Notes under the pieces: model-generated
Database searches by the model: none
Seen by the model: the letters and a program-made list of their open reading frames with translations, nothing else
What the model was told of the DNA's origin: nothing
Made by a program: the position numbers and the translations under genes
Shown: positions 1 to 64,000 of the stretch, one piece after another
Layout: each line of letters opens with the position of its first letter
Position numbering within the stretch: position 1 is the stretch's first letter
NCBI RefSeq assembly: GCF_001886955.1
Contig: NZ_CP016804.1
Location: 1,984,001-2,048,000 of the forward strand
Source: Halodesulfurarchaeum formicicum
Lineage (GTDB): Archaea; Halobacteriota; Halobacteria; Halobacteriales; Halobacteriaceae
Length of the DNA: 64,000 nucleotides
Direction of reading: 5' to 3'

Positions 1-799
1 CGATGGGCTCCTCGACGTAGTGATCGTTCGCGGGGAACTCTCCGTTTTGTACCTCCTCGCGGAAGCCCTCGACGCCTTTCTCCATCTCTGATTGCACGTC
101 GGCGTACTGCTTGGCGAAGGGCGGGACCCAGTCGCCCACACCCAGCACGTCGGTGATGATCAGGCCCTGGCCGCTCACGTGCGGGCCGGCCCCGATTCCG
201 ATCGTCGGGATCGAGAGGGCCTCGTCGATGTGTTTGGCGACGTTCGCCGGAATGTGTTCGAGCAGGAGCGCGAACGCGCCGGCTTCCTCGTGGGCTTTCG
301 CGAGTTCCAGGATCTCCTCGGCCTCCTCCGCGTCGGTCGCCCGACGGGTCAGATCGCCGGTCTCGTTGACACTCTGGGGGTTCAAGCCGAGGTGGGCCAT
401 CACGGGGATGCCGTTTTGCACCAGTCGCTCGGTCAGTTCGATAGTGTGGGGGCCGCTCTCGTGTTTGATCGCCTGTGCGCCGGCCTCCTTTATCATCCGC
501 CCGGCCGTCTCGATGGCCTCGTCGGGGTCGGCCCCGTAGCTCATGAAGGGCATGTCAGCGATTACCAGCGACTCGTCGGTCGCCCGGGTGACCGCGCCGG
601 TGTGGCTCAGGATCTCCTCGACGGTCACGGGAAGGGTCGAATCGTACCCGAGCATCGTGTTGCCGACGCTGTCGCCGACGAGGATGATGTCGATACCGGC
701 CGCCTCGAGTGCAGCGGCAGTCGGTGCGTCATACGCCGTCAGAAAGGTCAGCGGGTCGTCGTCCGCGTCGTGGGAACGAATGTCAGCGACGGTGGGCAT
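1..799 (-). CDS. panB: 3-methyl-2-oxobutanoate hydroxymethyltransferase (PanB), 3' end cut by window edge
   Basis: This is ketopantoate hydroxymethyltransferase, which adds a hydroxymethyl group from methylenetetrahydrofolate (or an archaeal equivalent) to 2-oxoisovalerate in the pantothenate/CoA pathway. The reading frame starts at the ATG at 799 with MPTVADIRSH and runs off the left edge after 266 codons, so only a few C-terminal residues are missing. Visible family features are the TAYDAPTAAALEAAG start of the TIM barrel, the metal-site stretch ILVGDSVGNTMLGYDST, the MPFMSYG segment, and the HLGLNPQSVN and IGIGAGPHVSGQ motifs. It lies 58 bp downstream of the aldehyde oxidoreductase gene on the same strand, and could be read through from it. 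Confidence 0.95.
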   Translation of the reverse strand, partial: MPTVADIRSHDADDDPLTFLTAYDAPTAAALEAAGIDIILVGDSVGNTMLGYDSTLPVTVEEILSHTGAVTRATDESLVIADMPFMSYGADPDEAIETAGRMIKEAGAQAIKHESGPHTIELTERLVQNGIPVMAHLGLNPQSVNETGDLTRRATDAEEAEEILELAKAHEEAGAFALLLEHIPANVAKHIDEALSIPTIGIGAGPHVSGQGLIITDVLGVGDWVPPFAKQYADVQSEMEKGVEGFREEVQNGEFPANDHYVEEPI

Positions 800-857
800 G
801 TTTCCCACCAATCAATGCGCTCTCTTAAGGCCCCTGTCTTCGGTCGACTGGGCGTGG

Positions 858-2780
858 TTAGTCGTCGGCGGAGGCCGCACCGCCGACGCCAGTCCCGGGT
901 CCGACTTCGATTCCGAGTTCGTCGAGTTTCTCCTCGGGCACGACGCCGTCTTCCCAGCCACGGACGTCGTAGTACTCGTCTTTGAGGAGGTCCATCTCGA
1001 CCAGTTCGCCCTCGGCGGCCCCGGAGCCGGGGATGGCGTCTTCGGAACCCTCGATGAAGCGACTCGGGAGGGTATCGTCCTCGCCGTCGAAGCCGTTGAG
1101 GTTGTTGTAGTAGCGTTCGAGCGTGTAGATGCGCTCGCCGGCCTCGTTGAGTTCCTCCTCGGTGAGGTCCCGGCCGGTCATGCCGTTGTACTGCTTGGTG
1201 TACTCCTCGATGCCCTCGGCGAAGGCGCTGAACTTGCAGATGTCAAAGGAGTCAGAGACCGCATGCAGGTCCTGGAAGACCGTCAGAAGTTCGCCCTTGC
1301 CCTCGGCCTCGATGGGGTCGACCTGCTCGGGGATGCCCAGGACCTCCGCAGCCGGCGTGTACCCGCGAAGGTGACACGCCCCGCGGTTCGAGGTCGCATA
1401 GCCGATGGCCATGCCCTTCATGCCACGCGGGTCGTAGGCCGGGATGGTCTGGTTCTTGACATCGAGCCGGGTGTCATGGGCATCCAGACGTTCGGCGGCC
1501 CCGGCCGCGCCCTCGGCGAGTGCGTCGGCGAAGTCGTCCTCGCGACGACCGATCCGCTCGATCAGGCCGATCATCTGGTCGGCGTCGCCCCAGTCGATGG
1601 TGTCCTCGACGTAGCCCTTCTCGTCCATCTCCATGGCCATGGCCATCATGTTCCCGGTCTCGATGGCGTCGATGCCCATCTTGTTACACCGGTCGATCAT
1701 GACCGCCAACTTCTCCACGTCGTCGTTCATGGAGTTCGGGCCGAAGGTAAAGGCCGGCTCGTACTCCAGGGACTCCATCCGCACACTGATGTCCTCGCCG
1801 TCGACGGTGGTCTCGACCTCGACTTCCTTCTTGCAGGCGACCGGGCAGGAGTGACAGGTCGGCTCGTCGACCAGAATGTTCTCCCGGACGTACTCCCCGG
1901 AGACGTCCTCGGCCTCCATATTGGGCTCTTCGGGGTCGTCCTCGCGCTCGGCACGGGTCGAGGTGTACTTCCCGTTCCGGGTCGGCAGGGCGTCGATTTC
2001 CTCGGTGAGGTTCATCAGGACGTTCGTCCCGTACACCGAGAGGCCGCCCTCGTTGGGCGCCGTGACATCGGATCCACGGACCGCGTCCATGGCCTGACCG
2101 GTGCCGTCCGCGAAGGCCTCGGGGTTGGCCGGATCCAGCATGTCCGTTTTGGACTTGACCATGACCGCCTTGAGGTTCTTCGATCCCATGACACAACCCG
2201 TGCCACCGCGACCGCTCGCACGGTCGTCCTCATTGATGATGCAGGCGTATTTCACGCCCTCTTCGCCGGCCGGGCCGATGCCCATGTAGCTCAGGTTCTT
2301 GCCGTACTCGCCCTCGACTTCCTCCTCCAGGACCTCCCGGGCCTCGTGGGTGGTCATGCCCCAGACGTGGGAGGCATCACGGAGTTCGACCTCACCGTCC
2401 TCGACGACGGCGTAGACCGGTTCGTCGGCCGAACCCTCGAAGACGAGGCCGTCCAGGCCGGCCCACTTGAGCCGGGCCCCACTCCAGCCACCGTGGTGGG
2501 AGTCAGTGACGGTGCCCGTCAGCGGGGACTTCGTGACGACGGCGATTCGGCCCGACATGACCGCCCGCGAGCCCGTCAGCGGGCCGGTCATGAAGGTCAG
2601 GATGTTCTCCTCGCTTTCGGGGTCTACCGCCGGGCCGTTGTCGAAGACGTATTTGACACCGAGGCCACGAGCCCCGATATACTTCTTCGCGTCCTCGTCC
2701 GGGATGCTCTCGTAATCCACCGCCCCGTCTGTCAGGTCGACGCGGGCGACACAGTCGTTAAATCCGCCAAGTTCGGTCAT
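858..2780 (-). CDS. aldehyde:ferredoxin oxidoreductase (tungstopterin, AOR family)
   Basis: The protein has 640 residues, the normal AOR length. The family oxidises aldehydes to carboxylates with ferredoxin as acceptor, using tungsten (or molybdenum) bis-pterin plus one [4Fe-4S] cluster. The four cluster ligands are visible as C309-x2-C312-x3-C316 and C515 (in SFDICKF). The N-terminal AOR_N domain includes RGLGVKYVF and GPLTGSRAVMSGR, and the pterin-contact stretch GRGGTGCVMGSKNLKA lies near residues 190-205. The substrate (formaldehyde, amino-acid-derived aldehyde or other) cannot be told from sequence. There is no neighbouring ferredoxin or small subunit. An 18-bp palindrome lies upstream at 2838-2855. 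The presence of the gene suggests fermentative or anaerobic capacity. Confidence 0.93.
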   Translation of the reverse strand: MTELGGFNDCVARVDLTDGAVDYESIPDEDAKKYIGARGLGVKYVFDNGPAVDPESEENILTFMTGPLTGSRAVMSGRIAVVTKSPLTGTVTDSHHGGWSGARLKWAGLDGLVFEGSADEPVYAVVEDGEVELRDASHVWGMTTHEAREVLEEEVEGEYGKNLSYMGIGPAGEEGVKYACIINEDDRASGRGGTGCVMGSKNLKAVMVKSKTDMLDPANPEAFADGTGQAMDAVRGSDVTAPNEGGLSVYGTNVLMNLTEEIDALPTRNGKYTSTRAEREDDPEEPNMEAEDVSGEYVRENILVDEPTCHSCPVACKKEVEVETTVDGEDISVRMESLEYEPAFTFGPNSMNDDVEKLAVMIDRCNKMGIDAIETGNMMAMAMEMDEKGYVEDTIDWGDADQMIGLIERIGRREDDFADALAEGAAGAAERLDAHDTRLDVKNQTIPAYDPRGMKGMAIGYATSNRGACHLRGYTPAAEVLGIPEQVDPIEAEGKGELLTVFQDLHAVSDSFDICKFSAFAEGIEEYTKQYNGMTGRDLTEEELNEAGERIYTLERYYNNLNGFDGEDDTLPSRFIEGSEDAIPGSGAAEGELVEMDLLKDEYYDVRGWEDGVVPEEKLDELGIEVGPGTGVGGAASADD

Positions 2781-2837
2781 GAGTAACCTCCACTATTCAT
2801 CCACGGGCGGAGATGGGGTAGTCCTTGCCGTCAGTAT

Positions 2838-2855
2838 GTAACGAATACCCGTTAC
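2838..2855. promoter_or_regulatory. palindrome between divergent AOR and RaSEA genes
   Basis: GTAACG and CGTTAC form a perfect 6-bp inverted repeat with a 6-bp spacer. It sits in the 122-bp intergenic region, 58 bp upstream of the AOR start and 48 bp upstream of the RaSEA start. It may be an operator for either gene. The regulator is unknown. Confidence 0.4.
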
Positions 2856-2902
2856 GGGCCGCGAGCGACGGCACTTTACGCGCCGACGCGTAGAGTGCAT
2901 CA

Positions 2903-3967
2903 ATGGCCGAATCGCGACCGGAATACGACTACGGGAACCACCTCGACGCGCTCAACCGGGCCACCGGCCGACTTCGGTCCCGGCACGAGGGCGGGGACCC
3001 GACCCAACCGACCCGGACCTGGCTCGACGAGGATCTGACACCCGACGGGCTCAGGTCCTCGCTCACGATCATCCTCGACACCGGCGGGTGTCGCTGGGCA
3101 CGGGCCGGGGGCTGTACGATGTGTGGGTACGTCTCGGAGTCCGAAAACGCCGAGGGCGTCAGCCACGAGGCCCTGCTGGCTCAGATCGAGACCGCCCTGG
3201 AGCGTGAAGCCGAACAGGCCGACGGGCCCGCGGACGTGGTGAAACTCTACTCCTCGGGGTCGATCCTGGACGACCGGGAGGTCGGCCCGGAGACACGAGC
3301 GGCCATCGCCGAGACCTTCGCCGACCGGGAGCGGATCGTCATCGAGACCCTCCCCGACTTCGTGACCGCGGACCGACTCGAACCGTTCCTCGAAGCCGGG
3401 CTGGCGACGGACGTCGCCGTCGGGATCGAGACCGCGAACGACCGGGTCCGCCGGGACGCCGTGAACAAGTACTTCGACTTCGAGGCGGTGGAGGAGGCCG
3501 CGGCCGTCGCCCGGGAGGCCGGCGCGGGCGTGAAGGGCTATCTCCTGTTGAAACCGCCCTTCCTCACCGAGTCCGAAGCCATCGAAGACGCCGTCGAATC
3601 GATCGAACGGGTCGCAGCGTTCGCCCACACCATCTCGCTCAACCCGACGACCGTGATGGAGGACACGCTCATCGAGGAGCTGTACTACGACGGTGGCTAC
3701 CGGCCACCCTGGCTCTGGTCAGTCGCGGAAGTCTTGAACCGAACCGCAGACGTCGACGCCATCGTCGTCTCGGACCCGGTCGGCGCGGGCAGCGATCGCG
3801 GCCCGCACAACTGCGGGGAGTGTGATGAAACAGTCGAGCGGGCCATCGGGGACTTCAACCGGCGACAGGACCCGGCCGTCTTCGGGGAGGTGTCCTGTGC
3901 CTGCGAGCGGACCTGGGAGACCGTCCTCGAACGGGAACAAAGTTACAACATGCCACTCGAGAGGTGA
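2903..3967 (+). CDS. raSEA: archaeosine synthase radical SAM subunit RaSEA
   Basis: A 354-residue radical SAM enzyme with a C63-x7-C71-x2-C74 cluster motif (GGCRWARAGGCTMCGY). This unusual spacing is shared by the TIGR01210/RaSEA group. RaSEA acts with ArcS to convert lysine-modified preQ0 at position 15 of archaeal tRNA to archaeosine. The middle (VGIETANDRVRRDAVNK, residues ~175-191) is the SAM-barrel region. A cysteine-rich C-terminal tail (HNCGECDE, CACER) may bind metal. The ATG at 2903 is preceded by a TATA-like CTTTACG about 30 bp upstream, consistent with short-leader transcription. A queuosine-precursor-type transporter lies at 23.7 kb, so two parts of deazaguanine metabolism are in this window. 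Confidence 0.88.
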   Translation: MAESRPEYDYGNHLDALNRATGRLRSRHEGGDPTQPTRTWLDEDLTPDGLRSSLTIILDTGGCRWARAGGCTMCGYVSESENAEGVSHEALLAQIETALEREAEQADGPADVVKLYSSGSILDDREVGPETRAAIAETFADRERIVIETLPDFVTADRLEPFLEAGLATDVAVGIETANDRVRRDAVNKYFDFEAVEEAAAVAREAGAGVKGYLLLKPPFLTESEAIEDAVESIERVAAFAHTISLNPTTVMEDTLIEELYYDGGYRPPWLWSVAEVLNRTADVDAIVVSDPVGAGSDRGPHNCGECDETVERAIGDFNRRQDPAVFGEVSCACERTWETVLEREQSYNMPLER

Positions 3968-4078
3968 TCGACAGGACCTATCGAATTCCAGGAAATAGCA
4001 GGAGAACGTACCATTGATTGATTAGGGATGCGGTCGAACAGCATGGCTGCGGCTCACACGCCGCAGGGGAGACAGGTC

Positions 4079-4195
4079 ATGACCGACGTCAGACGAGAGG
4101 GATACAGTTGTCCGGACGGCTGGTTCGAAGTCCGTGACGACGCCGGTCCACACTGCTGGATCGCCTGCCGCAATCCGGTCACTGTGGAACGGTAG
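4079..4195 (+). CDS. small haloarchaeal-type protein, 38 residues, function unknown
   Basis: A short reading frame encoding 38 residues, starting MTDVRREGYSCPDGWFEV and ending in a CWIACRNPVTVER-type tail. In-frame upstream ATGs at 4028 and 4043 could extend it to 55 residues. The composition (aromatic, with Cys11, His25, Cys26 and Cys30) looks like a real small protein, possibly metal-binding, and not like an antisense shadow. Its last 17 bp overlap convergently with the end of purQ. I recognise no named family with certainty. Confidence 0.5.
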   Translation: MTDVRREGYSCPDGWFEVRDDAGPHCWIACRNPVTVER

Positions 4196-4871
4196 CCGAG
4201 GCAAAGCCCGCAAGAATACCCCGCCCATCGGTCCCGCCGATGTCCGAGAGTGCGGCCCGTTCGGGATGGGGCATGAGGACGGCCACGTTTTCGCGCTCGC
4301 CGAGAATGCCAGCGACGTTGTCAGTCGAGCCGTTCGGATTCGCTTCGGCAGTGATTTCGCCGTCGGGGGTCGAGTACCGGAAGAGGATCCGGTCCTCGGC
4401 CTGCAGGTCCGCCAGGGCGTCCGCGCCGATCTCGAAGCGGCCCTCGGCGTGGGCGATCGGGAGTTCGAGAACTTGGCCTTCTTCGTAGGCCCGGGTCCAC
4501 CGGGTGTCGGCGTTCTCCACGCGGACGTGGACGTGTTCACACTGGAAGCGGGCGCTCTCGTTCGTCGTGAAGGCCCCGGGGGTGAGACTCGCCTCGCAGC
4601 CGATCTGGGCCCCGTTGCAGATGCCCAGCACGGGCACGCCAGCCTCGGCCTGCTCCTTGACGGCCTGCATGATCGGAGCGCGGGCGGCCATCGCGCCCGC
4701 CCGGAGATAGTCACCGTAGGAGAAGCCGCCCGGAAGCATCACGCCGGTCGTGTCTGCTGGGAGACCGTCCTCGTGCCAGACGATCTCGTTGTCGATGTCC
4801 AGGGAGTCAAGCGCGCGGGCGGCGTCCCGGTCGCAGTTCGACCCGCCGAACCGGACGATTGCCACGGTCAT
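4179..4871 (-). CDS. purQ: phosphoribosylformylglycinamidine synthase subunit PurQ
   Basis: The glutaminase subunit of FGAM synthase, which supplies ammonia to PurL in the fourth step of purine synthesis. At 230 residues it has the normal length of the archaeal and Gram-positive small subunit. Class I glutamine amidotransferase features are clear: the start VAIVRFGGSNCDRD, the PGGFSYGDYLRAGA oxyanion region, the nucleophile Cys in GICNGAQ (about residue 86) and the His/Glu pair in MPHPERA near the C-terminus. The ATG overlaps the purS stop by 4 bp (4868-4871), so the two are translationally coupled. The 3' end overlaps the small gene at 4079. Confidence 0.96.
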   Translation of the reverse strand: MTVAIVRFGGSNCDRDAARALDSLDIDNEIVWHEDGLPADTTGVMLPGGFSYGDYLRAGAMAARAPIMQAVKEQAEAGVPVLGICNGAQIGCEASLTPGAFTTNESARFQCEHVHVRVENADTRWTRAYEEGQVLELPIAHAEGRFEIGADALADLQAEDRILFRYSTPDGEITAEANPNGSTDNVAGILGERENVAVLMPHPERAALSDIGGTDGRGILAGFASATVPQ

Positions 4872-5119
4872 CGCTCGGCGATCTCCACCGTGTAATCGTG
4901 GATCGTGGGGTTCGCCAGGAGCCGTTCGGCCATCTCAGCGGCCCGATCTTCGGCGGCGTCGGCGTTCGCGGCGTCCAGATCGATCTGGTACTGATCGGCC
5001 GAGCGGAGGTCCTCCAGTTCGAAGCCCAGGCGTTCGAGGGCGCGCTGGGTCGTGGTCGCCTCCGGGTCGAGCACGCCCCGCTTGAGACGAACCGTCACCG
5101 TGGCGGTGTAGGCGCTCAT
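4868..5119 (-). CDS. purS: phosphoribosylformylglycinamidine synthase subunit PurS
   Basis: An 83-residue protein of the PurS family, the small structural subunit that bridges PurQ and PurL and channels ammonia. It begins MSAYTATVTVRLKRGVLDPE and contains the typical stretch RALERLGFELEDLRSADQYQIDL. The ATG at 5119 was chosen because it gives the family's normal length. Downstream it overlaps purQ by 4 bp. Upstream, purC ends 70 bp away on the same strand, with a T-rich patch (GTTTTTGAG on the coding strand) that could provide an internal promoter. Confidence 0.95.
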   Translation of the reverse strand: MSAYTATVTVRLKRGVLDPEATTTQRALERLGFELEDLRSADQYQIDLDAANADAAEDRAAEMAERLLANPTIHDYTVEIAER

Positions 5120-5189
5120 CGAGTTGACGTGCGCGATTGTGCTCAAAAACTCTTTTGGAACCGCCGGGTTAGCCCACGTTCCTGAATAC

Positions 5190-6206
5190 CTACAGGGAGC
5201 GGAGATGATCCAGGACCGTCTCCAGGGGTGGCGCGTCGAAGCGGTCCCGGCCGAGGTAGGTGTTCGCGCCGGCCGCATACATGTTCGAGACGTGCCGGAG
5301 CACGTGTTCGGGCAGCGGTTTGGGCGAGATTTCGACTGATTCGCGCCAGTCCGGCTCCGCGCTCGCCAGGGCCTCGCGTTTGGCTTCTTTGACGGCCTCG
5401 ACCCACTCCGAATCGGTCCGGCGGTAGTACTGGCGGATGACCTCCTTGGAGAGCTGGATGCCGTCCGCGCTGAAGCGGTTCTCGTCGAAGGTGCCGGCCA
5501 CGTCCGCGACCAGCACCTCGCCGTCGTGATAGACACACTCGATCTTGCCGTCCTGGTGGGTGAACCCGACTCGATCGGCCCGCTCCGTAATGACGCGGTT
5601 GACCGTCCGGGCACAGTCCTCGAGCGCGTCGATGCTCGCCGGGCCGGCGATCTGTGCGGCCGCCTCGCGGTCGAGGTAGCGGTCCTGTTTCTCGTATTTG
5701 GTCGAGAACTCGACGATTGGCTCCTCGAGCGAGACGGTCTCTGCGGGCCAGGAGTCATAATCCAGGCCGTGATCGGCCGGCTCGGTCCGGCGGCGCAGGC
5801 TCGATCCGGGCGGGACGACGTTTCGAAAGACGATCTCCAGCGGCACGACCATGGGGCCACCAGCCGCGTGGTAGGCCTCGTAATCGTAGCCTGCCTCGGT
5901 GTGTGGCAGGTCCGGGACCTGGGCCAGATCGATCGCCATCTCGGTCGGGGGTTCCTCCACAGCCGCGAGTGGCAGTACCTCGCCGTCCTCGATCACGCCG
6001 CGATAGTGAGTCGAAACGCCTGCCTCCTCCAGGCGCTCGAAGTTGTACGCGCCCATCGCACAGAGACTCGCCCCTTTCTGTGGGATCTCGTCGGGCATCC
6101 GCCCCCAGTCGAAGACCGAGTAATCGTCGCTGAAGACGAACGCTCCCTGCCCGAGAGTCCCCTCCGAGGGCGGGGTCTCGACCCGAATGTCCTTGACGCT
6201 GGTCAT
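5190..6206 (-). CDS. purC: phosphoribosylaminoimidazole-succinocarboxamide synthase (SAICAR synthase)
   Basis: A 338-residue PurC that ligates aspartate to CAIR with ATP in purine synthesis. Family signatures include GKG-like N-terminal strands ([23 protein letters not shown]), [21 protein letters not shown], and the catalytic region [27 protein letters not shown] near residues 235-260. The start [13 protein letters not shown] at 6206 leaves 81 bp to the divergent cofH. Together with purS and purQ it forms a three-gene purine cluster read leftward. Confidence 0.93.
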
Positions 6207-6287
6207 ACGCGCACCTGGGAGCGGGGGCCCCAAAGCGTTTCTCACCGACCCCGCGAACTTTTTGGGCTGTACCGAATACGCGACGCC

Positions 6288-7661
6288 ATGGCAGACGGGC
6301 CCACGCTGCCGACCGGTGTCCCCCGCGAGCAGTTCGAATTCGAGGTCCGCCCGAACACCGACCAGTCCTTCGAGAACGCCCTGGCCCGGGCCCGGGCCGG
6401 GGACCGGCTCACCGTCGCCGATGCGATCGAGTTGCTCACTACCGGCTCGGATCGGCGGGGCATCGACCCCGAACGCCTGGAGGCGGTTGTCACCGCCGCC
6501 GATCACCGCCGCGAGGACGTCGTCGGTGACTCGGTCACCTTCGTCGCGAACCTCAACAACAACGTCACAACCGCCTGTGACACGGGCTGTCTGTTCTGCA
6601 ACTATCGGGACAGCGCTCACACCTTCGAGACCGGCTACGACGGCGAGAATCGTGGCTACACCCGCTCGCCGGCCCAATCCCGGTCGCTCGTGCTGGAGGC
6701 CGTTCGACGCGGGATCTCGGAAGTCACCACCGTAAGCGGGCTCCATCCCGCCCTCGCGCTCGACGACGAGCATCGGGAGATCCTGGCGGCCGAATCCAGC
6801 CACTCCTACCGGCCGCCCGCGGCCTACCGCACCGATCCGGGAACCTACACCGGGCAGCTCCGGGCCGTGTCCGTCGACGGGCTTCACGTCCACTCGATGA
6901 CGCCCGAAGAGGCCGATCACGCCCGTCGCGGGACCGACTGGGACTTCGAGACGGTCTACCGCCGGCTCGGCGAAGCGGGCCTCGATTCGGTTCCCGGCAC
7001 CGCCGCCGAGATCCTAATCGAGGAAGTCCGGGAGGTCATCTGCCCCGGGAAGATCGACACCCAGGGCTGGCTCGACGCGATGGCAGGAGCGGCCGCCGCG
7101 GGCCTCCCGATGACCGCGACGATGCTGTACGGGCACGTCGAAAACGAGGCCCATCGGGCCAGGCATCTCGCCCGTATCCGGGAGTTACAGGACCGGACGG
7201 GAGCCATCACCGAGTTCGTCCCACTCTCCTTTGTCCATCACGACACCCCACTCGCGAGGCGGGGCCTGGTTTCGGGCGGTGCCACGAGAGCCGAAGACCG
7301 CCTCGTCGTGGCCGTTTCCCGGCTCTTCCTGGACAACATCGAGCACGTCCAGGCCTCCTGGGTGAAACACGGCGACGACCTGGCGAAGACACTCCTTGCT
7401 GGTGGGGCCGACGACCTCTCGGGCACGCTCCTCGCGGAGTCGATCACCAGCCGCGCCGGCGGGGACCACGGCGAGTTCCGCTCGGTCGCGGCCCTGGTCG
7501 ACCTGATCGACGATCTCGATCGCGTGCCGGTCGAGCGCTCGACTGACTACGAGCGCCGTCACCGGATCGACCCGAAGCGAGAGCGGCCAGGCCCGGTATT
7601 GGGACCGCTCGCGGACGGAACACCGCTTCTGGCCCCGGGGGAGACGGTTCCCGAGCCCTAA
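6288..7661 (+). CDS. cofH: FO synthase subunit 2 (CofH), 5-amino-6-(D-ribitylamino)uracil--L-tyrosine transferase
   Basis: A 457-residue radical SAM enzyme that joins tyrosine to the flavin precursor 5-amino-6-ribitylaminouracil, the first step of F420 chromophore synthesis. The cluster motif C97-x3-C101-x2-C104 ([10 protein letters not shown]) is clear. The C-terminal region carries the CofH-type stretches [14 protein letters not shown] and SWVKHG. The ATG at 6288 lies in a short 81-bp divergent region with purC. Residues ~150-195, between SGLHP and DGLHVHSM, hold a family insertion-like segment. The last codons overlap convergently with the end of cofG (7658-7661). Confidence 0.95.
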
Positions 7662-8767
7662 GTTCGCGGGCCGTCCGTGTCGCCGATGATGGCACGGTAG
7701 TGCCGGCCAGCGGGAGTATCACCGTAGATCACTCGTCCCACTGGCTCGCCGATCCACTCGTTTTCGAGTCCGGACGCGGGAAGGAACCGCTCGCGGACGG
7801 GCAGCCGTTCGCGAAGCGCGATGCCCATGGACTCGACGGTCGCCGCCAGGTCACGGAACGCGGGCCAGGCGGCTTCGGGGTTCACGTGATCGACCGTCAC
7901 CGGGGACACTCCGCCCAGATCGTCCGCGCCGGCCCGGAGGAGCGGTTCGACGGATGCGAGGTTCGGTGGGATCTGGACGGCGACCGCCGGGGGCAACGCC
8001 GTTCGAGCCATCGCGACGACCCGCCTGAGCGTGTCCGTTCCCGGTTCCGCGCCCTGCCAGCGCTCGTTTTGAGTCACCGGCTGGACGATCACCTCCTGGA
8101 TGTGTCCGTACCGTTCGTGGAGTGCTCGAATCGCGAGCAGGCTCTCGGCCCGGTCGCGCCAGTCCTCGCCGATCCCCACGAGGATGCCGGTGGTGAACGG
8201 GACCGACAGTTCGCCCGCGGCGCGAATCGTCCGGAGTCGATCGGCCGGGGACTTGCCCCGCGGCCCCGCGTGGGCCGGTACCTCGGCCGTCGTTTCGAGC
8301 ATCACGCCCATGCTGGCCATCACGTCGGCCACCGCAGCCAGTTCCTCGCGAGTCTGCTCACCCGGGTTGCCATGCGGGAGCAGGCCAGCGTCGAGGGCCC
8401 ATTTTGCTCCGGCTCGCAGGTACTCCTGGACGGACTCGAAGCCGCGGGCGGAGAGGGCCTCGTGGATCGCCGTGTACCGCTCGTCCGGATCATCGCCGAA
8501 GGTGAAAAGCGCCTCCGTACAGCCCGCCTCGCGGCCGCGGCGAAGTTTCGAGCGGACCGCTTCCGGGTCCAGCAGGTCGGCCGCCCCCGGCGGATCGTAG
8601 AAGGTGCAGTAGCCACAGGCGTACCGACAGGCCGTCGTCAGCGGGAGAAAGACGTTTCGAGCGACGGTCACGGTTTCGGGTGGCTCGACTGCCGTGGGCT
8701 CGACCGCCAGCAGCGACTCGACTGCCGACTGGTCGATCGACAGGTCGAGTCCGGCCGCGGGAAACAC
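7658..8767 (-). CDS. cofG: FO synthase subunit 1 (CofG), 7,8-didemethyl-8-hydroxy-5-deazariboflavin synthase
   Basis: A 369-residue radical SAM enzyme that closes the deazaflavin ring on the CofH product to give FO. The SAM cluster motif is C47-x3-C51-x2-C54 (ACRYACGYCTFY). CofG-specific stretches are YLRAGAKWALDAGLLPHGNPG, FTTGILVGIGEDW and IQEVIVQPVTQN. It starts at 8767, 25 bp after cofC on the same strand, and is probably the last gene of a leftward unit that begins at cetZ. Having both FO synthase subunits back to back makes cytosolic F420 production very likely. Confidence 0.95.
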   Translation of the reverse strand: MFPAAGLDLSIDQSAVESLLAVEPTAVEPPETVTVARNVFLPLTTACRYACGYCTFYDPPGAADLLDPEAVRSKLRRGREAGCTEALFTFGDDPDERYTAIHEALSARGFESVQEYLRAGAKWALDAGLLPHGNPGEQTREELAAVADVMASMGVMLETTAEVPAHAGPRGKSPADRLRTIRAAGELSVPFTTGILVGIGEDWRDRAESLLAIRALHERYGHIQEVIVQPVTQNERWQGAEPGTDTLRRVVAMARTALPPAVAVQIPPNLASVEPLLRAGADDLGGVSPVTVDHVNPEAAWPAFRDLAATVESMGIALRERLPVRERFLPASGLENEWIGEPVGRVIYGDTPAGRHYRAIIGDTDGPRT

Positions 8768-8792
8768 GAGTTGGCTCTCGGGTGGCCGGCAG

Positions 8793-9422
8793 TTAAGTGC
8801 TCTCCGGTGGGACTCTCGTCACCGTTGGGCGGCCCGCAGTCGTCTCGATCCGGAACCCCGCCTCCCGAAGCCAGGCCACACTGTGGGGGCCGCCGTGGAG
8901 CAGCACCTCGATCAGATCCGCGGGTTCGTCCACGTCGGTCCCCAGCCGGAAGGAATCAATCTCGCCCACCTCAAGGGCTCGCTCCCCGGCGATTCGGCGG
9001 TGATCGCGAATCGACGCGCCGTGATAATCGACCGAGAACGAGTCCGTCCGGACGAGCATCGCGTTCGTCCCGCCACCGCGCCCCGGGGCCAGGACCACGT
9101 CGCCGGCGGTCGCCTGCAGGCGAGCCAGCGATTCCGGCTCGATGAGTGGCAGGTCGGCCATGACGACCGCAACTGGGGTCCGCTCCTCGATAGCGTCCTC
9201 GACCACCGCATCGAGGGGGCGATCGTCCACTCGAATGGGGGCCGACACAGTCGCCTCGGGTTCTTCAGTCGCGATCACCGTCGGTTCCAGTTCGGTGGGC
9301 GCCATCGCCTGCAGCACGTCACGCAACATCGCGATCGCGAAGTCCGCGCGCTCGGAGGCGGAGAGTACGGACCCGAGCCGTCGCTTGGGGGTGGTCGCGT
9401 CGAACGGAATGCGGGCCCGCAT
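8793..9422 (-). CDS. cofC: 2-phospho-L-lactate (or phosphoenolpyruvate) guanylyltransferase CofC
   Basis: A 209-residue nucleotidyltransferase that activates phospholactate or phosphoenolpyruvate with GTP for F420 side-chain assembly. The family pattern is visible: start RIPFDATTPKRRLGSVLSASER, central VVMADLPLIEP metal site, LAPGRGGGTNAMLVR and the DVDEPADLIEVL end. The ATG at 9422 lies 4 bp from the stop of the preceding membrane-protein gene, and cofG follows after 25 bp. An in-frame extension upstream to 9512 would give an unrelated N-terminus and is not used. Confidence 0.92.
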   Translation of the reverse strand: MRARIPFDATTPKRRLGSVLSASERADFAIAMLRDVLQAMAPTELEPTVIATEEPEATVSAPIRVDDRPLDAVVEDAIEERTPVAVVMADLPLIEPESLARLQATAGDVVLAPGRGGGTNAMLVRTDSFSVDYHGASIRDHRRIAGERALEVGEIDSFRLGTDVDEPADLIEVLLHGGPHSVAWLREAGFRIETTAGRPTVTRVPPEST

Positions 9423-9426
9423 GGGC

Positions 9427-10209
9427 CTAGCCGAGTTTGTCGTAGGTCTCCCGGTTGGAGAGATACCAGTAGCCGACACCGGCGAGGATCGCGAGCACCA
9501 CCACGACACCACCGATCATGAGCAGCGTGCTCGTCCGCTGGCTTTGCTGCTGGGCGGACTCGGCACTCGCCTGGGCGTCGCCCGCGAGGTCCTGCGCGTT
9601 CTCGAAGTTGCCGGAGTTGAACGCGGACCGGGCGTTATCGAGGCGGTCAGTGGCCTCGGTCACGTCGACACCGGCGTCCTCGGCGTCCTGGATCGCCGCG
9701 GTCGCATCGTCGAGGGCCGTCCGGGCGGCCTGGCTCGATTCAGTATACGGCCGCGCCGTCGAGGTCAGCAGATCGTTCTCCGCGCCGCCGGACTGGCTCT
9801 CGGTGAAGTCAGCGAGCGTGATCGACTGGGCCGGCTCGTAGGACCAGTTCGACCACTCGGGAACCGTCCCCTGAACTCGCACTTCGACCATCGCCACGTC
9901 CCCCTCCTTGTCGAGGGTGTGACTGAACTCCTGGCCGTTGTACTGCTGTTTGTCGAGTTGACTGTCGCTGAGATCGTAGGTCGTCACCGTCCAGGTGACC
10001 GACTCGAGCTCGGTCGCCCCCTCCAGGTTCCACTCGTTGTAGTTGGTATAGAGGTCCTCGACCGTGTAGGTCACGTCGACCGTCGAGCCGACCTCGACGG
10101 TATCGGGAGCCGTGGCGTCGCTCACTGACACCGCCGCGGCCGGGCCGGCCGCGACGACCGCGAGCAGCACCGCAGCGATCGCGAGTTTAGAATAGTGGCT
10201 CGAGTTCAT
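9427..10209 (-). CDS. secreted/membrane-anchored protein downstream of cetZ
   Basis: A 260-residue predicted type I membrane protein. A signal peptide is obvious (residues ~1-27, KLAIAAVLLAVVAAGPAAAV). An Ig-like extracellular part of about 120 residues follows, with a strongly alpha-helical alanine/aspartate-rich stretch (~150-215). One transmembrane helix (STLLMIGGVVVVLAILAGVGYWYL) ends the protein, with a short cytoplasmic tail. No enzyme motif is seen and I do not recognise a named family. Its start lies inside the last 23 bp of cetZ and its stop is 4 bp before cofC, so it belongs to that operon and may work with CetZ at the cell envelope (inference). Confidence 0.8.
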   Translation of the reverse strand: MNSSHYSKLAIAAVLLAVVAAGPAAAVSVSDATAPDTVEVGSTVDVTYTVEDLYTNYNEWNLEGATELESVTWTVTTYDLSDSQLDKQQYNGQEFSHTLDKEGDVAMVEVRVQGTVPEWSNWSYEPAQSITLADFTESQSGGAENDLLTSTARPYTESSQAARTALDDATAAIQDAEDAGVDVTEATDRLDNARSAFNSGNFENAQDLAGDAQASAESAQQQSQRTSTLLMIGGVVVVLAILAGVGYWYLSNRETYDKLG

Positions 10210-11368
10210 CGTCCTCGTCTTCCACCAAGTCCTGTAAGGCCGCTTCGCTTTCCTGCCGGATGTCGTCCATGTTCTCCTGGGCCTCGACGGCCTTGCCCTG
10301 GAGTTCCTTGATGCGTGGCACGTTCGTGACTCCGGAGAGCAGCGTGACCGCGGCGACTTGCGAGGAGTCGCCGACGGGGTAGTCTCCACCCCGGACCTCC
10401 ATGCTGCCGGTCTGTTCTTCGAGCCACTTGCGGCCGCGCTCGATACCCTTCCGGTTGAGGTAACTGGACGGGCCGGCCACGACCAGCAGTGCCCGTTCGG
10501 TCCCCTCGATCTCACAGGGCAGGGTGAGCCGCCCCAGTGCGGCCTTCCGGACGAGACTCGTGATCCGGTTGGTCGTGTTCGCCGAGTCCTCGGTTTCCGA
10601 ACCCCCGCTCCCGGTGATCTTCGAGAGGAAACCGCCGCTCGAACCGGAGTTCTCGACGGTCTCGGACGCATAGCCGATGGTCGAGACGCCGCCGCCAGCA
10701 AGCGTGTTGATGATCTCGCTGGAGTCGACGACACTCTCCCCCACGTCGCCGCTCCCGGTGACCTCGCCGGCCCCGAAGAGGATGCCAAAGCGGGTGACGA
10801 TCTCCTCGTTGATCTCGTCGTACCCGCCCTGGATGGACTCCCCGGACTTGCGCCAGGCGTCGTTGTCGAACACGAGGAGGTTGTCCACCTCGCTGACGAA
10901 CGTCTGGAAGGACCGGGCCGCGTTCAGCGTGTAGATGCCGCCCTCGTCCTTGCCCGGCAGGACGCCGATCCCGTAGACCGGTTCGGTGTAGATGCGCTTG
11001 AGGTGCTTTGCGAGCACCGGCGCGCCCCCACTCCCGGTTCCGCCGCCCAGCGCGGCGATGATGAGAAACGCGTCGACCTCGTGGACCGGAATGTTGTCGA
11101 TCGCGCCCTGGATCTCGTCGATGTCCTCCTCGGCGATCTCCGCGCCGAGTTCGTTGTCCGCTCCGACCCCGTGTCCCTTCACCCGGGACTGCCCGATCAG
11201 TACCCGGTTGTCCTCCGGGACCTTCTCCAGCCCCATGAGGTCGGCCTTCGCGGTGTTGACCGCGATGGCGGACCGGACGATCCCCGAGTCAGTTCGCTCG
11301 TCGTACTCGAGGAACTTGTCGAGTATCTTGCCCCCCGCCTGGCCGATCCCGATCATTGCGAGTTTCAT
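10187..11368 (-). CDS. cetZ: tubulin-like protein CetZ
   Basis: A 393-residue member of the FtsZ/tubulin superfamily. The start MKLAMIGIGQAGGKILDKF and the stretches RVLIGQSRVKGHGVGADNE and VYGIGVLPGKDEGGIYTLNAARS are typical of the CetZ1 group, which controls cell shape and motility in haloarchaea rather than division. The GTP-binding loop GGGTGSGG (about residues 109-116) is intact. The C-terminus is acidic and ends LEPLF. The upstream 153-bp intergenic region contains short palindromes at 11438-11448 and 11504-11515. The downstream gene overlaps by 23 bp and cofC-cofG follow. Confidence 0.95.
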   Translation of the reverse strand: MKLAMIGIGQAGGKILDKFLEYDERTDSGIVRSAIAVNTAKADLMGLEKVPEDNRVLIGQSRVKGHGVGADNELGAEIAEEDIDEIQGAIDNIPVHEVDAFLIIAALGGGTGSGGAPVLAKHLKRIYTEPVYGIGVLPGKDEGGIYTLNAARSFQTFVSEVDNLLVFDNDAWRKSGESIQGGYDEINEEIVTRFGILFGAGEVTGSGDVGESVVDSSEIINTLAGGGVSTIGYASETVENSGSSGGFLSKITGSGGSETEDSANTTNRITSLVRKAALGRLTLPCEIEGTERALLVVAGPSSYLNRKGIERGRKWLEEQTGSMEVRGGDYPVGDSSQVAAVTLLSGVTNVPRIKELQGKAVEAQENMDDIRQESEAALQDLVEDEDDELEPLF

Positions 11369-11437
11369 GCTACAGTGTACTCTACGTCAAAACACGTGTG
11401 ATGGCGGCCATAAGGCTTTTGTTGGGATTATCAAGAT

Positions 11438-11515
11438 GTGTCAGACACGGGGCGTGCGTCGACTGGGACCGGTCGGCGAACGTGCACAAAACGTGACAAT
11501 TTTGGCACCTGTGCC
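11438..11515. promoter_or_regulatory. two short palindromes upstream of cetZ
   Basis: The cetZ upstream region holds an 11-bp palindrome GTGTCAGACAC (11438-11448) and a 12-bp palindrome GGCACCTGTGCC (11504-11515). The second is only 7 bp from the stop codon of the epimerase gene read the same way, and could be part of its terminator. The first is about 70 bp upstream of the cetZ start and could be an operator. Confidence 0.3.
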
Positions 11516-11521
11516 GAGTCC

Positions 11522-12409
11522 TCAGGTCGACTCGATGTACTCCGCGAGGGACAGCAGATCAGCGGGTTCCAGCCCGAAGGCCGAGATGTCGTTCTCGGCC
11601 GTCGTATTGTCGAACTGTAACGAGCGATACTGATCTCGCCCGAAGGGCACAAAGGAAAGTGGGTCCGCGAGGTTCATCCCGATCTCGGTCAGCGACATCG
11701 GCACCGGAATCACGGAGAGTGACTTGCCCTCGGCCTCGTAGAGCAATCGAGCCACGTCGGCCAGTGAAAGCGCCTCCGGGCCCCCGATATCGTATGTCTG
11801 GCCGCGATGTTCCGCCGACTCGACACAGTCCGCGAGCATCGGAGCCAGATCGCCGATCCAGATGGGCTGGAACCGGGTCGAGCCCCCGGCCGGGAGCGCG
11901 GTCACGTAGGGGGTCGTCAGCGTCCGGGTGAACTGCAGGAACTCACTTCCGTCCCCGAAGATGACCGAGGGGCGGACGATCGTCCATTCCAGGTCCGACT
12001 CCCGCACGACGGTCTCGGCCCGACCCTTGGCCCGGATGTAGGCCGTCGCACCCTCGGGATCGGCCCCGAGTGCGCTCATCTGGACGATCGCGGAGACGTC
12101 ACCTGCCTCGGCGGCCCGAACCACGTTGCGGGTGCCCTCCAGGTGGATCTTCCGGTGCATCTCGTCCCCGCCTTTCGGTTTGAAAAGCGGCGAGAGTGCG
12201 ACCAGGTTGACGACCACGTCCTGCCCCTCGATCGGATCCACGAGTGACTCATACTCGGTGACGTCCCCGGAGACAGTCTCGACCGCATCGGGCAGTTCCT
12301 CACCGTCGGGTGAGCGGGAGAGCGCCGTCACCTCGTGGCCTCGCGAGGCGAGTTCGCGACTCAAGTGGGTCCCGACGAAGCCGCTGCCGCCCGTGACGAG
12401 TACCTTCAT
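11522..12409 (-). CDS. NAD(P)-binding epimerase-like protein (complex I NDUFA9/atypical SDR type)
   Basis: A 295-residue extended/atypical short-chain dehydrogenase. The N-terminal Rossmann motif MKVLVTGGSGFVGTHL (GxxGxxG) fixes the start at 12409. The sequence then follows the NDUFA9-like pattern: GDVTEYESL, VVVNLVALSPL, YIRAKGRAE with no classical YxxxK Tyr in the usual context, and WTIVRPSVIFG. Relatives are often annotated as NADH:ubiquinone oxidoreductase chaperone-like or nucleoside-diphosphate-sugar epimerases. The substrate is unknown. It is divergent from tmk across 102 bp. Confidence 0.85.
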   Translation of the reverse strand: MKVLVTGGSGFVGTHLSRELASRGHEVTALSRSPDGEELPDAVETVSGDVTEYESLVDPIEGQDVVVNLVALSPLFKPKGGDEMHRKIHLEGTRNVVRAAEAGDVSAIVQMSALGADPEGATAYIRAKGRAETVVRESDLEWTIVRPSVIFGDGSEFLQFTRTLTTPYVTALPAGGSTRFQPIWIGDLAPMLADCVESAEHRGQTYDIGGPEALSLADVARLLYEAEGKSLSVIPVPMSLTEIGMNLADPLSFVPFGRDQYRSLQFDNTTAENDISAFGLEPADLLSLAEYIEST

Positions 12410-12511
12410 ACCCCACGGTTCGGCTGGATGCGGGATAACGCTTGTCGCGACGGGCTTGGGTTGCCGGTTGCTCTCAGAACGATTATGTGAGCGGTCGGCG
12501 AACGCGAAGCC

Positions 12512-13102
12512 ATGCTCGTGTCTCTGGAGGGGCTTGACGGTAGCGGCAAGACGACGGTGTGGGAACGGCTCGCCGAACGCGAGACGTATACGTTCACCCA
12601 CGAGCCGACGGGGTCCTGGTACGGCGACGCCGTGCGGCAGTCGATCGACACCGACGGCGCGGACCCGCTAGCCGAACTCTTCTTATTCACCGCCGATCAC
12701 GCCGATCACCTCTCGCGAGTCGTGAAACCGGCCCTCGACCGGGGCGAGGTGGTGGTCACGGACCGGTACTCGGACTCCCGGTATGCCTACCAGGGGGCCG
12801 CGATCGAGGGCCTCGTCCCCGACCCCGTCGCGTACGTCCAGGAGATTCACCAGCCGTTCACGCGGCCCCCGGATCTCACGATCTACTTCGAGATCGACCC
12901 GGAGACCGGCGTCGAGCGCAGCGGTGCGACGAACAAACTTGAACAGCAGGCGTTTCTCGAATCGGTCGAAGCGAACTACGAACGGCTCATCGACGCCGAG
13001 CCGGATCGGTTTGTCAGGGTGAACGCCGAACAGCCCCTGGACGCCGTCTTCGAGGCCGTCGCGTCGATTATCGAGCGTGAAACGGCGGGACAGACCGACT
13101 GA
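12512..13102 (+). CDS. tmk: thymidylate kinase
   Basis: A 196-residue dTMP kinase that makes dTDP for DNA synthesis. The P-loop GLDGSGKTT covers residues 7-15. The DR(Y) motif is [16 protein letters not shown] (about residues 87-102), followed by the LID region [16 protein letters not shown]. The ATG at 12512 gives the exact family N-terminus [13 protein letters not shown]. Its stop is immediately followed by the convergent end of the small Lrp-sensor gene (13103). Confidence 0.95.
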
Positions 13103-13336
13103 CTATTCGCTCATCCCGACGTAGGTCTTGGTCTCCAGCACTCCCGCCTGGCCCTGAATCTGATCGGTCGCCACGTCCAGTACGTCCGTGACTTCGGGGG
13201 CGTCGACCTCGACGATGAGGTCGTAGTCGCCGGCGACGACGTGAGCGGCACTGACTGCATCCAGATCCGCGACCGCGTCCCGGACCTTCTGTGGAGTGCC
13301 CGCTTCGGTCCTGACCATGACGTAGGCGTGTACCAT
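13103..13336 (-). CDS. stand-alone Lrp/AsnC ligand-binding (RAM) domain protein
   Basis: A 77-residue protein that is only the alpha-beta effector domain of the Lrp/AsnC family, with no helix-turn-helix. It begins MVHAYVMVRTEAGTPQKVRD and contains the typical AAHVVAGDYDLIVEVDAP and ETKTYVGM elements. Such proteins form dimers or octamers that sense amino acids or other small ligands and may modulate full-length partners. A second such gene lies divergently 108 bp away, with the same length and about the same domain order, so the two are probably an ancient duplicated pair. Confidence 0.9.
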   Translation of the reverse strand: MVHAYVMVRTEAGTPQKVRDAVADLDAVSAAHVVAGDYDLIVEVDAPEVTDVLDVATDQIQGQAGVLETKTYVGMSE

Positions 13337-13444
13337 GGCTCTCAGTTGGAGCGGACCGCCAAAAATCCTCGCGCCGATCCGGGCGAACCGATCAGTCCTC
13401 GCCCGGGGCGAACCAATTTATAGCGAGGCGAGCGAAGGTGTCCC

Positions 13445-13678
13445 ATGGTCGTCGCCTACGCACTGCTCGAGGCCGACACGCCCGAGACGGATCGCCTGCT
13501 CGAAGCCGTCGCTGGGATCGAGGCCGTCCAGACCGCTCACATCGTCGCGGGGGACGTGGAGTTGATCGCCCGGATCGAGGCCGAAGATCCGATGGCCGTC
13601 TCCGAGGTCGTCGCCAAGCAGATCGGGCGCATCGACGGCGTGGTGAACACGGAGACCTACATCAGCCGCGGGGCCTAG
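13445..13678 (+). CDS. stand-alone Lrp/AsnC ligand-binding (RAM) domain protein, second copy
   Basis: A 77-residue RAM domain (MVVAYALLEADTPETDRLLE, TAHIVAGDVELIARIEAEDP, NTETYISRGA) lacking a DNA-binding part, like its divergent neighbour at 13103-13336. In other haloarchaea genes of this kind often lie next to TrkA-type potassium-channel genes, but none is present here. The shared 108-bp divergent region could allow both to be co-regulated. Confidence 0.9.
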   Translation: MVVAYALLEADTPETDRLLEAVAGIEAVQTAHIVAGDVELIARIEAEDPMAVSEVVAKQIGRIDGVVNTETYISRGA

Positions 13679-13712
13679 CGCCCCAACCCGGGAGGTTTTT
13701 GCCACCCGGCCC

Positions 13713-14192
13713 ATGGCAACGGCCATGACTGCGGCCCTCGCCGACGCCTTCCGCTCCCGGCCCGAGTTTCAGGAGACAGAACGCGGCGACTTCATCATCG
13801 ACGGGACCGACTTCGAGGCCCGTGTCACGGTCGAGTCCGACACCGTGACTCTCACCCAGGAGCTGCCCACGCTGGACTCGACAGTCCAGGGGGAGACCGT
13901 CGCCGAAGTCGTCGCCGACGGGTGGGAGGAAACGTTCCGCCGGCGCGTGGCGGATGTCGGGAAGGTCATCGCCAGTCCGGGCGGCGAGCCAGCGGTCGAG
14001 CGGGACGGTGAGAGCCTCCGGGTCACGATCGAACTCCCGGCCGACCCGACCGAAGCGCCAGCAGCGGCGCTCGGTGCGGCAAACTACGTCGAAGGAACCT
14101 GGGTCGAGGGCATCGTCCCCGGGTACGACTACGACGAGCGAGTGCAGGCGATCCGCAACCGGGCGCGGGAGACCGGCGGCGAGGGTGCCTGA
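13713..14192 (+). CDS. conserved haloarchaeal protein (DUF5813-like), function unknown
   Basis: A 159-residue soluble acidic protein with no membrane segment or catalytic motif. It resembles the haloarchaeal DUF5813 family from memory, which is uncertain. The fold is probably alpha-beta: a helix FRSRPEFQ, then strands (DFIIDGTDFEARVTVESDTVTLTQEL), and a C-terminal helix DYDERVQAIRNRARE. Two ATGs are possible, 13713 and 13725. A T-rich box at 13696-13700 would suit a leaderless start at 13725. It follows the RAM-domain gene by 34 bp on the same strand and converges directly with the universal stress protein gene. Confidence 0.75.
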   Translation: MATAMTAALADAFRSRPEFQETERGDFIIDGTDFEARVTVESDTVTLTQELPTLDSTVQGETVAEVVADGWEETFRRRVADVGKVIASPGGEPAVERDGESLRVTIELPADPTEAPAAALGAANYVEGTWVEGIVPGYDYDERVQAIRNRARETGGEGA

Positions 14193-14609
14193 TCAGCGGA
14201 CGATCGTCACCGGGATCGGCGACCGGCGCACGACCGACTCCGCGACGCTCCCGAGCAGGATGCGGGTCATCCCCGAGCGGCCGTGGCTCCCCATGACCAC
14301 GTGATCGACGTCGTGCTCCTCGACGTAGGAGACGATCGCCCGGGAGGGCCGGCCGACCTCCGTGACCGTCGTCGTGTCGATGCCGTCGAGGCTGGCCGTG
14401 GCCTCCTCGAAGAGCGTTTCGGCCTCCTCCTTGCGATTCTCGTACCACTCCTCGGAGTAGCCGGGCATGGTCGCGGCGGCGCTGTACCCGGCCTCGACCG
14501 GGTCGATGACGTGAAGCAAAACGAGTTCGTCCGGGGCGAACGTGTCGACGGCGTACTCGAGGGCCGCATTCGATTGGGCGGACCCGTCGATCGGTACCAA
14601 TACTCGCAT
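14193..14609 (-). CDS. universal stress protein (UspA family)
   Basis: A 138-residue UspA-family protein. The start MRVLVPIDGSAQSNAALEYAV and the ATP-binding loop GSHGRSGMTRILLGSVAESVVRRSPIPVTIVR (G-2x-G-9x-G-S/T pattern) are textbook. It binds ATP and is thought to aid survival under stress. The ATG at 14609 is favoured over longer forms, as everything upstream lacks family similarity. It ends directly against the convergent DUF5813-like gene. Confidence 0.95.
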   Translation of the reverse strand: MRVLVPIDGSAQSNAALEYAVDTFAPDELVLLHVIDPVEAGYSAAATMPGYSEEWYENRKEEAETLFEEATASLDGIDTTTVTEVGRPSRAIVSYVEEHDVDHVVMGSHGRSGMTRILLGSVAESVVRRSPIPVTIVR

Positions 14610-14659
14610 GGGAGAGATTTCGGCGGCGGCGGGCATATATCCACGGGCCAATCGGCGGT

Positions 14660-16471
14660 TCAATCCCGGCCGTGACGCGTGAGACAGGTCGAGAGCCCCA
14701 TCACTTCGACGGGTTTGGAGTTGTCCGGCGAGTAAACGGCCATGTTGCCCCGCTCCATGTCCGTGATTCGGGATTCCAGTGCGGTCGGCAGGTTCAGACT
14801 GGAGACGGCGTCCTCGTCGCTCAGGGTGAGTGCGATCCGGGTGTTGAGCTGTTTGAACACCGGATCCGCGATGTCCTGTGGATCCTGGGTGATCAAGAAC
14901 AGTCCCAGCCGTTCCTTGCGGCCCTGTTTGGCCGCCTCGGTGAACTTCCCGATCACCTGCCGGGCCTGGACGCTGTCTGCATCCGCCAGGAAGTTGTGCG
15001 CCTCGTCCATCCCCAGAATGAGCGGGGTCTCCTTGATCCGCTCGAAGGTCGGATCGCTCGACAGTTTCTGATCGACGAGGAGACTGGAGAGCGCGAGGAC
15101 CACCATCTCGGCGGCCCGGGTAGAGGAGAGGTGGTAGGTCGGGACCACCGAGAGCCGGCCCGGCCGGACGAACTCGTGGACCAGGTCGGTGATCGGCCTG
15201 GCGTCCTGGTCGAAGACCCCCCGCGGGACCGCCGAGACCCGGCGTTTCACGGCGTCGAAGGTCGCCTCGTGGACGCGGCCGCTCTCGTCGAGTTCCTGTC
15301 TGAGCGCCGGATCGTCGAGGAAATCCAGGAAGGCCTGGTAGGTAGCCTCGCCGCTCCGTTCGTCGAAGAAGCGATCGAGGAGATAGCTCAACGCGTTGTA
15401 CTGGTTGTCGTTGAGGCGTCCGCCGGCGACGAGCCACTTGTTCGCCCGGACCATCGAAAACGGGATGGTGAAGGCCTGCTGTTCGGCGCGGTGGTGGCCC
15501 GCAGCGTACCGGGCGGTGCCGACCTGCGGGACGAACGCGACGGTGTCATCGTGGCCGCCCGAGGCCACGCTCTGGCGGTCGTACTCGCGTTCGGTCGCCG
15601 CGTCCAGATCCGGGTTGTCGTCGTGCATCTGGGCGTACTCGTCCTGTGGGTCGAACTGCACGACGGCCGCTCGCGGCGTGCGATTGCTCCCGGGTTCGAT
15701 GGCGTATCGCCGGTCCTCGGTGAGGTACTGGCGCAGGACGTTCTTCGCGGTGTGGGTCTTGCCCGAGCCGGTGCCACCCGCGATGAGGACGTGGCGGAAG
15801 ATCAGCGGGTCGGCCCCCGAATCCCCGTCTTCGAGGCGGTAGGCCACCGTCGGCGGCGTGGCCTGGGTGCGCACCCGCTCGCCACCCACGGAGAGGTGGC
15901 CGAGAAAGGCCCCGGACTCGGGGAGGTCCAGCCCCGTCCGGATCTTCTCGTGGTCACTGGCGTGTTTGACGACCGTCTCGGGTTTCGGGACCCGGTCCGG
16001 GGCCCGCCGTCGCAGGGTGTCGCCGTCGGGATAGAGAACCGCGAGGGGATCGAGGTCGGCCATGAGTTTGTAATCCTGTTCGTCGATCCCCGAGGAGCGC
16101 ATGGCCCGGCGGGCGTGGATCTCGGTGGCGTCGTCGCTCCGGTAAGCCTGGGCGTACTCCAGGCCGGTGATACGACAGAAGAGTGTCTCGTCGTCCGGAT
16201 ACGGCGCGAGCAGGTACGTGCCGAGGCGGATATCCGTTCGGTTCTGGGCCGTTACGTAGGCCCGCAACCGGTTCTCCTCTGCCTCCTCGGCGACCCGAAG
16301 GCCCTCCGAGACGGCGAGCGCGCCGACACCGGTATCGCTGCCGCTTGCGGTCACGTCTGGGCGGTCGAACTCGCGCCCCTCGGGACCGCTCCCGCCGGAC
16401 TGCTCCTCACCGCCCTCGTCCCCGGACGACTCACTGTCCCGGAAGTCCGAAAACGATCCGAGATCGCTCAT
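14660..16471 (-). CDS. herA: HerA-type ATPase/helicase (DUF87)
   Basis: A 603-residue P-loop ATPase of the HerA/FtsK superfamily, a DNA translocase that works with NurA in end resection. The N-terminal ~60 residues are acidic and disordered. Walker A is GGTGSGKTHT (near residue 235), Walker B is LILGMDEAHNF (near 500), followed by the ITQDPQDIADPVFKQLNTRI sensor region. The nurA gene lies 84 bp upstream on the same strand, which supports the functional pairing. HerA family members form hexamers. Haloarchaea carry more than one DUF87 protein, so the exact orthology to HerA is inferred from the neighbour. Confidence 0.85.
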   Translation of the reverse strand: MSDLGSFSDFRDSESSGDEGGEEQSGGSGPEGREFDRPDVTASGSDTGVGALAVSEGLRVAEEAEENRLRAYVTAQNRTDIRLGTYLLAPYPDDETLFCRITGLEYAQAYRSDDATEIHARRAMRSSGIDEQDYKLMADLDPLAVLYPDGDTLRRRAPDRVPKPETVVKHASDHEKIRTGLDLPESGAFLGHLSVGGERVRTQATPPTVAYRLEDGDSGADPLIFRHVLIAGGTGSGKTHTAKNVLRQYLTEDRRYAIEPGSNRTPRAAVVQFDPQDEYAQMHDDNPDLDAATEREYDRQSVASGGHDDTVAFVPQVGTARYAAGHHRAEQQAFTIPFSMVRANKWLVAGGRLNDNQYNALSYLLDRFFDERSGEATYQAFLDFLDDPALRQELDESGRVHEATFDAVKRRVSAVPRGVFDQDARPITDLVHEFVRPGRLSVVPTYHLSSTRAAEMVVLALSSLLVDQKLSSDPTFERIKETPLILGMDEAHNFLADADSVQARQVIGKFTEAAKQGRKERLGLFLITQDPQDIADPVFKQLNTRIALTLSDEDAVSSLNLPTALESRITDMERGNMAVYSPDNSKPVEVMGLSTCLTRHGRD

Positions 16472-16555
16472 GGCACTGCTCCGTTCGGAGGTAACTAACC
16501 CCTTTCCCCCGCTGCACGATCACCCTCCCCCCAGAACAATTGATCTCGCTCCCGA

Positions 16556-17812
16556 TCAGAACTCCGGCCCCCACCGCTCGGCGTCGTAGTTCCGATCCTC
16601 GCTCGTGTCGAAGGCGACCTCCAGCCGTCGGACGAGTTCCGCCTTGCCCTCGCTTCCGATCCGGGCCAGTTCGTCGGCCTTCGCGATCGGCAGCGGTGGC
16701 CCACGCTCGGCTGCCACCCCCCGCAGCACGTACTGTTCGACTGCCGACCGAACCGCCGGGTCCTCCGCGAACCCGCCGGGGAGTTCAGCCTTGAAGAGGA
16801 GCTCCGTCCGGGGGTCGTAGATCACGAAGAAGGCGACCTCGTAGTCCGGAGCCGGGCGGTCGCGGGTGACCCCCAGGTCCGCCTCGGGCCCGGCGAAGAC
16901 CGCATCGGCCCCGAGTCTGGAGCGGAACCAGCCGGTCCAGGAAAGCTGGTCCGTGACCCGCTCGTTTCGGCGGCCCCCGCCCTCGCGCTGTTCGAGGACC
17001 TGCGAGAAAAACGCCGCGTCGCTCGCCCAGGGACTCGGTCGGCCCGTCTCGGCGAGGGCTCTGATGAGCCCACGGGACTGGGGACTCTTGACGAAGCCGA
17101 CCAGGGGAATCTCCCGCTCCAGGAACGTCTCAACGAGGGCGACGTAGTTCTCGAGGACCTCCGCCACCAGATCGTTCTCCCCAGCGAGTTCCGCGATCGA
17201 ACCGTGGCGGCCCCGCCAGTGGAGCAGCCCTTTGGGATACAGCGGGCCATCGAGGAAGAGCACGTCCTCCACCCGGTGGGCGTGTTCGAGTGCGTGGTGG
17301 CTCTCGGCGAGGTAGAGCGCCAGGCCGTGGACGATCCGCTCCTCGTCGCGGGCCAGGGCCTCGGTCTGGACGATCCGACCCCGGCCGTGATCCTCGTCGA
17401 AGGGGTCCCACCCATCCGTCCCGTGATTGACGGAGGCGTCGTTGGAGTGGACCGGCATGATGTAGGTCCGGGCGCGATGGAGGTCCAGATCGGAGGGCAC
17501 AGCCGCCATCGCCGCCTGCGCGAGGTCGAGCAGGAGCCCGTTCTTGAACGTCGTCGGGTTGATCGTGCCGGAATCGAGGCCGTGGGCCGTCTCGAAGGGG
17601 GCCGCCTGCAGGGCCAGGTCGTCGATCGGCGCGGCCCGGCGAGCCACCGACTCGATCGGTTCCAGCACCGGGTCCCCGTCCGTCCGGAGCGGATCGAGAT
17701 GCTCGGCCCAGACGGTCTCGGCGAGGTCCCGGTGGGCCTCGGGGTCGGCGTCGTGGCGAATGCGACTGGCGAGGGCGGCGATCCCGTCGTAGTGGACGGG
17801 GTCGATTGTCAT
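16556..17812 (-). CDS. nurA: NurA-domain 5'-3' nuclease
   Basis: A 418-residue protein with the NurA fold. The first catalytic Asp is in LDSGTINP (about residue 86), and the second conserved acidic motif is LFLDGPLYPKGLL. The later DVxxF-type core lies near VGFVKSPQSRGL, the usual NurA 'vKsp' element. NurA resects DNA ends together with HerA and Mre11-Rad50 in archaeal double-strand break repair. It is the first gene of a leftward nurA-herA pair with 84 bp between them. The start at 17812 (MTIDPVHYDGIAALASRI) matches haloarchaeal NurA N-termini. Confidence 0.88.
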   Translation of the reverse strand: MTIDPVHYDGIAALASRIRHDADPEAHRDLAETVWAEHLDPLRTDGDPVLEPIESVARRAAPIDDLALQAAPFETAHGLDSGTINPTTFKNGLLLDLAQAAMAAVPSDLDLHRARTYIMPVHSNDASVNHGTDGWDPFDEDHGRGRIVQTEALARDEERIVHGLALYLAESHHALEHAHRVEDVLFLDGPLYPKGLLHWRGRHGSIAELAGENDLVAEVLENYVALVETFLEREIPLVGFVKSPQSRGLIRALAETGRPSPWASDAAFFSQVLEQREGGGRRNERVTDQLSWTGWFRSRLGADAVFAGPEADLGVTRDRPAPDYEVAFFVIYDPRTELLFKAELPGGFAEDPAVRSAVEQYVLRGVAAERGPPLPIAKADELARIGSEGKAELVRRLEVAFDTSEDRNYDAERWGPEF

Positions 17813-17879
17813 CAGCGGCCAGTTCTGGCCCCACCGTAATCACGCCTCGGGTTGGCGGCGGATGATGAGTCGTCCTGCT

Positions 17880-18215
17880 TCAGCAGTTCACGCCGAGGTA
17901 GTCGCATAATTTCTCGGCGATGGTGTTTGTCGTCTGCTCGATGAGGACGCCCTCCCGGGATTGAATATCGGCGTGTTTGATCGTCGTTACGGTCCAGGGA
18001 TTGACGTAGCTGGTTTTTGGCAGCCCGCCAGTCTGGAAGTCAGTATCGGTGAGCGGGATCGCTTCGGATCGACGGGTCGTCGTGATCGCGACAAAGATAC
18101 CCTCTTGATCACCGAACGGATGAGCGGAGTCGTGTACACAGACCCACGGCCGAAACCGCGAAGCACCGAAGAAGTCCGGGCCTTTCAAAACGTCTCCACG
18201 CTGGTACCCGGTCAT
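17880..18215 (-). CDS. PemK/MazF-like toxin (probable endoribonuclease)
   Basis: A 111-residue protein with the PemK/MazF SH3-like pattern: YQRGDVLKGPDFF, then RPWVCVHD, GIFVAITTTRRSEAIPL and SYVNPWTVTTIKHADI. These correspond to the beta-strands and the 'xR..P.lv' and 'S.v....i.tl' positions of the family, whose members cleave RNA. The ATG overlaps the stop of the upstream winged-helix gene by 4 bp (18212-18215), a typical toxin-antitoxin arrangement. The conserved catalytic residues cannot be assigned with certainty. Confidence 0.75.
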   Translation of the reverse strand: MTGYQRGDVLKGPDFFGASRFRPWVCVHDSAHPFGDQEGIFVAITTTRRSEAIPLTDTDFQTGGLPKTSYVNPWTVTTIKHADIQSREGVLIEQTTNTIAEKLCDYLGVNC

Positions 18216-18532
18216 TTCTCCCCGGCGTAGTAATCATCGGTCGTCGACATCGAACTGGCCTGCTGCTGGGCCGCAAACGCCGCCAGACGGTCGTCCGTCC
18301 CGATCGCCCAGTACCGGCCTTTGTGCCGGACGAGATCCCGATCATCGAGACGCGAGAGAACAGCACCGACACTCCCTCGGTCGATCCCCGTTGTCTCCGC
18401 AATCTCCGTCTGTGTGTACGCCTGGTTGTCGTTTTTGGCGAGGAACTGGAGCACCGTGTAGGGCTGTGTCCCCTCCCGGACGGCCAACACCTCGGGCGGT
18501 TCGTTTTCGAGACGATCGATGCTGATTGGCAT
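18212..18532 (-). CDS. winged-helix DNA-binding protein, probable antitoxin/regulator of the MazF-like gene
   Basis: A 106-residue protein with a MarR/Lrp-like helix-turn-helix (residues ~28-75: YTVLQFLAKNDNQAYTQTEIAETTGIDRGSVGAVLSRLDDRDLVRHKGRYWAIG). The C-terminal ~30 residues are polar and probably flexible, as expected for a part that folds on a toxin. The ATG at 18532 gives the MPISIDRLEN start. Upstream extension runs through AT-rich promoter sequence and is rejected. It is coupled to the toxin by a 4-bp overlap, and a 20-bp-spaced direct repeat lies just upstream. Confidence 0.72.
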   Translation of the reverse strand: MPISIDRLENEPPEVLAVREGTQPYTVLQFLAKNDNQAYTQTEIAETTGIDRGSVGAVLSRLDDRDLVRHKGRYWAIGTDDRLAAFAAQQQASSMSTTDDYYAGEK

Positions 18533-18533
18533 G

Positions 18534-18564
18534 TGTAATAGAACGCAATATAATGTAATAGACC
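18534..18564. promoter_or_regulatory. direct-repeat operator candidate of the toxin-antitoxin pair
   Basis: The 11-mers TGTAATAGAAC (18534-18544) and TGTAATAGACC (18554-18564) match at 10 of 11 positions and are spaced exactly 20 bp apart, two helical turns. They flank a TATA-like AATATAA (18547-18553) directly upstream of the winged-helix gene. This is the layout expected for an autoregulatory operator. Confidence 0.45.
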
Positions 18565-18675
18565 TTCCGGTGATAGCAAGGCAAGTTGCTTTGATCAACC
18601 AATCTGGTAATCTGCAATAGATTTCAGACCCACCGACCACCGTAACTCCAACTGTCCGAGATCGGTTCTGAAGAG

Positions 18676-19167
18676 CTACAACAGCGACTCGACGGCCTCT
18701 TCGACTGACATCACGCCCGTATCGAGGGCGTTGAGAATTCCACGAACGTCCTCGCGTCTGGCTTCCGGATCGGGTTCCTCGACCCAGAGATCAGCGATCC
18801 GCTCGCCGTCCTCGATCGCCCGGTCGTGTTTCACGCGGTAGGCCCCGTTCTCGGTGAGGGTTTCGGCGGGGTGGAAGAAGGCCCAGTCCTCCCGATCGAA
18901 CCGGGCGGCGATCCGGGGTTTCGCGCCGAAGGACTCTGCGAAATATCGCAGGGCTTCGACTTCCTCGCTGGTCAGATAGATCGGGTCGGCGGCGCTGGCC
19001 TTGGCCTCGATGGCATAGAAGACGGTGCCGTTCCCCGCGAGCACGTCCGGGAGTTCCCGCTCCGTGGCGCTTCCGCTGGCCGGGGCTCGCATGACGGCGA
19101 ATCCGGCCGCATCGAGGGCGTTGACCAGTTCCCGCTCCCGGCGGTCGCCCTTTCGGTTGGCGGACAT
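18676..19167 (-). CDS. hjc: Holliday junction resolvase Hjc
   Basis: A 163-residue archaeal Holliday junction resolvase of the PD-(D/E)XK group. The start [30 protein letters not shown] is the family signature. The active-site residues are in [10 protein letters not shown] and FYAIEAKAS (ELPD...E-A-K). It cuts four-way DNA junctions in recombination and replication restart. The C-terminal extension ([16 protein letters not shown]) is longer than in thermophiles and acidic. It ends 5' of the PCNA gene by 45 bp on the same strand side. Confidence 0.94.
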
Positions 19168-19212
19168 CTACCGGATGGCACGGGGTGAGAAGTGAAAACT
19201 GAACCGGCTCGA

Positions 19213-19956
19213 CTACTCGCTCTGGATCCGGGGCGCGAGCATGTAGGTCACGTTGCCCAGGCCCTCGGCGATGTCGAAGTGGAACTTCACGGGGAACTCC
19301 TCGCCGAGTTCGACGACGACCTCGCCGTCGGCCGGGATGGCCTTGTTCATGTCCTTGAGGTAGTCAAGCGAGAAAAGCGAGTGGGCCTCGCCCAGCTCCA
19401 GGGAGATCAGATCCTCCGGACCGAGTTCCAGATGCACGTCGTCGGTGTCGCCCTCGGCGTCGACGTAGAAGTGCTCGGCGGCCGTATCCACGCCCAGCGC
19501 GATGTGATCGGAGACCATATCCGCCGCTCGTACGGCGCGGTCGATGTCCCGGCCCTCGATCACGATGCGGGCGGGAAGGTCCAGGTCGGGGAGGTCCGGC
19601 TCCTGGCGGATGGAGTCGGGATCGATGAGCGCGAGGGTGTACTCCAGGCCGTCGATGTGGATGTGGAGTTTCCGGGTCTCCTCGTCGAGTTCGAGCTGGA
19701 CGAGCTGGCCGGCATCGGCCATGCCGGCGATGTCCTCCAGTCGCGAGAGGTCCACGCCGATGATTCCGCCGTCCGCCTCGTAGGACTCGAAGGCCGCGGC
19801 CTCGAGTTCGAGATCAACCATGCCCACGTTCGCCGGGTCGACCGCCCGGATTTCGAGTCCGTCTTCGGTGAGGTGGATCTTGCACTCGTCCACCAACACG
19901 CTCACGGAGTCGAGTGTGGTCCGGAGCGTCTCGGCGCTCACGATGGCCGTAAACAT
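19213..19956 (-). CDS. pcn: DNA polymerase sliding clamp (PCNA)
   Basis: A 247-residue homotrimeric sliding clamp that tethers replicative polymerases, FEN1, ligase and others to DNA. The start [50 protein letters not shown] is the typical N-terminal clamp domain. The inter-domain connecting region and the C-terminal [16 protein letters not shown] and [12 protein letters not shown] follow in the usual order. The strongly acidic surface loops fit a haloarchaeal clamp. A TTTTTAAG TATA-like box on the coding strand lies about 29 bp upstream, suggesting a leaderless transcript. Confidence 0.97.
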
Positions 19957-19980
19957 ATCTCCGGAGTACGACCACCCGCC

Positions 19981-19988
19981 TTAAAAAG
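19981..19988 (-). promoter_or_regulatory. TATA-box candidate of pcn
   Basis: TTTTTAAG on the coding (minus) strand is centred about 29 bp upstream of the PCNA ATG at 19956. The transcript would begin within a few bases of the start codon, the common leaderless arrangement in haloarchaea. Confidence 0.5.
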
Positions 19989-20122
19989 CCACTCCTTCCC
20001 GGGCGGCCACCGTCACCCGAATCTCTCGGCTTCGCAGCGATCCGTTCGGCCCGCCGTCGTCAGCGACCGGCGACGATGTCGTGAATAAATTTATCGGAAG
20101 CGGCCAGTATATCTAAAGTGTC

Positions 20123-20200
20123 ATGCAACCACTCACCACACCGCTGGCCGGACGGCACGGCGACGGAAGACCGCCAGCCGGCGCGGAGGCACGGCAATGA
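20123..20200 (+). CDS. possible 25-residue leader ORF upstream of the alcohol dehydrogenase
   Basis: An ATG at 20123 opens a 25-codon frame ending in TGA (20198-20200), which overlaps the dehydrogenase ATG at 20197 as ATGA. A TATA-like AAATTTAT about 30 bp upstream could place the transcript start just before this ATG. The peptide has no recognisable family and may be a translationally coupled leader or chance. Confidence 0.25.
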   Translation: MQPLTTPLAGRHGDGRPPAGAEARQ

Positions 20201-21312
20201 CAACTGCACGTGCGGCCGTCGTCAGGGAGGCGGGCGGCCCCTTCGAGATCGAGCCGGTCGAACTCGAAGCCCCGCGGGCCGGCGAGGTCCGGGTCCGGAT
20301 CGTCGGTGTCGGGATCTGTCACACCGATCTGGCGGTCCGGGACCAGCACCTGCCCACCCCCTTGCCCGCGGTCCTCGGCCACGAGGGTGCCGGCGTCGTC
20401 GAGACCGTCGGCGACGAGGTGAGCGCGGTGACACCCGGCGATCGAGTCGTCCTGTCCTTCCGGTCGGACGGCACCTGCTCGAACTGTCGGACGGGCAGCC
20501 CAGCCTACTGTGCGGACTGGGAGGCGTACAACTTCGCTGGCCAGCGGCTGACCGACGGCTCGACGCCGATCACGGACACAGACGGCGAACCGGTTCACGG
20601 GTTGTTCTTCGGCCAGTCCTCCTTCGGGACCCACGCCATCGTCGACGAGCGAAGCCTGGTCCCCGTCGACGACGATCTCCCGCTGGCAAAACTCGGTCCG
20701 CTGGGGTGTGGGATCATGACCGGAGCCGGCACCGTCATGAACACCCTCGAAGTCGGGCCGGGGGACTCGATCGCCGTCTTCGGTGCGGGCTCGGTCGGGT
20801 TGAGCGCGGTGATGGCCGCCAACGCGGTGGGCAGCACGGACATCATCGCCGTGGACGTCCAACCCGGTCGGCTGGCGACCGCTCGCGAACTGGGAGCCAC
20901 CCACACCGTCGACGCGAGCGAGACCGAGGACGTGGTCGAGGCCGTCCGCGAGCACCTCGGCGGCGGGGCGCAGTACGCCGCGGAGATGGCGGGCAAACCG
21001 GCGGTCCTGCGCCAGGCCGCCGACGTGCTCCGCCCGACCGGAACTGTCGCAGCGGTCGGGGCCCCACCCATGGGAGCGGCGGTCAGTCTCGACGTGAACG
21101 ACCTGCTCTCCGGGCGCACCGTGACCGGCGTCACGATGGGCGGCGCCGATCCGCGCGAGTTCATCCCCGACCTGCTGGCGCTGTATCGGGCAGGGAAGTT
21201 CCCCTTCGACCGACTGCTCACCGAATACCCCTTCGAGGAGATCCAGCAGGCCGTCGCCGATCACGAGGCAGGGGACGTAATCAAGCCCGTCCTGCGGGTG
21301 AGCGAACCGTAA
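20197..21312 (+). CDS. zinc-dependent alcohol dehydrogenase (medium-chain MDR family, aryl-alcohol type)
   Basis: A 371-residue MDR alcohol dehydrogenase. The catalytic zinc ligands are C41 (GICHTD), H62-E63 (GHEGAG) and C171 (LGCGIMTGAG), and the NAD-binding motif is FGAGSVGLSAV. It resembles benzyl/aryl-alcohol and class III-like dehydrogenases. The structural-zinc loop is DGTC94-SNC97-RTGSPAYC105: the first of the usual four cysteines is replaced (D91). An aldehyde dehydrogenase follows after 42 bp, so the pair could turn an alcohol into the acid. Confidence 0.88.
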   Translation: MTTARAAVVREAGGPFEIEPVELEAPRAGEVRVRIVGVGICHTDLAVRDQHLPTPLPAVLGHEGAGVVETVGDEVSAVTPGDRVVLSFRSDGTCSNCRTGSPAYCADWEAYNFAGQRLTDGSTPITDTDGEPVHGLFFGQSSFGTHAIVDERSLVPVDDDLPLAKLGPLGCGIMTGAGTVMNTLEVGPGDSIAVFGAGSVGLSAVMAANAVGSTDIIAVDVQPGRLATARELGATHTVDASETEDVVEAVREHLGGGAQYAAEMAGKPAVLRQAADVLRPTGTVAAVGAPPMGAAVSLDVNDLLSGRTVTGVTMGGADPREFIPDLLALYRAGKFPFDRLLTEYPFEEIQQAVADHEAGDVIKPVLRVSEP

Positions 21313-21354
21313 CCATTCCACCAACCGAACCATTCAACCACGTTACCAACAAAC

Positions 21355-22845
21355 ATGTCACCAATGTCCGAATTCTCGATCGACGCCGACTGGAACGCAC
21401 TGTACATCGACGGCGAGTGGACCGACCGCGAGGAGACGATGTCCGTCGAGGACCCCTCGACACGGGAGCCGATTACCGATGTCCCAGCCGCGAGCGAGGC
21501 AGACGTGGACGCGGCCTACGAGGCAGCGGCCGCGGCCCAGGCCGACTGGGCCGACCAGCCGCCCACCCGGAAGGCAGCGGTCACCCAGGAAGTCGCCGAG
21601 TTGCTCCAGACACATGCCGAGGACATCATCAAGTTGCTCCGGCTGGAAGGCGGGTCCTCGACGGTCAAGGCGAACATCGAACTGGAGAGTGCGGTCGGAT
21701 CGGTGCTCGAAGCGGCGTCGTTCCCCTCGCGGATGAAGGGCGAACACGCCGACTCGATCGTCCCGGAGAAAGAGAACATCGTCGAGCGGGTCCCGCAGGG
21801 AGTCATCACGGTGATCTCGCCCTGGAACTTCCCGCTCATCCTCTCGATGCGGGCGGTCGACGCCGCCATCGCGACCGGGAACAGCGTCGTGCTGAAACCG
21901 GCCTCGAACACGCCCATCACCGGAGGGCTCCTCCTGGCACGACTCTACGAGGAGGCGGGGCTTCCCGACGGGGTCCTGAACGTCGTGACCGGCGAGGGAT
22001 CGGTTATCGGCGATCACGTCGCAAGTCACCCGGAGAGCGACGTGGTCGCGTTCACCGGCTCGACCGCGGTCGGCCGGCACGTCGCGGGCCTGGCCGGCGA
22101 GAACCTCGCGGTTCCCGCCATGGAACTCGGCGGGAACGGCGTCCACCTCGTCACCGACGACGCCGACGTGGACGCCGCCGTCGAGGCCGGGGCCTTCGGC
22201 ACCTACACCCACCAGGGCCAGATCTGCATGTCGATCAACCGCCACGTCGTCCACGAGGCGGTTTACGACGAGTACGTCGAGAAACTCACCGCGAAGGCGG
22301 CGGGACTCCCCACCGGAAGCGTCCACGACCCGGAGACGATCGTGGGGCCGATCATCGACGAGACCCAGCGCGAAAGCGTCCGTGGGCTCATCGAGGACAG
22401 TATCGAAGCCGGAGCCACGGTCGAGACGGGCGGCGAGACGGTGCCCGTCGAAGGCGTCGAGGATTCACTCGTGCTGGCACCGACCGTCCTCTCCGGGGTG
22501 ACAAACGACATGCCCGTCGCGGCGAACGAGCACTTCGGCCCGGTCGCCCCGGTCATTCGGGCGGAAAGCGTCGATGCAGCCATCGAGATCGCCAACGACA
22601 CCGAGTACGGGCTCTCGAGCAGCGTCTACGCCGGCAATCTGGACCGCGGGCGGGAGATCGCCGACCAGCTGGAGACAGGAATGGTACACGTCAACGACCA
22701 GCCCGTCAACGACGAACCACACGTCCCCTTCGGCGGGATGAAGGCCTCGGGTATCGGCCGATACAACGCCGAAGAGGTCATCTCCGAGTTCACCCAGACC
22801 AAGTGGATCAGCCTCCAGCACGAGCCGCGGGAGTACCCGTACTAA
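21355..22845 (+). CDS. aldehyde dehydrogenase (NAD(P)-dependent, benzaldehyde/vanillin type)
   Basis: A 496-residue ALDH-superfamily enzyme. The catalytic Glu257 (MELGGNG) and nucleophile Cys291 (HQGQICMSINRH) are in place, as are the NAD-binding SPWNFPLILSMRA, KPASNTPITGG and FTGSTAVGRHVA segments. The end VNDQPVNDEPHVPFGGMKASGIGRYN is typical. It oxidises an aldehyde to the acid. With the preceding alcohol dehydrogenase it forms a two-gene catabolic unit. The substrate (aromatic or short-chain) is an inference. The start at 21355 or 21364 is uncertain by three codons. Confidence 0.92.
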   Translation: MSPMSEFSIDADWNALYIDGEWTDREETMSVEDPSTREPITDVPAASEADVDAAYEAAAAAQADWADQPPTRKAAVTQEVAELLQTHAEDIIKLLRLEGGSSTVKANIELESAVGSVLEAASFPSRMKGEHADSIVPEKENIVERVPQGVITVISPWNFPLILSMRAVDAAIATGNSVVLKPASNTPITGGLLLARLYEEAGLPDGVLNVVTGEGSVIGDHVASHPESDVVAFTGSTAVGRHVAGLAGENLAVPAMELGGNGVHLVTDDADVDAAVEAGAFGTYTHQGQICMSINRHVVHEAVYDEYVEKLTAKAAGLPTGSVHDPETIVGPIIDETQRESVRGLIEDSIEAGATVETGGETVPVEGVEDSLVLAPTVLSGVTNDMPVAANEHFGPVAPVIRAESVDAAIEIANDTEYGLSSSVYAGNLDRGREIADQLETGMVHVNDQPVNDEPHVPFGGMKASGIGRYNAEEVISEFTQTKWISLQHEPREYPY

Positions 22846-22898
22846 CTCAGGTTTTGGCCCATCGTCAGCCACTTCCCCGCTGATCTCGATTGACGGAT

Positions 22899-23663
22899 AT
22901 GGGACGGAAGGATCAGTACTACAACAAGGCCAAGCAACAGGGCTATCGGGCCCGCTCGGCCTACAAACTTGCCCAGATCGACGACCAGGTCGGGCTGCTT
23001 GCGGCCGGCGACACGGTACTCGATCTCGGGGCGGCTCCCGGCGGGTGGCTGCAGGTCGCCGCCGAGCGAGTCGGCGAAACGGGGCGGGTCATCGGGGTCG
23101 ACTTCCAGCGGATCGACCCGCTCGAAGACCACGACGTCGAGACGATCCGCGGGGACATGACCGAGGACTCGACGACCGAGAAGATCGAAGAGGCGGCCCC
23201 AGAAGGGGTCGACGTGGTCGTCTCCGACATGGCCCCGAACATGACCGGCGAGTACGACCTGGACCACGCCCGGTCGGTCCACCTCGCCCGGACGGCCTTC
23301 GAGGTCGCCCAGGACTTCCTGGATTCGGGTGGGAACTTCGTCGTGAAGGTCTTCCAGGGCCGGGACCTCGATGCCTTCGTCGCGGACGTCGAGGACGAAT
23401 TCGACAAGGTCAGCATCGTTCGCCCGGATGCCTCCCGGGAGTCCTCCTCGGAGGTGTACGTGGTCGGAATCGGCTACCTGACCGCCCCGGTCTCGGTTGG
23501 CGAAACGCGGACGGTCACCATCGAGGCGACGGGCGAGGACGGCGACGGGATCGCCTACGTCGAGGGGTACACACTCTTTGTGCCCGACACAGCGGTCGGC
23601 GACGAAATCGAAGTCGAAGTGACCGGTGTGAAGCCACGGTTCGGGTTCGCCGAACCGGTCTAA
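22899..23663 (+). CDS. rlmE: 23S rRNA (uridine-2'-O-) methyltransferase RlmE with TRAM domain
   Basis: A 254-residue FtsJ/RrmJ-type methyltransferase. The start MGRKDQYYNKAKQQGYRARSAYKL is the family start, and SAM motif I is LDLGAAPGGWLQVAAE. The catalytic K-D-K-E set is KLAQID, DVVVSDMAPNMTG, VVKVFQG and the E of SSEVYVV. Residues ~185-254 form a TRAM RNA-binding domain (TVTIEATGEDGDGIAYVEGYTLFVPDTAVGDEI), as seen in haloarchaeal RlmE. A TTG at 22890 would add three codons, and the ATG at 22899 is preferred. Confidence 0.93.
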   Translation: MGRKDQYYNKAKQQGYRARSAYKLAQIDDQVGLLAAGDTVLDLGAAPGGWLQVAAERVGETGRVIGVDFQRIDPLEDHDVETIRGDMTEDSTTEKIEEAAPEGVDVVVSDMAPNMTGEYDLDHARSVHLARTAFEVAQDFLDSGGNFVVKVFQGRDLDAFVADVEDEFDKVSIVRPDASRESSSEVYVVGIGYLTAPVSVGETRTVTIEATGEDGDGIAYVEGYTLFVPDTAVGDEIEVEVTGVKPRFGFAEPV

Positions 23664-24376
23664 TCGGCCGTCGACGCGGCACTACTGCCCTGTTCTCGGC
23701 GGCGGAGCGCTCCGACGACGAGGTAGACGAAGGGCGTATCGAGAACGGCGATGAGGAGTTTCAGGAGGTACTGCCCGACCAAAAGCGACGCGACCACGGC
23801 CAGCGGGGCCGGATCCCCGGTCCCGAGAAAGCGCGGGACCAGGTAGAAGCCCAGGCCGACGAAGATCACGGTATCGAGAAGCTGGCTCGTGCCCGTCGAC
23901 GCGATGTTTCGCAGCCAGAGATGCGCGCCATCGGTACGCTCGCGCAGGGCGTGAAAGACCAGCACGTCCCAGTTCTGGCTCACCAGGTAGGCCGCCAGGC
24001 TGGCGATCACGATGTTCGTACTCGACCCGAGGACCGTGGCGAAGGTCTCCGGCGCGACCGGAGAATTACCTGCTGCCGGGGCGGCGATCGTGCTCCAGAC
24101 CAGCAGGAGCATCACGAAGTTCAACCCGAAGGCCACGTTCACGAGGATCTGGGCCGCGTTCCGACCATACAGCTCCGCGTAGACGTCCGACGCGAAGAAG
24201 GTCAGCGCGTAGGCCAGGGCTGCCCCGGGTAGCGCGAGGGTCTCGCCGGCCACCGGGATCGCGAACGGCAGCTCGAACCCGAGGACCTTCGAGGCCGTGA
24301 GCTGCGCGGTGATCAACGCCGTGACGAACAGGCCGATCAGCGCCACCTGCGGCGCGGGCATCGCCTGGCGAGTCAT
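23660..24376 (-). CDS. queuosine precursor transporter family (YhhQ/VUT), probable preQ0-type importer
   Basis: A 238-residue membrane protein with about six hydrophobic helices. It matches the YhhQ/VUT pattern: an N-terminal helix ending in TASKVLGF, the YALTFFASDVYAELYGRNAA motif, and LDTVIFVGLGFYLVP. YhhQ carries 7-deazaguanine precursors in bacteria. In archaea the likely use is preQ0-related for archaeosine, which fits the RaSEA gene in this window. It is coupled by 4 bp to a ribbon-helix-helix gene just upstream on the same strand. Confidence 0.85.
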   Translation of the reverse strand: MTRQAMPAPQVALIGLFVTALITAQLTASKVLGFELPFAIPVAGETLALPGAALAYALTFFASDVYAELYGRNAAQILVNVAFGLNFVMLLLVWSTIAAPAAGNSPVAPETFATVLGSSTNIVIASLAAYLVSQNWDVLVFHALRERTDGAHLWLRNIASTGTSQLLDTVIFVGLGFYLVPRFLGTGDPAPLAVVASLLVGQYLLKLLIAVLDTPFVYLVVGALRRREQGSSAASTAD

Positions 24377-24552
24377 TGCTCTTCGGCCTCCAGCCGGTCG
24401 TGTCGGGCGTCGATCTCGTCGAGTCGGTCCAGGGTCTTCCGGATCGAGGCCCGGATCGCGTCGCTGCGATTGACGAACTTCCCGTCCTCGCCGACGTGCT
24501 CGTCGAGGTCCGAAAGGAGTTCGGCCGGAATCTCCACGCTAATCTTGGGCAT
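24373..24552 (-). CDS. ribbon-helix-helix (CopG/Arc) protein upstream of the YhhQ transporter
   Basis: A 59-residue protein too short to be obvious by length alone, but with a clear RHH fold: beta-strand PKISVEIPAELLSDL, then helix region GKFVNRSDAIRASIRKTLD. The last 20 residues are a charged helix (DRLDEIDARHDRLEAEEQ). The stop overlaps the transporter ATG by 4 bp (24373-24376), so they are one translational unit. It is probably a DNA-binding regulator of its own operon or of deazaguanine uptake (inference). Confidence 0.82.
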   Translation of the reverse strand: MPKISVEIPAELLSDLDEHVGEDGKFVNRSDAIRASIRKTLDRLDEIDARHDRLEAEEQ

Positions 24553-24682
24553 TAGCGTTCACCCCGAGTCGAATGTGGCGTCATGATGTTCGTGAGAGAA
24601 TACTCGGAGAGCATCGTTGAAGGCTCTGGCGATGGCAGCGCGGGGGTGGTGAGAACAGACAACGAACAGAGCCCCAATTCGG

Positions 24683-25420
24683 CTATCGCCGGGGCATCTC
24701 GTCAATCGCTTCTGCCAGCACGTCCAGAAAATGAGCATCGTGGGTCTGCTCGACGTGATTCACGTTCCAGAGGCCCGATTCTCGAATCTCTCGACTCCGA
24801 CTGTGTTTCCCAAGCCAATCGTTTCTTCGGGAGTCAATCGTCTGGTCCTCGAAGTTGCTGAGGAGCGCGATGGCGTTTTGCTCGATGAGTGCCCGGTCGC
24901 TGTCCGGGCCGGGTTCGTCTTCGATCTCGATCCACAGAAACGGCTGTTCGCGGATGTATGCACTCACACGGCGTTCGAGGGGGTACTCCTCGTCCCGAAC
25001 TTCCGCCCGGTCGCGATCGATTCCCGACCAGCGGTCCCCCCAGTTCGGATAGTCCTCCTGCAAGTCGTGTTTCTCGATGATCGCCTCGCCGACTCGCTTG
25101 CGATACACCGACCCCCGGTGATTGCCGCCGTGTGGATGGTTGGTGCTGTTACTGCCGGTCCCGTAGTGTTGTTTCAGCCGGTTCCAAAGCGTTGTGCTGC
25201 TCCCAGCCGAAACGGCATGGGTTCCGACCCGGGTAACGCGAAGCTGGTCGGTCGAGTCCCGCCGTTCGCCCGGTTCGAGGAAGAAGTAGACCCCGCGGTC
25301 GGGCCAGTCCATGTAGCCGGTGCAGTCTTTGAGTTTCCGGGTACCGCCGAGTCGGTTTTCGAGCACCTTCAGGAGAGCATACAATCGGTCGAGGTGTTGC
25401 CGACGATTCACGTCAGTCAC
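24683..25420 (-). CDS. GIY-YIG-like domain protein, function unknown
   Basis: A 245-residue acidic protein. The motif GVYFFLEPGE followed by TRVGTHAV, then LWNRLKQHYG and HRGSVYRKRVGEAII, follows the spacing of GIY-YIG nucleases (GVY / xVG, catalytic Arg, and the conserved Glu in the helix). The family often includes DNA-cutting or repair enzymes and restriction or mobile-element functions. The N-terminal ~25 residues are a helical charged segment. It ends 131 bp from the RHH gene and starts 6 bp after the end of tatCt on the same strand. Function is not known. Confidence 0.65.
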   Translation of the reverse strand: MTDVNRRQHLDRLYALLKVLENRLGGTRKLKDCTGYMDWPDRGVYFFLEPGERRDSTDQLRVTRVGTHAVSAGSSTTLWNRLKQHYGTGSNSTNHPHGGNHRGSVYRKRVGEAIIEKHDLQEDYPNWGDRWSGIDRDRAEVRDEEYPLERRVSAYIREQPFLWIEIEDEPGPDSDRALIEQNAIALLSNFEDQTIDSRRNDWLGKHSRSREIRESGLWNVNHVEQTHDAHFLDVLAEAIDEMPRR

Positions 25421-25426
25421 CTCCAG

Positions 25427-27619
25427 TCACGCCGGCTCGGCGGCTCGTGGTTTCCCGCCGCGCCTACCGCCCAGCGTGACCACCCACAGCACGCCCAGAC
25501 CAAAGACGTAGGCCGCGGAGGTCGGGACCGCGAGGAGGAACATCGTCCAGATGCTGCTGGAGGAGAAGAACGTCGAGAACACGAAGATCACGAGGACGAC
25601 CCCCCGCCAGCTCCGACGCATGCGCTCGTAGCTGATGATCCCGCCGCGATGGAACAGCCACATCGAGATGGGGATGTCCGCGAGCAGGCCCACCCCGGCC
25701 GTGGTGAAAAACACCATCCAGAAGAAGTTGTTCACCCGGTAGCTCACCACCATTCCGGCGCGGATCGCGTCCTCGACGAGATACGAGATGATCGGCGGGG
25801 CGACATACAGATACCCGATAATACTCCCCGCGAGGATCCCGAGAATGATCGAGATACCCCAGAAGGAGACCGCACGCCGGTCGCCTCTGATGATGCCCCG
25901 CTCACTCAGGGCCGGCCAGGCGTAGTAGAACAGCACCGGCAGCGTGACGATGGCGGCGATGACCATCGAGATCTTGACCTCGAAGACCAGCGCCTCCACC
26001 GGGTGCAGCGTGATCGGCCACTGGGTCGCAGCCGGGTCCGGTCGAACCTCTGGGGGGATTCGGGAGATGAAATCCGCGCGGATGGTGCCGATACCACCAC
26101 GATAGAGGAACATGAAGAGCCCGGCCATGACCACCATGAAGATGCCGATCAGGTGGAAGGAGCGGGAGCGCAGACTGTCGAGGATGAAGGCGATGTCGTG
26201 GTAGTACCCGCCGATATCGTCCTCGGTCGTCTCCTCCTCGGTGAAAGCGTTGACCATGCCCGCGGTGGTCTGGGAGAACGTTCCGCCCGACTCCTCCTCG
26301 GCTTTGAGCTCCTCGGGCGCGTCGTCGAACCGCTCGAAGATCGCCTCTGCCTTCTCCGGGTCGCCGTCGTCCATGGCCCGCTGGGCTGCCGCCAGCGCCG
26401 ATTCCTCGCTCATGCCGGCAAAGACCTCGATGGGCAGCGCCCGGACGGCTTCGGCCCCCTCGACCTCGTCGATGTCGGGGAGCGATTCCTCGGACTCGGG
26501 CGCTGGCTCGCCTGTCGCCGCTTTCGGCGGGAGTCCATTTTCGGGCTGGGCCTGCATCGTCGCCCGGTAAAGCACCACCAGCGCGCCCAGGATGGCGAAG
26601 ACGACAGCCCCGATCAGCACGACGACCAGAAGAGCCAGCCCTTGCGAGAGATCAAGCGCGGCCGCAGCCGAGGGCACGGGCCCGGGTCGAACGAGCGTCG
26701 GGAGCGCCGGGCGGATCGACCCGTTAAAAAGCTCCAGACCGCCCGCGCCGTAGAACCAGTAGACGAGCCCGCCGCCCAGGACCGCCGTGCCGGCGACCCG
26801 GTGGAGCCGGCGGCGGAGGGCCCCGAAAAAGTCGAGATTGCGACGGCCACGCTTGCCGGCAGTCACCAGTTTCGAGAGATAGAGACTGAAGGCATAGAGG
26901 AGGAGGAGTGGGAAGGCCCACATGAGCTGGGTGAACGGGTCCGGCGGGGAGAACATCGCGCCGAAGGAGAAGATGGCGATGACGGCGTACTTCCACTTGT
27001 CCCGGAAGGTCTCGTAGGGGACGATCTCCGTGTAGGAAAGAGCCGTCATCAACAGTGGGAGCTGGGCCGCAAGCCCGAAGGACAGCGCCAGCACGAGAAT
27101 GAACTCCGTCCAGTGCACGATGGAGTAAAGCGGTGCGAGTCCGGCCCCCAGGGCGTTGCCCGCCAGGAACGTGAACATGATCGGGAAGAAGAGGAAGTAG
27201 GCATAGACGATGCCGATGGTCGAGAGGAAAACCGCCATCAGCGCCACGATGGCGAGTTTCCAGCGGGGGACATGCAGATCGGGAATCAGGCCTCGCTCGG
27301 CCAGCGGTCGCTTCGAGTAGTACAGGAGCACCGGCAGCGCAAAGATGATCCCGACCGCCAGCCCGATCTTCACCTGGAGGAGGATCACGTCGAAGGGCGT
27401 CTGGGCGATGACTGCGGCCCCGCGGGCGAGCAGGTCCCGCTTGAGTGTCGGCCAGATGTAGAGCCGCATCGCGATCACACCGGCGAAAAGGCCCACGACG
27501 AAGGCGACGAAAACCACCTTCAAGCGGTTCTGTGCGGTCTTGAGGATCGCCCCGAGGGTTTGCCGACCGCTCTCGATCGATCGAGCGGTATCCGCGTCTA
27601 TCGGCCCCGAGGCACTCAT
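25427..27619 (-). CDS. tatC2: Sec-independent translocase subunit TatCt (double TatC fusion)
   Basis: A 730-residue membrane protein made of two TatC units in one chain. The first unit (about 1-290) carries the FSPPDPFTQL-type motif, and the second begins near SLRSRSFHLIGIF. A charged linker rich in Glu, Asp and Pro (~390-470) joins them. Haloarchaeal TatCt is known to be essential for twin-arginine export and to carry extra helices at the fusion joint. The start MSASGPIDADTARSIESG is at 27619; upstream extension is not supported. It is divergent from the acidic TatC gene across about 100 bp. Confidence 0.93.
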   Translation of the reverse strand: MSASGPIDADTARSIESGRQTLGAILKTAQNRLKVVFVAFVVGLFAGVIAMRLYIWPTLKRDLLARGAAVIAQTPFDVILLQVKIGLAVGIIFALPVLLYYSKRPLAERGLIPDLHVPRWKLAIVALMAVFLSTIGIVYAYFLFFPIMFTFLAGNALGAGLAPLYSIVHWTEFILVLALSFGLAAQLPLLMTALSYTEIVPYETFRDKWKYAVIAIFSFGAMFSPPDPFTQLMWAFPLLLLYAFSLYLSKLVTAGKRGRRNLDFFGALRRRLHRVAGTAVLGGGLVYWFYGAGGLELFNGSIRPALPTLVRPGPVPSAAAALDLSQGLALLVVVLIGAVVFAILGALVVLYRATMQAQPENGLPPKAATGEPAPESEESLPDIDEVEGAEAVRALPIEVFAGMSEESALAAAQRAMDDGDPEKAEAIFERFDDAPEELKAEEESGGTFSQTTAGMVNAFTEEETTEDDIGGYYHDIAFILDSLRSRSFHLIGIFMVVMAGLFMFLYRGGIGTIRADFISRIPPEVRPDPAATQWPITLHPVEALVFEVKISMVIAAIVTLPVLFYYAWPALSERGIIRGDRRAVSFWGISIILGILAGSIIGYLYVAPPIISYLVEDAIRAGMVVSYRVNNFFWMVFFTTAGVGLLADIPISMWLFHRGGIISYERMRRSWRGVVLVIFVFSTFFSSSSIWTMFLLAVPTSAAYVFGLGVLWVVTLGGRRGGKPRAAEPA

Positions 27620-27717
27620 CGTGTTGGGCCTATCCCAGTGTCCACTATCAATCTTCTTCTCTGGGGACGGTCGGAAAACGAAAAGGCCCATAACGACGCC
27701 GTTGCCTATCTGGGGTC

Positions 27718-29136
27718 ATGTCGCGGGATCCGAGCGAGGGCTCGGACGAGGAGCCGACGGACGCCGACGAGCAGCGAGCGGACCGTCAGGACTCCGAGGA
27801 TTCCCGCACCGAGATCGTCGATCTCGACGCCGAGGACAATGCGGAACCGAACGAGACGGACGCTTTCGACGCCACAGGCGGGACCGACGATGAAAGCGAG
27901 GCGGCGGAAACCGAGGACGAATCCGACGATTCTGGAGAAGCGGAGACGCATGCGGACGGCTCGACCACCGAGCCAGCGGAGGGTGCCGACGAGGCTGAAG
28001 AGACGACCGACGAGCCAGAAGACACGGACGAAGCTGAAGAGACGAAAGACGAGACGGCGGACACGGGGGAGGAAGCCGAAGACACGGACGAAGCTGAAGA
28101 GACGAAAGACGAGACGGCGGACACGGGGGAGGAAGCCGAAGACACGGACGAAGCCGAAGAGACGACCGACGAGCCAGAAGACACGGACGAAGCTGAAGAG
28201 ACGAAAGACGAGACGGCGGACACGGGGGAGGAAGCCGAAGACACGGACGAAGCCGAAGAGACGACCGACGAGACGGCGGACACGGGGGAGGAAGCCGAAG
28301 ACACGGACGAAGCCGAAGAGACGACCGACGAGCCAGAAGACACGGACGAGGAGTCCGACACCGAAACTCCCGAAAGCGAGACGGAAACGACGCCGATCGA
28401 GCGCAAGACCGGCCCGGCCGAGGACCAGGAACAACCGCTGACCGAGCACATCGAGGAGATGGTCAAGCGGGTCGCCGTGGTCGTCGTCATCGCGGGCGCG
28501 GTGAGTCTGCTCGCGTTCCCCTACGGCGAGGAGTTCATCAACTTCCTCTGGTACTCGGTGCTCCCGAGTGACATCTCGAAGCCCCACGTCTATCACCCAC
28601 TGGAGCTCGTGGTCACCCAGCTCAAGGCGGCGAGCCTGCTGGGGCTGGTTCTCGCGCTACCCGTCTTCGTCTACGAAACGTACGCGTTCATGCGACCCGG
28701 ACTCTACCCCCACGAGCGACGCTACTATCTCGCCGCCGTCCCGACGAGCCTGGTCCTTGCCTTCGTGGGACTGCTCTTTGGGTACTTCCTCATCCTGCCG
28801 GCGGTGATGACCTACTTCCTGCAGTACTCGCGTGACGTGGTGGACATCGCCTTCGCGCTCGGACAGACCTTCTCGCTCATGCTGGTCCTCCTGGGCTTTC
28901 TCGCGGTGGTCTTTCAGATCCCGCTTTTCGTCATGCTCGCGATCATGATGGGCCTGACCACCCGGACCTGGCTCGAGGAGCGCCGACTCATCATCTGGGG
29001 GGTGTTCCTGGCGATCGCCTTCCTCTTCAGCCCGGACCCGACCGGCATGGCCCCGTTCCTCGTCGCTGTAACCATGATCGGGCTCTTCGAGGGCACGTTG
29101 CTCTTGCTCCGCTGGACCGGCCGCGGGAACGGGTGA
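27718..29136 (+). CDS. tatC1: twin-arginine translocase subunit TatC with long acidic repeat N-terminus (TatCo)
   Basis: A 472-residue protein. Residues ~1-240 are almost entirely Glu, Asp, Thr, Ala and Gly, with tandem repeats built from units such as DEAEETTDEPEDT and DETADTGEEAEDT. Residues ~242-472 are a normal six-helix TatC (TEHIEEMVKRVAV, FSPDPTGMAPF). The acidic tail is presumably cytosolic, with no enzyme motif. TatCo and TatCt occur as divergent neighbours in haloarchaea, where TatCo handles a subset of Tat substrates. The DNA repeats are nearly perfect (see repeat entry). Confidence 0.93.
   Translation: MSRDPSEGSDEEPTDADEQRADRQDSEDSRTEIVDLDAEDNAEPNETDAFDATGGTDDESEAAETEDESDDSGEAETHADGSTTEPAEGADEAEETTDEPEDTDEAEETKDETADTGEEAEDTDEAEETKDETADTGEEAEDTDEAEETTDEPEDTDEAEETKDETADTGEEAEDTDEAEETTDETADTGEEAEDTDEAEETTDEPEDTDEESDTETPESETETTPIERKTGPAEDQEQPLTEHIEEMVKRVAVVVVIAGAVSLLAFPYGEEFINFLWYSVLPSDISKPHVYHPLELVVTQLKAASLLGLVLALPVFVYETYAFMRPGLYPHERRYYLAAVPTSLVLAFVGLLFGYFLILPAVMTYFLQYSRDVVDIAFALGQTFSLMLVLLGFLAVVFQIPLFVMLAIMMGLTTRTWLEERRLIIWGVFLAIAFLFSPDPTGMAPFLVAVTMIGLFEGTLLLLRWTGRGNG
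27989..28349 (+). repeat. in-frame tandem repeat in the tatCo acidic region
   Basis: Two adjacent 60-bp units are identical (28021-28080 and 28081-28140). Further copies at 28141-28349 share long identical stretches built from a 39-bp and a 60-bp element in mixed order. All keep the reading frame (multiples of 3). The identity at DNA level points to recent unequal exchange or slippage. Confidence 0.85.
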
Positions 29137-29177
29137 CTCCCCAATCGTTTAGCCCCTCGGGGTGAACCGTGGACTCG

Positions 29178-31160
29178 ATGGAGCTCGAGGCGATCCCCGG
29201 GATCGGCCCGAAGACCCGCGAGGCGCTTGCCACCCTGGAGGACCCGGTCGAGGCCCTGGAGCGCGGTGACGTCGCCGCGATCGCTGCAGTCCCCGGAATC
29301 TCACAGGGGCGGGCCGTCCGCATCGTCCGAAACGCGATTCGTCACCGCCACGACGATCCCGGCGGGTTTCTCGCGACCGACCGCGCCGAAGCGGTCTACG
29401 ACGGCCTGCGCTCGCTTTTGGCCGAGCGTGCCGTGACCGACTACGGCCGAAAACGGATCGAGACCTTCTATCCGAGTGCGGTGCCCGCCCGCATCGCGGA
29501 GACCCGTGCCGTCGCCGAACGGGCGATGGCGCGAGAGTTCGGGGAGCCCGTTCGGGAGGCCCTGACGGGGCTGGAACCGCTCTCCGAGCCCGGGGCGGTC
29601 AGAGTACGAGACCGCTGTCTGGCGACGACCGACGCCGAGACCTACAGTCGGGCGACCGAGGCGGTCCCGGAGTTGAGCGTCGAGCTGGTCTCCGACGCCC
29701 GGGCGCTCGCCGACCTCGCGCGAGGCTATGCGACCGTGATCGCCCTCGACCGGGAGTTTGCGGGTGTCGAGGTCGACGGTGACGTTCGAGTCGAACCCGA
29801 CGCCCTGGAGAATCCTGCCGAGCTGGTTCCGGAGCGAGTGCTCGCCTTCTACGGGGCGAACCGCGAGTCGATCCGGGCCGCGATCGAGGTGCATCGCGTC
29901 GCGAACCTGGAGTGTGAACTCGACCTGGACGCACTTGCGGGGTCGCTTTCCCGGATCGAGGACGACGGGCAGGTGAGTTCCGACGCCGAACTGACCCGGC
30001 TCGCTGCGGCCGTCGATGACCTGGAGGAGGCCGTCTCGACGGCCGAATCGATCGCGAACGACCGGCTCACCGAGGCGATTTCGGAAACCGACGTGACCGT
30101 CGACGGGGCCGACCTGCTCTCGCTGGCCGAGCGGGGAGCGGGAGTGGACTCGATCCTCGCCCGGGAGCTGACCCAGGAGTTCGATGGCGCTATCGAAGCC
30201 GCCCGGAACCACCTCGTGGAGGCACTCGATCTCCAGGACGAGGAAGCCACCGCGGCAGCGCGGGTCTTCCCGGAGGAGCCGACGTTTCCGGTCGAGCGAA
30301 ACGAGTCGGCGCTGTCCCGACTTGAAGAGACATTGACGACCGCCCGGGACCGCCGGGCCGGACAGGTCAAGCGCGAGTTGGCCGAGGAGCTTGCGGGGGC
30401 TCGCGAGCCAGTCCGGGGACTGGTCCGGCGGGCGCTGGAACTCGACGTCGAGCAGGCCATCTCGCGATTCGCGGCGGACTTCGATTGTGTGATGGCCGAC
30501 CGCTCTGGACGCGGGTTCGAGATCGAGGGCGGTCGGTCACCCCTGCTTGCGGAACCGCCCGAGGCCGTCGAACCGGTCGATTACGCGGTCGAGGACGTGG
30601 CGCTGCTCTCCGGAGTGAACAGCGGGGGCAAGACCACGACCCTGGACATGATCGCCGCGATCACGATCCTGGCCCACATGGGGCTACCCGTGCCGGCGAC
30701 CGCGGCCAGGGTGCCCGAAATCGAGGAGATTCACTACCACGCAAAATCCAGTGGCACCCTCGACGCCGGCGCGCTGGAGACCACGCTCCGGGATTTCGCC
30801 TCGCTGTCCGCGGGCGGAGCGACCAAACTCGTCCTCGTGGACGAACTCGAGAGCATCACCGAGCCGGGGGCCTCGGCGAAGATCATCGCCGGGATCATCG
30901 AGGCCCTCCAGGAGAGCGAGGCCACGGCGGTCATCGTCTCCCATCTCGCGGCCGGGGTGCGGGAAGCCTGTGAGACCCCGGTCACGGTCGACGGGATTCG
31001 GGCGCTCGGGCTCGAAAACGGCGAATTGCAGGTCAAACGCTCCCCGGAGAAAGACCACCTGGCCCGTTCGACACCCGAGTTGATCGTCGAGAAACTGGCA
31101 GAGGGAGACACCGAGGGCAGGACGGAAGCGTTCTACCGGGCGCTGCTCGAAAAGTTCTGA
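29178..31160 (+). CDS. MutS-like ATPase with N-terminal helix-hairpin-helix (MutS5-type)
   Basis: A 660-residue MutS-family protein lacking the mismatch-recognition domain I. The N-terminus is a HhH DNA-binding region (ELEAIPGIGPKTREALATLEDP and VPGISQGRAVRIVRNAI). The C-terminal ATPase has Walker A GVNSGGKTTTLD (about residues 480-490), a KLVLVDELESI Walker B and SHLAAGV. No Smr domain is present, so it is not a typical MutS2. Related archaeal proteins are linked to DNA repair or recombination rather than mismatch correction. ATG at 29178 is preferred to GTG at 29169. Confidence 0.85.
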   Translation: MELEAIPGIGPKTREALATLEDPVEALERGDVAAIAAVPGISQGRAVRIVRNAIRHRHDDPGGFLATDRAEAVYDGLRSLLAERAVTDYGRKRIETFYPSAVPARIAETRAVAERAMAREFGEPVREALTGLEPLSEPGAVRVRDRCLATTDAETYSRATEAVPELSVELVSDARALADLARGYATVIALDREFAGVEVDGDVRVEPDALENPAELVPERVLAFYGANRESIRAAIEVHRVANLECELDLDALAGSLSRIEDDGQVSSDAELTRLAAAVDDLEEAVSTAESIANDRLTEAISETDVTVDGADLLSLAERGAGVDSILARELTQEFDGAIEAARNHLVEALDLQDEEATAAARVFPEEPTFPVERNESALSRLEETLTTARDRRAGQVKRELAEELAGAREPVRGLVRRALELDVEQAISRFAADFDCVMADRSGRGFEIEGGRSPLLAEPPEAVEPVDYAVEDVALLSGVNSGGKTTTLDMIAAITILAHMGLPVPATAARVPEIEEIHYHAKSSGTLDAGALETTLRDFASLSAGGATKLVLVDELESITEPGASAKIIAGIIEALQESEATAVIVSHLAAGVREACETPVTVDGIRALGLENGELQVKRSPEKDHLARSTPELIVEKLAEGDTEGRTEAFYRALLEKF

Positions 31161-31360
31161 TCGAAACAGGTCGGCAAAATAAGACGGACTATATTGCCGA
31201 TTTTTGAGCGTAGAAATCAGCTGTTGCCGAAACAGCCTATCATAAATTTTGGACAAGTAAATCTTAGTATAATATTACAGGACATTGCCCGTAAATCCCC
31301 CTATTGCAGAGCGGCACAACAGTTAAGTGAAATGGGAAGTCTTGTGGCAATGGGTGACAC

Positions 31361-32821
31361 ATGACAGAAGAAGCGACCACGTCGCGTGAGGAGTGGGGGA
31401 CCCGTTTCGGGTTCATGATGGCGATGATTGGGGCAATGGTCGGTGCCGGCAACATCTGGCGAATGCCCTATACGACCGGGATGAACGGCGGCGGCGCGTT
31501 CCTGCTCGCCTACATCATCCTGCTGTATGTCATCGCCATCCCGGGACTGATGGCCGAGACGATGATCGGTCGGTACACGGGGAAAGGCGTCATCGGGACG
31601 TTCAAACAGATCTTCGACGACAAGACCCTGCGCGGGCTCGGGTTCGTGGTGGTCATCGTGAACTTCGCGCTGATGACCTACTACCTGCCGCTCGTGGGCG
31701 AGATCCTGTACTACGCGGTCCACTCGGTGCTTTTCACCTTCATGGATTCCGCGTTCCAGCCCGAGGTCTTCTGGGATAGCTTCATCAACTCGCCCGCGCT
31801 GACCGTCGGGACCCACACCGCGGTGGCCATCGGCGTGGCCGCCGTCCTCTCCCTGGGGATCAAGGACGGGGTCGAGCGGATGGCGAAGTACATGATCCCG
31901 CTGATGGCGATCGCGCTGGTCGCGGTCGCCATCCGCGGCGTGACCCTTCCCGGCGGCATGGAGGGCCTTTCCTTTGCCTTCAACCCCGACTGGAACTACT
32001 TCCTGCGCGGGGAGACCTGGGTCGCGGCCCTTGGGCAGGCGCTTTTCTCCACCGGCCTCGGCTGGGGGGTCGCCCTGACCTTCGGGAGCTACCTCCGCAA
32101 GCACGACGACGTGCCCCTCGGCGGTGCACTGTTCACGGCCGTCGGGAACACCAGCATCGGCCTGCTCGCGATCTTCGCAGTCTTCCCGGTGGTCTTTGCC
32201 TTCGGGCTTGAGCCCACCGCGGGGACGAGTCTGGCCTTCATCTCGCTGGTCGAGGTCTTCCCGCAGATGCCGGGTGGCGGCCTCTGGGCGATCGTGTTCT
32301 TCCTCGGCTTCTTCTTCGCCGCGTTCACGTCCGCGTTCGCGCTGACCGAACCAATCGTGACCACGCTCGACGAAGAACTGGGCTTCTCCCGGAGTCAGAC
32401 CGTCGTGGGAGTCGTCGGCCTGATCTGGCTTTTGGGCGTGCCGAGCGCGCTCTCCCAGAACTTCCTGGGAACGATGGACTACATGTTCGGGAACTTCGGC
32501 CTGCCGATCGCCACGCTGGCGGTCATCTCGCTTGTCGGCTGGAAGTTCAAACCCGAGCGGGGTCGCGTGCTCGATCTGAACCGCAACGCCGACATCCACA
32601 TCGGCCAGTGGTGGAACCCGATCGTCCGCTTTGTCATTCCGGCCGTGATGCTGTTCATCATGGCCTACGGCGCGGTGACGAGTCTGGGAACCGAAAACGA
32701 GACGCTCATGTTCGGCGGCCTCGCGCTCATGGCGATCATCCTCGCTACGAGTCTCGGACTGGCCCAGGCACTGAACATGCAGACAGAGGACGAACGGCCG
32801 GCCGTTTCGGGAGGTGACTGA
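31361..32821 (+). CDS. sodium-dependent transporter (NSS/SNF family)
   Basis: A 486-residue protein with about 12 hydrophobic segments. The NSS N-terminal signature GTRFGFMMAMIGAMVGAGNIWRMPY and the unwound-helix-6 region AALGQALFSTGLGWGVALTFGSYL are clear. NSS members couple Na+ influx to uptake of amino acids or similar osmolytes. The gene is followed after 2 bp by a small single-span gene that looks like a MetS-type accessory. A TATA-like GTTAAGTG lies about 35 bp upstream of the ATG. The preceding 200 bp is unusually AT-rich for this genome. Confidence 0.93.
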   Translation: MTEEATTSREEWGTRFGFMMAMIGAMVGAGNIWRMPYTTGMNGGGAFLLAYIILLYVIAIPGLMAETMIGRYTGKGVIGTFKQIFDDKTLRGLGFVVVIVNFALMTYYLPLVGEILYYAVHSVLFTFMDSAFQPEVFWDSFINSPALTVGTHTAVAIGVAAVLSLGIKDGVERMAKYMIPLMAIALVAVAIRGVTLPGGMEGLSFAFNPDWNYFLRGETWVAALGQALFSTGLGWGVALTFGSYLRKHDDVPLGGALFTAVGNTSIGLLAIFAVFPVVFAFGLEPTAGTSLAFISLVEVFPQMPGGGLWAIVFFLGFFFAAFTSAFALTEPIVTTLDEELGFSRSQTVVGVVGLIWLLGVPSALSQNFLGTMDYMFGNFGLPIATLAVISLVGWKFKPERGRVLDLNRNADIHIGQWWNPIVRFVIPAVMLFIMAYGAVTSLGTENETLMFGGLALMAIILATSLGLAQALNMQTEDERPAVSGGD

Positions 32822-32823
32822 TC

Positions 32824-33162
32824 ATGGCACTGGCACCAATCACGTGGGTCATGATGCTCGGCTCGATCGTCCTCCTCTGGGGGGTCGGCGGCTGGGCGAT
32901 GTATCGCACCTTGACCGACGAGGACCGCAAACTCGATCTCATCAGACGCCAGGGGACCATCGACACCTACTCCCCGACCGCGCTGGCAGACCTGCGAAAC
33001 TGGATCGAGAACAACCCCGGCGATCCATACCACGAGGAGGCGGTCGACCGTCACGACGAGTGTGTCGAGATCCTGCGGGAGAACGAGGAGCCGTTCTACG
33101 ACTGGTCCGAGAGCGAGATCAGGGCCCTCGAAACCATCGGCGAGGAATCGGCAGCCGACTGA
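32824..33162 (+). CDS. small single-span membrane protein, probable NSS transporter accessory subunit (MetS-like)
   Basis: A 112-residue protein with one transmembrane helix (ITWVMMLGSIVLLWGVGGWAMYRTL, residues ~6-30) and a cytosolic acidic tail (RNWIENNPGDPYHEEAVDRHDE). It begins 2 bp after the NSS transporter stop, and the pair is co-transcribed. Its layout is like MetS, the small partner of the NSS methionine importer MetP. The tail is longer than in bacterial MetS. The link is by context and pattern, not by proven homology. Confidence 0.72.
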   Translation: MALAPITWVMMLGSIVLLWGVGGWAMYRTLTDEDRKLDLIRRQGTIDTYSPTALADLRNWIENNPGDPYHEEAVDRHDECVEILRENEEPFYDWSESEIRALETIGEESAAD

Positions 33163-33178
33163 ATCGGTTCGCGGACTG

Positions 33179-33185
33179 ATTTTTT
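33179..33185 (+). terminator. T-run after the transporter pair
   Basis: A run of T residues (ATTTTTTGG context) follows the MetS-like stop codon by 17 bp and precedes the orc promoter. Such T-rich tracts serve as archaeal transcription terminators. No stable hairpin is visible. Confidence 0.35.
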
Positions 33186-33226
33186 GGCGGGAAGGGTTAA
33201 GTGGCCGTGGTGGCTCGGTTGACAGC

Positions 33227-34345
33227 ATGGCGGACGAAGACATGCTCTCCTGGGACGAGTCGATCTTCCGGGACGAGCACGTCTTCGAGATCGATTACGT
33301 CCCGGAAGTTTTCGACCACCGGGACACGCAACTGGAGACGCTGACCCACGCCCTGCGACCAGCGACCCGGGGCGCGAGACCGCTCAACGTCCTCGCCACC
33401 GGGCCACCGGGGACGGGCAAGACGACCGCGATCCAGAAAGTCTTCGGCGAACTCGACGCCCAGCCGGGGGTGCGGGCGGTCCGGGTGAACTGCCAGGTGG
33501 ATTCGACCCGGTATGCGGTCTTCTCCCGGATCTTCCGGGCGCTTTTCGACTACGAGCCGCCGGCGTCGGGCATCTCCTTCAAGAAGCTCTTCGGCCAGAT
33601 CGCCGAGAAGCTCACCGAGGAAGAGACCGTGCTGGTAGTGGCCCTCGACGACGTGAACTACCTCTTCTACGAGAACGAGGCCTCCGAGACCCTCTACTCG
33701 CTGTTACGTGCTCACGAGGCTCACCCGGGGACGAAGATCGGGGTCATCCTGGTCTCCTCGGACCTGGATCTGGACATCATCGAGGGCCTCGACAGTCGGG
33801 TGCAGAGCGTGTTTCGGCCGGAAGAGGCGTACTTCCCGGTGTACGACACCTCGGAGATCGTCGACATCCTCTCGAACCGTATCGAGGTCGGGTTCCGGCC
33901 CGACGTCGTCCCGCCGGACGTCCTGGACGAGGTGGCCGCGCGGACCGCCGAAACCGGCGACCTTCGGGTGGGCATCGATCTGCTCAGACGGGCCGGGCTC
34001 AACGCGGAGGGACGGGCCAGCAAGACGATCGAACATCGAGACATCGAGCAGACCTTCGACACCGCCCGTCACGTCCACCTCGAACGACACCTGGAGGGGC
34101 TCTCGGACCCGGAGCGCATCCTCCTCACAGTCATCGCCGAGACCGACGCCGAGCAGGCCGGGGCCGTCTACGAGACGTTCCACGAGGAGACGGACCTGGG
34201 GTATACTCGGTACACCGAGATCGTCAACAAACTCGACGATCTGGGACTCATCGAGGCCGAGTACGAGTCCCTGGAGGGGCGCGGGCGCTCCCGGTCGCTG
34301 CGCCTGGCTTACGACCCGGAGGCGGTGCTGAATCGACTGGGCTAA
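33227..34345 (+). CDS. orc: Orc1/Cdc6-type replication initiation protein
   Basis: A 372-residue AAA+ ATPase with a C-terminal winged helix. Walker A is [12 protein letters not shown] (about residues 64-75), Walker B is [10 protein letters not shown], and the sensor/arginine region and the IDLLRRAG helix follow. The last 80 residues ([30 protein letters not shown]...) are the winged helix. Haloarchaea have several such genes, some near origins and some not. No origin box or long AT-rich tract is visible in the 64 bp upstream, so it is probably one of the non-origin-linked paralogues. GGTTAAGTGG at 33196-33205 is a plausible TATA box for a leaderless start. Confidence 0.92.
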
Positions 34346-34382
34346 GCAGCAGGGTTTTCCCCGCAGAGCGGCATTTTCACCC

Positions 34383-34898
34383 ATGGGAGACCTGTCTGCA
34401 GTGCTGCACACGACAGAAGGCGACATCGAGATCGAACTCTACGACGAGCGAGCGCCCCGGACCGTCGAGAACTTCGTCGGCCTGGCGACCGGTGAGAAGA
34501 CCTGGGTCGACCCCGAGACCGAGACGGAGGTCGAGGGCGAACCGCTCTACGACGACGTTCCGTTCCACCGGATCATCGGGGACTTCATGATCCAGACCGG
34601 CGATCCGACCGGAACCGGGCGCGGCGGCCCTGGCTACACCTTTGACGATGAGTTCCACGAGGACCTGCGCCACGACGAGGCCGGGACCGTCTCGATGGCC
34701 AACCGCGGCCCAAACACGAACGGTTCGCAGTTCTTCATCACGCTGGCCCCCCAGCCCCACCTCGATGACAAGCACGCCGTCTTCGGGACAGTAACCGACG
34801 GGATGGACGTCGTTCGGGAGATCGCCGGCGCGAAGACCGACCGTCAGGACTACCCCAAAAAGGACATCCTGCTCGAATCGGTCACGATCGAAGAGTAA
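34383..34898 (+). CDS. peptidyl-prolyl cis-trans isomerase (cyclophilin)
   Basis: A 171-residue cyclophilin without signal peptide, so probably cytosolic. Active-site elements are [42 protein letters not shown] and [11 protein letters not shown]. Compared with eukaryotic forms it carries a short acidic insert after VGLATGEK ([19 protein letters not shown]), common in haloarchaea. It catalyses proline isomerisation during protein folding. It starts 37 bp after the orc stop and may be read with it. tRNA-Leu follows 38 bp downstream. Confidence 0.95.
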
Positions 34899-34936
34899 GC
34901 GAAAGGGCTTACCCACTTCTTCACGAACGATAGCGC

Positions 34937-35019
34937 GCGAGGGTAGCCAAGTGGCCAACGGCGGCGGGCTTAAGACCCGCTCTCGAAGGAGTCCGTGGGT
35001 TCGAATCCCATCCCTCGCA
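34937..35019 (+). tRNA. tRNA-Leu (UAA)
   Basis: The acceptor stem GCGAGGG pairs with CCCTCGC. The anticodon stem GCGGG/CCCGC closes loop CTTAAGA with anticodon TAA (34971-34973). A long variable arm of the class II type follows, and the T-arm is GTGGGTTCGAATCCCAT. The discriminator is A at 35019. No intron and no encoded CCA are seen. The 3' end is repeated downstream at 35188-35210, marking it as a likely integration target. Confidence 0.93.
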
Positions 35020-35187
35020 GTGAGCGAGTTTTCGAGCGAACGAGACGGATGGGTTCGAGCCCTGGAAGACGAGCGACCAGCGGGAGCGAATCTTCCTCCG
35101 GTTCGAATCCTGACCCGCGCAGTGAGCGAATTTATGAGCGAACGAGCAGACGCAGATTCGAAGTAGGGAGGTGCTTTGCTCCGACCG

Positions 35188-35210
35188 TGGTTCGAATCCC
35201 ATCCCTCGCA
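35188..35210 (+). repeat. copy of tRNA-Leu 3' end (att-site relic)
   Basis: This 23-bp stretch repeats the last 23 bases of the tRNA-Leu gene (34997-35019), from the T-arm through the acceptor and discriminator, with one difference at most. Such duplications arise when an integrase inserts an element at a tRNA 3' end. No integrase gene is left between the copies, so only a 168-bp remnant remains. Confidence 0.65.
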
Positions 35211-35226
35211 TGCGAGGTCGAACGCA

Positions 35227-35458
35227 GTGAGACCTCGATGGCGAGCGGTGAAACCGCGAGCCAACTCCCACTTTTTCCGAGGGGCTGCTTCGCAGCCCCT
35301 CGCAAAAACTTGGGGAAAAAGACCGCTAGCGGCTGTTGAAGTTCGTGAGACCTCGATGGCGAACGGGGAGGGACGACCCGTGAGCCGCTCTCACTTTTTC
35401 CGAGCGGGTGCTTCGCAGCCCCTCGCAAAAGCGTGAGGAAAAAGACCGCTAGCGGCTG
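35227..35458. repeat. two tandem ~110-bp hairpin repeats
   Basis: Copy 1 (35227-35335) and copy 2 (35345-35458) share the order GTGAGACCTCGATGGCGA, then CACTTTTTCCGAG, then a GGGGCTGC-TTC-GCAGCCCC stem-loop (perfect in copy 1, partly broken in copy 2), then GGAAAAAGACCGCTAGCGGCTG. The T- and A-tracts flanking the stem are also complementary. Similar interspersed segments are, from memory, common between haloarchaeal genes and generate spurious hypothetical ORFs. Function is unknown. Confidence 0.75.
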
Positions 35459-35525
35459 GCCATTGTCACGACTTTCAGGCTGCAGTGAGCGGGTTTTCGA
35501 ACGGCTGGTTCTCCGCCACTCTGAG

Positions 35526-35774
35526 TCAGAACCCGTCGACGATGGGCACCTCGTCGGGCCCCAGATCGTCGGACAGCACCAGATCGGCGACGACCTCCTC
35601 ATCGTCGATCGCGAGCATTCGCATGCCGTCGCTGAGTTCGCTGACGTCGACCCGGTCGTCGGTGGGCGCCGTGTCGGAGAGCAGGTAGAACTGGCCGCTG
35701 GTATCGACGGCGAAGAAATTACCGTCGTCGTCTGTATACTCGGGGTGTAGCTGGAAGTGTCGTTCGGCTGCCAT
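35526..35774 (-). CDS. small conserved-looking acidic protein, function unknown
   Basis: An 82-residue acidic protein starting MAAERHFQLHPEYTDDDGNFFAVDTSGQ. It has alternating hydrophobic strands (FYLLSDTAP, MRMLAIDDEEVVADLVLSDD) and no cysteine cluster or membrane helix. The amino-acid bias and codon use look like a real haloarchaeal gene. A longer start at 35819 is possible but less likely. It lies 55 bp downstream of the ATP-grasp gene on the same strand, and could be co-transcribed with it. Confidence 0.65.
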   Translation of the reverse strand: MAAERHFQLHPEYTDDDGNFFAVDTSGQFYLLSDTAPTDDRVDVSELSDGMRMLAIDDEEVVADLVLSDDLGPDEVPIVDGF

Positions 35775-35829
35775 CGTCAGCCGGTTTGCTGGATCGCCGG
35801 ATAAGCCTCCCGGTCCCACTCCCGTTCGT

Positions 35830-37137
35830 TTACGGACCCAGATACCCCCACGCCTGTAGCCGGTCGCCGTCGCCGTCGATCCAGCGCTCGCCGATATCGT
35901 CCCGGTAGTACATGTTGGGCATCAAAACGTGGTCGACACGCTCGTAGGCCTGCTGGCGAGCCGCCTGCATCGTCTCGCCTTTGCCGGTCACGACGAGTGG
36001 CATGCCGCTCTCGCCGGCGACCCGCCACTGGCCGTCGACCCGTTTGGTGTCCTCCAGGTGAATCCCCTCGCGGCCCACCTCGAAGACCACGGCCGCGTTC
36101 CGGGAGTTCTCGTCGTAGGTCTGCTCGTCGTCGAAGGGAAAGGGTGGCAGGACGATGCGAACGGCGACCTGATAGCCCCGGTGGACGGTCGGCTCGGGGT
36201 CGTTGCCGTGAGCCAGCGCGTAGAAGAACTCGCCCGTCGAGGACTCGATCGATTCCTCCTGCAGGGCGATCGTCGGGTACCCGAACCGGGGGGTGAACTC
36301 CAGTGGATAGATCCCGTTCTCGTTGACGATGCAGTTCAGATCGATGCTCCCCACATAGCCCTCCGCGGCGAGCCAGTCTTCGAGTTTGCCCAGGGTCTCC
36401 CGGAACAGCCGGTTCTTCCCGGCCCAGAACATCGAGGTACCCATTTCGCCGGTCGAGGGCCCGATGTTTCCCGGGAAGAGTTTCTTGTGCTCGAAGTTGA
36501 AGTTGACTCGATCGACAAAGCGCTCGCCGTCGAAGAAGCCACAGATGGCGACTTCGACGCCCTCGACACGCCGCTGGAGCTGAAATCCCTTCATCCGGTG
36601 GCCCCAGGCCGTCTTGTAGGCCTGCAGCACGTCGATGACGTCGCTGCCGTCGTCCTCGCGCCCAACGTAGAGGAGTCGCTTGACGTTCTGGACCTCCCCG
36701 AGCGGCTTGATGACGTACGGAGCCGGGTGGTCCCGGACGTGCTGGATGCCGGCCTCGAAGTCCCTGAAACTATGGTGTTCGACGGTGGTCACCCCATGGT
36801 CTTCGAGCACGTCCATCGCATATCCGCGATCGTCCTCGAGGCGGTCGGTGTTGGGCGTGCCGCCGATCACGGCCTGGCCCGCCTCCCGAAGCTCCGCGGC
36901 GAGCGCCCCCGTCCCGACGCTCGAACCGACCCAGATGTCGTCGAAGACGATCACGTCGGCCCACTCGACCTCCGCGCGCCAGTCCTCGGTCTTCGGGACG
37001 AACCCGGTGCCGATCTCCCGATCACGTTCGGCCTCGATGTAATACTTCACGTCGTGGCCCTCCCGGTGAACCTGCCAGGCCAGGTCGGTGATCAGTGCCG
37101 CGTCGGCCGAGACGAAGAGGAAGTTGTGGGTGTCCAT
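35830..37137 (-). CDS. ATP-grasp enzyme, PurD (phosphoribosylamine-glycine ligase)-like
   Basis: A 435-residue ATP-grasp protein. The N-terminal domain resembles PurD (NFLFVSADAALITDLAWQVHREGHDVKYYIE), and the grasp core shows PYVIKPLGEVQNVKRLLYVG, FDGERFVDRVNFNFEHKKLFPGNIGPSTGEMGT and CIVNENGIYPLEFTPRFGYPT. PurD-like enzymes join glycine to phosphoribosylamine in purine synthesis. However, the divergence from the classical PurD pattern means this may be a paralogue acting on another amine or acid. The ATG at 37137 is preferred over a TTG 30 bp upstream. Confidence 0.75.
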   Translation of the reverse strand: MDTHNFLFVSADAALITDLAWQVHREGHDVKYYIEAERDREIGTGFVPKTEDWRAEVEWADVIVFDDIWVGSSVGTGALAAELREAGQAVIGGTPNTDRLEDDRGYAMDVLEDHGVTTVEHHSFRDFEAGIQHVRDHPAPYVIKPLGEVQNVKRLLYVGREDDGSDVIDVLQAYKTAWGHRMKGFQLQRRVEGVEVAICGFFDGERFVDRVNFNFEHKKLFPGNIGPSTGEMGTSMFWAGKNRLFRETLGKLEDWLAAEGYVGSIDLNCIVNENGIYPLEFTPRFGYPTIALQEESIESSTGEFFYALAHGNDPEPTVHRGYQVAVRIVLPPFPFDDEQTYDENSRNAAVVFEVGREGIHLEDTKRVDGQWRVAGESGMPLVVTGKGETMQAARQQAYERVDHVLMPNMYYRDDIGERWIDGDGDRLQAWGYLGP

Positions 37138-37276
37138 CGGTCGTGGTCGCTTTAGCTCCGTTACCAAGTACCAATGGTTGCAGCCGACTTAATACGTACC
37201 GGAGCGGATCACGGTCAGCGCACTCCCCCAGCCGACCTTCGACGGCTTTTTTGCCGCCGGTCCGGAACCAGGTGGC

Positions 37277-37477
37277 ATGGAAATCGAAGGCCAGGCCCTC
37301 CGCGAGGCGGGGCTCGCCGTGATCGGGGTCGCCGTCTTCGTCGGGTTTCTCGTCGTCGGAAGCCTCATGGGGGCCGGCGAGGGAGAACCGATGGGGACCT
37401 TCGTGATGGTCGGCGGGATCGTCGCCTTCGTCGTCGTCATGGGCGCGCTTGGACTGCTCTTTCTGGACGAGGACTAG
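37277..37477 (+). CDS. small membrane protein with two transmembrane helices
   Basis: A 66-residue protein whose two hydrophobic stretches (AGLAVIGVAVFVGFLVVGSLMG and GTFVMVGGIVAFVVVMGALGLLF) are separated by a short acidic loop. The frame ends LDED, convergent with and overlapping priL by 4 bp. It is compatible with one of the many small haloarchaeal inner-membrane proteins, and no family name can be given with certainty. CTTTTTTGCC about 28 bp upstream could be its promoter for a leaderless transcript. Confidence 0.7.
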   Translation: MEIEGQALREAGLAVIGVAVFVGFLVVGSLMGAGEGEPMGTFVMVGGIVAFVVVMGALGLLFLDED

Positions 37478-38538
37478 TCCTCGGCCTCGGCCCGTTCGCG
37501 CCAGTCGGTGTGGTCCTCGGCCTCGTCGTCGAGTTTGACCTCGTAGTACGAGAGCGGGTGTGAGATCGCATCACAGAGATCGTCGGGATTGACACAGTCG
37601 CCGTAGGCGACCATCGTCGCACAGGCCGGGGCCGTGTACTCGGTCGGGCTGGAATCGCCCCGAATGTGATCGGTCTGATAGCGGGTCATCTCCTCGCCAA
37701 ACCCCGGGTTCGTCCGGTAGAGTTCGACGATCTCGTCGGTCTGCAGGCCGATGTTCGTGAGAAAGGACGTGATCGCAAAGCGGGAGTGATGGGCGAGGTG
37801 CTCACCGGATTGCACCCGGTCGAGCAGGTGTTGCATACAGGGCGGGAACAGTTCCGGCACGACCGTGTCGATCTCCCGCGTGAGATCCAGTTCCTCCAGT
37901 GTGCGTTCGATCGCGGTGACAGCCGCGGTCAGTTCCGTCGCGATCGAATCGGGGACCGACAGCGGGAGCCCGCTCTCGACTCGCGTTTCCACGGCCTGCT
38001 GGAGCAACCGGTCCAGTTCGTCGGCCGTGATCGAAACCCAGCCGTCCGCGAGAACACGGGTCGAGAGTCGCCACTTGCTCGGGCGGAGCGACGCCGCGTA
38101 GGTCAGATAGTCGCTGACGGCCATCTCGAATCCCCCGTCGGCCCGGCGGACCGCCGACTCCAGGTCGAACTCCCGGAGGAGCGTCTCCCGGTCCAGCGAG
38201 GGGGCCCCGACCGAATTGATCTCCTCGCTATCCGCGAAATCGGCCTGGAACCGCTCGCGGGCGGCCGTGGCCTCCGCCTCGGCGTAGCGCTGTCTCACGA
38301 TGTTCGCGTCGACGAGCGAGGCGATCACGCGGGCGACGGGATAGGAGAGCAACTCGACCCGGGTCGATCGGGACGCCGGGCCGATCTCCCGATCCGTGAG
38401 CGCCCGTTCGACGCGCTCGCGGGCCCGATCGACAACTGCGTCGTCGGTCCGGACAAGCTCCGAGAGGTCCACGCCGGCCTCCTCGACGGCCGCTCTGGCC
38501 GCCCGGAGGAACGGGTAACGGGCGTGGTAGGCGTCCAT
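37474..38538 (-). CDS. priL: DNA primase large subunit PriL
   Basis: A 354-residue primase large subunit that forms a heterodimer with PriS and regulates primer synthesis. The [4Fe-4S] cluster ligands are C234 (FPPCMQHLL), C306 (PACAT), C315 (GDC) and C322 (DLCDAISHPLSYYE), a perfect match to the PriL C-terminal domain. The N-terminus (MDAYHARYPFLRAARAAVEE) is typical, so the start at 38538 is used rather than a longer one. It is divergent from the decarboxylase gene across 83 bp. Confidence 0.93.
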   Translation of the reverse strand: MDAYHARYPFLRAARAAVEEAGVDLSELVRTDDAVVDRARERVERALTDREIGPASRSTRVELLSYPVARVIASLVDANIVRQRYAEAEATAARERFQADFADSEEINSVGAPSLDRETLLREFDLESAVRRADGGFEMAVSDYLTYAASLRPSKWRLSTRVLADGWVSITADELDRLLQQAVETRVESGLPLSVPDSIATELTAAVTAIERTLEELDLTREIDTVVPELFPPCMQHLLDRVQSGEHLAHHSRFAITSFLTNIGLQTDEIVELYRTNPGFGEEMTRYQTDHIRGDSSPTEYTAPACATMVAYGDCVNPDDLCDAISHPLSYYEVKLDDEAEDHTDWRERAEAED

Positions 38539-38621
38539 CGACGGGAGTTCCCACTCGATGCCGATAAAGGCCTCGCCCGATCGTTCGAAAGGCCCTACTC
38601 GGCGGGCGGTGAAGGACGGGT

Positions 38622-39218
38622 ATGGATCTGGCTCCCGGTACCTGGCGACTCGCCGCGCCGCTTTTGGCACTCGGCGGGCTCGGGCTCGTTTTCGCCCCGA
38701 TCTGGGGGCTTTTCGGGCTGGTACTCGGCGGGTTCGTCGTCTGGTTCCACCGCGACCCGGACCGGGAGCCCCCCGATTCGGGCGTCCTGTCGCCGGCTGA
38801 CGGCACGGTGACGGTGCTCCGCACTGAGGGGGATCGGGTTCGGGTGGGCGTGTTCATGAACGTCACCGACGTGCACGTGAACCGCTCGCCGGTCGCCGGG
38901 GAGATCACTGGCGTCGAGCACGTTCCCGGCGGCCACTGGCCGGCGTTCTCGAAGGAGGCAGAGCGAAACGAACGGCTTCACATCGACTACGAGGAGCTGC
39001 GAGTGACACTCATCGCCGGCACCGTGGCCCGGCGGATTCACCCCCACGTCCAGTCCGGGGCGACGGTGTCGCGAGGCGAGCGGATCAGTCACGTCTCCTT
39101 CGGGAGCCGGGCCGACGTGCTGCTGCCACCGCGATTCGAGATGGCTGATGTCACCGTCAAGACAGGCGAGACGGTTCGGGCCGGAGAGTCCGTGCTGGCT
39201 GAGGACCCCCAGCACTGA
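38622..39218 (+). CDS. asd: archaetidylserine/phosphatidylserine decarboxylase
   Basis: A 198-residue membrane-associated decarboxylase with two N-terminal helices (residues ~9-42). It belongs to the pyruvoyl-dependent PSD family. The self-cleavage motif FGSR (SHVSFGSRADVLLP, near residue 164) gives the pyruvoyl group from Ser. HVNRSPVAGEI and GDRVRVGVFMNVTDVHVNRSP are further family marks. In archaea it makes archaetidylethanolamine from archaetidylserine. The short form is normal for archaea. Confidence 0.9.
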   Translation: MDLAPGTWRLAAPLLALGGLGLVFAPIWGLFGLVLGGFVVWFHRDPDREPPDSGVLSPADGTVTVLRTEGDRVRVGVFMNVTDVHVNRSPVAGEITGVEHVPGGHWPAFSKEAERNERLHIDYEELRVTLIAGTVARRIHPHVQSGATVSRGERISHVSFGSRADVLLPPRFEMADVTVKTGETVRAGESVLAEDPQH

Positions 39219-39256
39219 TCCGCGGCTTTTTGTCGGTCGGGGGCGGTCACCCAGTT

Positions 39257-39946
39257 ATGAGCGACGGGGGTACCAGGGCCGCGCGGAAGCGACGGGCCGG
39301 CGAGCGAGCGGCCAAAATGGTCAGGACAGGTGACGTGGTTGGACTGGGGACCGGAAGCACCGCGGCCTACACGATCGAGGCGCTCGGCGAGGCGGTCGAA
39401 CAGGGCCTGGATATCCAGGGAATCCCCACGTCCTACCAGTCCCGGGCACTCGCACTCGATGCGGGTATTCCGCTTACGGCCCTCGATGCCGTCGACGGCG
39501 TCGACATCGCCATCGACGGGGCGGACCAGGTGGTCGCGGGGCAGTTGATCAAAGGCGGCGGGGCCGCCCACGCCCAGGAGAAGATCGTCGACGCGGCGGC
39601 CGATCGGTTCGTCGTGGTCGTCGACGACGGCAAACTGGCCGATCAACTCACCCATCCGGTCCCCGTGGAAGTGGTTCCTGAAGCCCGGCCCACGGCGATG
39701 GCCGCAATCAGGGATCTGGGCGGCGAGCCAACCCTCCGGGACGCGGGCCGGAAGGACGGACCCGTGATCACACAGCACGGGAACGTCGTTCTCGACGTGG
39801 ACTTCGGGCGAATTGCGGACCCAGCGGCGCTGGGAGCCTCGCTCGCTTCGGTGCCGGGCGTGCTAGAACACGGGCTGTTCGTCGATCTCGCGGACGAAAT
39901 CGTCGTGGGCGGACCCAACGGTGTACGGGTCCTCGAAACGAACTGA
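39257..39946 (+). CDS. rpiA: ribose-5-phosphate isomerase A
   Basis: A 229-residue RpiA that interconverts ribose-5-phosphate and ribulose-5-phosphate, needed for nucleotide synthesis in archaea that lack a full pentose phosphate pathway. The start AARKRRAGERAAKMVRTGDVVGLGTGSTAAY contains the GTGSTAAY phosphate loop, and DIAIDGADQVVAGQLIKGGGAAHAQEKI is the active-site region. The end carries GNVVLDVDFGRI and GGPNGVRVLE. The ATG at 39257 is the only start giving the family length. It follows asd by 38 bp and may be in the same transcript. Confidence 0.94.
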   Translation: MSDGGTRAARKRRAGERAAKMVRTGDVVGLGTGSTAAYTIEALGEAVEQGLDIQGIPTSYQSRALALDAGIPLTALDAVDGVDIAIDGADQVVAGQLIKGGGAAHAQEKIVDAAADRFVVVVDDGKLADQLTHPVPVEVVPEARPTAMAAIRDLGGEPTLRDAGRKDGPVITQHGNVVLDVDFGRIADPAALGASLASVPGVLEHGLFVDLADEIVVGGPNGVRVLETN

Positions 39947-39964
39947 AAAGACGGGTGAGCCGGG

Positions 39965-40132
39965 TTACAGGTCGCGCGGCTGCACCGTCTTTCGACCGTT
40001 CTCCTCGGCGCGACGGGCGGCGTCGGCGAGGAGGTCGTCGACACGCTCGTCGAGCGCGTCGTAGAAGTCAGAGGATACGTTTTTGTCGTCGAGTGCTTCC
40101 TTCACGGCGGCTTTGACGATCAGATCTGCCAT
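39965..40132 (-). CDS. small histone-fold-like protein (DUF1931-type)
   Basis: A 55-residue protein beginning MADLIVKAAVKEALDDKN and ending in RAEENGRKTVQPRDL. It matches the small archaeal DUF1931 proteins, which have a histone-like fold and may bind DNA. Its helices (IVKAAVKEAL, FYDALDERVDDLLADAARRA) and the RKTVQPRDL tail are typical. It is convergent with rpiA, ending 18 bp past its stop. The upstream 280 bp to the phosphohexomutase is a non-coding, repeat-bearing region. Confidence 0.85.
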   Translation of the reverse strand: MADLIVKAAVKEALDDKNVSSDFYDALDERVDDLLADAARRAEENGRKTVQPRDL

Positions 40133-40412
40133 ACGCCTCGTTTTTCCCTACGGCCCGTAATAAACGTTCTCAAATCAAGCAGCATAGAGCCCGAACTGTC
40201 CGTACACCGCAAATGCTACGTGAATGGGGCCCGGCCACGATCGGTTCCAGAAACGGCGAAACCCCCGATTTCGGCCCAATAAAGAGCCAACGCCACCGTT
40301 TTACGATTCGAAACGGGCGGGCTCGAACGGCGAAATCGGGCGACGGAACGGCGATTTTCCACCGGGATTGGCGACCGGAGCGGTTTTTTCCACCGGCCCC
40401 TAGCCACCGGCT
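40133..40412. other. 280-bp intergenic region with repeated motifs
   Basis: No gene is visible. AACGGCGA occurs three times (40252-40259, 40326-40333, 40347-40354). CCCGATTTCG (40264-40273) is the reverse complement of CGAAATCGGG (40331-40340). CCGTTT and AAACGG form a palindrome around 40297-40317, and two TTTTCCACCGG-like elements lie at the right end. The histone-fold gene and the hexomutase are read outward from it, so it may carry both promoters or protein-binding sites. Confidence 0.45.
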
Positions 40413-41795
40413 ATGGAGCAGATCTCCTTTGGCACCTCGGGGTGGCGGGCGACCCTGGATACGTTCACGAACCGACGGGTTCGGATGGTCGCCCAGGCGA
40501 CGGCCAGCCACCTCGCGGCCGAGGGGGCGGCCGGCGAGCCAGTCGCGGTGGGCTATGACGCCCGGGAGAGTTCACGGGGCTTCGCCGAGGAGGTCGCCCG
40601 CGTGCTCGCGGTCAATGGCCACGAGGTGTTGCTCCCCGAGCGGGACGTCCCGACGCCGCTCGTGGCATACGCCATCAGGGACCGAGACCTGGCCGGCGGA
40701 CTGGTGATCTCGGCCTCGCACAACCCACCGGAGTACAACGGCATCAAGTTCTTCCCGGCGGACGCCGCCCCTGCCATGCCAGCGGTCACGGCGGACATCG
40801 AATCGCGGCTCGCACCGCCGAACCCGGCCCCGGAGGCGGATTGGGGCACCATTCGGGAAGTGGACTTCCAGGGCCCCCATGCCGAGCACGCGATGGACCT
40901 GCTCGATCCGGACCTTTCGGGGCTCTCGATCGTCTATGACGCCATGCACGGCAGCGGCCGCGGTGTGACCGACCAGTTGCTCGAAGCGGCCGGTGCCAGT
41001 GTTCGGCGCCGGCGCTGCGAACTCGACGCGGCGTTCGGCGGGACGCCGCCGGAACCCAGTCCCGAGAATCTCGCGGGCCTCGCCGAGGTGGTCAGGGAGA
41101 CCGGGGCCGACCTGGGGATCGCCAACGACGGCGACGCGGACCGGGTCGCGATCGTCACCCCCAAACGGGGCACACTCGACGAGAACCTGTTTTTCGCCGC
41201 CACTTACGATCACCTGCTCGAACGCCAGTCCGGACCCGCCGTTCGTACCGTCTCGACGACCTTCCTGATCGACCGGGTGGCCCAGGCCCACGGCGAGGAC
41301 GTGATCGAGACGCCGGTCGGGTTCAAGTGGGTCGCCCAGGCGATGGCGGAGCACGACGCGCTGATGGGCGGGGAGGAGTCCGGCGGCTTCTCCATCCGGG
41401 GCCACATCCGGGAGAAAGACGGGGTGCTGATGGGGCTGCTCGCAGCCGCCGTCGAGTCTGAGCGGCCCTTCGACGACCGGCTCGACGAGTTGCGGGCGGA
41501 ACACGGCGAAATCCACCAGGACAAGGTGAGCGTGGACTGCCCCGACGCAGCGAAGACCCGGGTGATCGACGAACTGGCCGAGACCCTCCCCGAAACGATC
41601 GCCGACCGGGAAGTGGAGTCGGTCAACCCCGCCGACGGCGTCAAGGCGCTCCTCGACGACGGCTCGTGGCTGCTGGTCCGGCCCAGCGGGACCGAGCCCA
41701 AGATGCGGGTCTACGCCGAAGCGGAGAGCGAACAGCGGGTCCAGGCCCTCCTCGCGGCCGGTCAGGAGCTCGTCGAACCACTCGTGAACTCGTAA
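40413..41795 (+). CDS. phosphohexomutase (phosphoglucomutase/phosphomannomutase family)
   Basis: A 460-residue alpha-D-phosphohexomutase. The phosphoserine loop is VISASHNPPEYNG (Ser102), the metal loop is IANDGDADRVAIV, and the sugar-specificity loop is GGEESGGFSIRGH. The phosphate loop RPSGTEPKMRVYAE is at the end. Enzymes of this family interconvert hexose 1- and 6-phosphates, here glucose, mannose or glucosamine. The substrate cannot be told apart by motif alone. It is probably used for sugar-nucleotide synthesis in cell-surface glycosylation. Confidence 0.93.
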   Translation: MEQISFGTSGWRATLDTFTNRRVRMVAQATASHLAAEGAAGEPVAVGYDARESSRGFAEEVARVLAVNGHEVLLPERDVPTPLVAYAIRDRDLAGGLVISASHNPPEYNGIKFFPADAAPAMPAVTADIESRLAPPNPAPEADWGTIREVDFQGPHAEHAMDLLDPDLSGLSIVYDAMHGSGRGVTDQLLEAAGASVRRRRCELDAAFGGTPPEPSPENLAGLAEVVRETGADLGIANDGDADRVAIVTPKRGTLDENLFFAATYDHLLERQSGPAVRTVSTTFLIDRVAQAHGEDVIETPVGFKWVAQAMAEHDALMGGEESGGFSIRGHIREKDGVLMGLLAAAVESERPFDDRLDELRAEHGEIHQDKVSVDCPDAAKTRVIDELAETLPETIADREVESVNPADGVKALLDDGSWLLVRPSGTEPKMRVYAEAESEQRVQALLAAGQELVEPLVNS

Positions 41796-41843
41796 CCCCC
41801 GGAGGCCCCGCCCTTTTTGCACCGCCTGCACGCAGCGTATGGT

Positions 41844-42398
41844 ATGACCCTGCTTGCCTGGAATGGAGCCACCGCACTTCTGGGCGGTGCGTTCGCGGAG
41901 TTCCTCGCGGCCCTGCGCGAGTCGCTGCCGCGGTTGTTCTCCGGGCTGCTCTTCGTGAGTCTGGCCTGGGTGGCGATCAAATCGATTTTGGGCGTCCTGC
42001 GTCGGGTGCTCGATCGGGCGTATCCGGCCGAACAGGACATGATCGTGGATCTCGCGATCGTGATCATCGGCGGGTTGCTCTGGTTCGGGGCGCTGCTCGT
42101 CCTGTTGAAGATCCTCGGGATGGGCGAGGTCGCGGCCAGCCTGGGGACCGCCACCGGGTTCATCGCGCTTGGAGTGGCCTTCGCACTCAAGGAGATGATC
42201 GCTGACACCGTTGCCGGCGTGTATCTCCTCCGAGATCCCGATTTCAACGTCGGCGATGCCGTGGAGACGGCCTCGATCACGGGGACGATCGTCCAGGTCG
42301 ACCTCCGAAAGACACGGATCCGAACCGAAAACGAGGACCTGGTCGTCGTCGCGAACCGCGACGTCGAAAAGCGCTGGACCCAGCGGGCCGAACAGTAG
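41844..42398 (+). CDS. mechanosensitive-type channel (short MscS family)
   Basis: A 184-residue MscS-like protein, shorter than the usual ~280 residues. Two or three helices (LFSGLLFVSLAWVAIKSIL and IVIIGGLLWFGALLVLLKIL) are followed by the pore-lining TM3 with small residues (GEVAASLGTATGFIALGVAFALKEMIADTVAGVYLL) and the beta domain FNVGDAVETASITGTIVQVDLRKTRIRTENEDLVVVANRD. The C-terminal alpha-beta vestibule domain is missing, so the protein ends after the first beta domain. It may act as an osmotic release channel or be a shorter paralogue. Confidence 0.88.
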   Translation: MTLLAWNGATALLGGAFAEFLAALRESLPRLFSGLLFVSLAWVAIKSILGVLRRVLDRAYPAEQDMIVDLAIVIIGGLLWFGALLVLLKILGMGEVAASLGTATGFIALGVAFALKEMIADTVAGVYLLRDPDFNVGDAVETASITGTIVQVDLRKTRIRTENEDLVVVANRDVEKRWTQRAEQ

Positions 42399-42457
42399 GA
42401 ACTGCTGGACAGATTGCGGAGACCAGCGAGAAACCCCCGCTTCAGGCGAGGTGGATG

Positions 42458-42832
42458 TCACGGCCACCGCCGGCCGTGACACCGATCAGTGCCCTCGATC
42501 TCGAACCCGGCCTGCCGGTAAAACGGTGCGAGCGGCGGGTCGAACTCGGCCGTCAGCGTGCCCCATCGCTCACCCGCCGCGCGGATCAGTGCCGTACCGA
42601 TGCCCTGTCCCCGCCGGCCCGGTCGAACCGCGATGGCCTCGATTCGAGTCGAATCCTCCCGAGCGCAGCCGACGAGCGCGGCCAGCACCGTCCCCGCCCT
42701 CGATCGGGCGAGAAGTACCTGCTCCGCCCCAATTGCTTGCTCCACGTGTCCGACCTCGATGGCGAGGTCCGCCCCGTCGAGCACGTTCATCACGGCCGCC
42801 AGCTCACCCGCCTGGGCCGGTTCGACGATCAT
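42458..42832 (-). CDS. GNAT-family N-acetyltransferase
   Basis: A 124-residue GNAT protein. The acetyl-CoA motif A is IEAIAVRPGRRGQGIGTALIRAAGERW (R/Q-x-x-G-x-G/A). The C-terminus (PPLAPFYRQAGFEIEG) has the typical 'fYeklGF' element. It transfers an acetyl group to a small molecule or protein; the substrate is unknown. Its ATG overlaps the stop of the SAMP2 gene by 4 bp (42829-42832), so the two are translationally coupled and may be connected in function. Confidence 0.86.
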   Translation of the reverse strand: MIVEPAQAGELAAVMNVLDGADLAIEVGHVEQAIGAEQVLLARSRAGTVLAALVGCAREDSTRIEAIAVRPGRRGQGIGTALIRAAGERWGTLTAEFDPPLAPFYRQAGFEIEGTDRCHGRRWP

Positions 42833-43026
42833 CCCCCGCGGACGAGTCGGACGACCTGCACCTCGGCCTCGGTGACGCTGCCATCGGCCGGTTTCGGCTG
42901 GCCGTCGACGAACACGCTAGCCTCGTGCGGGCTGAGATCGACGGCCGCCAGGAGGTCCCCATAGGCGGGGTCATCGACTGTGACCGTCTCGCTTCCCTCG
43001 CCGATCACGTTTACGGTCACCTGCAT
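42829..43026 (-). CDS. samp2: ubiquitin-like small archaeal modifier protein SAMP2
   Basis: A 65-residue MoaD/ThiS-like beta-grasp protein ending in the diglycine VVRLVRGG that is used for isopeptide linkage or thiocarboxylate formation. The central DLSPHEASVFVDGQPKPADGSV matches haloarchaeal SAMP2 closely. SAMP2 conjugates to lysines of proteins with the E1-like UbaA and also serves in tRNA thiolation. The start at 43026 (MQVTVNVIGEGSE) gives the family length. It is coupled by 4 bp to a GNAT gene, with which it may share control. Confidence 0.92.
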   Translation of the reverse strand: MQVTVNVIGEGSETVTVDDPAYGDLLAAVDLSPHEASVFVDGQPKPADGSVTEAEVQVVRLVRGG

Positions 43027-43066
43027 TGGCGCGGGATATTGGACCGACGATAATAGGGGTGCCGGC

Positions 43067-44194
43067 TCAGGCCGGGCTGGCCGTGTCCGTGTCGTCAGTG
43101 GCCGTCGTCGGCGTCGCACCCGAACCACGTCGCCGACGGGCCGAACCCCAGAGTGCCGACGCCAGCGCGCCCATCCCCACCAGCAGCGCGGCCAGGACGA
43201 ACAGGCCACCGATGAGGGGGACGGCCCCGAGGATCGTGAAGAGCAGGAGTCCGAGGCCGAGTGCGTACCACCGGTTCGGCGGGTCGGTTCGCCGGGCCAA
43301 AAGCCAGTGGCCGACGGCGTATTCGCCATAGACCACCCCGGCCCAGAGCAGGAAGAGGTAGGCGAAAACGCCCAGCACCGCGAGCGGGATACCGACGATG
43401 GTCACCGCGATGAGCACGAGGACGACCGGAATTCCCAACAGGGCGAGAAGCCCGACGAGCGCCGAGCGACCGGTCGATTCGGTGGCCCGGGTCGCCACCC
43501 CCTCGGAGAACGAGGGGACGAGGAACAGCAAGACCGCGCCCAGTAGCAGGTTGGCGAAGAGCCCATAGACGGCGTCGAGCCAGCCCATCGTCGGCCAGGA
43601 GTAGCCGGAGACACCCACTGGCCCGAACGTGCCGAGTTCGGAGTCCTGGACCACCGACCCGCCGACGGTCGCGCCGGTTTGCTGGGTGAGCGCGCCGTCG
43701 TACCGGAGTTCGCCACCGATGACCGCAGTCGGGCCCAGCGTAATCGTCTCGGCCCCGACGTCCGCGTTGCCGTCGATTTGCCCCTCGATGAGGACCGACC
43801 CGGCACCGGCCGAGAAGTCACCGCCGACCCGGCCCGTCGGCGTGAGGACGAGCGAACCCGTCCCGGCCGAGACGCTGCCATCGACGGCCCCGGCGATCCG
43901 GAGCGAGCCACTCGCCACGCTCAAATCGCCTTGCACGACCCCGGACTCGGCGACGACCACGTCACCGCCGAAGCCCTCTAGATCGCCGGTGACGGTGCCC
44001 CGGACCACGATCGTCCCCGCCATCACCGTGAAGCCCTCGACGGTCTCGTCCGCGTCGACGATCACGGTGCCACTCATCATCGTCGAGTCGGTGCTGCCGG
44101 TCTGGGCGGCGGCCGGGCCGATCCCCAGACCCAGCGAAAGCAAGACGACGAGGAGGATGACAGCGATTCGACTGCGCGAAGTGTGGTGGTTCAT
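43067..44194 (-). CDS. bactofilin-like/polymer-forming domain membrane protein
   Basis: A 375-residue protein. A signal peptide (~1-31) is followed by a beta-helical polymer-forming region (about 40-190) with regular repeats such as DGSVSAGTGSLVL and GDFSAGAGSVLIEG. Residues ~200-345 form about five transmembrane helices (LFANLLLGAVLLFLVPSF, ALVGLLALLGIPVVLVLIAVTIVGIPLA, LFTILGAVPLIGGLFVLAALLVGM). A low-complexity tail ends in TDTASPA. The beta-helix probably faces outside and could polymerise or bind sugar; function unknown. It is divergent from rfcS across 117 bp. Confidence 0.82.
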   Translation of the reverse strand: MNHHTSRSRIAVILLVVLLSLGLGIGPAAAQTGSTDSTMMSGTVIVDADETVEGFTVMAGTIVVRGTVTGDLEGFGGDVVVAESGVVQGDLSVASGSLRIAGAVDGSVSAGTGSLVLTPTGRVGGDFSAGAGSVLIEGQIDGNADVGAETITLGPTAVIGGELRYDGALTQQTGATVGGSVVQDSELGTFGPVGVSGYSWPTMGWLDAVYGLFANLLLGAVLLFLVPSFSEGVATRATESTGRSALVGLLALLGIPVVLVLIAVTIVGIPLAVLGVFAYLFLLWAGVVYGEYAVGHWLLARRTDPPNRWYALGLGLLLFTILGAVPLIGGLFVLAALLVGMGALASALWGSARRRRGSGATPTTATDDTDTASPA

Positions 44195-44280
44195 GTCCCC
44201 TATATTAGATTGGACAAACAATAAATGTGGGCTGACACGAAATGGCAGGCCGAAACCAGCCCGCCACACCGTCTCGGGGA

Positions 44281-44287
44281 CTTTAAG
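44281..44287 (+). promoter_or_regulatory. TATA-like box upstream of rfcS
   Basis: CTTTAAG is centred 28 bp upstream of the rfcS ATG, which is the spacing for a near-leaderless transcript. Confidence 0.45.
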
Positions 44288-44311
44288 AGCACGAGGGACC
44301 CAATTCGGGCC

Positions 44312-46597
44312 ATGACAGAGTCCGCGGCCGGGCGCGACGAGATCTGGGTCGAGAAGTACCGGCCCGAGCGCCTGGACGGCGTGGTCGGCCACGAGGATAT
44401 CATCTCGCGGATGCAAAGTTACGTCGAACGGGACGATTTGCCGAACTTGCTCTTTGCGGGGCCAGCCGGGACCGGGAAAACGGCAACAGCCCAGGCCATC
44501 GCCAAAGAGCTGTACGGCGAGGACTGGCAGGAGAACTTCCTCGAACTCAACGCCTCCGACGAGCGCGGGATCGACGTCGTTCGCGAGCGGATCAAGGATT
44601 TTGCCCGCACCTCCTTTGGCGGGTACAACTATCGGATCATCTTCCTTGATGAGGCAGACGCGCTTTGTGTCCCTCCCGGTACCGACGTCGTCACAGGGTA
44701 CCCGTCAGCTCCAGAAGTGAAGCCCATCGAAGAGGTGGCCAAAGACGGCGAACCGATACCATCAGTCGACTTCGAGACGAACGAGGTTCAATCAGACAAG
44801 GGGAAACTCGTCGACTCGGGCGTTGCAGACTTCTTCGAGGTCGAACTGTCCGACGGGCGGGATGTCCTAGCGAGTCTCAGCCACCCGTTTTTTGTCGTCG
44901 GAGAAGACGGGACACTCGTCGAGAAAGAACTCCAAGAACTCTCAGCGGGGGACCGGATCGCCGACTTCAAGGACGACATCGGCGTTTCGCGCTGTGAGAC
45001 CTGTGGCGACTGGACGGCGGGACGGTTCTGCTCGGTCGAATGTAAGAACGAGGGGCACAGCCAGGAGATGAAAGGGGAGGATAACCCCATGTACGGAACA
45101 TCCTGGTCGGACGAGCGTCGGGAAAAAATCGTCGAAAAGCTCTCTGATGGCCGACTCGAAGGCGAAAACAACCCGAATTACGGCGGTGAGTTCCACGGGG
45201 TCTCTATCTGGGAGATGGACGAGGAGTCCATCGAGGCGTTCCGGGAGAAGATCAGTGAGAGACGATCCGAGACGACCTGGGAGGACTGGGTCGTTGATGC
45301 GGATGCCGAAGCGGTCAAAGAACAGATCGGCCGGTCCTCCGCAGCGTGGTGGGACAGCCTTGATGCGGATGAGAAAGAACGGATAGTTGCGGAAACGGCC
45401 GAGAGCTGTGACTATCCGGTCTGTGACATCAGCGGAGATAACAATCCGATGCGTGACCCGGAGGTCGCACAGAAGGTCTCCGAGGCGTTACAAGGCCACC
45501 CACCCACGGGGGGGTCGAACGTTAGGTACAGCGAGGAACTCGGCCATCTGGTTCGGTCAAACTGGGAATACGAAGTCGCCAAAGCACTACAGGACGCCGA
45601 CGTAGAGTACGAATACGAGCCGGAGTTTGAGCTGTCCGATTCGATGTTCCACCCCGACTTTCTCGTCGGTGAAACAGTCATCGAAGTGAAAGGAGTTGCC
45701 GAGTTATGGGGCCAAACTGAGAAGGTTAAGGAGTTCCTGCGGACCTACGGTGAGGAGTACCAGTTCGTCGTCATCGGTGATGAAGAGCTCCCCCATCACG
45801 AACATTACACGAGGGACGAATTCGAGCCGTCACTTGTCGCCGATGGTGGTGCACAATCAGTAGACACAGTCGAGGTGAGCAATATCGAATATAGCCACCG
45901 GGGCAAAGCCTACAATATCAGCATGGAGGGGACGCCCAACTTCATGCTGGGTAATGGTATCTTGACGCATAATACCTCGGACGCTCAATCAGCGCTTCGG
46001 CGCACGATGGAGCAGTTCTCGAAGAACACCCGCTTTATCCTCTCCTGTAACTACTCCTCGAAGATCATCGACCCGATCCAGTCCCGCTGTGCCGTCTTCC
46101 GATTCTCGCCGATCGACGACGCGGCAGTGATCGACCGGATCCGTGAGATCGCCGAGATCGAGGGCATCGAGTTCACCGAGACGGGGCTGGAGGCCCTGGC
46201 GTATGCCGCCGACGGGGACATGCGACGGGCCATCAACGCCTTGCAGGCCGCCGCGGCATCGGGCGGCGTCGTCGACGAGGAGGCCGTCTATGCGATCACG
46301 AGCACCGCTCGCCCGGAGGAGATCGAGGCGATGATCGAGCGGGCCCTCGACGGGGACTTCACGGGGGCGCGGGCGCGGCTGGTCGAGTTGATCACCGAAC
46401 GAGGTCTGGCCGGCGGGGACATCATCGATCAGCTCCATCGCTCGGTCTGGGAGTTCGATCTGGACGAGGCGGCCGCCGTGCAGCTTATGGATCGGCTGGG
46501 CGAGGCCGATTACCGCATCAGTGCCGGGGCCAACGAGCAGGTTCAGCTCGAAGCGCTGTTGGCCTCGGTCGCGCTGGCCGCCAACGACCAGGAGTAA
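44312..46597 (+). CDS. rfcS: replication factor C small subunit precursor with intein
   Basis: A 761-residue precursor. The exteins make a 325-residue clamp-loader small subunit: Walker [14 protein letters not shown] (residues ~49-61), RFC box [10 protein letters not shown] (109-118), and after splicing [14 protein letters not shown] with the SRC motif [16 protein letters not shown]. RfcS with RfcL loads PCNA on primed DNA, and PCNA, PriL and Orc1/Cdc6 are elsewhere in this window. The intein (44666-45973) is inserted after Leu118, so the gene must be spliced at protein level to work. The intein DNA looks lower in GC than its neighbours, a sign of foreign origin. Confidence 0.95.
44666..45973 (+). 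mobile_element. intein within RfcS with Zn-finger, NUMOD-like and PD-(D/E)XK-like nuclease parts
   Basis: A 436-residue intein with +1 extein Thr. It starts at Cys1 (CVPPGTDV), has the block-B-like [10 protein letters not shown] (His73), and ends with block [17 protein letters not shown] and block G GILTHN. The nuclease region has no LAGLIDADG motif. It shows a zinc finger C110-x2-C113-x8-C122-x3-C126 and NUMOD3-like GEDNPMYG (137-144), GENNPNYG (166-173) and GDNNPM (257-262). A later domain has W300-E301, HPD331 and IE340-V-K342, a PD-(D/E)XK-like active site. This suggests a homing endonuclease of a less common type. Confidence 0.88.
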
Positions 46598-46612
46598 CAC
46601 GCTCCCGGAACT

Positions 46613-46620
46613 GTTTTACC
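46613..46620 (+). promoter_or_regulatory. TATA-like box upstream of alaS
   Basis: GTTTTACC is centred about 28 bp before the alaS ATG at 46644. It is consistent with transcription starting at or near the start codon, separate from rfcS 46 bp upstream. Confidence 0.4.
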
Positions 46621-46643
46621 CCAGCATCGGCCACTACCCTGCA

Positions 46644-49418
46644 ATGAGCGACCTCGAGGAGGCCTACCGTCTCGAATACTTCGAGACGGAGGACTTTGTC
46701 CGGAAGCAGTGTTCGGAGTGTGGCAGCTTCTTCTGGACTCGCGATCCCGACCGGGAGACCTGCGGGGAGCCCCCCTGTGACGAGTACGAGTTCATCGACA
46801 ACCCCAGCCTCGACCGGGAGTACACCCTCGAGGAGATGCGCGAGAAGTTCCTCTCCTTCTTCGAGGCCCACGATCACGAGCGTATCGAGCCCTACCCAGT
46901 GGCCGCGAACCGCTGGCGGGACGACGTGTTGCTCACTCAGGCCTCGATCTATGACTTCCAGCCCCTCGTGACCAGCGGGAAGACCCCGCCACCGGCGAAT
47001 CCGCTGACGATCAGCCAGCCCTGCATCCGGATGCAGGACATCGACAACGTGGGCAAGACGGGTCGACACACGATGGCCTTCGAGATGATGGCCCACCACA
47101 CCTTCAACGTCCGCGAGGACGCAGACCAGGAGTACGCCTACGACGGCGAGGTCTACTGGAAGGACGAGACCGTCGAACTCTGCGATGAGTTCTTCGTCGA
47201 GATGGGCGTGGACCCCGAAGAGATCACCTACATCGAGGATCCGTGGGTCGGCGGGGGCAACGCCGGCCCGGCCTTCGAGGTGCTGTATCGCGGGGCGGAA
47301 CTCGCCACGCTCGTCTTCATGTCGATGGAGCAGGACCCCGAGGGCGAGTACGAGATGAAAGACGGCAACCGCTACAGCCCGATGGACACCTACATCGTGG
47401 ACACGGGCTACGGGCTGGAGCGGTGGACCTGGGTGAGCCAGGGGACACCCACCGTCTACGAGGCGATCTACCCCGAGATGATCGAGTTCCTCAAGGAGAA
47501 AGCGGCGATCGAGCTCACCGCCGAGGAGGAGGCACTGATCCATCGCGCCTCAAAGCTCGCCGGCCGACTCGACATCGACGAGGTCGAGGACGTGGACGCC
47601 GCCCGGGAGACGATCGCCGCGGAGCTAGACGTCGAGGCCGCCTACATCGACGAGCTCATGTCGCCCCTGGAGGACATCTACGCGATCGCCGACCACGCCC
47701 GCACGCTCGCATACATGTTCGGGGACGGGATCGTCCCGTCGAACGTGGGCACGGGCTATCTGGCCCGGATGGTCCTCCGTCGCACCGTCCGGCTCCTCGA
47801 ATCGGTCGACATCGAGGTTCCGATCGCCGACCTGGTCGACATGCAGGCCGAGCGCCTGGAGTATCAGAACCGGGAGACGATCCGGGACATCGTCGATTCG
47901 GAGGTCGAGAAGTACCAGGAGACCCTCGAACGGGGCGGCCGACGGGTGCGCCAGCTCGCCGAGGAGCACGCCGAATCCGGCACGCCGATTCCCGAGTCGG
48001 CCCTCGTGGAGCTCTATGACTCACATGGCATTCAGCCGGACATGGTCGAGGAGATCGCCGCCGAGTACGGCGTTGCGGTCGAGACCCCCGATAACTTCTA
48101 CGGCCTCGTCGCCGAACGCCACGACAAGGAGGGCGGGGAGACAGCCCAGGAGACCCGCGATTCCCGGTTTGCCGACCTGCCCGAGACCGAGCAACTCTAC
48201 TACGACGACCAGTACCGGACCGAGTTCGAGGCCATCGTCCTCGATGTCTTCGAGCGCGAGGAGGGGTATGACGTGGTCCTCGATCAGACAATGTTCTATC
48301 CCGAAGGTGGGGGCCAGCCGGCCGATCATGGCACCCTCTCGACCGGCGAGAACACCGTCACGGTCCTGGACGTGCAGATCGAGGACGGCGTGATACGTCA
48401 CCACACGGACGACAACCCCGGCAAGGGCGAGTTCGTGACCGGCCAGATCGACGTGGAGCGCCGGCGACGCTTGATGCGCCATCACACCGCCACCCACGTG
48501 GTCATCGACGCCGCCCGGTCGGTCCTGGGCGATCACGTCCGACAGGCCGGAGCCCAGAAGGGCACGGATTCCTCGCGAATCGACATTCGGCACTTCGAGC
48601 GACTGAACCGGGAGACAGTCGAGGAGATCGAGCGGCGGGCGAACCGGACCGTGATGGAGGACCTCCATGTCCATCAGGAGTGGCCGGACCGCCACGAGGC
48701 CGAGGAGACCTACGGCTTTGACCTCTATCAGGGTGGCATTCCGGCCGGGCAGAACATCCGCCTGATCCACGTCGGCGAGGACGTCCAGGCCTGTGGCGGC
48801 ACCCACGTCGCTCGCACGGGCGAGATCGGGGCGATCAAGATCCTCTCGACCGAACGCGTGCAGGACGGGGTCGAGCGACTCACCTTCGCCGCCGGCGAGG
48901 CCGCGGTCGAGCACGTCGAGTCGATGGAGCGGGATCTCCTGGCGGCTGCAGCAACCTTCGACGTCTCGCCGGCCGACGTACCGGCGACTGCCGAACGCTT
49001 CTTCGAGGAGTGGAAGGAACGCGGCAAGCAGATCGAACAGCTGAAAGAACAACTCGCAGAAGCCCGGGCCGCCGGAGCCGAGAGCGGCGAACGGGTCTCG
49101 GTCGGCGAGTGGGAGGCCGTAATCAAACGCCTGGACGTGGACATGGACGAACTCCGGGCGACGGCCAACGCCCTCGCCGAAGACGGCACGATAGCAGTGG
49201 TCGCAAGCGGGGTCGACGGGGCGCAGTTCGTCGTCGCCGCACCGGACGGGGCCCCGGTCAACGCCGGTGCGGTCGTCTCCGAACTCGCCAGTCGAGTCGG
49301 CGGCGGCGGGGGTGGCCCGGCCGACTTCGCACAGGGTGGCGGGCCAAACGTCGACGCGCTGGACGAGGCTCTGGAGGCAGTGCCCGAACTCCTGGAGTCA
49401 CGGGCCGAAGCCAACTAG
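46644..49418 (+). CDS. alaS: alanyl-tRNA synthetase
   Basis: A 924-residue archaeal-type AlaRS. The N-terminal Zn-binding stretch [23 protein letters not shown] is an archaeal extension. Class II motifs follow: [24 protein letters not shown] near motif 2, and [14 protein letters not shown]. The editing domain has HHTATHVV and CGGTHV. The C-terminal oligomerisation part is Gly-rich. It aminoacylates tRNA-Ala with editing of Ser and Gly. The ATG at 46644 ([18 protein letters not shown]) is preferred. It converges with the small zinc protein gene at its end. Confidence 0.96.
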
Positions 49419-49576
49419 GCGCGGTCGATATCGAGTTCGTCCTGGAGGTCCTCGAACGCCGCCGACTCGGAGAGTTCCTCGAGCCGTTCCTTGAAGTGGT
49501 CCTCACAGAGTCCGACCCGGACACCGTCGGATTCGACGGTGACATCGGCGGTGCGCCCACAGTAGTGACACTCCAT
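49415..49576 (-). CDS. small zinc-finger protein
   Basis: A 53-residue protein starting [18 protein letters not shown] with a further Cys and His in [14 protein letters not shown]. The C-x2-C...C-x2-H arrangement is a compact zinc-binding fold. An acidic helical tail ([18 protein letters not shown]) follows. Such proteins are conserved in haloarchaea; the family name (possibly DUF6757) is from memory and uncertain. It overlaps the alaS stop convergently by 4 bp. The longer in-frame start at 49612 is less likely. Confidence 0.75.
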
Positions 49577-49608
49577 ACGAGAGCCAAGCGGCCCGAGCAC
49601 CCTGAACC

Positions 49609-50403
49609 TCACGGCTCGGGCGAAATCCGGGCCGCGATGGATTCGTAGTCCGCGCGATCGAGGCCGGCGGCCCCGATTTCGGTGCCGTGGGCGTCGCTCC
49701 CGCCAGTCACCAGCAACCCGTGGTCCTCGATAGCCGATTCGAGCAGCGGCTGGTCCACCACGTCAGCCCCGTAGGGATAGTACCGTTCGACCGCATCGAG
49801 CCGGCTACAGCGAGCGAGCGCGGCGGCCGGGTCGGCGTACCGAAACGGGTGGGCCAGGCTGAGCAGGTCCGCGGCCCCCGAGAGGAGTTCGACGCCGCGG
49901 TCGAAATCCGGGATCGCCCGCGGAACGAAACAGGGGCGGTCGGTCCCGATCAGGTCCTGGAACACCCTCTCGACCGTCTGGTAGTCCGCCTCCGGGTGCT
50001 CGACCACCGCCCGGGCGATGTGTGGGCGACCGGTTCGGCCGTCGATCCCGAGGTCGAGGTCGATGCCCAACTCGGCCTCCAGACAGGCCACGATCTCGTG
50101 AGCCCGTTCTCGACGATTCCGGGCCAACCGCTCGGTCTCAGCCCGGAGCTCGGGCGTCGGGTCGAGGCCATAGCCCAGCAGATCGATCCGCTGGGACGGA
50201 GTCTCCACCCGCAACTCGATGCCGTGCACGATAGTTACGCCGTCCCGCTCGACGACCGGCGCCTCGAGGTCGGGATGGGGCCGATCGTGGTCGGTCACGC
50301 CCACCACAGCCACTGACCCAGCCCTGGCGGCCCGCGGCACCGCCTCGATGGAGAGGGTGCCATCGGAGTTCTCGGTATGGACGTGGAGATCCGCATAGAC
50401 CAT
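49609..50403 (-). CDS. PHP-domain phosphoesterase
   Basis: A 264-residue PHP protein. The metal ligands are visible in order: YADLHVHTENSDGTLS (HxH), VVGVTDHDRPHPDL (DHD), HGIELRVE (E), SLAHPFRYADP (H), and GGSDAHGTEIG (DxH). Members are phosphatases, such as 3',5'-nucleoside bisphosphate phosphatases or histidinol phosphatase-like enzymes. The short form resembles those acting on nucleotide phosphates, but the substrate is unknown. Start at 50403 (MVYADLHVHT). Confidence 0.88.
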   Translation of the reverse strand: MVYADLHVHTENSDGTLSIEAVPRAARAGSVAVVGVTDHDRPHPDLEAPVVERDGVTIVHGIELRVETPSQRIDLLGYGLDPTPELRAETERLARNRRERAHEIVACLEAELGIDLDLGIDGRTGRPHIARAVVEHPEADYQTVERVFQDLIGTDRPCFVPRAIPDFDRGVELLSGAADLLSLAHPFRYADPAAALARCSRLDAVERYYPYGADVVDQPLLESAIEDHGLLVTGGSDAHGTEIGAAGLDRADYESIAARISPEP

Positions 50404-50471
50404 ACCGGACCGGGAACGGGCGAGTGCATACGCCTTTCGCCGGCGGAAATCGCCGATACATTGATAACCAC

Positions 50472-50490
50472 ACCCACACAAGTAGTGGGT
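50472..50490. promoter_or_regulatory. inverted repeat in the promoter of the DUF5786 gene
   Basis: ACCCAC-7-GTGGGT is a perfect 6-bp inverted repeat ending 9 bp before the ATG at 50500. A TATA-like ACATTGATA at 50458-50466 precedes it, so the repeat would lie around the transcript start, a good place for an operator. Confidence 0.4.
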
Positions 50491-50499
50491 ACACTTCCC

Positions 50500-50673
50500 A
50501 TGTCACTAGGTGCCTACGACGAGCAGGAACACGAGCGGCGTGAGCGGAAGAACTCGTCCGTCGACCTCTCGGAAGCGGATACCAGGTCGACCTATCACGG
50601 CTCGGTCGAGTTCGACTCGGGGGAGTCCGCCGAGGCGCTGCTCGATCAGTTCCACGAGATCAGCGACGGGTGA
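50500..50673 (+). CDS. DUF5786 family small haloarchaeal protein
   Basis: A 57-residue protein MSLGAYDEQEHERRERK... with TYHGSVEFDSGESAEALLDQFHEI. This is the well-conserved haloarchaeal DUF5786 pattern (GAYDE.EHERRE and YHG.VE.DSG.S...LL..F). Function unknown. The gene follows a divergent 96-bp region with an inverted repeat at 50472-50490. The zinc-ribbon gene follows after 40 bp on the same strand. Confidence 0.88.
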   Translation: MSLGAYDEQEHERRERKNSSVDLSEADTRSTYHGSVEFDSGESAEALLDQFHEISDG

Positions 50674-50713
50674 TCGCCCCCAGTGTTTTCCCGGACGGGC
50701 CCCAGATCAGGGC

Positions 50714-50917
50714 ATGACCCAGACGTGTGATGGGTGTGGCGTCGAGATCTCCGTCGCCGGCGGCATCGCGAACATCTGGTCGACGGAGCCGACTCACACG
50801 AGCGGTATGACCCTGGAACTACCCGACGGATCCGAGCACCTGCTCTGTTTTGACTGTATCGAGGCCCTGCCCGAAGAAGCGACGGCAGCCGACGTCGCAG
50901 CACTCGGGGACTCGTAG
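50714..50917 (+). CDS. small zinc-ribbon protein, haloarchaeal, function unknown
   Basis: A 67-residue protein with a probable zinc site: CDGCGVEI near the N-terminus and LCFDCIEAL later (two CxxC). The middle (ANIWSTEPTHTSGMTLELPDGSEH) has a short beta-rich core. Conserved in haloarchaea by pattern, with family assignment uncertain. It is followed convergently by the 27-residue membrane microprotein, with 1 bp between the stops. Confidence 0.75.
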   Translation: MTQTCDGCGVEISVAGGIANIWSTEPTHTSGMTLELPDGSEHLLCFDCIEALPEEATAADVAALGDS

Positions 50918-50918
50918 C

Positions 50919-51002
50919 TCAGAAAAAGGAGACGCCGTAGGCCAGGACGGAGCCGAGCATCAGGACGACCAGAAACAGCGCCATGAGTTGTTCACGATCC
51001 AT
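50919..51002 (-). CDS. 27-residue single-helix membrane microprotein
   Basis: A frame of 27 codons starting MDREQLMALFLVVLMLG and ending YGVSFF. It is one hydrophobic helix preceded by a charged start (DREQ). A strict transmembrane composition in an otherwise GC-rich, acidic coding context is unlikely by chance. From memory, similar tiny MDREQL...ALFLV peptides occur in other haloarchaea. It converges with the zinc-ribbon gene. Function unknown. The minisatellite at 51055-51213 lies immediately upstream. Confidence 0.55.
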   Translation of the reverse strand: MDREQLMALFLVVLMLGSVLAYGVSFF

Positions 51003-51054
51003 ACGGAATGGTTCTCCTGGAGCGAGTTAGCCGTTTCCCCGTCCTCGCCGACCC

Positions 51055-51213
51055 GTCGAGCAGGCCCCAGTCACTCGATCGGGACATCGAGCACAGGCCC
51101 AGTCACTCGATCGGGACATCGAGCACAGGCCCCAGTCATTCGATCGGCCCGTCGAGCAGGCCCCAGTCATTCGATCGGCCCGTCGAGCAGGCCCCAGTCA
51201 TTCGATCGTGGCG
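51055..51213. repeat. minisatellite of ~32-bp units at the 3' end of taw2
   Basis: Five tandem copies (51055-51086, 51087-51118, 51119-51151, 51152-51182, 51183-51213) share the unit TCGAGCA(CA)GGCCCCAGTC(A)(T/C)TCGATCG. The last copy is the end of taw2 itself, including its final codons and stop. Units 31-33 bp long do not keep the frame, so they follow the stop codon and are not translated. Confidence 0.85.
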
Positions 51214-52217
51214 TCGAGCACGATGTGGGTGACGCCCTCGCTATGGGTCTTCACCCGCCTGCGGTCGATTTCGAGCACGGTCCGGTTGGCCGCTTCGGCC
51301 GCCGTTTCGAGGCGCTCGACCGGCCGGTCCCAGAGCAGGGCGTCGGGAGTGGCTTCGTGCATGTGAAGTGTGCCGCCGGGTGCCAGAACCGCCATGGCCG
51401 GGTCGAGGTACTCGAAGGCGTCGTAGTAGCCCATCACGATTCGGTCGTACTGCTCGCCCGCCTCGGCGCGAACGGACACGACATCGCGACAATCTCCCAG
51501 CATGAGTTCCAGGCGGTCTGTCACATCGTTGAGCCGGGCGTTCTCCGAGAGGTACTGGAAGGCCGTGGGGTTCTTCTCGACGGCCGTGACCTGCGCGCCA
51601 GCCCGGGCCATCGGGAGCGAGAAGTAGCCGATGCCCGCAAACATGTCCAGGACGCGTTCGCCCGCTTCGACGACCTCGCCCATACGAGCCCGTTCGGTCT
51701 TGTTTCCGGGTGCAAACATCACCCGGGCGAGATCCAGAGCGTACTTCGTCCCGTGTTCTGTGTGGACAGTCTCGGTGTCGCCCGACCCGGCCACGACTTC
51801 CACTGTGGGCTCGCGTTTCTCGCCCGCGATCCCCGCCCGGTGGAGGACGGTGTCCGCGCCGCGATGAAGCTCCAGAAGCGCCTCGGCCACGGCCTCGCGA
51901 CGCCCGCACTCCCCGAACTGGACGAGGATCACGTCGCCGATAACCGCCCAGGAACTCGGGGCGGCCTCGATCTCCGCGGGCGAGAACCCACGCGCTTCGA
52001 GCAGCGTCGGGAGATCCGACGCTCGGGGTTCCGGATCGACCTGTTCGATCACGTCCCGGACCCGGGTGGCAGCCGGGGGTTCGGTGACCGGGATCGCGAC
52101 CGTCTCCTCGTCCTGTTCCACCAGGCGACGGCTCTCGTCGTGGATGCCTTCCTCCTGCAGCGAGGCGATGGCGACCTCGACGTCCGGTTTTGCGACGACT
52201 GCGGCGAGATTACTCAT
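51198..52217 (-). CDS. taw2: tRNA(Phe) 4-demethylwyosine aminocarboxypropyltransferase Taw2 (Trm5-like)
   Basis: A 339-residue class I SAM-dependent enzyme of the Trm5/Taw2 group. The fold is intact: VMFAPGNKTERARMGEVVEAGERVLDMFAGIGYFSLPMARAGAQVTAVEKN, and IVMGYYDAFEYLDPAMAVLAPGGTLHMHEA. The MGYYDAFEYLD stretch replaces the NLP/NPPY catalytic loop of Trm5, which marks the Taw2 type that transfers a 3-amino-3-carboxypropyl group to 4-demethylwyosine at tRNA-Phe G37. The start at 52217 overlaps the nmd3 end by 8 bp. Its 3' end has been multiplied as a minisatellite. Confidence 0.86.
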   Translation of the reverse strand: MSNLAAVVAKPDVEVAIASLQEEGIHDESRRLVEQDEETVAIPVTEPPAATRVRDVIEQVDPEPRASDLPTLLEARGFSPAEIEAAPSSWAVIGDVILVQFGECGRREAVAEALLELHRGADTVLHRAGIAGEKREPTVEVVAGSGDTETVHTEHGTKYALDLARVMFAPGNKTERARMGEVVEAGERVLDMFAGIGYFSLPMARAGAQVTAVEKNPTAFQYLSENARLNDVTDRLELMLGDCRDVVSVRAEAGEQYDRIVMGYYDAFEYLDPAMAVLAPGGTLHMHEATPDALLWDRPVERLETAAEAANRTVLEIDRRRVKTHSEGVTHIVLDATIE

Positions 52218-53304
52218 TGTCGGGGAGGACATAGAGGTCGCCGTCGATGCGAATCACGGAGACGGTTGTGGCGTCGGCGTCGAAGTACGACGGCCGGGGA
52301 ACAGTTCGGGTCTCGGCGGTCTCGGGATCGAGCACCTGAACTGCATGTTCGTCGAGCACCGACACGACCGTCGTCTCGGCGGCGTCCTCGCGGTTGCCCA
52401 CCAGTTGGGCATCGGGCACTCGACCGTCGTCGAAGGCAGTTTCGAATGGCTCCCCACTCCCCAGTTCCACCCCCTTGAGGTTGCCCCGCACGCCCTGGAC
52501 CAGCACCGGGCCAGTAGCTTCAGGCACCGTGATGACATCGCCCGGCCGGAAGGCCGGCAGTCGCACGGCGTAGGTGACGCGGTAGACCTCGTTGCCGTCG
52601 CCGTCCTCGGTCACCAGGGTCTCGGAGTCCGAGATCGAGCCACCGAACTCCTCGCGGAGTTTCGTGGCCACCCGGCGTCCGAGTTTGGTGGTCGAAAGTT
52701 TGATGTTCGGACCGTGTCCCGAGTCGTTGACCTCCGTGACGAAGGCCTCGCGGTCGCCCCCCTCGGCCATCTCGGTCGTGATCTCGTGGGCCAGTTCCAC
52801 GGCCCGGTCGGCTTCCGCCTCGCGTGGCCTGCGGCCGCTCGCCCGGACCTGGACGATGCTCGCATAGGAGTTGCCCGCGATGCGCCCACACCGGCGACAG
52901 GTGCCCCGGCCGATCGCGACCCGGATCGGTCGCTCGACGGTGAGTTCGCGGCCACGCACCACGCCCGTGAACGTCGCGTGCAACACGATTGTGTTGCGGT
53001 CGATCTGTTCGGGTTCGACCGTCCAGGAAACGTCCTCGGCCTCGCGGTGGACCGAAACGGCTGCGGTGGCCTCCTCGATCGCCACGTCTGTGAGGTCACG
53101 TGCGCCCACGTCGACCCACTTCTCGCCCCGCTTGACCGCCCCACACCGGGCACAGACGGTTACCTCGACGGTGTCGGGGGCATCGACCAGTTCGAAATCT
53201 TCGAGATAGCAGTCCGTACAGAGCCCGCGCTCCGAGGCCGCGGCCTGCTCGGGGTCGACGGGCGAACCACAGCGGGGACAGAAGACCCCGGACTCGGTCG
53301 TCAT
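52210..53304 (-). CDS. nmd3: archaeal NMD3 family protein
   Basis: A 364-residue zinc-rich protein related to eukaryotic NMD3, which binds and exports the 60S subunit. The N-terminal CxxC zinc clusters are CPRCGSPVD, CTDCYLEDF, CARCGAV and CRRCGRIAGN. The middle includes NIKLSTTKLGRRVATKLREEFGG and the end has beta-rich repeats. In archaea it may have a role in ribosome biogenesis or tRNA/rRNA quality control. The start MTTESGVFCPRCGSP at 53304 is the natural one. It is coupled with taw2 by an 8-bp overlap. Confidence 0.92.
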   Translation of the reverse strand: MTTESGVFCPRCGSPVDPEQAAASERGLCTDCYLEDFELVDAPDTVEVTVCARCGAVKRGEKWVDVGARDLTDVAIEEATAAVSVHREAEDVSWTVEPEQIDRNTIVLHATFTGVVRGRELTVERPIRVAIGRGTCRRCGRIAGNSYASIVQVRASGRRPREAEADRAVELAHEITTEMAEGGDREAFVTEVNDSGHGPNIKLSTTKLGRRVATKLREEFGGSISDSETLVTEDGDGNEVYRVTYAVRLPAFRPGDVITVPEATGPVLVQGVRGNLKGVELGSGEPFETAFDDGRVPDAQLVGNREDAAETTVVSVLDEHAVQVLDPETAETRTVPRPSYFDADATTVSVIRIDGDLYVLPDNE

Positions 53305-53389
53305 TGGCCCGGGGTAGGCCGTGGAGGCTGTTAAGTGGCCCGCGATGGGCCGGAAGGGGTTTCTACCTCGATGTGCAAACACCGCTCAC

Positions 53390-54271
53390 ATGGAGTGGAA
53401 ATCGGACTGGGGACTGCGATTGCGGATGGGAGTGACGATGTTCCTCCTGTTTGCCCTCTACATCGTCTTCGCCGGCGTGATCACCGCCTATCTGGGTGGC
53501 GGCGCGACCATGATGTTGCTCTTCTTCGGTGGGTTCTCGCTGGTCCAGTGGTTCTTCAGCGACAAACTCACCCTCTGGAGCATGGGCGCAACAGAGGTCA
53601 CCCAGGAGGAGTACCCACAGCTACACGCCACGATCTCGCGACTCTCACAGCAGGCAGACCTGCCAAAGCCCAAAGTGGCCGTCGTCGACTCCCAGGTGCC
53701 AAACGCCTTCGCGACCGGACGCTCGAAGAACCACGCCGCCGTCGCGGTGACGACGGGGATCATGCAGACCCTCGACGAGGAGGAGCTAGAGGGGGTCCTC
53801 GCTCACGAACTCTCCCACATCAAGAACCGCGATATGGCCGTGATGACGATCGCCTCGTTCCTCTCGACGATGGCCTTTATCGTCGTTCGCTGGGGCTGGC
53901 TGTTCGCCGGCGGCCGGAACCGCCAGGGCGGGGGGGCCCCGGTCTTCGTGGCGATCGCCGTGTCCATCGTGGTCTGGATCATCTCCTTCCTCCTGATCCG
54001 GGCCCTCTCGCGATATCGCGAGTACGCGGCGGATCGCGGGGCCGCGATGATCAGCGGGAAGCCCTCGAAACTCGCCTCGGCGTTGCTGAAAATCGACACC
54101 CGGATCGATCGGGTTCCCAAGGAGGATCTCCGGGACGAGGCCGAGATGAACGCCTTCTTCATCATCCCGATCAAGGCCGGGATCGTCGGCAAACTCTTCA
54201 GCACCCACCCCAGCACCGAGAACCGGGTCGAACGGCTCCGCGAACTCGAACGGGAACTGGAGACGGCCTGA
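53390..54271 (+). CDS. htpX: zinc metalloprotease HtpX
   Basis: A 293-residue membrane-bound M48 protease. Two N-terminal helices (FLLFALYIVFAGVITAYL and MMLLFFGGFSLVQWFF) are followed by the active-site motif VLAHELSHIKNRD (His139, Glu140, His143) and the third zinc ligand region REYAADRGAAMISG. Two more helices lie between them. HtpX degrades misfolded or damaged membrane proteins. The start at 53390 (MEWKSDWGLRLRM) is chosen over an upstream extension. A PspAB gene follows with a 1-bp gap, indicating a shared envelope-stress operon. Confidence 0.95.
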   Translation: MEWKSDWGLRLRMGVTMFLLFALYIVFAGVITAYLGGGATMMLLFFGGFSLVQWFFSDKLTLWSMGATEVTQEEYPQLHATISRLSQQADLPKPKVAVVDSQVPNAFATGRSKNHAAVAVTTGIMQTLDEEELEGVLAHELSHIKNRDMAVMTIASFLSTMAFIVVRWGWLFAGGRNRQGGGAPVFVAIAVSIVVWIISFLLIRALSRYREYAADRGAAMISGKPSKLASALLKIDTRIDRVPKEDLRDEAEMNAFFIIPIKAGIVGKLFSTHPSTENRVERLRELERELETA

Positions 54272-54272
54272 G

Positions 54273-54869
54273 ATGGGGCTGTTCGACAGATTTCGGCGGC
54301 TTTTCGGGAGCCAGGCCGAGGCTGATGCCACCCGGGACGCCGACCCGGACGACCTCTTCCAGTTGACCGCCGCCTCGGTCACGATGACCGTCGACCTGGA
54401 TTATGAGCCGGGAGACACCGCCGGCCTGGTCTTCTCGGCGATGGACTCGACGGACTTCCAGGGCGCGCTGCGGGACGTCGAAGCCGTCCTGGAGGGGTCG
54501 GGCTGGTCGAGCGTGCACGAGGACGACCACGGGTACACCTGGGCCGTGGCGACCCGCGACGGCTTCGAGGAACTCGTCGCCGACATCTACGTGGCTGCCG
54601 ATACGCTCGCCGACCGGGGCTACGGCGACCGACTCCTCGCCGCCGTCTTTCACTTCGAGCCCCAATCGAGTGGCCAGGACGTCTACTGGATCTACTCCTT
54701 CCGCCGTGGTTCGTTTTACCCGTTCGCCCCAAGTGGCCCGTCCGCCCGGGACGACGCTCGCGAGGTCAAACTCCAGTCGGTGATGGACGAGGAACTCGAC
54801 GTGGAGGAGGACACGCAGTACTGGTATCCCCTCTGGCCCGACCGACGCGGATCCCATCCCTGGGAGTGA
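54273..54869 (+). CDS. pspAB: PspA-associated protein PspAB
   Basis: A 198-residue protein that starts MGLFDRFRRLFGSQAEAD. It includes LTMTVDLDYEPGDTAGLVFSAMDST-type strands and IYSFRRGSFYPFAP near the end, the pattern of PspAB proteins. It follows htpX by 1 bp, the usual pairing, and is thought to act in membrane-stress responses. The role of PspAB is poorly known. No membrane helix is visible. A run GTTTTTCCC at 54883-54891 after the stop is a possible terminator. Confidence 0.86.
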   Translation: MGLFDRFRRLFGSQAEADATRDADPDDLFQLTAASVTMTVDLDYEPGDTAGLVFSAMDSTDFQGALRDVEAVLEGSGWSSVHEDDHGYTWAVATRDGFEELVADIYVAADTLADRGYGDRLLAAVFHFEPQSSGQDVYWIYSFRRGSFYPFAPSGPSARDDAREVKLQSVMDEELDVEEDTQYWYPLWPDRRGSHPWE

Positions 54870-54964
54870 CCGGCCGACTCGTTTTTCCCGATAAACGTTC
54901 CCGTTCGGCTCGAGTTATCACGGCTCCATCGGGCGGTTTCACTTTCACTTTGGTGTTTACGAGG

Positions 54965-54970
54965 GTTTAT
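54965..54970 (+). promoter_or_regulatory. TATA-like box of radA
   Basis: GTTTAT at 54965-54970 lies about 28 bp ahead of the radA ATG at 54996. It follows a 95-bp gap with T-rich patches after pspAB, supporting a separate and near-leaderless radA transcript. Confidence 0.4.
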
Positions 54971-54995
54971 CCCCCGGGCCGAACAATCCGAGAGC

Positions 54996-56030
54996 ATGGC
55001 AAGTGACGCGGATCTCGAGGAGCTGCCAGGAGTCGGGCCGGCGACGGCTGACAAACTCAAGGACGCCGGGTTCGAGTCCTACCAGGGCCTCGCGGTCGCC
55101 TCCCCGGGCGAGCTCTCGAACACGGCCGACGTGGGCGAGTCGACGGCGGCGGACATCATCAACGCGGCCCGCGAGGAGGCCGACGTGGGTGGCTTCGAGA
55201 CCGGGAGTGACGTTCTCGAACGCCGCGAGCAGATCGGGAAGCTCTCCTGGATGGTCGATGAAGTAGATGAGCTCCTGGGTGGGGGCAGCGAGACCCAGTC
55301 CATCACCGAGGTCTACGGCGAGTTCGGGTCCGGGAAGTCCCAGATCACCCACCAGCTCTCCGTGAACGTCCAGCTCCCCGAGGAACACGGCGGACTGGCT
55401 GGCAGCGCGATCTTTATCGACAGCGAGGACACCTTCCGCCCCGAGCGGATCGACGACATGGTCCGGGGGCTACCCGATGCCACCCTCGAAGCGACGATGG
55501 AACAGCGCGAGATCGAGGGCGGACCGGACGACGAGGCGGCGATGGAGGAACTGGTCGAGGACATCCTCGACAAGATCCACGTCGCGAAGGCCTTCAACTC
55601 CAACCACCAGATCCTGCTGGCCGAGAAGGCAAAGGAGGTCGCCTCGGAGGCCGAGGACAGCGAGTGGCCGGTTCGGCTGCTCAACGTGGATTCGCTCACC
55701 GCCCACTTCCGGGCCGAATACGTGGGTCGCGGCGAACTCGCGGACCGCCAGCAGAAGCTCAACAAACACCTGCATGACCTGATGCGGATCGGCGATCTCT
55801 ACAATACTGCCGTCCTGGTGACCAACCAGGTTCAGTCAAACCCCGACGCCTTCTTCGGTGACCCGACCAAGCCAATCGGCGGTAACATCCTGGGACACAC
55901 CTCCACGTTCCGAATCTACCTCCGGAAGTCCAAAGGGGACAAACGCATCGTCCGACTCGTCGACGCGCCGAACCTCGCCGACGGTGAGGCCGTGATGCGT
56001 GTAGAAGACGGGGGCCTCAAGCCCGAATAA
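54996..56030 (+). CDS. radA: DNA repair and recombination protein RadA
   Basis: A 344-residue archaeal recombinase (RecA/Rad51 family). The N-terminal HhH region is [26 protein letters not shown]. Walker A is [13 protein letters not shown] (about residues 106-118), Walker B is [11 protein letters not shown], and the L2 region carries [15 protein letters not shown]. It forms nucleoprotein filaments for strand exchange. It has no intein, in contrast with rfcS. The protein ends at [11 protein letters not shown], the usual archaeal end. Confidence 0.97.
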
Positions 56031-56080
56031 CGCCGTTTTCTCCGTTTGCGGGTACACTCCAGGCAGCCAGCCCGTTTTGA

Positions 56081-56129
56081 TATACTAAAGGGTTTCTCTA
56101 TGGCCGGCGGATTCCTACAATGTTGGAAT
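56081..56129 (+). promoter_or_regulatory. promoter and palindromic operator of the sulfur-relay operon
   Basis: TATACTAAAG at 56081-56090 is a strong TATA-like box. Some 25 bp downstream, ATTCCTACAATGTTGGAAT (56111-56129) is a 19-bp palindrome with one mismatched pair. It lies at the predicted transcript start, so a repressor bound there could block transcription. Confidence 0.55.
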
Positions 56130-56184
56130 GAAAATGCATTACTACACTCGCACCCGTAGGGCCTCTGTGGTGAAAACAGAATGA
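56128..56184 (+). CDS. possible 18-residue leader ORF before the DsrE-like gene
   Basis: ATG at 56128, inside the palindrome, starts an 18-codon frame with stop TGA at 56182-56184, overlapping the DsrE-like ATG (56181) as ATGA. It has two in-frame ATGs and a basic, Arg- and Tyr-rich translation unlike normal proteins here. It may be a coupled leader or chance. Confidence 0.25.
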   Translation: MKMHYYTRTRRASVVKTE

Positions 56185-56579
56185 CCGGCTATGCAATCGT
56201 CCTCGCCTCCGAGGAGTTCGAGCGGGTACAGGCAGTGAGTATGATCGGAAGCGTCGCTGCCTCCTCGGACGTCCCCGTCGAGGTGTTCGTGACGATGAAC
56301 GGACTCAACGCCTTCGAGAAGGACACGGTCGAGAACCTGGACTTCGAAGGCGGTCGGGTCGCCGAAGCGATGCTGGCGGCCGAGGACCAGCAGAGCCCAC
56401 TTTTCACCGAGCAGCTGGAGAAGGCAAAAGCCATCGGCCCGCTCTCGGTGTACGCCTGTGAGATGGCCATGGACGTGCTCGGCAACGACCTCGACGATTA
56501 CGTCGACGTCTTTGACGACACGCTTGGCGTCTCCGGGTTCCTGAATCGCGCACAAGACAAACAGATCATCTTCGTCTAA
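56181..56579 (+). CDS. DsrE/DsrF-like sulfur-relay protein
   Basis: A 132-residue DsrE-family protein. The start YAIVLASEEFERVQAVSMIGSVAASSDVPVEVFVTMNGLNAF and the Cys-containing YACEMAMDVLG (Cys93) match DsrE-like proteins, which carry sulfur as a persulfide on that cysteine. It is the first gene of a four-gene unit with TusA, a flavoprotein and a DUF1641 protein, with TusA starting 10 bp downstream. It may accept or pass sulfur from TusA. Confidence 0.88.
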   Translation: MTGYAIVLASEEFERVQAVSMIGSVAASSDVPVEVFVTMNGLNAFEKDTVENLDFEGGRVAEAMLAAEDQQSPLFTEQLEKAKAIGPLSVYACEMAMDVLGNDLDDYVDVFDDTLGVSGFLNRAQDKQIIFV

Positions 56580-56589
56580 CAACACAACA

Positions 56590-56829
56590 ATGAGCGAATC
56601 CATCGAAGCTGACGAAACGGTAGACGCACGCGGCTCGGCCTGCCCGGGCCCCCTCATGGACCTGATCGGCAAGATCAAAGACGTCGAGGAAGGCACCGTC
56701 GTGGCCCTTCTGACCGGCGACGAGGGCTCGAAGAACGACGTTCCCGAATGGGTCGAAGAGGCGAACCACGAACTCCTCGACATCGACGATAACGGGGAGT
56801 ACTACACGATCTACGTGAAAAAGACCTGA
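56590..56829 (+). CDS. tusA: sulfurtransferase TusA
   Basis: A 79-residue TusA-family protein. The motif ACPGPLMDL (Cys18-Pro-x-Pro) is the sulfur-carrying site, with the conserved helix and later strands (TVVALLTGDEGSKNDVPEWVEEANHELLDI). TusA shuttles persulfide sulfur between donor and acceptor proteins. It lies between the DsrE-like gene and the flavoprotein, 10 bp and 1 bp away. This suggests they work as one sulfur-relay chain. Confidence 0.93.
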   Translation: MSESIEADETVDARGSACPGPLMDLIGKIKDVEEGTVVALLTGDEGSKNDVPEWVEEANHELLDIDDNGEYYTIYVKKT

Positions 56830-56830
56830 T

Positions 56831-57970
56831 ATGACAGCGCGAATCGTCATCGTCGGGGGCGGGAGCGGTGGCACGATCACCGCGAACCGCCTGGCCGAGG
56901 AGCTCGAACCGCAGATCGAGGCCGGCGAGGTCGAGATCACGATCGTCAGTGACAACCCGAACCACATCTACAAGCCGCTGTATCTGTACGTGCCGTTCGG
57001 GGAGGCGACCCTCGAAGACGCCAGCCGACCGCTGGTCGACCTGGTCGACCACCGGGTGAACCTGGTCTTCGAGCACGTCACCGACATCGACACGGACAGC
57101 AAGTCCATCGCGACGGCCGCCGGGTCCGAACTCGAGTATGACTACCTCGTGATGGCGACCGGCGCGATCCCCCAGCCCGAGGAGACACCCGGACTCGGGG
57201 ACGACGAGCCGGGCCATCACTTCTACGGCCCGGAGGCCGCCGAGGACCTCCGGACGGCCCTGGCGAACTTCGACGAGGGGCATCTCGTCCTCTCGGTCAT
57301 CGGCACGCCACACGTCTGTCCGGCGGCGCCGGTGGAGTTCCCCATGATCGTCGACCAGTGGTTCCGGGAACGCGGCGTCCGCGAGGACATCGACATCACG
57401 TACACCTACCCCATCCAGCGCCTCCACGGGGTTCGCCCCACGGCGGAGTGGATGGTCCCGCGATTCGAGGAGCGTGACATCGACTCGAAGACGTTCTTCA
57501 ACGTCGACAGCGTCGAGGACGGCACGATCGAGACCCTCGAGGGCAAGGAACTGGACTTCGACCTCATGGTCGGGGTCCCCGAGTTCACCGCGTCCTCGCT
57601 CGTGCAGGACGCCGGCCTCGGCGAGGAGTGGATGGAAGTCGACCGTCACACGCTCGAATCCGACCACGCCGAAGACGTCTATGGCATCGGCGACGTGACC
57701 AACCTCCCGACCAGCAAGGCCGGCAGCGTGGCCCACTACGCGTCCGGCACACTGGTTTCCCGGATCGCGAGTGAGGTCCGCGGACAGGTCCCAACCGCCA
57801 CCTTCGACGGCAAGACGATCTGTTTCATCGAGGCCGGCACGGAGGAGGGCACCTTTATCGAGTTCGCGTACGACCGCGAACCCGTGGTGCGGGACGAGAA
57901 CCGCTTCCTCCACTGGTCGAAACTGGGATACAACGAGGCCTACTGGCTCACCGCCAGAGGGGTGATGTAA
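56831..57970 (+). CDS. FAD-dependent sulfide:quinone oxidoreductase-like flavoprotein
   Basis: A 379-residue NAD/FAD-dependent disulfide oxidoreductase. The dinucleotide motif is IVIVGGGSGGTITANRLAEEL, and the second is DVYGIGDVTNLPTSKAGSVAHYASGTLVSRI. The two redox cysteines are C163 (TPHVCPAAPVEF) and C331 (KTICFIEAG). The CPAAP element is typical of SQR-like and related flavoproteins. Classical SQRs have a third Cys that is not found here, so the substrate (sulfide, persulfide or polysulfide) is inferred. The C-terminal region is long and ends with WLTARGVM. It lies 1 bp from tusA and is followed at once by a DUF1641 gene. Confidence 0.87.
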   Translation: MTARIVIVGGGSGGTITANRLAEELEPQIEAGEVEITIVSDNPNHIYKPLYLYVPFGEATLEDASRPLVDLVDHRVNLVFEHVTDIDTDSKSIATAAGSELEYDYLVMATGAIPQPEETPGLGDDEPGHHFYGPEAAEDLRTALANFDEGHLVLSVIGTPHVCPAAPVEFPMIVDQWFRERGVREDIDITYTYPIQRLHGVRPTAEWMVPRFEERDIDSKTFFNVDSVEDGTIETLEGKELDFDLMVGVPEFTASSLVQDAGLGEEWMEVDRHTLESDHAEDVYGIGDVTNLPTSKAGSVAHYASGTLVSRIASEVRGQVPTATFDGKTICFIEAGTEEGTFIEFAYDREPVVRDENRFLHWSKLGYNEAYWLTARGVM

Positions 57971-58393
57971 ATGGGAGATGACATGGACGAACTCGAAGCC
58001 GAGTCCGAAGCGATTCAGGAGGCGGCCGACGCGATGGTCGAACTCCAGCAGGACGGAACTCTCGATGACCTCACCGAGGCGGCCACGGCCATCTCGCTTC
58101 TGGCCGACGCCCTCGACGACGAGATGGTCGTCGAGGTCGCCGGGCTGGCGAACGACCTGGGCCTGGTTGCCGGAAGCGCGAGTCAGACGAACACGATTCG
58201 CACGCTCCAGGCCATGATGGACGCGATGGACGAGGCCGACACCTTCGAGGATCCCGAGAAGGTCGGCATGATGGGCGCAGTGCGGAAAATGCGTGACGAG
58301 GACGTCCAGCGCGGGCTGGGCTTCCTGATGGCTTTCCTGGGTGCGCTCGGTCGACAGATCGACCGTCGTGCCGAGGCCTACGACCAGTCCTAG
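57971..58393 (+). CDS. DUF1641 family protein
   Basis: A 140-residue acidic helical protein with DUF1641 features: repeated helices (LDDLTEAATAISLLADALDDEMVVEVAGLANDLGLVAG) and DEDVQRGLGFLMAFLGALGRQI near the end. DUF1641 proteins are often coded next to SQR-like flavoproteins or formate dehydrogenases, and are thought to be partner or docking subunits. It begins right after the flavoprotein stop, so it completes the four-gene unit. The next gene is sufU, read the other way. Confidence 0.88.
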   Translation: MGDDMDELEAESEAIQEAADAMVELQQDGTLDDLTEAATAISLLADALDDEMVVEVAGLANDLGLVAGSASQTNTIRTLQAMMDAMDEADTFEDPEKVGMMGAVRKMRDEDVQRGLGFLMAFLGALGRQIDRRAEAYDQS

Positions 58394-58397
58394 ACCC

Positions 58398-58817
58398 TTA
58401 CTCCGAGATTTCGGTCGTTTCCGGGTCGCGCTCGCCGCGATAGATCTCGATACCGTCCTGGACGACTTTCTCCGCGAGCACTGCACACTTGATCCGCATG
58501 GGGCTGATGTCCCCGCCGAGCATCTCGGTCATGTCCTCTCGATCCATCGCCTCGACTTCAGCAAGTGTCATCCCCGGCAGTCGCTCCCCGAGCATGCTCG
58601 CCGCGGCCTGGCTGATGGCACAGCCCTCGCCGTGGAAGGTCGCGGCCTCGATGGTCTCCCCGTCATCAGCGAGTTCGATGTCGAACTCGATCTCGTCCCC
58701 ACAGGAGGGGTTGTACCCCCGGTGGCTGAAGGTCGGGGAGTCGAGTTCGCCGTAGTTGCGGGGGTTCTTGTAGTGATCCAGGATCTGCTGGCGGTACATG
58801 TCCGATCCCATACTCAT
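58398..58817 (-). CDS. sufU: iron-sulfur cluster assembly scaffold SufU
   Basis: A 139-residue IscU/SufU-type scaffold. The three cluster or zinc ligands are C39 (NPSCGDEIEFD), C66 (GEGCAISQAAASM) and C111 (RIKCAVLA), with the CGD aspartate present. The start MSMGSDMYRQQILDHYKNPRN has alternative ATGs at 58817 and 58811. The gap after GGDIS before PMRIKC is in the SufU style. SufU accepts sulfur from SufS, and the sufS gene follows it 52 bp upstream on the same strand, so the two form one unit. Confidence 0.94.
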   Translation of the reverse strand: MSMGSDMYRQQILDHYKNPRNYGELDSPTFSHRGYNPSCGDEIEFDIELADDGETIEAATFHGEGCAISQAAASMLGERLPGMTLAEVEAMDREDMTEMLGGDISPMRIKCAVLAEKVVQDGIEIYRGERDPETTEISE

Positions 58818-58869
58818 GATTACACGGGGGTAGGCGAGCGGGGTACAAGGGTGCTACGGAGGGCCGAGT

Positions 58870-60117
58870 TTACGCGAAAATTTCTCGGGCCGTGTCCAGG
58901 CCTTCAAGGAGCACGTCGACCTCCTCGGTGGAGTTGTAGACATAAAAGGACGCCCGGGCCGAGGCGGGAATGCCGAGACAGTCATGCAGCGGCTGCGTAC
59001 AGTGGTCACCGGCCCGGACGGCCACGCCGGCCTCGTTCAGGATCGAGGAGAGGTCGTGTGGGTGGACCCCATCGAGCGTGAACGAGACCAGCCCGCCACG
59101 GTCCTCGCCCGGTGGCGGCCCGTACACCGTCACGTCGTCCCGTTCCGCGAGACGCTCGTGGGCGTACTGGGTGATCTGCTCCTCGTGAGCCTGCACGCGG
59201 TCCATCCCGAGATGATCCAGATAATCGGCCGCTTCGGCCAGCCCGACCCCCTCGGCGATGGGCGGCGTCCCGGCCTCGAACTTCCAGGGCAGTTCGGCCC
59301 AGGTCGCCCCGTCCAGGGTGACCCGCTCGATCATGCCGCCGCCGAACTGGAAGGGCACCATCGACTCCAGCAGGGACTCCCGCCCGTAGAGCACGCCGAT
59401 GCCCGTCGGGCCGGCCATCTTGTGGCCGGAGAAGGCATAGAAATCCACGTCGAGGGCGGCCACGTCCACCGGTCGGTTCGGCACGGCCTGGGCTCCATCG
59501 CCCAGGATCAGGGCGTCGTGCTCGTGGGCCATATCCGCGAGCGTGGACAGCGGGTTGACCGTGCCCAGCGTGTTCGAGACGTGGGGGACACTCACCATCT
59601 CGACGTCGTCGTCGATCAACTCGGCGGCCCGCTCCAGGTCGAGTCGCCCGTGGTCGTCGATCGGAATGTGCCTGACTTCCGCGCCGGTCCGCTCGGCCAT
59701 CTGTGTCCAGGGGACCAGCGAGGCGTGATGATCCATCTCTGTGAGGACCACGGCGGTCCCGGGTTCGAGGTGTTCCCGGCCCCAGGCCTGGGCGACCAGG
59801 TTCATCGACTCCGTCGTGTTCTTCGTGAAGACGATCTCCTCGCGGCCCGCGGCCCCGATGAAGCGGGCGATCCGGTCGTGGGCCTCCTCGTACTCGATCG
59901 AGGCCTCCATCGAGAGTTGATGGATGCCCCGATGGACGTTCGCGTTGTACGTCCGGTAGTACTCGTTCATCGCCTCGATGACCGAGGTGGGGGACTGGGT
60001 CGTCGCCGCGTTGTCCAGATAGACCAGTGGCGTGTCCTCGCCGACCGTCCGGGAGAGGATCGGGAAGTCCGCGCGCACGGCCTCGACGTCGAGTCCCTGG
60101 TGCTCCGTGGCCGTCAT
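58870..60117 (-). CDS. sufS: cysteine desulfurase SufS
   Basis: A 415-residue PLP-dependent desulfurase, group II. The PLP lysine is K233 (FSGHKMAGPTG), and the active Cys is C373 (RAGDHCTQPLHDCLG). NVHRGIHQLSMEAS and NTTESMNLVAQ are further signatures. It makes persulfide sulfur from cysteine for SufU and other acceptors. It lies next to the sulfur-relay operon and could feed TusA or DsrE as well. The start at 60117 (MTATEHQGLDVEAVRADFPIL) is preferred over the in-frame extension. Confidence 0.95.
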   Translation of the reverse strand: MTATEHQGLDVEAVRADFPILSRTVGEDTPLVYLDNAATTQSPTSVIEAMNEYYRTYNANVHRGIHQLSMEASIEYEEAHDRIARFIGAAGREEIVFTKNTTESMNLVAQAWGREHLEPGTAVVLTEMDHHASLVPWTQMAERTGAEVRHIPIDDHGRLDLERAAELIDDDVEMVSVPHVSNTLGTVNPLSTLADMAHEHDALILGDGAQAVPNRPVDVAALDVDFYAFSGHKMAGPTGIGVLYGRESLLESMVPFQFGGGMIERVTLDGATWAELPWKFEAGTPPIAEGVGLAEAADYLDHLGMDRVQAHEEQITQYAHERLAERDDVTVYGPPPGEDRGGLVSFTLDGVHPHDLSSILNEAGVAVRAGDHCTQPLHDCLGIPASARASFYVYNSTEEVDVLLEGLDTAREIFA

Positions 60118-60240
60118 TGGCCCTCGATTGGGGACCGATCCCCAAGTGTCTCCCGGTGGGCTCGGGCGAACATCGCGGTATCACAATACTTTACCCGCCG
60201 AGTGGCGAAGTTCGGCCAACGAGGCCGCGTTGAGACTACT

Positions 60241-61116
60241 ATGAGCGAACTCGACACACTCCCGGAGCAGGACGTCGTGGGAACGGACTGGGACTACCTC
60301 ATCGTGCTGGACGCGGCCCGCTATGACACCTTCGAGCGGATCTACGAGGAATACCTGGACGGCGAACTGACGAAAGTCCGCAGTCCGGGCTCTGCAACGC
60401 CCGAATGGGCGACCAAGACGTTCACCGGCGACCACGAGTTGACCTACCTCTCGGCGAACCCCTTCATCAACAGCCTGGGCATCCCGCTCAACGAACTCAA
60501 GTGGGGAGCCTCCTCGGGCTACGAGTGGACCGCCACCGAGCACATCGACACCATCGTCGACCTCTGGCAGGAGGAGTGGGACGAGGACATCGGTGCGGTC
60601 ACGCCGGGCGCGGTGACCGAGTCGGCTCGCAGACACCTGAACGAGGGCTATGACGGGCGCCTGGTCGTCCACTACCTCCAGCCCCATGCCCCGTTCATCC
60701 AGGAGGGAACCGGCCGGAAGATGAAGCGGATCAAGGCCGGCTTCGACGACGTGCCCGAGAGCGGCAATGCAAGCGAGACCGACCCGGAGACCCTGCTGGG
60801 ACGGTTCCGGCGCTGGATCGAGCCGAAACTCGGCGACAGCGAACTGGCCCAGCGACTCGGGATGCTCGTCGAACTCGACGCCGCGAGCGCCACCGACCTC
60901 GTGAGCGGCGGCATCGAGGACACCCTCCGGGAGTACTACGAGGGGAACCTCCGACTCGCCCTGGCGGAGGTCGAGAAGCTCGTCGCGGAACTCGACGGCG
61001 AGGTCGTGGTCACCGCCGACCACGGGGAGGCCTTCGGCGAGCAGGGGGTCTGGGAGCATCACATCGAGACGTACATCCCGCCGCTGGTCGAGGTCCCCTG
61101 GCTTCGCGTGGAGTGA
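60241..61116 (+). CDS. sulfatase/alkaline phosphatase-fold protein, probable hydrolase or transferase
   Basis: A 291-residue protein of the alkaline phosphatase superfamily. It has WDYLIVLDAARYDTFERI near the start, a possible nucleophile in RSPGSATPEWATKTF, and VVTADHGEAFGEQGVWEHH near the end, which matches the DHGE metal-site pattern. The N-terminal helix and secretion signal are absent, so it may be cytosolic or membrane-attached. Substrate is unknown. It overlaps the next short frame as TGATG and precedes a flippase-like membrane protein, which hints at envelope polymer or lipid chemistry. Confidence 0.78.
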   Translation: MSELDTLPEQDVVGTDWDYLIVLDAARYDTFERIYEEYLDGELTKVRSPGSATPEWATKTFTGDHELTYLSANPFINSLGIPLNELKWGASSGYEWTATEHIDTIVDLWQEEWDEDIGAVTPGAVTESARRHLNEGYDGRLVVHYLQPHAPFIQEGTGRKMKRIKAGFDDVPESGNASETDPETLLGRFRRWIEPKLGDSELAQRLGMLVELDAASATDLVSGGIEDTLREYYEGNLRLALAEVEKLVAELDGEVVVTADHGEAFGEQGVWEHHIETYIPPLVEVPWLRVE

Positions 61117-61178
61117 TGTCGATCGAGGGGTCGCGGACGGTCGCCGGCTGGTTCGAGTCCGGTGGTGAGCGAGTGTGA
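61116..61178 (+). CDS. possible 20-residue micro-ORF between hydrolase and flippase genes
   Basis: ATG at 61116 overlaps the preceding stop (TGATG). Its 20-codon frame ends at TGA (61176-61178), which overlaps the next GTG start (61175) as GTGA. Both joints fit translational coupling. The peptide has no family. Confidence 0.3.
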   Translation: MSIEGSRTVAGWFESGGERV

Positions 61179-62194
61179 GACGCCGCCAGGTCGCGTTCGT
61201 CGGATTTCTCGGCTCGCTCGCGGTGATGGGGGTGTTGCTCTCCTTCGTCGGGGTCGAACGCATCGGACAGGCCCTCTCGGCAGCGAACCCCCAGCTAGTC
61301 GGGCTTGTCGCGGCCTTCGGCCTCGCACAGATCACCGCCTGGGGCCTCTCCCTTCGCACAGTGCTTGGCTCGCTCGGCGTGTCCGTCAGCCGTCCCAAGG
61401 GGATCGCCCTGTACGCCTCGGCGATGTTCGCGAACAACGTCACCCCGTTCGGTCAGGCGGGGGGCGAGCCAGTCACCGCCTACGTGATCAACCGGGTGAC
61501 CGACACGCGATACGAATCGGCGCTCGCGGCCATCGCGACCGTCGATGCGGCCCACATCTTCACCTCGATCTCGATCGCGGTGTTCGGGGCGCTTTTGACC
61601 GTCACTGTCTTCTCGCCGAACCGCAAGCTGACCCAGGTCGTGCTGGCCGTGTTCGGAATCGCGGCCCTGCTCACGGCCCTGGCCGGAATCGGGCTGCGGT
61701 ATCGGCGGTCGATCATCGAACGGATCGAATCCCCGATTCAGCGGGGCCTCCACCGACTCGGCGAGGCGCTCCCGGCGGCCGCCTCCCGATTCCTGCAGGC
61801 GGCCCGGAAGCGATACGTTACGTTCAGGGCCGATCTGGGTCGAGTGGCGTCGGATCGGGTGACGCTCGTCACGGCACTTGGCTTTTCGAGTGCCGGCTGG
61901 CTCTTCGAGGTCGGGGCACTCGCGGTCGCGCTGTGGGGCCTGGGCGGCCCAGTCCCACTCGCGACGCTGTTGGTCGTCATTCCGGTCGGAAAGCTCGCCG
62001 GTTTCATGCCCCTTCCCGGCGGATTCGGGAGCATCGAGGCCACACTCGTGGCGCTTTTGGTTGCCACGACACCGGTCGATAGCGGCCTGGCGACCGCCGC
62101 CGTGTTGCTCCACCGGGCGGCGACTTACTGGCTGCCCACGCTTTTGGGCGGCGGCGTGTCACTCACTCTGGGTGCGCGGGCCCGGTTGGGGTAG
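61175..62194 (+). CDS. UPF0104/LPG synthetase-like (AglD-type) membrane protein, flippase-like
   Basis: A 339-residue polytopic protein with about eight transmembrane helices (for example VAFVGFLGSLAVMGVLLSF, HIFTSISIAVFGALLTVTVF, LLVVIPVGKLAGFMPLPGGFGSIEA). The PLPGGFGSIE motif is typical of the UPF0104 and lysylphosphatidylglycerol synthetase TM families, and of AglD relatives in N-glycosylation. It probably moves or modifies lipid-linked molecules. The start is GTG, since the in-frame upstream sequence has a TGA at 61166-61168. It follows the sulfatase-fold gene with a 20-codon micro-ORF between them. Confidence 0.8.
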   Translation: MRRRQVAFVGFLGSLAVMGVLLSFVGVERIGQALSAANPQLVGLVAAFGLAQITAWGLSLRTVLGSLGVSVSRPKGIALYASAMFANNVTPFGQAGGEPVTAYVINRVTDTRYESALAAIATVDAAHIFTSISIAVFGALLTVTVFSPNRKLTQVVLAVFGIAALLTALAGIGLRYRRSIIERIESPIQRGLHRLGEALPAAASRFLQAARKRYVTFRADLGRVASDRVTLVTALGFSSAGWLFEVGALAVALWGLGGPVPLATLLVVIPVGKLAGFMPLPGGFGSIEATLVALLVATTPVDSGLATAAVLLHRAATYWLPTLLGGGVSLTLGARARLG

Positions 62195-62485
62195 CTACAG
62201 GCGGAGATACTGAGCGTGTCGGGTCTCGCCCACGTCGAGGACTCGCTCCTCGTCGACGAATCCCTCCTCGATGGCGAGGGCCACTGATTCCCGGCCGACG
62301 AGGTTCGCGATCGTCGCCCGCGAGAGGGCCTCCACGACGGTCTCGGTCTCGACTGGCTCACCGCCGTAGAAGTCCTCGGTGACCTCGATGGAGACCGAAT
62401 CGTCCTCGAAGGTCTCGCCCAGCACCTCGGCGTCACAGACCGTGACCAGCAGCCCCTGATCCGTCCGTCGTTCCGAGAGGATCAT
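62195..62485 (-). CDS. DUF424 family protein
   Basis: A 96-residue protein with the DUF424 pattern: MILSERRTDQGLLVTVCDAEVLGETFEDDSVSIEVTEDFYGGEP. The fold is a small alpha-beta domain, with function unknown and an archaeal distribution; it may be linked to translation or RNA. Its ATG overlaps the stop of the TPR gene by 4 bp (62482-62485), so it belongs to that unit. It converges exactly with the flippase gene at 62194/62195. Confidence 0.86.
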   Translation of the reverse strand: MILSERRTDQGLLVTVCDAEVLGETFEDDSVSIEVTEDFYGGEPVETETVVEALSRATIANLVGRESVALAIEEGFVDEERVLDVGETRHAQYLRL

Positions 62486-63219
62486 TCCTGCTGGACGAGG
62501 CGCTCCTCTTCGGCTTCCTGCATCTCCGTCGCGGTCTCGCGCATCTCGGCGGCCTCCTCGTCGCGCTCGAGGCCTTCGAGGGCCCGGGCCTTCTCCTCGT
62601 ACACGGAAGATTCGGTAAAGCCCAGGCGGATCGCGTTGTCCAGACACTCCAGGGCGTCCTCGTGGCGGCCCTGCTCGACCTGAATGAATCCGAGGTTGTA
62701 CCACGCCTGCGGGACCCGTCGGTCGGCCTTGACGGCGTCCTCGGCGTGCTCGAAGGCGGGCTCGGTCTCGCCGCGCTCCCAGAGCGCGTAAGCCAGGTTC
62801 GTGTGGGCCAGGGCGGCGAACTCGCCGTCCTCGTCGACGTGCAACGCCTCGCGATGGGCGGAGACGGCGGCGTCCCACTCCTCGAGTTCGCCGTGGGCGA
62901 TCCCCTTGCTGACCCAGGCCTCGGCCTCGCGGGTGTCGTCCTCGGCGTACCGGGCGGCCCGCTCGAAGGTCTCGACGGCCTGTTCGTGGCGGTTGATCGA
63001 CATGTACTCGATGCCGACGTCGATGAGCTGGTCGGGATCGACCTCGTCGGCGGCGATGTTTCGGTCATCGAGCAGGTCCGTGAGCGCCCGGGAGTCCACC
63101 GGGTCGACCTGCGTGGGGTCCTCGACGTCGAGTTCCGGCGGATCCAGGTCGAACCCCTCGTAGGGCTCCTCGAATCCCTGGCCCGAAGAGAACTCGTGTC
63201 GCTCGTCGTCCTCAGTCAT
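62482..63219 (-). CDS. TPR repeat protein
   Basis: A 245-residue protein whose residues ~65-230 are about four to five tetratricopeptide repeats (LIDVGIEYMSINRHEQAVETFERAARYAEDD, AWVSKGIAHGELEEWDAAVSAHREAL, AWYNLGFIQVEQGRHEDALECLDNAI). The N-terminal ~60 residues are acidic and disordered. TPR domains bind other proteins; no partner is evident. The C-terminal helix is strongly acidic. The next gene downstream (DUF424) overlaps by 4 bp. The start at 63219 (MTEDDERHEF) is supported by the GC-rich Met context. Confidence 0.87.
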   Translation of the reverse strand: MTEDDERHEFSSGQGFEEPYEGFDLDPPELDVEDPTQVDPVDSRALTDLLDDRNIAADEVDPDQLIDVGIEYMSINRHEQAVETFERAARYAEDDTREAEAWVSKGIAHGELEEWDAAVSAHREALHVDEDGEFAALAHTNLAYALWERGETEPAFEHAEDAVKADRRVPQAWYNLGFIQVEQGRHEDALECLDNAIRLGFTESSVYEEKARALEGLERDEEAAEMRETATEMQEAEEERLVQQE

Positions 63220-63273
63220 GTCGCCGGATATGAGAGACGGAGGGTTAAGGCCACCGGCCCGCGAAACGCCGCT

Positions 63274-63828
63274 ATGCGACTGTTCGTCAGCGTCGACCTG
63301 CCGACAGCCTTCGCCGAGCCGATCGCCGACCTCCAGGCGGCCTTCGAGGGAGCCTCCGGACTCGACTTCACCGATCCCGAGCAGGCCCACGTCACGATGA
63401 AGTTCCTCGGAGACACCGATCCTGACCGGGTCGGGGAGATCACGACGGCCCTCGAAACCGCCGTCGAAACGGCGGGTGTGGGGCCGTTCGAGGCCACCTT
63501 CGAGGGGTTGGGCGTGTTTCCCTCCATGGAGTACATCAGCGTGCTCTGGCTCGGGGTGGGCCAGGGTGGCGAGCAGTTCCGGGCGTTACAGGCCCCGATC
63601 GAAGAGCGGCTGGTCGAGTTGGGCTTCGAACCCGAAACCCACGATTTCACGCCCCATGTCACGCTGGCGCGGATGAAACACGCGGGTGGCAAAGAACTGG
63701 TCCAACAACTGGTGCGCGAGCGAGAACCGACCGTCGGGACGACGACCGTGGAGGCCGTGAACCTGACCGAGAGCCGGTTGAAAAGCGAGGGACCGGTCTA
63801 CGAGACCGTCGAGCGTGTCGAGCTCTGA
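63274..63828 (+). CDS. thpR: RNA 2',3'-cyclic phosphodiesterase ThpR
   Basis: A 184-residue 2H phosphoesterase of the LigT/ThpR group. The two catalytic HxTx motifs are HVTMKF (about residues 39-44) and HVTLAR (near 128). It hydrolyses the 2',3'-cyclic phosphates left by RNA processing, or joins them in the reverse reaction. The start MRLFVSVDLPTAFAEPI at 63274 is the family start. It is divergent from the TPR gene across 54 bp and ends 57 bp before the eL39 gene. Confidence 0.94.
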   Translation: MRLFVSVDLPTAFAEPIADLQAAFEGASGLDFTDPEQAHVTMKFLGDTDPDRVGEITTALETAVETAGVGPFEATFEGLGVFPSMEYISVLWLGVGQGGEQFRALQAPIEERLVELGFEPETHDFTPHVTLARMKHAGGKELVQQLVREREPTVGTTTVEAVNLTESRLKSEGPVYETVERVEL

Positions 63829-63852
63829 GTGGGCAGCGGGAAACGGACAACG

Positions 63853-63859
63853 TTTTAAG
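63853..63859 (+). promoter_or_regulatory. TATA-like box before eL39
   Basis: TTTTAAG is centred about 30 bp before the ATG at 63886. A transcript beginning near the ATG would be close to leaderless, as is usual for haloarchaeal genes. Confidence 0.4.
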
Positions 63860-63885
63860 GAGTAGAGACAGTATCTCAGCCCACC

Positions 63886-64000
63886 ATGAGCAAGAAGACG
63901 AAGGCCAAGAAAAAGCGACTGGCCAAGCTGGACCGGCAGAACAGCCGGGTCCCGGCCTGGGTCATCATGAAGACCGACCAGGAAACCCAGCGCAACCCGC
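63886..64000 (+). CDS. rpl39e: 50S ribosomal protein eL39, cut by window edge
   Basis: The first 38 codons of a basic ribosomal protein. [21 protein letters not shown] followed by [17 protein letters not shown] is a clear eL39 sequence. The remaining ~12 residues lie past the right edge. It is a structural protein of the large subunit near the exit tunnel. In archaea rpl39e is often followed by rpl31e and other translation genes, which cannot be seen here. Confidence 0.95.

What the first reader, a model, noticed from the sequence alone, without database searches (positions are those of the whole stretch)
56181..58393. Four-gene persulfide relay: DsrE-like, TusA, SQR-like flavoprotein and DUF1641 in one unit
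The genes are 10, 1 and 0 bp apart. A Cys93 DsrE, a CPxP TusA and a two-cysteine flavoprotein (C163, C331) make a plausible chain that passes sulfur from a protein carrier to FAD and then to an acceptor. The flavoprotein lacks the third SQR cysteine, so it may act on protein persulfide and not free sulfide. DUF1641 would be the partner subunit. SufS and SufU, which make persulfide from cysteine, are encoded directly opposite.
Basis: partly seen in the sequence, partly recalled or inferred. Interest (0 to 1): 0.55.

Follow-up and report, generated by a model that had tools for sequence, protein, structure and literature searches.

The report
Sulfide oxidase with quinone-coupling partner
Four linked genes of a salt-loving, probably sulfur-breathing archaeon seem to make an enzyme that strips electrons from sulfide, a partner subunit that brings it a membrane quinone, and two small proteins that carry the sulfur away; the same pairing recurs in other archaea and in bacteria and could be tested directly.

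Summary
In detail: DsrE-like, TusA, flavoprotein and DUF1641 genes lie 10, 1 and 0 nt apart, with the cysteines named; SufU and SufS lie opposite. The flavoprotein is a sulfide:quinone oxidoreductase (SQR), most like type III. Two cysteines are canonical there, and human SQOR has the same two, so a missing third cysteine does not point to a protein-persulfide substrate. The stronger finding is DUF1641. It follows the SQR in 119 of 119 related loci (at least 7 counted twice), in haloarchaea, Bacillota and one Campylobacterales. In 98 genomes of the window's order, 40 of 49 DUF1641 places lie by an SQR and 9 between two large oxidoreductase-like genes. DUF1641 matches solved quinone-coupling subunits: ForE1, YjlC (partner of NDH-2) and HucM. 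Best reading: sulfide reduces FAD, FAD reduces menaquinone with DUF1641's help, and the sulfur leaves on TusA and DsrE. The relay runs out of the SQR, not into it. TusA/DsrE/SQR clusters are already in print; a constant DUF1641 partner was not in the papers I could search, but one key paper was not readable. New variant of a known kind.

The parts
56181..56579 (+). DsrE-like protein (132 aa), Pfam DrsE_2; candidate sulfane-sulfur carrier with C93
   Evidence: 46.6 bits; C93 in 33 of 33 sequences; nearest solved chain 2qs7, uncharacterised
56590..56829 (+). TusA-family sulfur carrier (79 aa), C18 in CPGP; the only PF01206 match in this genome
   Evidence: 75.1 bits; C18 in 99 of 100; one PF01206 match in G000
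56831..57970 (+). SQR-family flavoprotein (379 aa), most like type III; C163 and C331 are its only cysteines
57971..58393 (+). DUF1641 protein (140 aa), predicted quinone/membrane-coupling subunit (ForE/YjlC/HucM family)
   Evidence: PDB profile matches 8rqz, 9snk, 9pxk, 7uus; within 1.5 kb of 40 of 40 strong SQR places
58398..58817 (-). SufU-like scaffold, convergent neighbour; not shown to belong to the unit
   Evidence: SufU 101.5 bits, cut-off 92.5; SufU convergent in 9 of 80 contig loci
58870..60117 (-). SufS-family cysteine desulfurase, convergent neighbour; not shown to belong to the unit
   Evidence: 555.4 bits, cut-off 475.1

Best explanation
The unit encodes a sulfide:quinone oxidoreductase with its own quinone-side subunit and its own sulfur acceptors. 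Sulfide attacks the C163-C331 di/trisulfide next to FAD; the electrons pass to FAD and on to (methyl)menaquinone. The DUF1641 protein docks this membrane-peripheral flavoenzyme to the membrane and helps present the quinone, as ForE does for formate dehydrogenase, HucM for Huc hydrogenase and, by its PDB name, the YjlD (NDH-2) partner. The sulfane sulfur left on the enzyme is handed to TusA (C18) and DsrE (C93), which deliver it to later use; candidates are Fe-S or thio-cofactor synthesis, or the rhodanese-dioxygenase-like protein encoded elsewhere in the genome. Shown here: families, residues, synteny, and the relation of DUF1641 to solved quinone-coupling subunits. Inferred: SQR-DUF1641 contact, the direction of sulfur flow, the acceptor roles of TusA and DsrE, and the purpose in a sulfur-respiring anaerobe.
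For: SQR identity: solved SQRs are the top hits by sequence (human SQOR 132 bits, E 1.6e-37) and fill the first 15 rows by fold (Z 38.1 to 36.3). NF049943 'type III SQR, selenoprotein subtype' is the best NCBIfam match, 325 bits, next best 57. C163 and C331 align with the two cysteines of human SQOR and are conserved in 119 and 120 of 120. DUF1641: on the same strand within 900 bp downstream of the SQR in 39 of 39 relative loci and 80 of 80 genome-contig loci. In 98 genomes of the order, 40 of 40 strong SQR places have DUF1641 within 1.5 kb. The other 9 of 49 DUF1641 places each lie directly after a 755-774-aa CxxCxxxC protein and before a second one of 628-695 aa; three of these 18 proteins, from two of the nine loci, were scanned and are molybdopterin oxidoreductases. 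The DUF1641 profile matches ForE1 (E 1.4e-5), YjlC (2.8e-5), 'NDH-2 membrane coupling protein' (4.3e-5) and HucM (0.0022). Without ForE1, ForC1 loses formate:menadione activity and nearly all bound MK-7 (PMC8808070, passages); HucM scaffolds Huc and is thought to conduct menaquinone (PMC10017518, passages). Sulfur carriers: TusA within 400 bp upstream in 99 of 119, DsrE within 1 kb upstream in 32 of 119. In Methylacidiphilum fumariolicum SolV an operon of type III SQR, TusA and DsrE2 is up about 1.7-fold in sulfide-adapted cells, which oxidise H2S to S0 (PMC10205796, passages). Menaquinone synthesis genes are reported in H. formicicum HTSR1 (PMC5437934, passages).
Against: No experiment on this unit. 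The AlphaFold2 read-through model of SQR-DUF1641 gave no confident placement of DUF1641 (pLDDT mostly under 50, pTM 0.68) and DUF1641 alone folded poorly (pTM 0.39). In one search six pentatricopeptide-type repeat chains score better than ForE1 (E down to 3.5e-10), though with no single stretch that passes, which I read as repeat noise. Type III assignment is not clean: the NF049943 score is below its cut-off of 525, two type II-like controls score 252 and 258 with it, and the join with the one above-cut-off type III control is weak (93/72), with long branches and unlike letter make-up flagged. From recall, the Caldivirga type III SQR reduced quinones when expressed alone, so DUF1641 may not be essential (paper not held). 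PF07849 also rings in Sulfolobus acidocaldarius (control), a species said to lack SQR (PMC8551704, passage); its neighbours there were not examined. The host's genus respires sulfur and makes sulfide, so an SQR could drive a futile cycle. 20 of 119 loci lack an adjacent TusA and 87 an adjacent DsrE, so these are not obligatory partners.
Confidence: 0.72

Rival explanations
1. One reading: the flavoprotein oxidises protein persulfide (DsrE or TusA bound) rather than free sulfide, passing electrons to an acceptor through DUF1641.
For: TusA upstream in 99 of 119 loci shows a link to protein-bound sulfur; the enzyme has not been assayed.
Against: The argument rests on the missing third cysteine, which human SQOR also lacks at the aligned place and which is not part of the canonical type III pair (PMC13047784). 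A type III SQR with the same neighbours is linked to H2S oxidation (PMC10205796). 20 of 119 loci have no adjacent TusA.
Confidence: 0.08
2. The unit runs backwards in this sulfur-respiring anaerobe: menaquinol reduces FAD, which reduces TusA/DsrE-bound sulfane sulfur to sulfide in the cytoplasm.
For: H. formicicum respires S0 with formate (PMC5437934), and the genus has the compact four-gene form (L034, L036).
Against: Against the usual potentials (menaquinone about -75 mV, sulfur/sulfide about -270 mV; general knowledge). Polysulfide reductases are the induced sulfur-respiration enzymes in HTSR1. The same SQR-DUF1641 pair lies near a rhodanese-metallo-beta-lactamase (persulfide-dioxygenase-like) gene in 29 of 80 contig loci (domains from one member).
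Confidence: 0.08
3. SQR-DUF1641 is a two-gene enzyme; TusA and DsrE are only co-transcribed housekeeping sulfur carriers (tRNA thiolation, molybdenum cofactor, Fe-S) that do not touch the SQR.
For: This TusA is the only PF01206 match in the genome. The second SQR-DUF1641 pair in the same genome has neither TusA nor DsrE beside it (L033). 20 of 119 loci lack TusA.
Against: TusA sits just upstream in 99 of 119 loci across haloarchaea, Bacillota and a Campylobacterales, also where another TusA gene is nearby (e.g. L103-L106); a DsrE4 group defined by its place beside SQR is published (PMC4175335, section 21).
Confidence: 0.22

Closest known systems
Type III sulfide:quinone oxidoreductase (SqrC)
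   Same: FAD flavoprotein of the SQR family with two cysteines and no third; best curated match is a type III model
   Different: Below the cut-off of the only type III model met, a selenoprotein subtype; followed by DUF1641 in all loci examined, which none of the SQR passages I read mentions
Human SQOR (type II SQR, by recall)
   Same: Closest solved sequence, both cysteines aligned; acts on free sulfide
   Different: 132 bits only, against 392 bits for a Bacillus type II-like control; the sulfur acceptor here is probably a protein
DUF1641-type quinone-coupling subunits: ForE (formate dehydrogenase), YjlC (with YjlD, NDH-2), HucM (Huc hydrogenase)
   Same: DUF1641 protein encoded with a quinone-reducing catalytic subunit; profile match to the solved subunits
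   Different: The catalytic partner here is an SQR
Methylacidiphilum type III SQR-TusA-DsrE2 operon and Metallosphaera TusA-SQR-DsrE4 cluster
   Same: The same three sulfur gene families side by side (PMC10205796; PMC4175335)
   Different: No DUF1641 mentioned in the passages read; in Metallosphaera the dsrE gene lies downstream of the SQR, here upstream

Membership tests
SQR, type III | SQR-family FAD two-dinucleotide-binding fold | tested here: met
   Pyr_redox_2 59.1 bits; solved SQRs first by sequence and by fold, Z up to 38.1
SQR, type III | Two catalytic cysteines, no third | tested here: met
   C163 and C331 only; 119 and 120 of 120 conserved; type III canonical pair is two (PMC13047784)
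SQR, type III | Curated type III model or phylogenetic grouping with type III | tested here: inconclusive
   NF049943 325 bits, cut-off 525; type II-like controls 252 and 258, an above-cut-off member 567; grouping with that member 93/72
SQR, type III | Sulfide-dependent quinone reduction | not testable with these tools
   needs an enzyme assay
DUF1641 quinone-coupling subunit (ForE/YjlC/HucM) | PF07849 over its cut-off | tested here: met
   57.1 bits, cut-off 21
DUF1641 quinone-coupling subunit (ForE/YjlC/HucM) | Sequence relation to solved quinone-coupling subunits | tested here: met
   8rqz 1.4e-5, 9snk 2.8e-5, 9pxk 4.3e-5, 7uus 0.0022, each with one passing stretch except as listed; higher-scoring pentatricopeptide chains have no passing stretch and are judged repeat noise
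DUF1641 quinone-coupling subunit (ForE/YjlC/HucM) | Encoded with a quinone-reducing catalytic subunit | tested here: met
   40 of 49 places beside SQR, 9 of 49 between two large CxxCxxxC proteins (3 of 18 scanned, all molybdopterin oxidoreductases); quinone reduction by these partners is inferred
DUF1641 quinone-coupling subunit (ForE/YjlC/HucM) | Complex with the catalytic subunit | tested here: inconclusive
   read-through AlphaFold2 model, DUF1641 part mostly under pLDDT 50
TusA | TusA family with CPxP cysteine | tested here: met
   PF01206 75.1 bits; C18 99 of 100
TusA | NCBIfam equivalog 'sulfurtransferase TusA' (PRK00299) | tested here: not met
   43.8 bits, cut-off 78: TusA family, not shown to be an ortholog of that model's TusA
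DsrE | DsrE-like family with active-site cysteine | tested here: met
   PF13686 46.6 bits; C93 33 of 33
DsrE4 subgroup | Groups with Mcup_1724 | not tested
   reference sequence not at hand; only the gene-neighbour criterion is similar

The most novel reading that the evidence does not exclude
A large branch of SQRs in archaea and bacteria is a two-subunit enzyme: the flavoprotein reduces a quinone delivered by a DUF1641 scaffold, and its sulfur leaves straight onto TusA and DsrE, so that sulfide becomes protein-bound persulfide with no free polysulfide. DUF1641 would then be a general adaptor that plugs formate dehydrogenases, hydrogenases, NDH-2 and SQRs into the quinone pool.
Probability: 0.35. 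Interest if true: 0.62.

Novelty: new variant of a known kind. Interest (0 to 1): 0.45.

Why it matters
[quoted passage not shown] A constant partner subunit gives a simple test of how they reach the quinone and predicts that assays of the flavoprotein alone may understate its activity. It gives a plausible role to a domain still called DUF1641 in many archaea and bacteria, and suggests where the sulfur from sulfide goes in cells that may avoid free polysulfide.

Tried and rejected
Third-cysteine argument: rejected after aligning with solved SQRs and reading the type III passages.

NF049943 as a clean type III test: not decisive, since two Bacillaceae type II-like controls also score 252 and 258. 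One of them (L162) matches human SQOR at 392 bits; the other (L164) was not tested that way but pairs with it in the tree (100/100). That tree used 37 of the 120 SQR rows plus 5 controls; the program flagged long branches, joins of long branches and unlike letter make-up in the five controls. The window clade (32 rows) holds together at 100/99 but joins the type III control only at 93/72. The five haloarchaeal SQRs at 31-34% identity (L066-L070) group with the type II-like controls (100/98) yet also have DUF1641 downstream, so DUF1641 is not a mark of type III alone.

A first neighbour count missed DUF1641 in 30 loci because it used stop-to-stop segment ends; one search replaced it with domain positions.

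DUF1641 near other SQRs as control: my profile found none near two Bacillaceae type II-like SQRs (L162, L164) or L163; a weak hit (E 0.0011) lies beside the selenoprotein-type L161. Of seven bacterial genomes searched with PF07849, four have a match beside the SQR and three (G099, G101, G104) have none at all; my profile, built from 34 haloarchaeal-locus members, finds a downstream match in those three as well (L147, L151, L160). These three assignments therefore rest on that profile and on the pattern seen for L147 and L160 (L147 also aligned). Two further PF07849 places in these genomes (G100:C65, G102:C57) are not beside the four-gene unit and were not examined.

Structure of the pair: the read-through model and DUF1641 alone are too poor to use; no fold match for DUF1641 is claimed or denied. 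The fold comparison speaks for the SQR part only.

A search around L160 for more Campylobacterota gave only 3 genomes, one with matches. At least 7 of the 119 loci are the same place in both sets (equal contig lengths 4887, 10373, 320959, 742482, 5579, 528269, 917372).

Literature: searches for DUF1641, ForE/HucM/YjlC, quinone channeling and SQR/TusA/DsrE or the genus showed no paper that names DUF1641 as an SQR subunit. Of the nine papers holding 'DUF1641' I looked at passages of five; four were not opened. PMC3149612 lists a DUF1641 gene and an FAD disulphide oxidoreductase with consecutive numbers in Ignicoccus without linking them in the passage shown. PMC9684190 lists a DUF1641 gene next in number to a probable anaerobic dehydrogenase in Haloquadratum. 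The most relevant paper, Broc et al. 2025, was seen only as a reference in PMC13397495, is not held, and may already mention SQR partners.
Full report
WHAT IS THERE. Four genes on the + strand encode a DsrE-like protein (56181-56579), a TusA-family protein (56590-56829), a flavoprotein (56831-57970) and a DUF1641 protein (57971-58393), with gaps of 10, 1 and 0 nt. Pfam places each above its cut-off. RadA, PspAB and an M48 peptidase lie upstream; SufU and SufS lie downstream on the other strand. The window is part of a single-contig genome of 2,085,946 bases. The genus is Halodesulfurarchaeum by inference: the same-genus genome G001 has contigs of 4887 and 10373 bases, the lengths of two contigs titled Halodesulfurarchaeum sp..

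THE FLAVOPROTEIN. Its closest solved relatives are SQRs: human SQOR 132 bits, Aquifex SQR 73 bits, flavocytochrome c sulfide dehydrogenase 61 bits. A predicted model, confident over most of the SQR part, aligns best with SQRs, which fill the first 15 rows (Z 38.1 to 36.3), ahead of NDH-2 at Z about 33. The best NCBIfam model is 'type III SQR, selenoprotein subtype' at 325 bits against 57 for the next, below that model's cut-off of 525. As a check, a Campylobacterales protein passes the cut-off (567), while two Bacillaceae type II-like proteins score 252 and 258; the one tested matches human SQOR at 392 bits. A tree of 42 rows holds the window clade together (32 rows, 100/99), apart from the type II-like rows, and joins it weakly (93/72) with the type III control, with long branches flagged. 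I call it most like type III, not proven.

THE CYSTEINES. C163 and C331 are its only cysteines; in 120 aligned SQRs they are conserved 119 and 120 times. They align with two cysteines of human SQOR. Where the Aquifex protein has a further cysteine (its third catalytic one, by recall), the window and human proteins both have tyrosine. A 2026 study names two canonical catalytic cysteines for type III SQRs (PMC13047784, passages). The missing third cysteine is therefore ordinary and gives no ground for a protein-persulfide substrate.

THE PARTNER. In 98 genomes of the window's order the SQR search separates 40 strong places (93.8 bits and up) from the rest (54.7 and down), and DUF1641 has 49 places in 44 genomes. 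All 40 SQR places have DUF1641 within 1.5 kb; one of them is a broken SQR remnant in G058. The other 9 DUF1641 places all lie between two large CxxCxxxC proteins; I scanned three of those 18 proteins, from L072 and L074, and all are molybdopterin oxidoreductases. In a scan of species genomes, the best 80 of 373 relatives all have DUF1641 on the same strand within 900 bp downstream. Fifteen of the 80 are bacterial (Bacillota such as Mesobacillus, Bacillus and Thermoactinomyces, and one Campylobacterales), and 14 of these 15 have all four genes in the window's order. With the 39 relative loci the count is 119 of 119 for DUF1641, 99 for TusA and 32 for DsrE; at least 7 loci are counted in both sets.

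WHAT DUF1641 DOES ELSEWHERE. A profile of eight DUF1641 proteins matches solved chains named ForE1/YjgD, YjlC, 'NDH-2 membrane coupling protein' and the Huc hydrogenase membrane subunit; some repeat proteins score higher without a passing stretch. ForE1 is needed for menadione reduction by, and menaquinone binding to, the formate dehydrogenase ForC1 (PMC8808070, passages). HucM forms the scaffold and hydrophobic stalk through which menaquinone is thought to reach Huc (PMC10017518, passages). A review describes ForE as mediating electron transfer to the quinone pool and cites Broc et al. 2025 on a quinone-channeling scaffold (PMC13397495, passages). NDH-2 belongs to the same flavoprotein superfamily as SQR (PMC9666304, passages), so the YjlC-YjlD pair is the nearest analogue. 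I infer that the window's DUF1641 couples the SQR to the quinone pool. My structure predictions neither support nor oppose this.

THE SULFUR CARRIERS. DsrE C93 is conserved in 33 of 33 and TusA C18 in 99 of 100. TusA just precedes the SQR in 99 of 119 loci. In Metallosphaera cuprina a DsrE4 group is defined by its place downstream of SQR, with a TusA gene beside it, and DsrE3A passes thiosulfate to TusA and binds it (PMC4175335, abstract, section headings and section 21). In Methylacidiphilum fumariolicum an operon of type III SQR, TusA and DsrE2 is up about 1.7-fold in sulfide-adapted cells (PMC10205796, passages). In 29 of 80 contig loci a rhodanese-metallo-beta-lactamase gene lies in the same stretch, as a rule with YeeE-type transporter genes and another TusA-DsrE2 pair; its domains were read from one member. 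The window genome has such a rhodanese fusion with YeeE-type genes elsewhere, and a DsrE2 gene elsewhere. It is simplest that TusA and DsrE receive sulfur from the SQR. This TusA is the only one found in the genome, so it probably serves other pathways too.

IN THE CELL. H. formicicum HTSR1 respires S0, thiosulfate or DMSO with formate, induces polysulfide reductases on sulfur and has menaquinone genes; 'SQR', 'TusA' and 'DsrE' do not occur in that paper's main text as held (PMC5437934, passages). Why a sulfur-respiring anaerobe would keep two SQR-DUF1641 pairs is open. Sulfide control, electron input when better acceptors are present, or supply of persulfide for biosynthesis all fit. Running in reverse as a sulfur reductase fits the potentials worst.

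NOVELTY. The TusA/DsrE/SQR association is in print. A constant DUF1641 partner of these SQRs did not appear in the papers I could search, but four of the nine DUF1641 papers were not opened and the most relevant paper could not be read. I rate it a new variant of a known kind: moderately surprising and directly testable.

Noticed in passing
G000:C1:1654333-1655870 (L033:6301-7871, outside the window): A second SQR-DUF1641 pair in the same genome (64% identity to the window SQR) without TusA or DsrE; a gene of the same cluster as a DUF5807 protein of the congener (scanned in L035) lies beside it.
   Followed up: partly
L165 (G000:C1:338000-350000): A rhodanese-metallo-beta-lactamase (persulfide-dioxygenase-like) gene followed by two YeeE-type genes in what is probably an anaerobe's genome.
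   Followed up: partly
L072-L080: Nine haloarchaeal DUF1641 genes each sit between two large CxxCxxxC genes, like forE beside a formate dehydrogenase but with a second enzyme downstream.
   Followed up: partly
L071:6769-7429 (G058): A broken SQR remnant beside a DUF1641 match and an otherwise preserved sulfur gene island.
   Followed up: no
L099:6001-9319 (Halorubrum kocurii): Two SQR-DUF1641 pairs in tandem.
   Followed up: no
L161:146-2024 (Campylobacterales): An SQR above the type III selenoprotein cut-off, with a weak DUF1641-profile hit (E 0.0011) directly downstream; a possible diverged partner.
   Followed up: no
G099, G101, G104; L147, L151, L160: Pfam PF07849 misses the DUF1641-like proteins downstream of SQR in two Bacillaceae and a Campylobacterales, so the family may be wider than its model.
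   Followed up: partly
L066-L070: Haloarchaeal SQRs that group with type II-like SQRs also have a DUF1641 protein downstream.
   Followed up: partly
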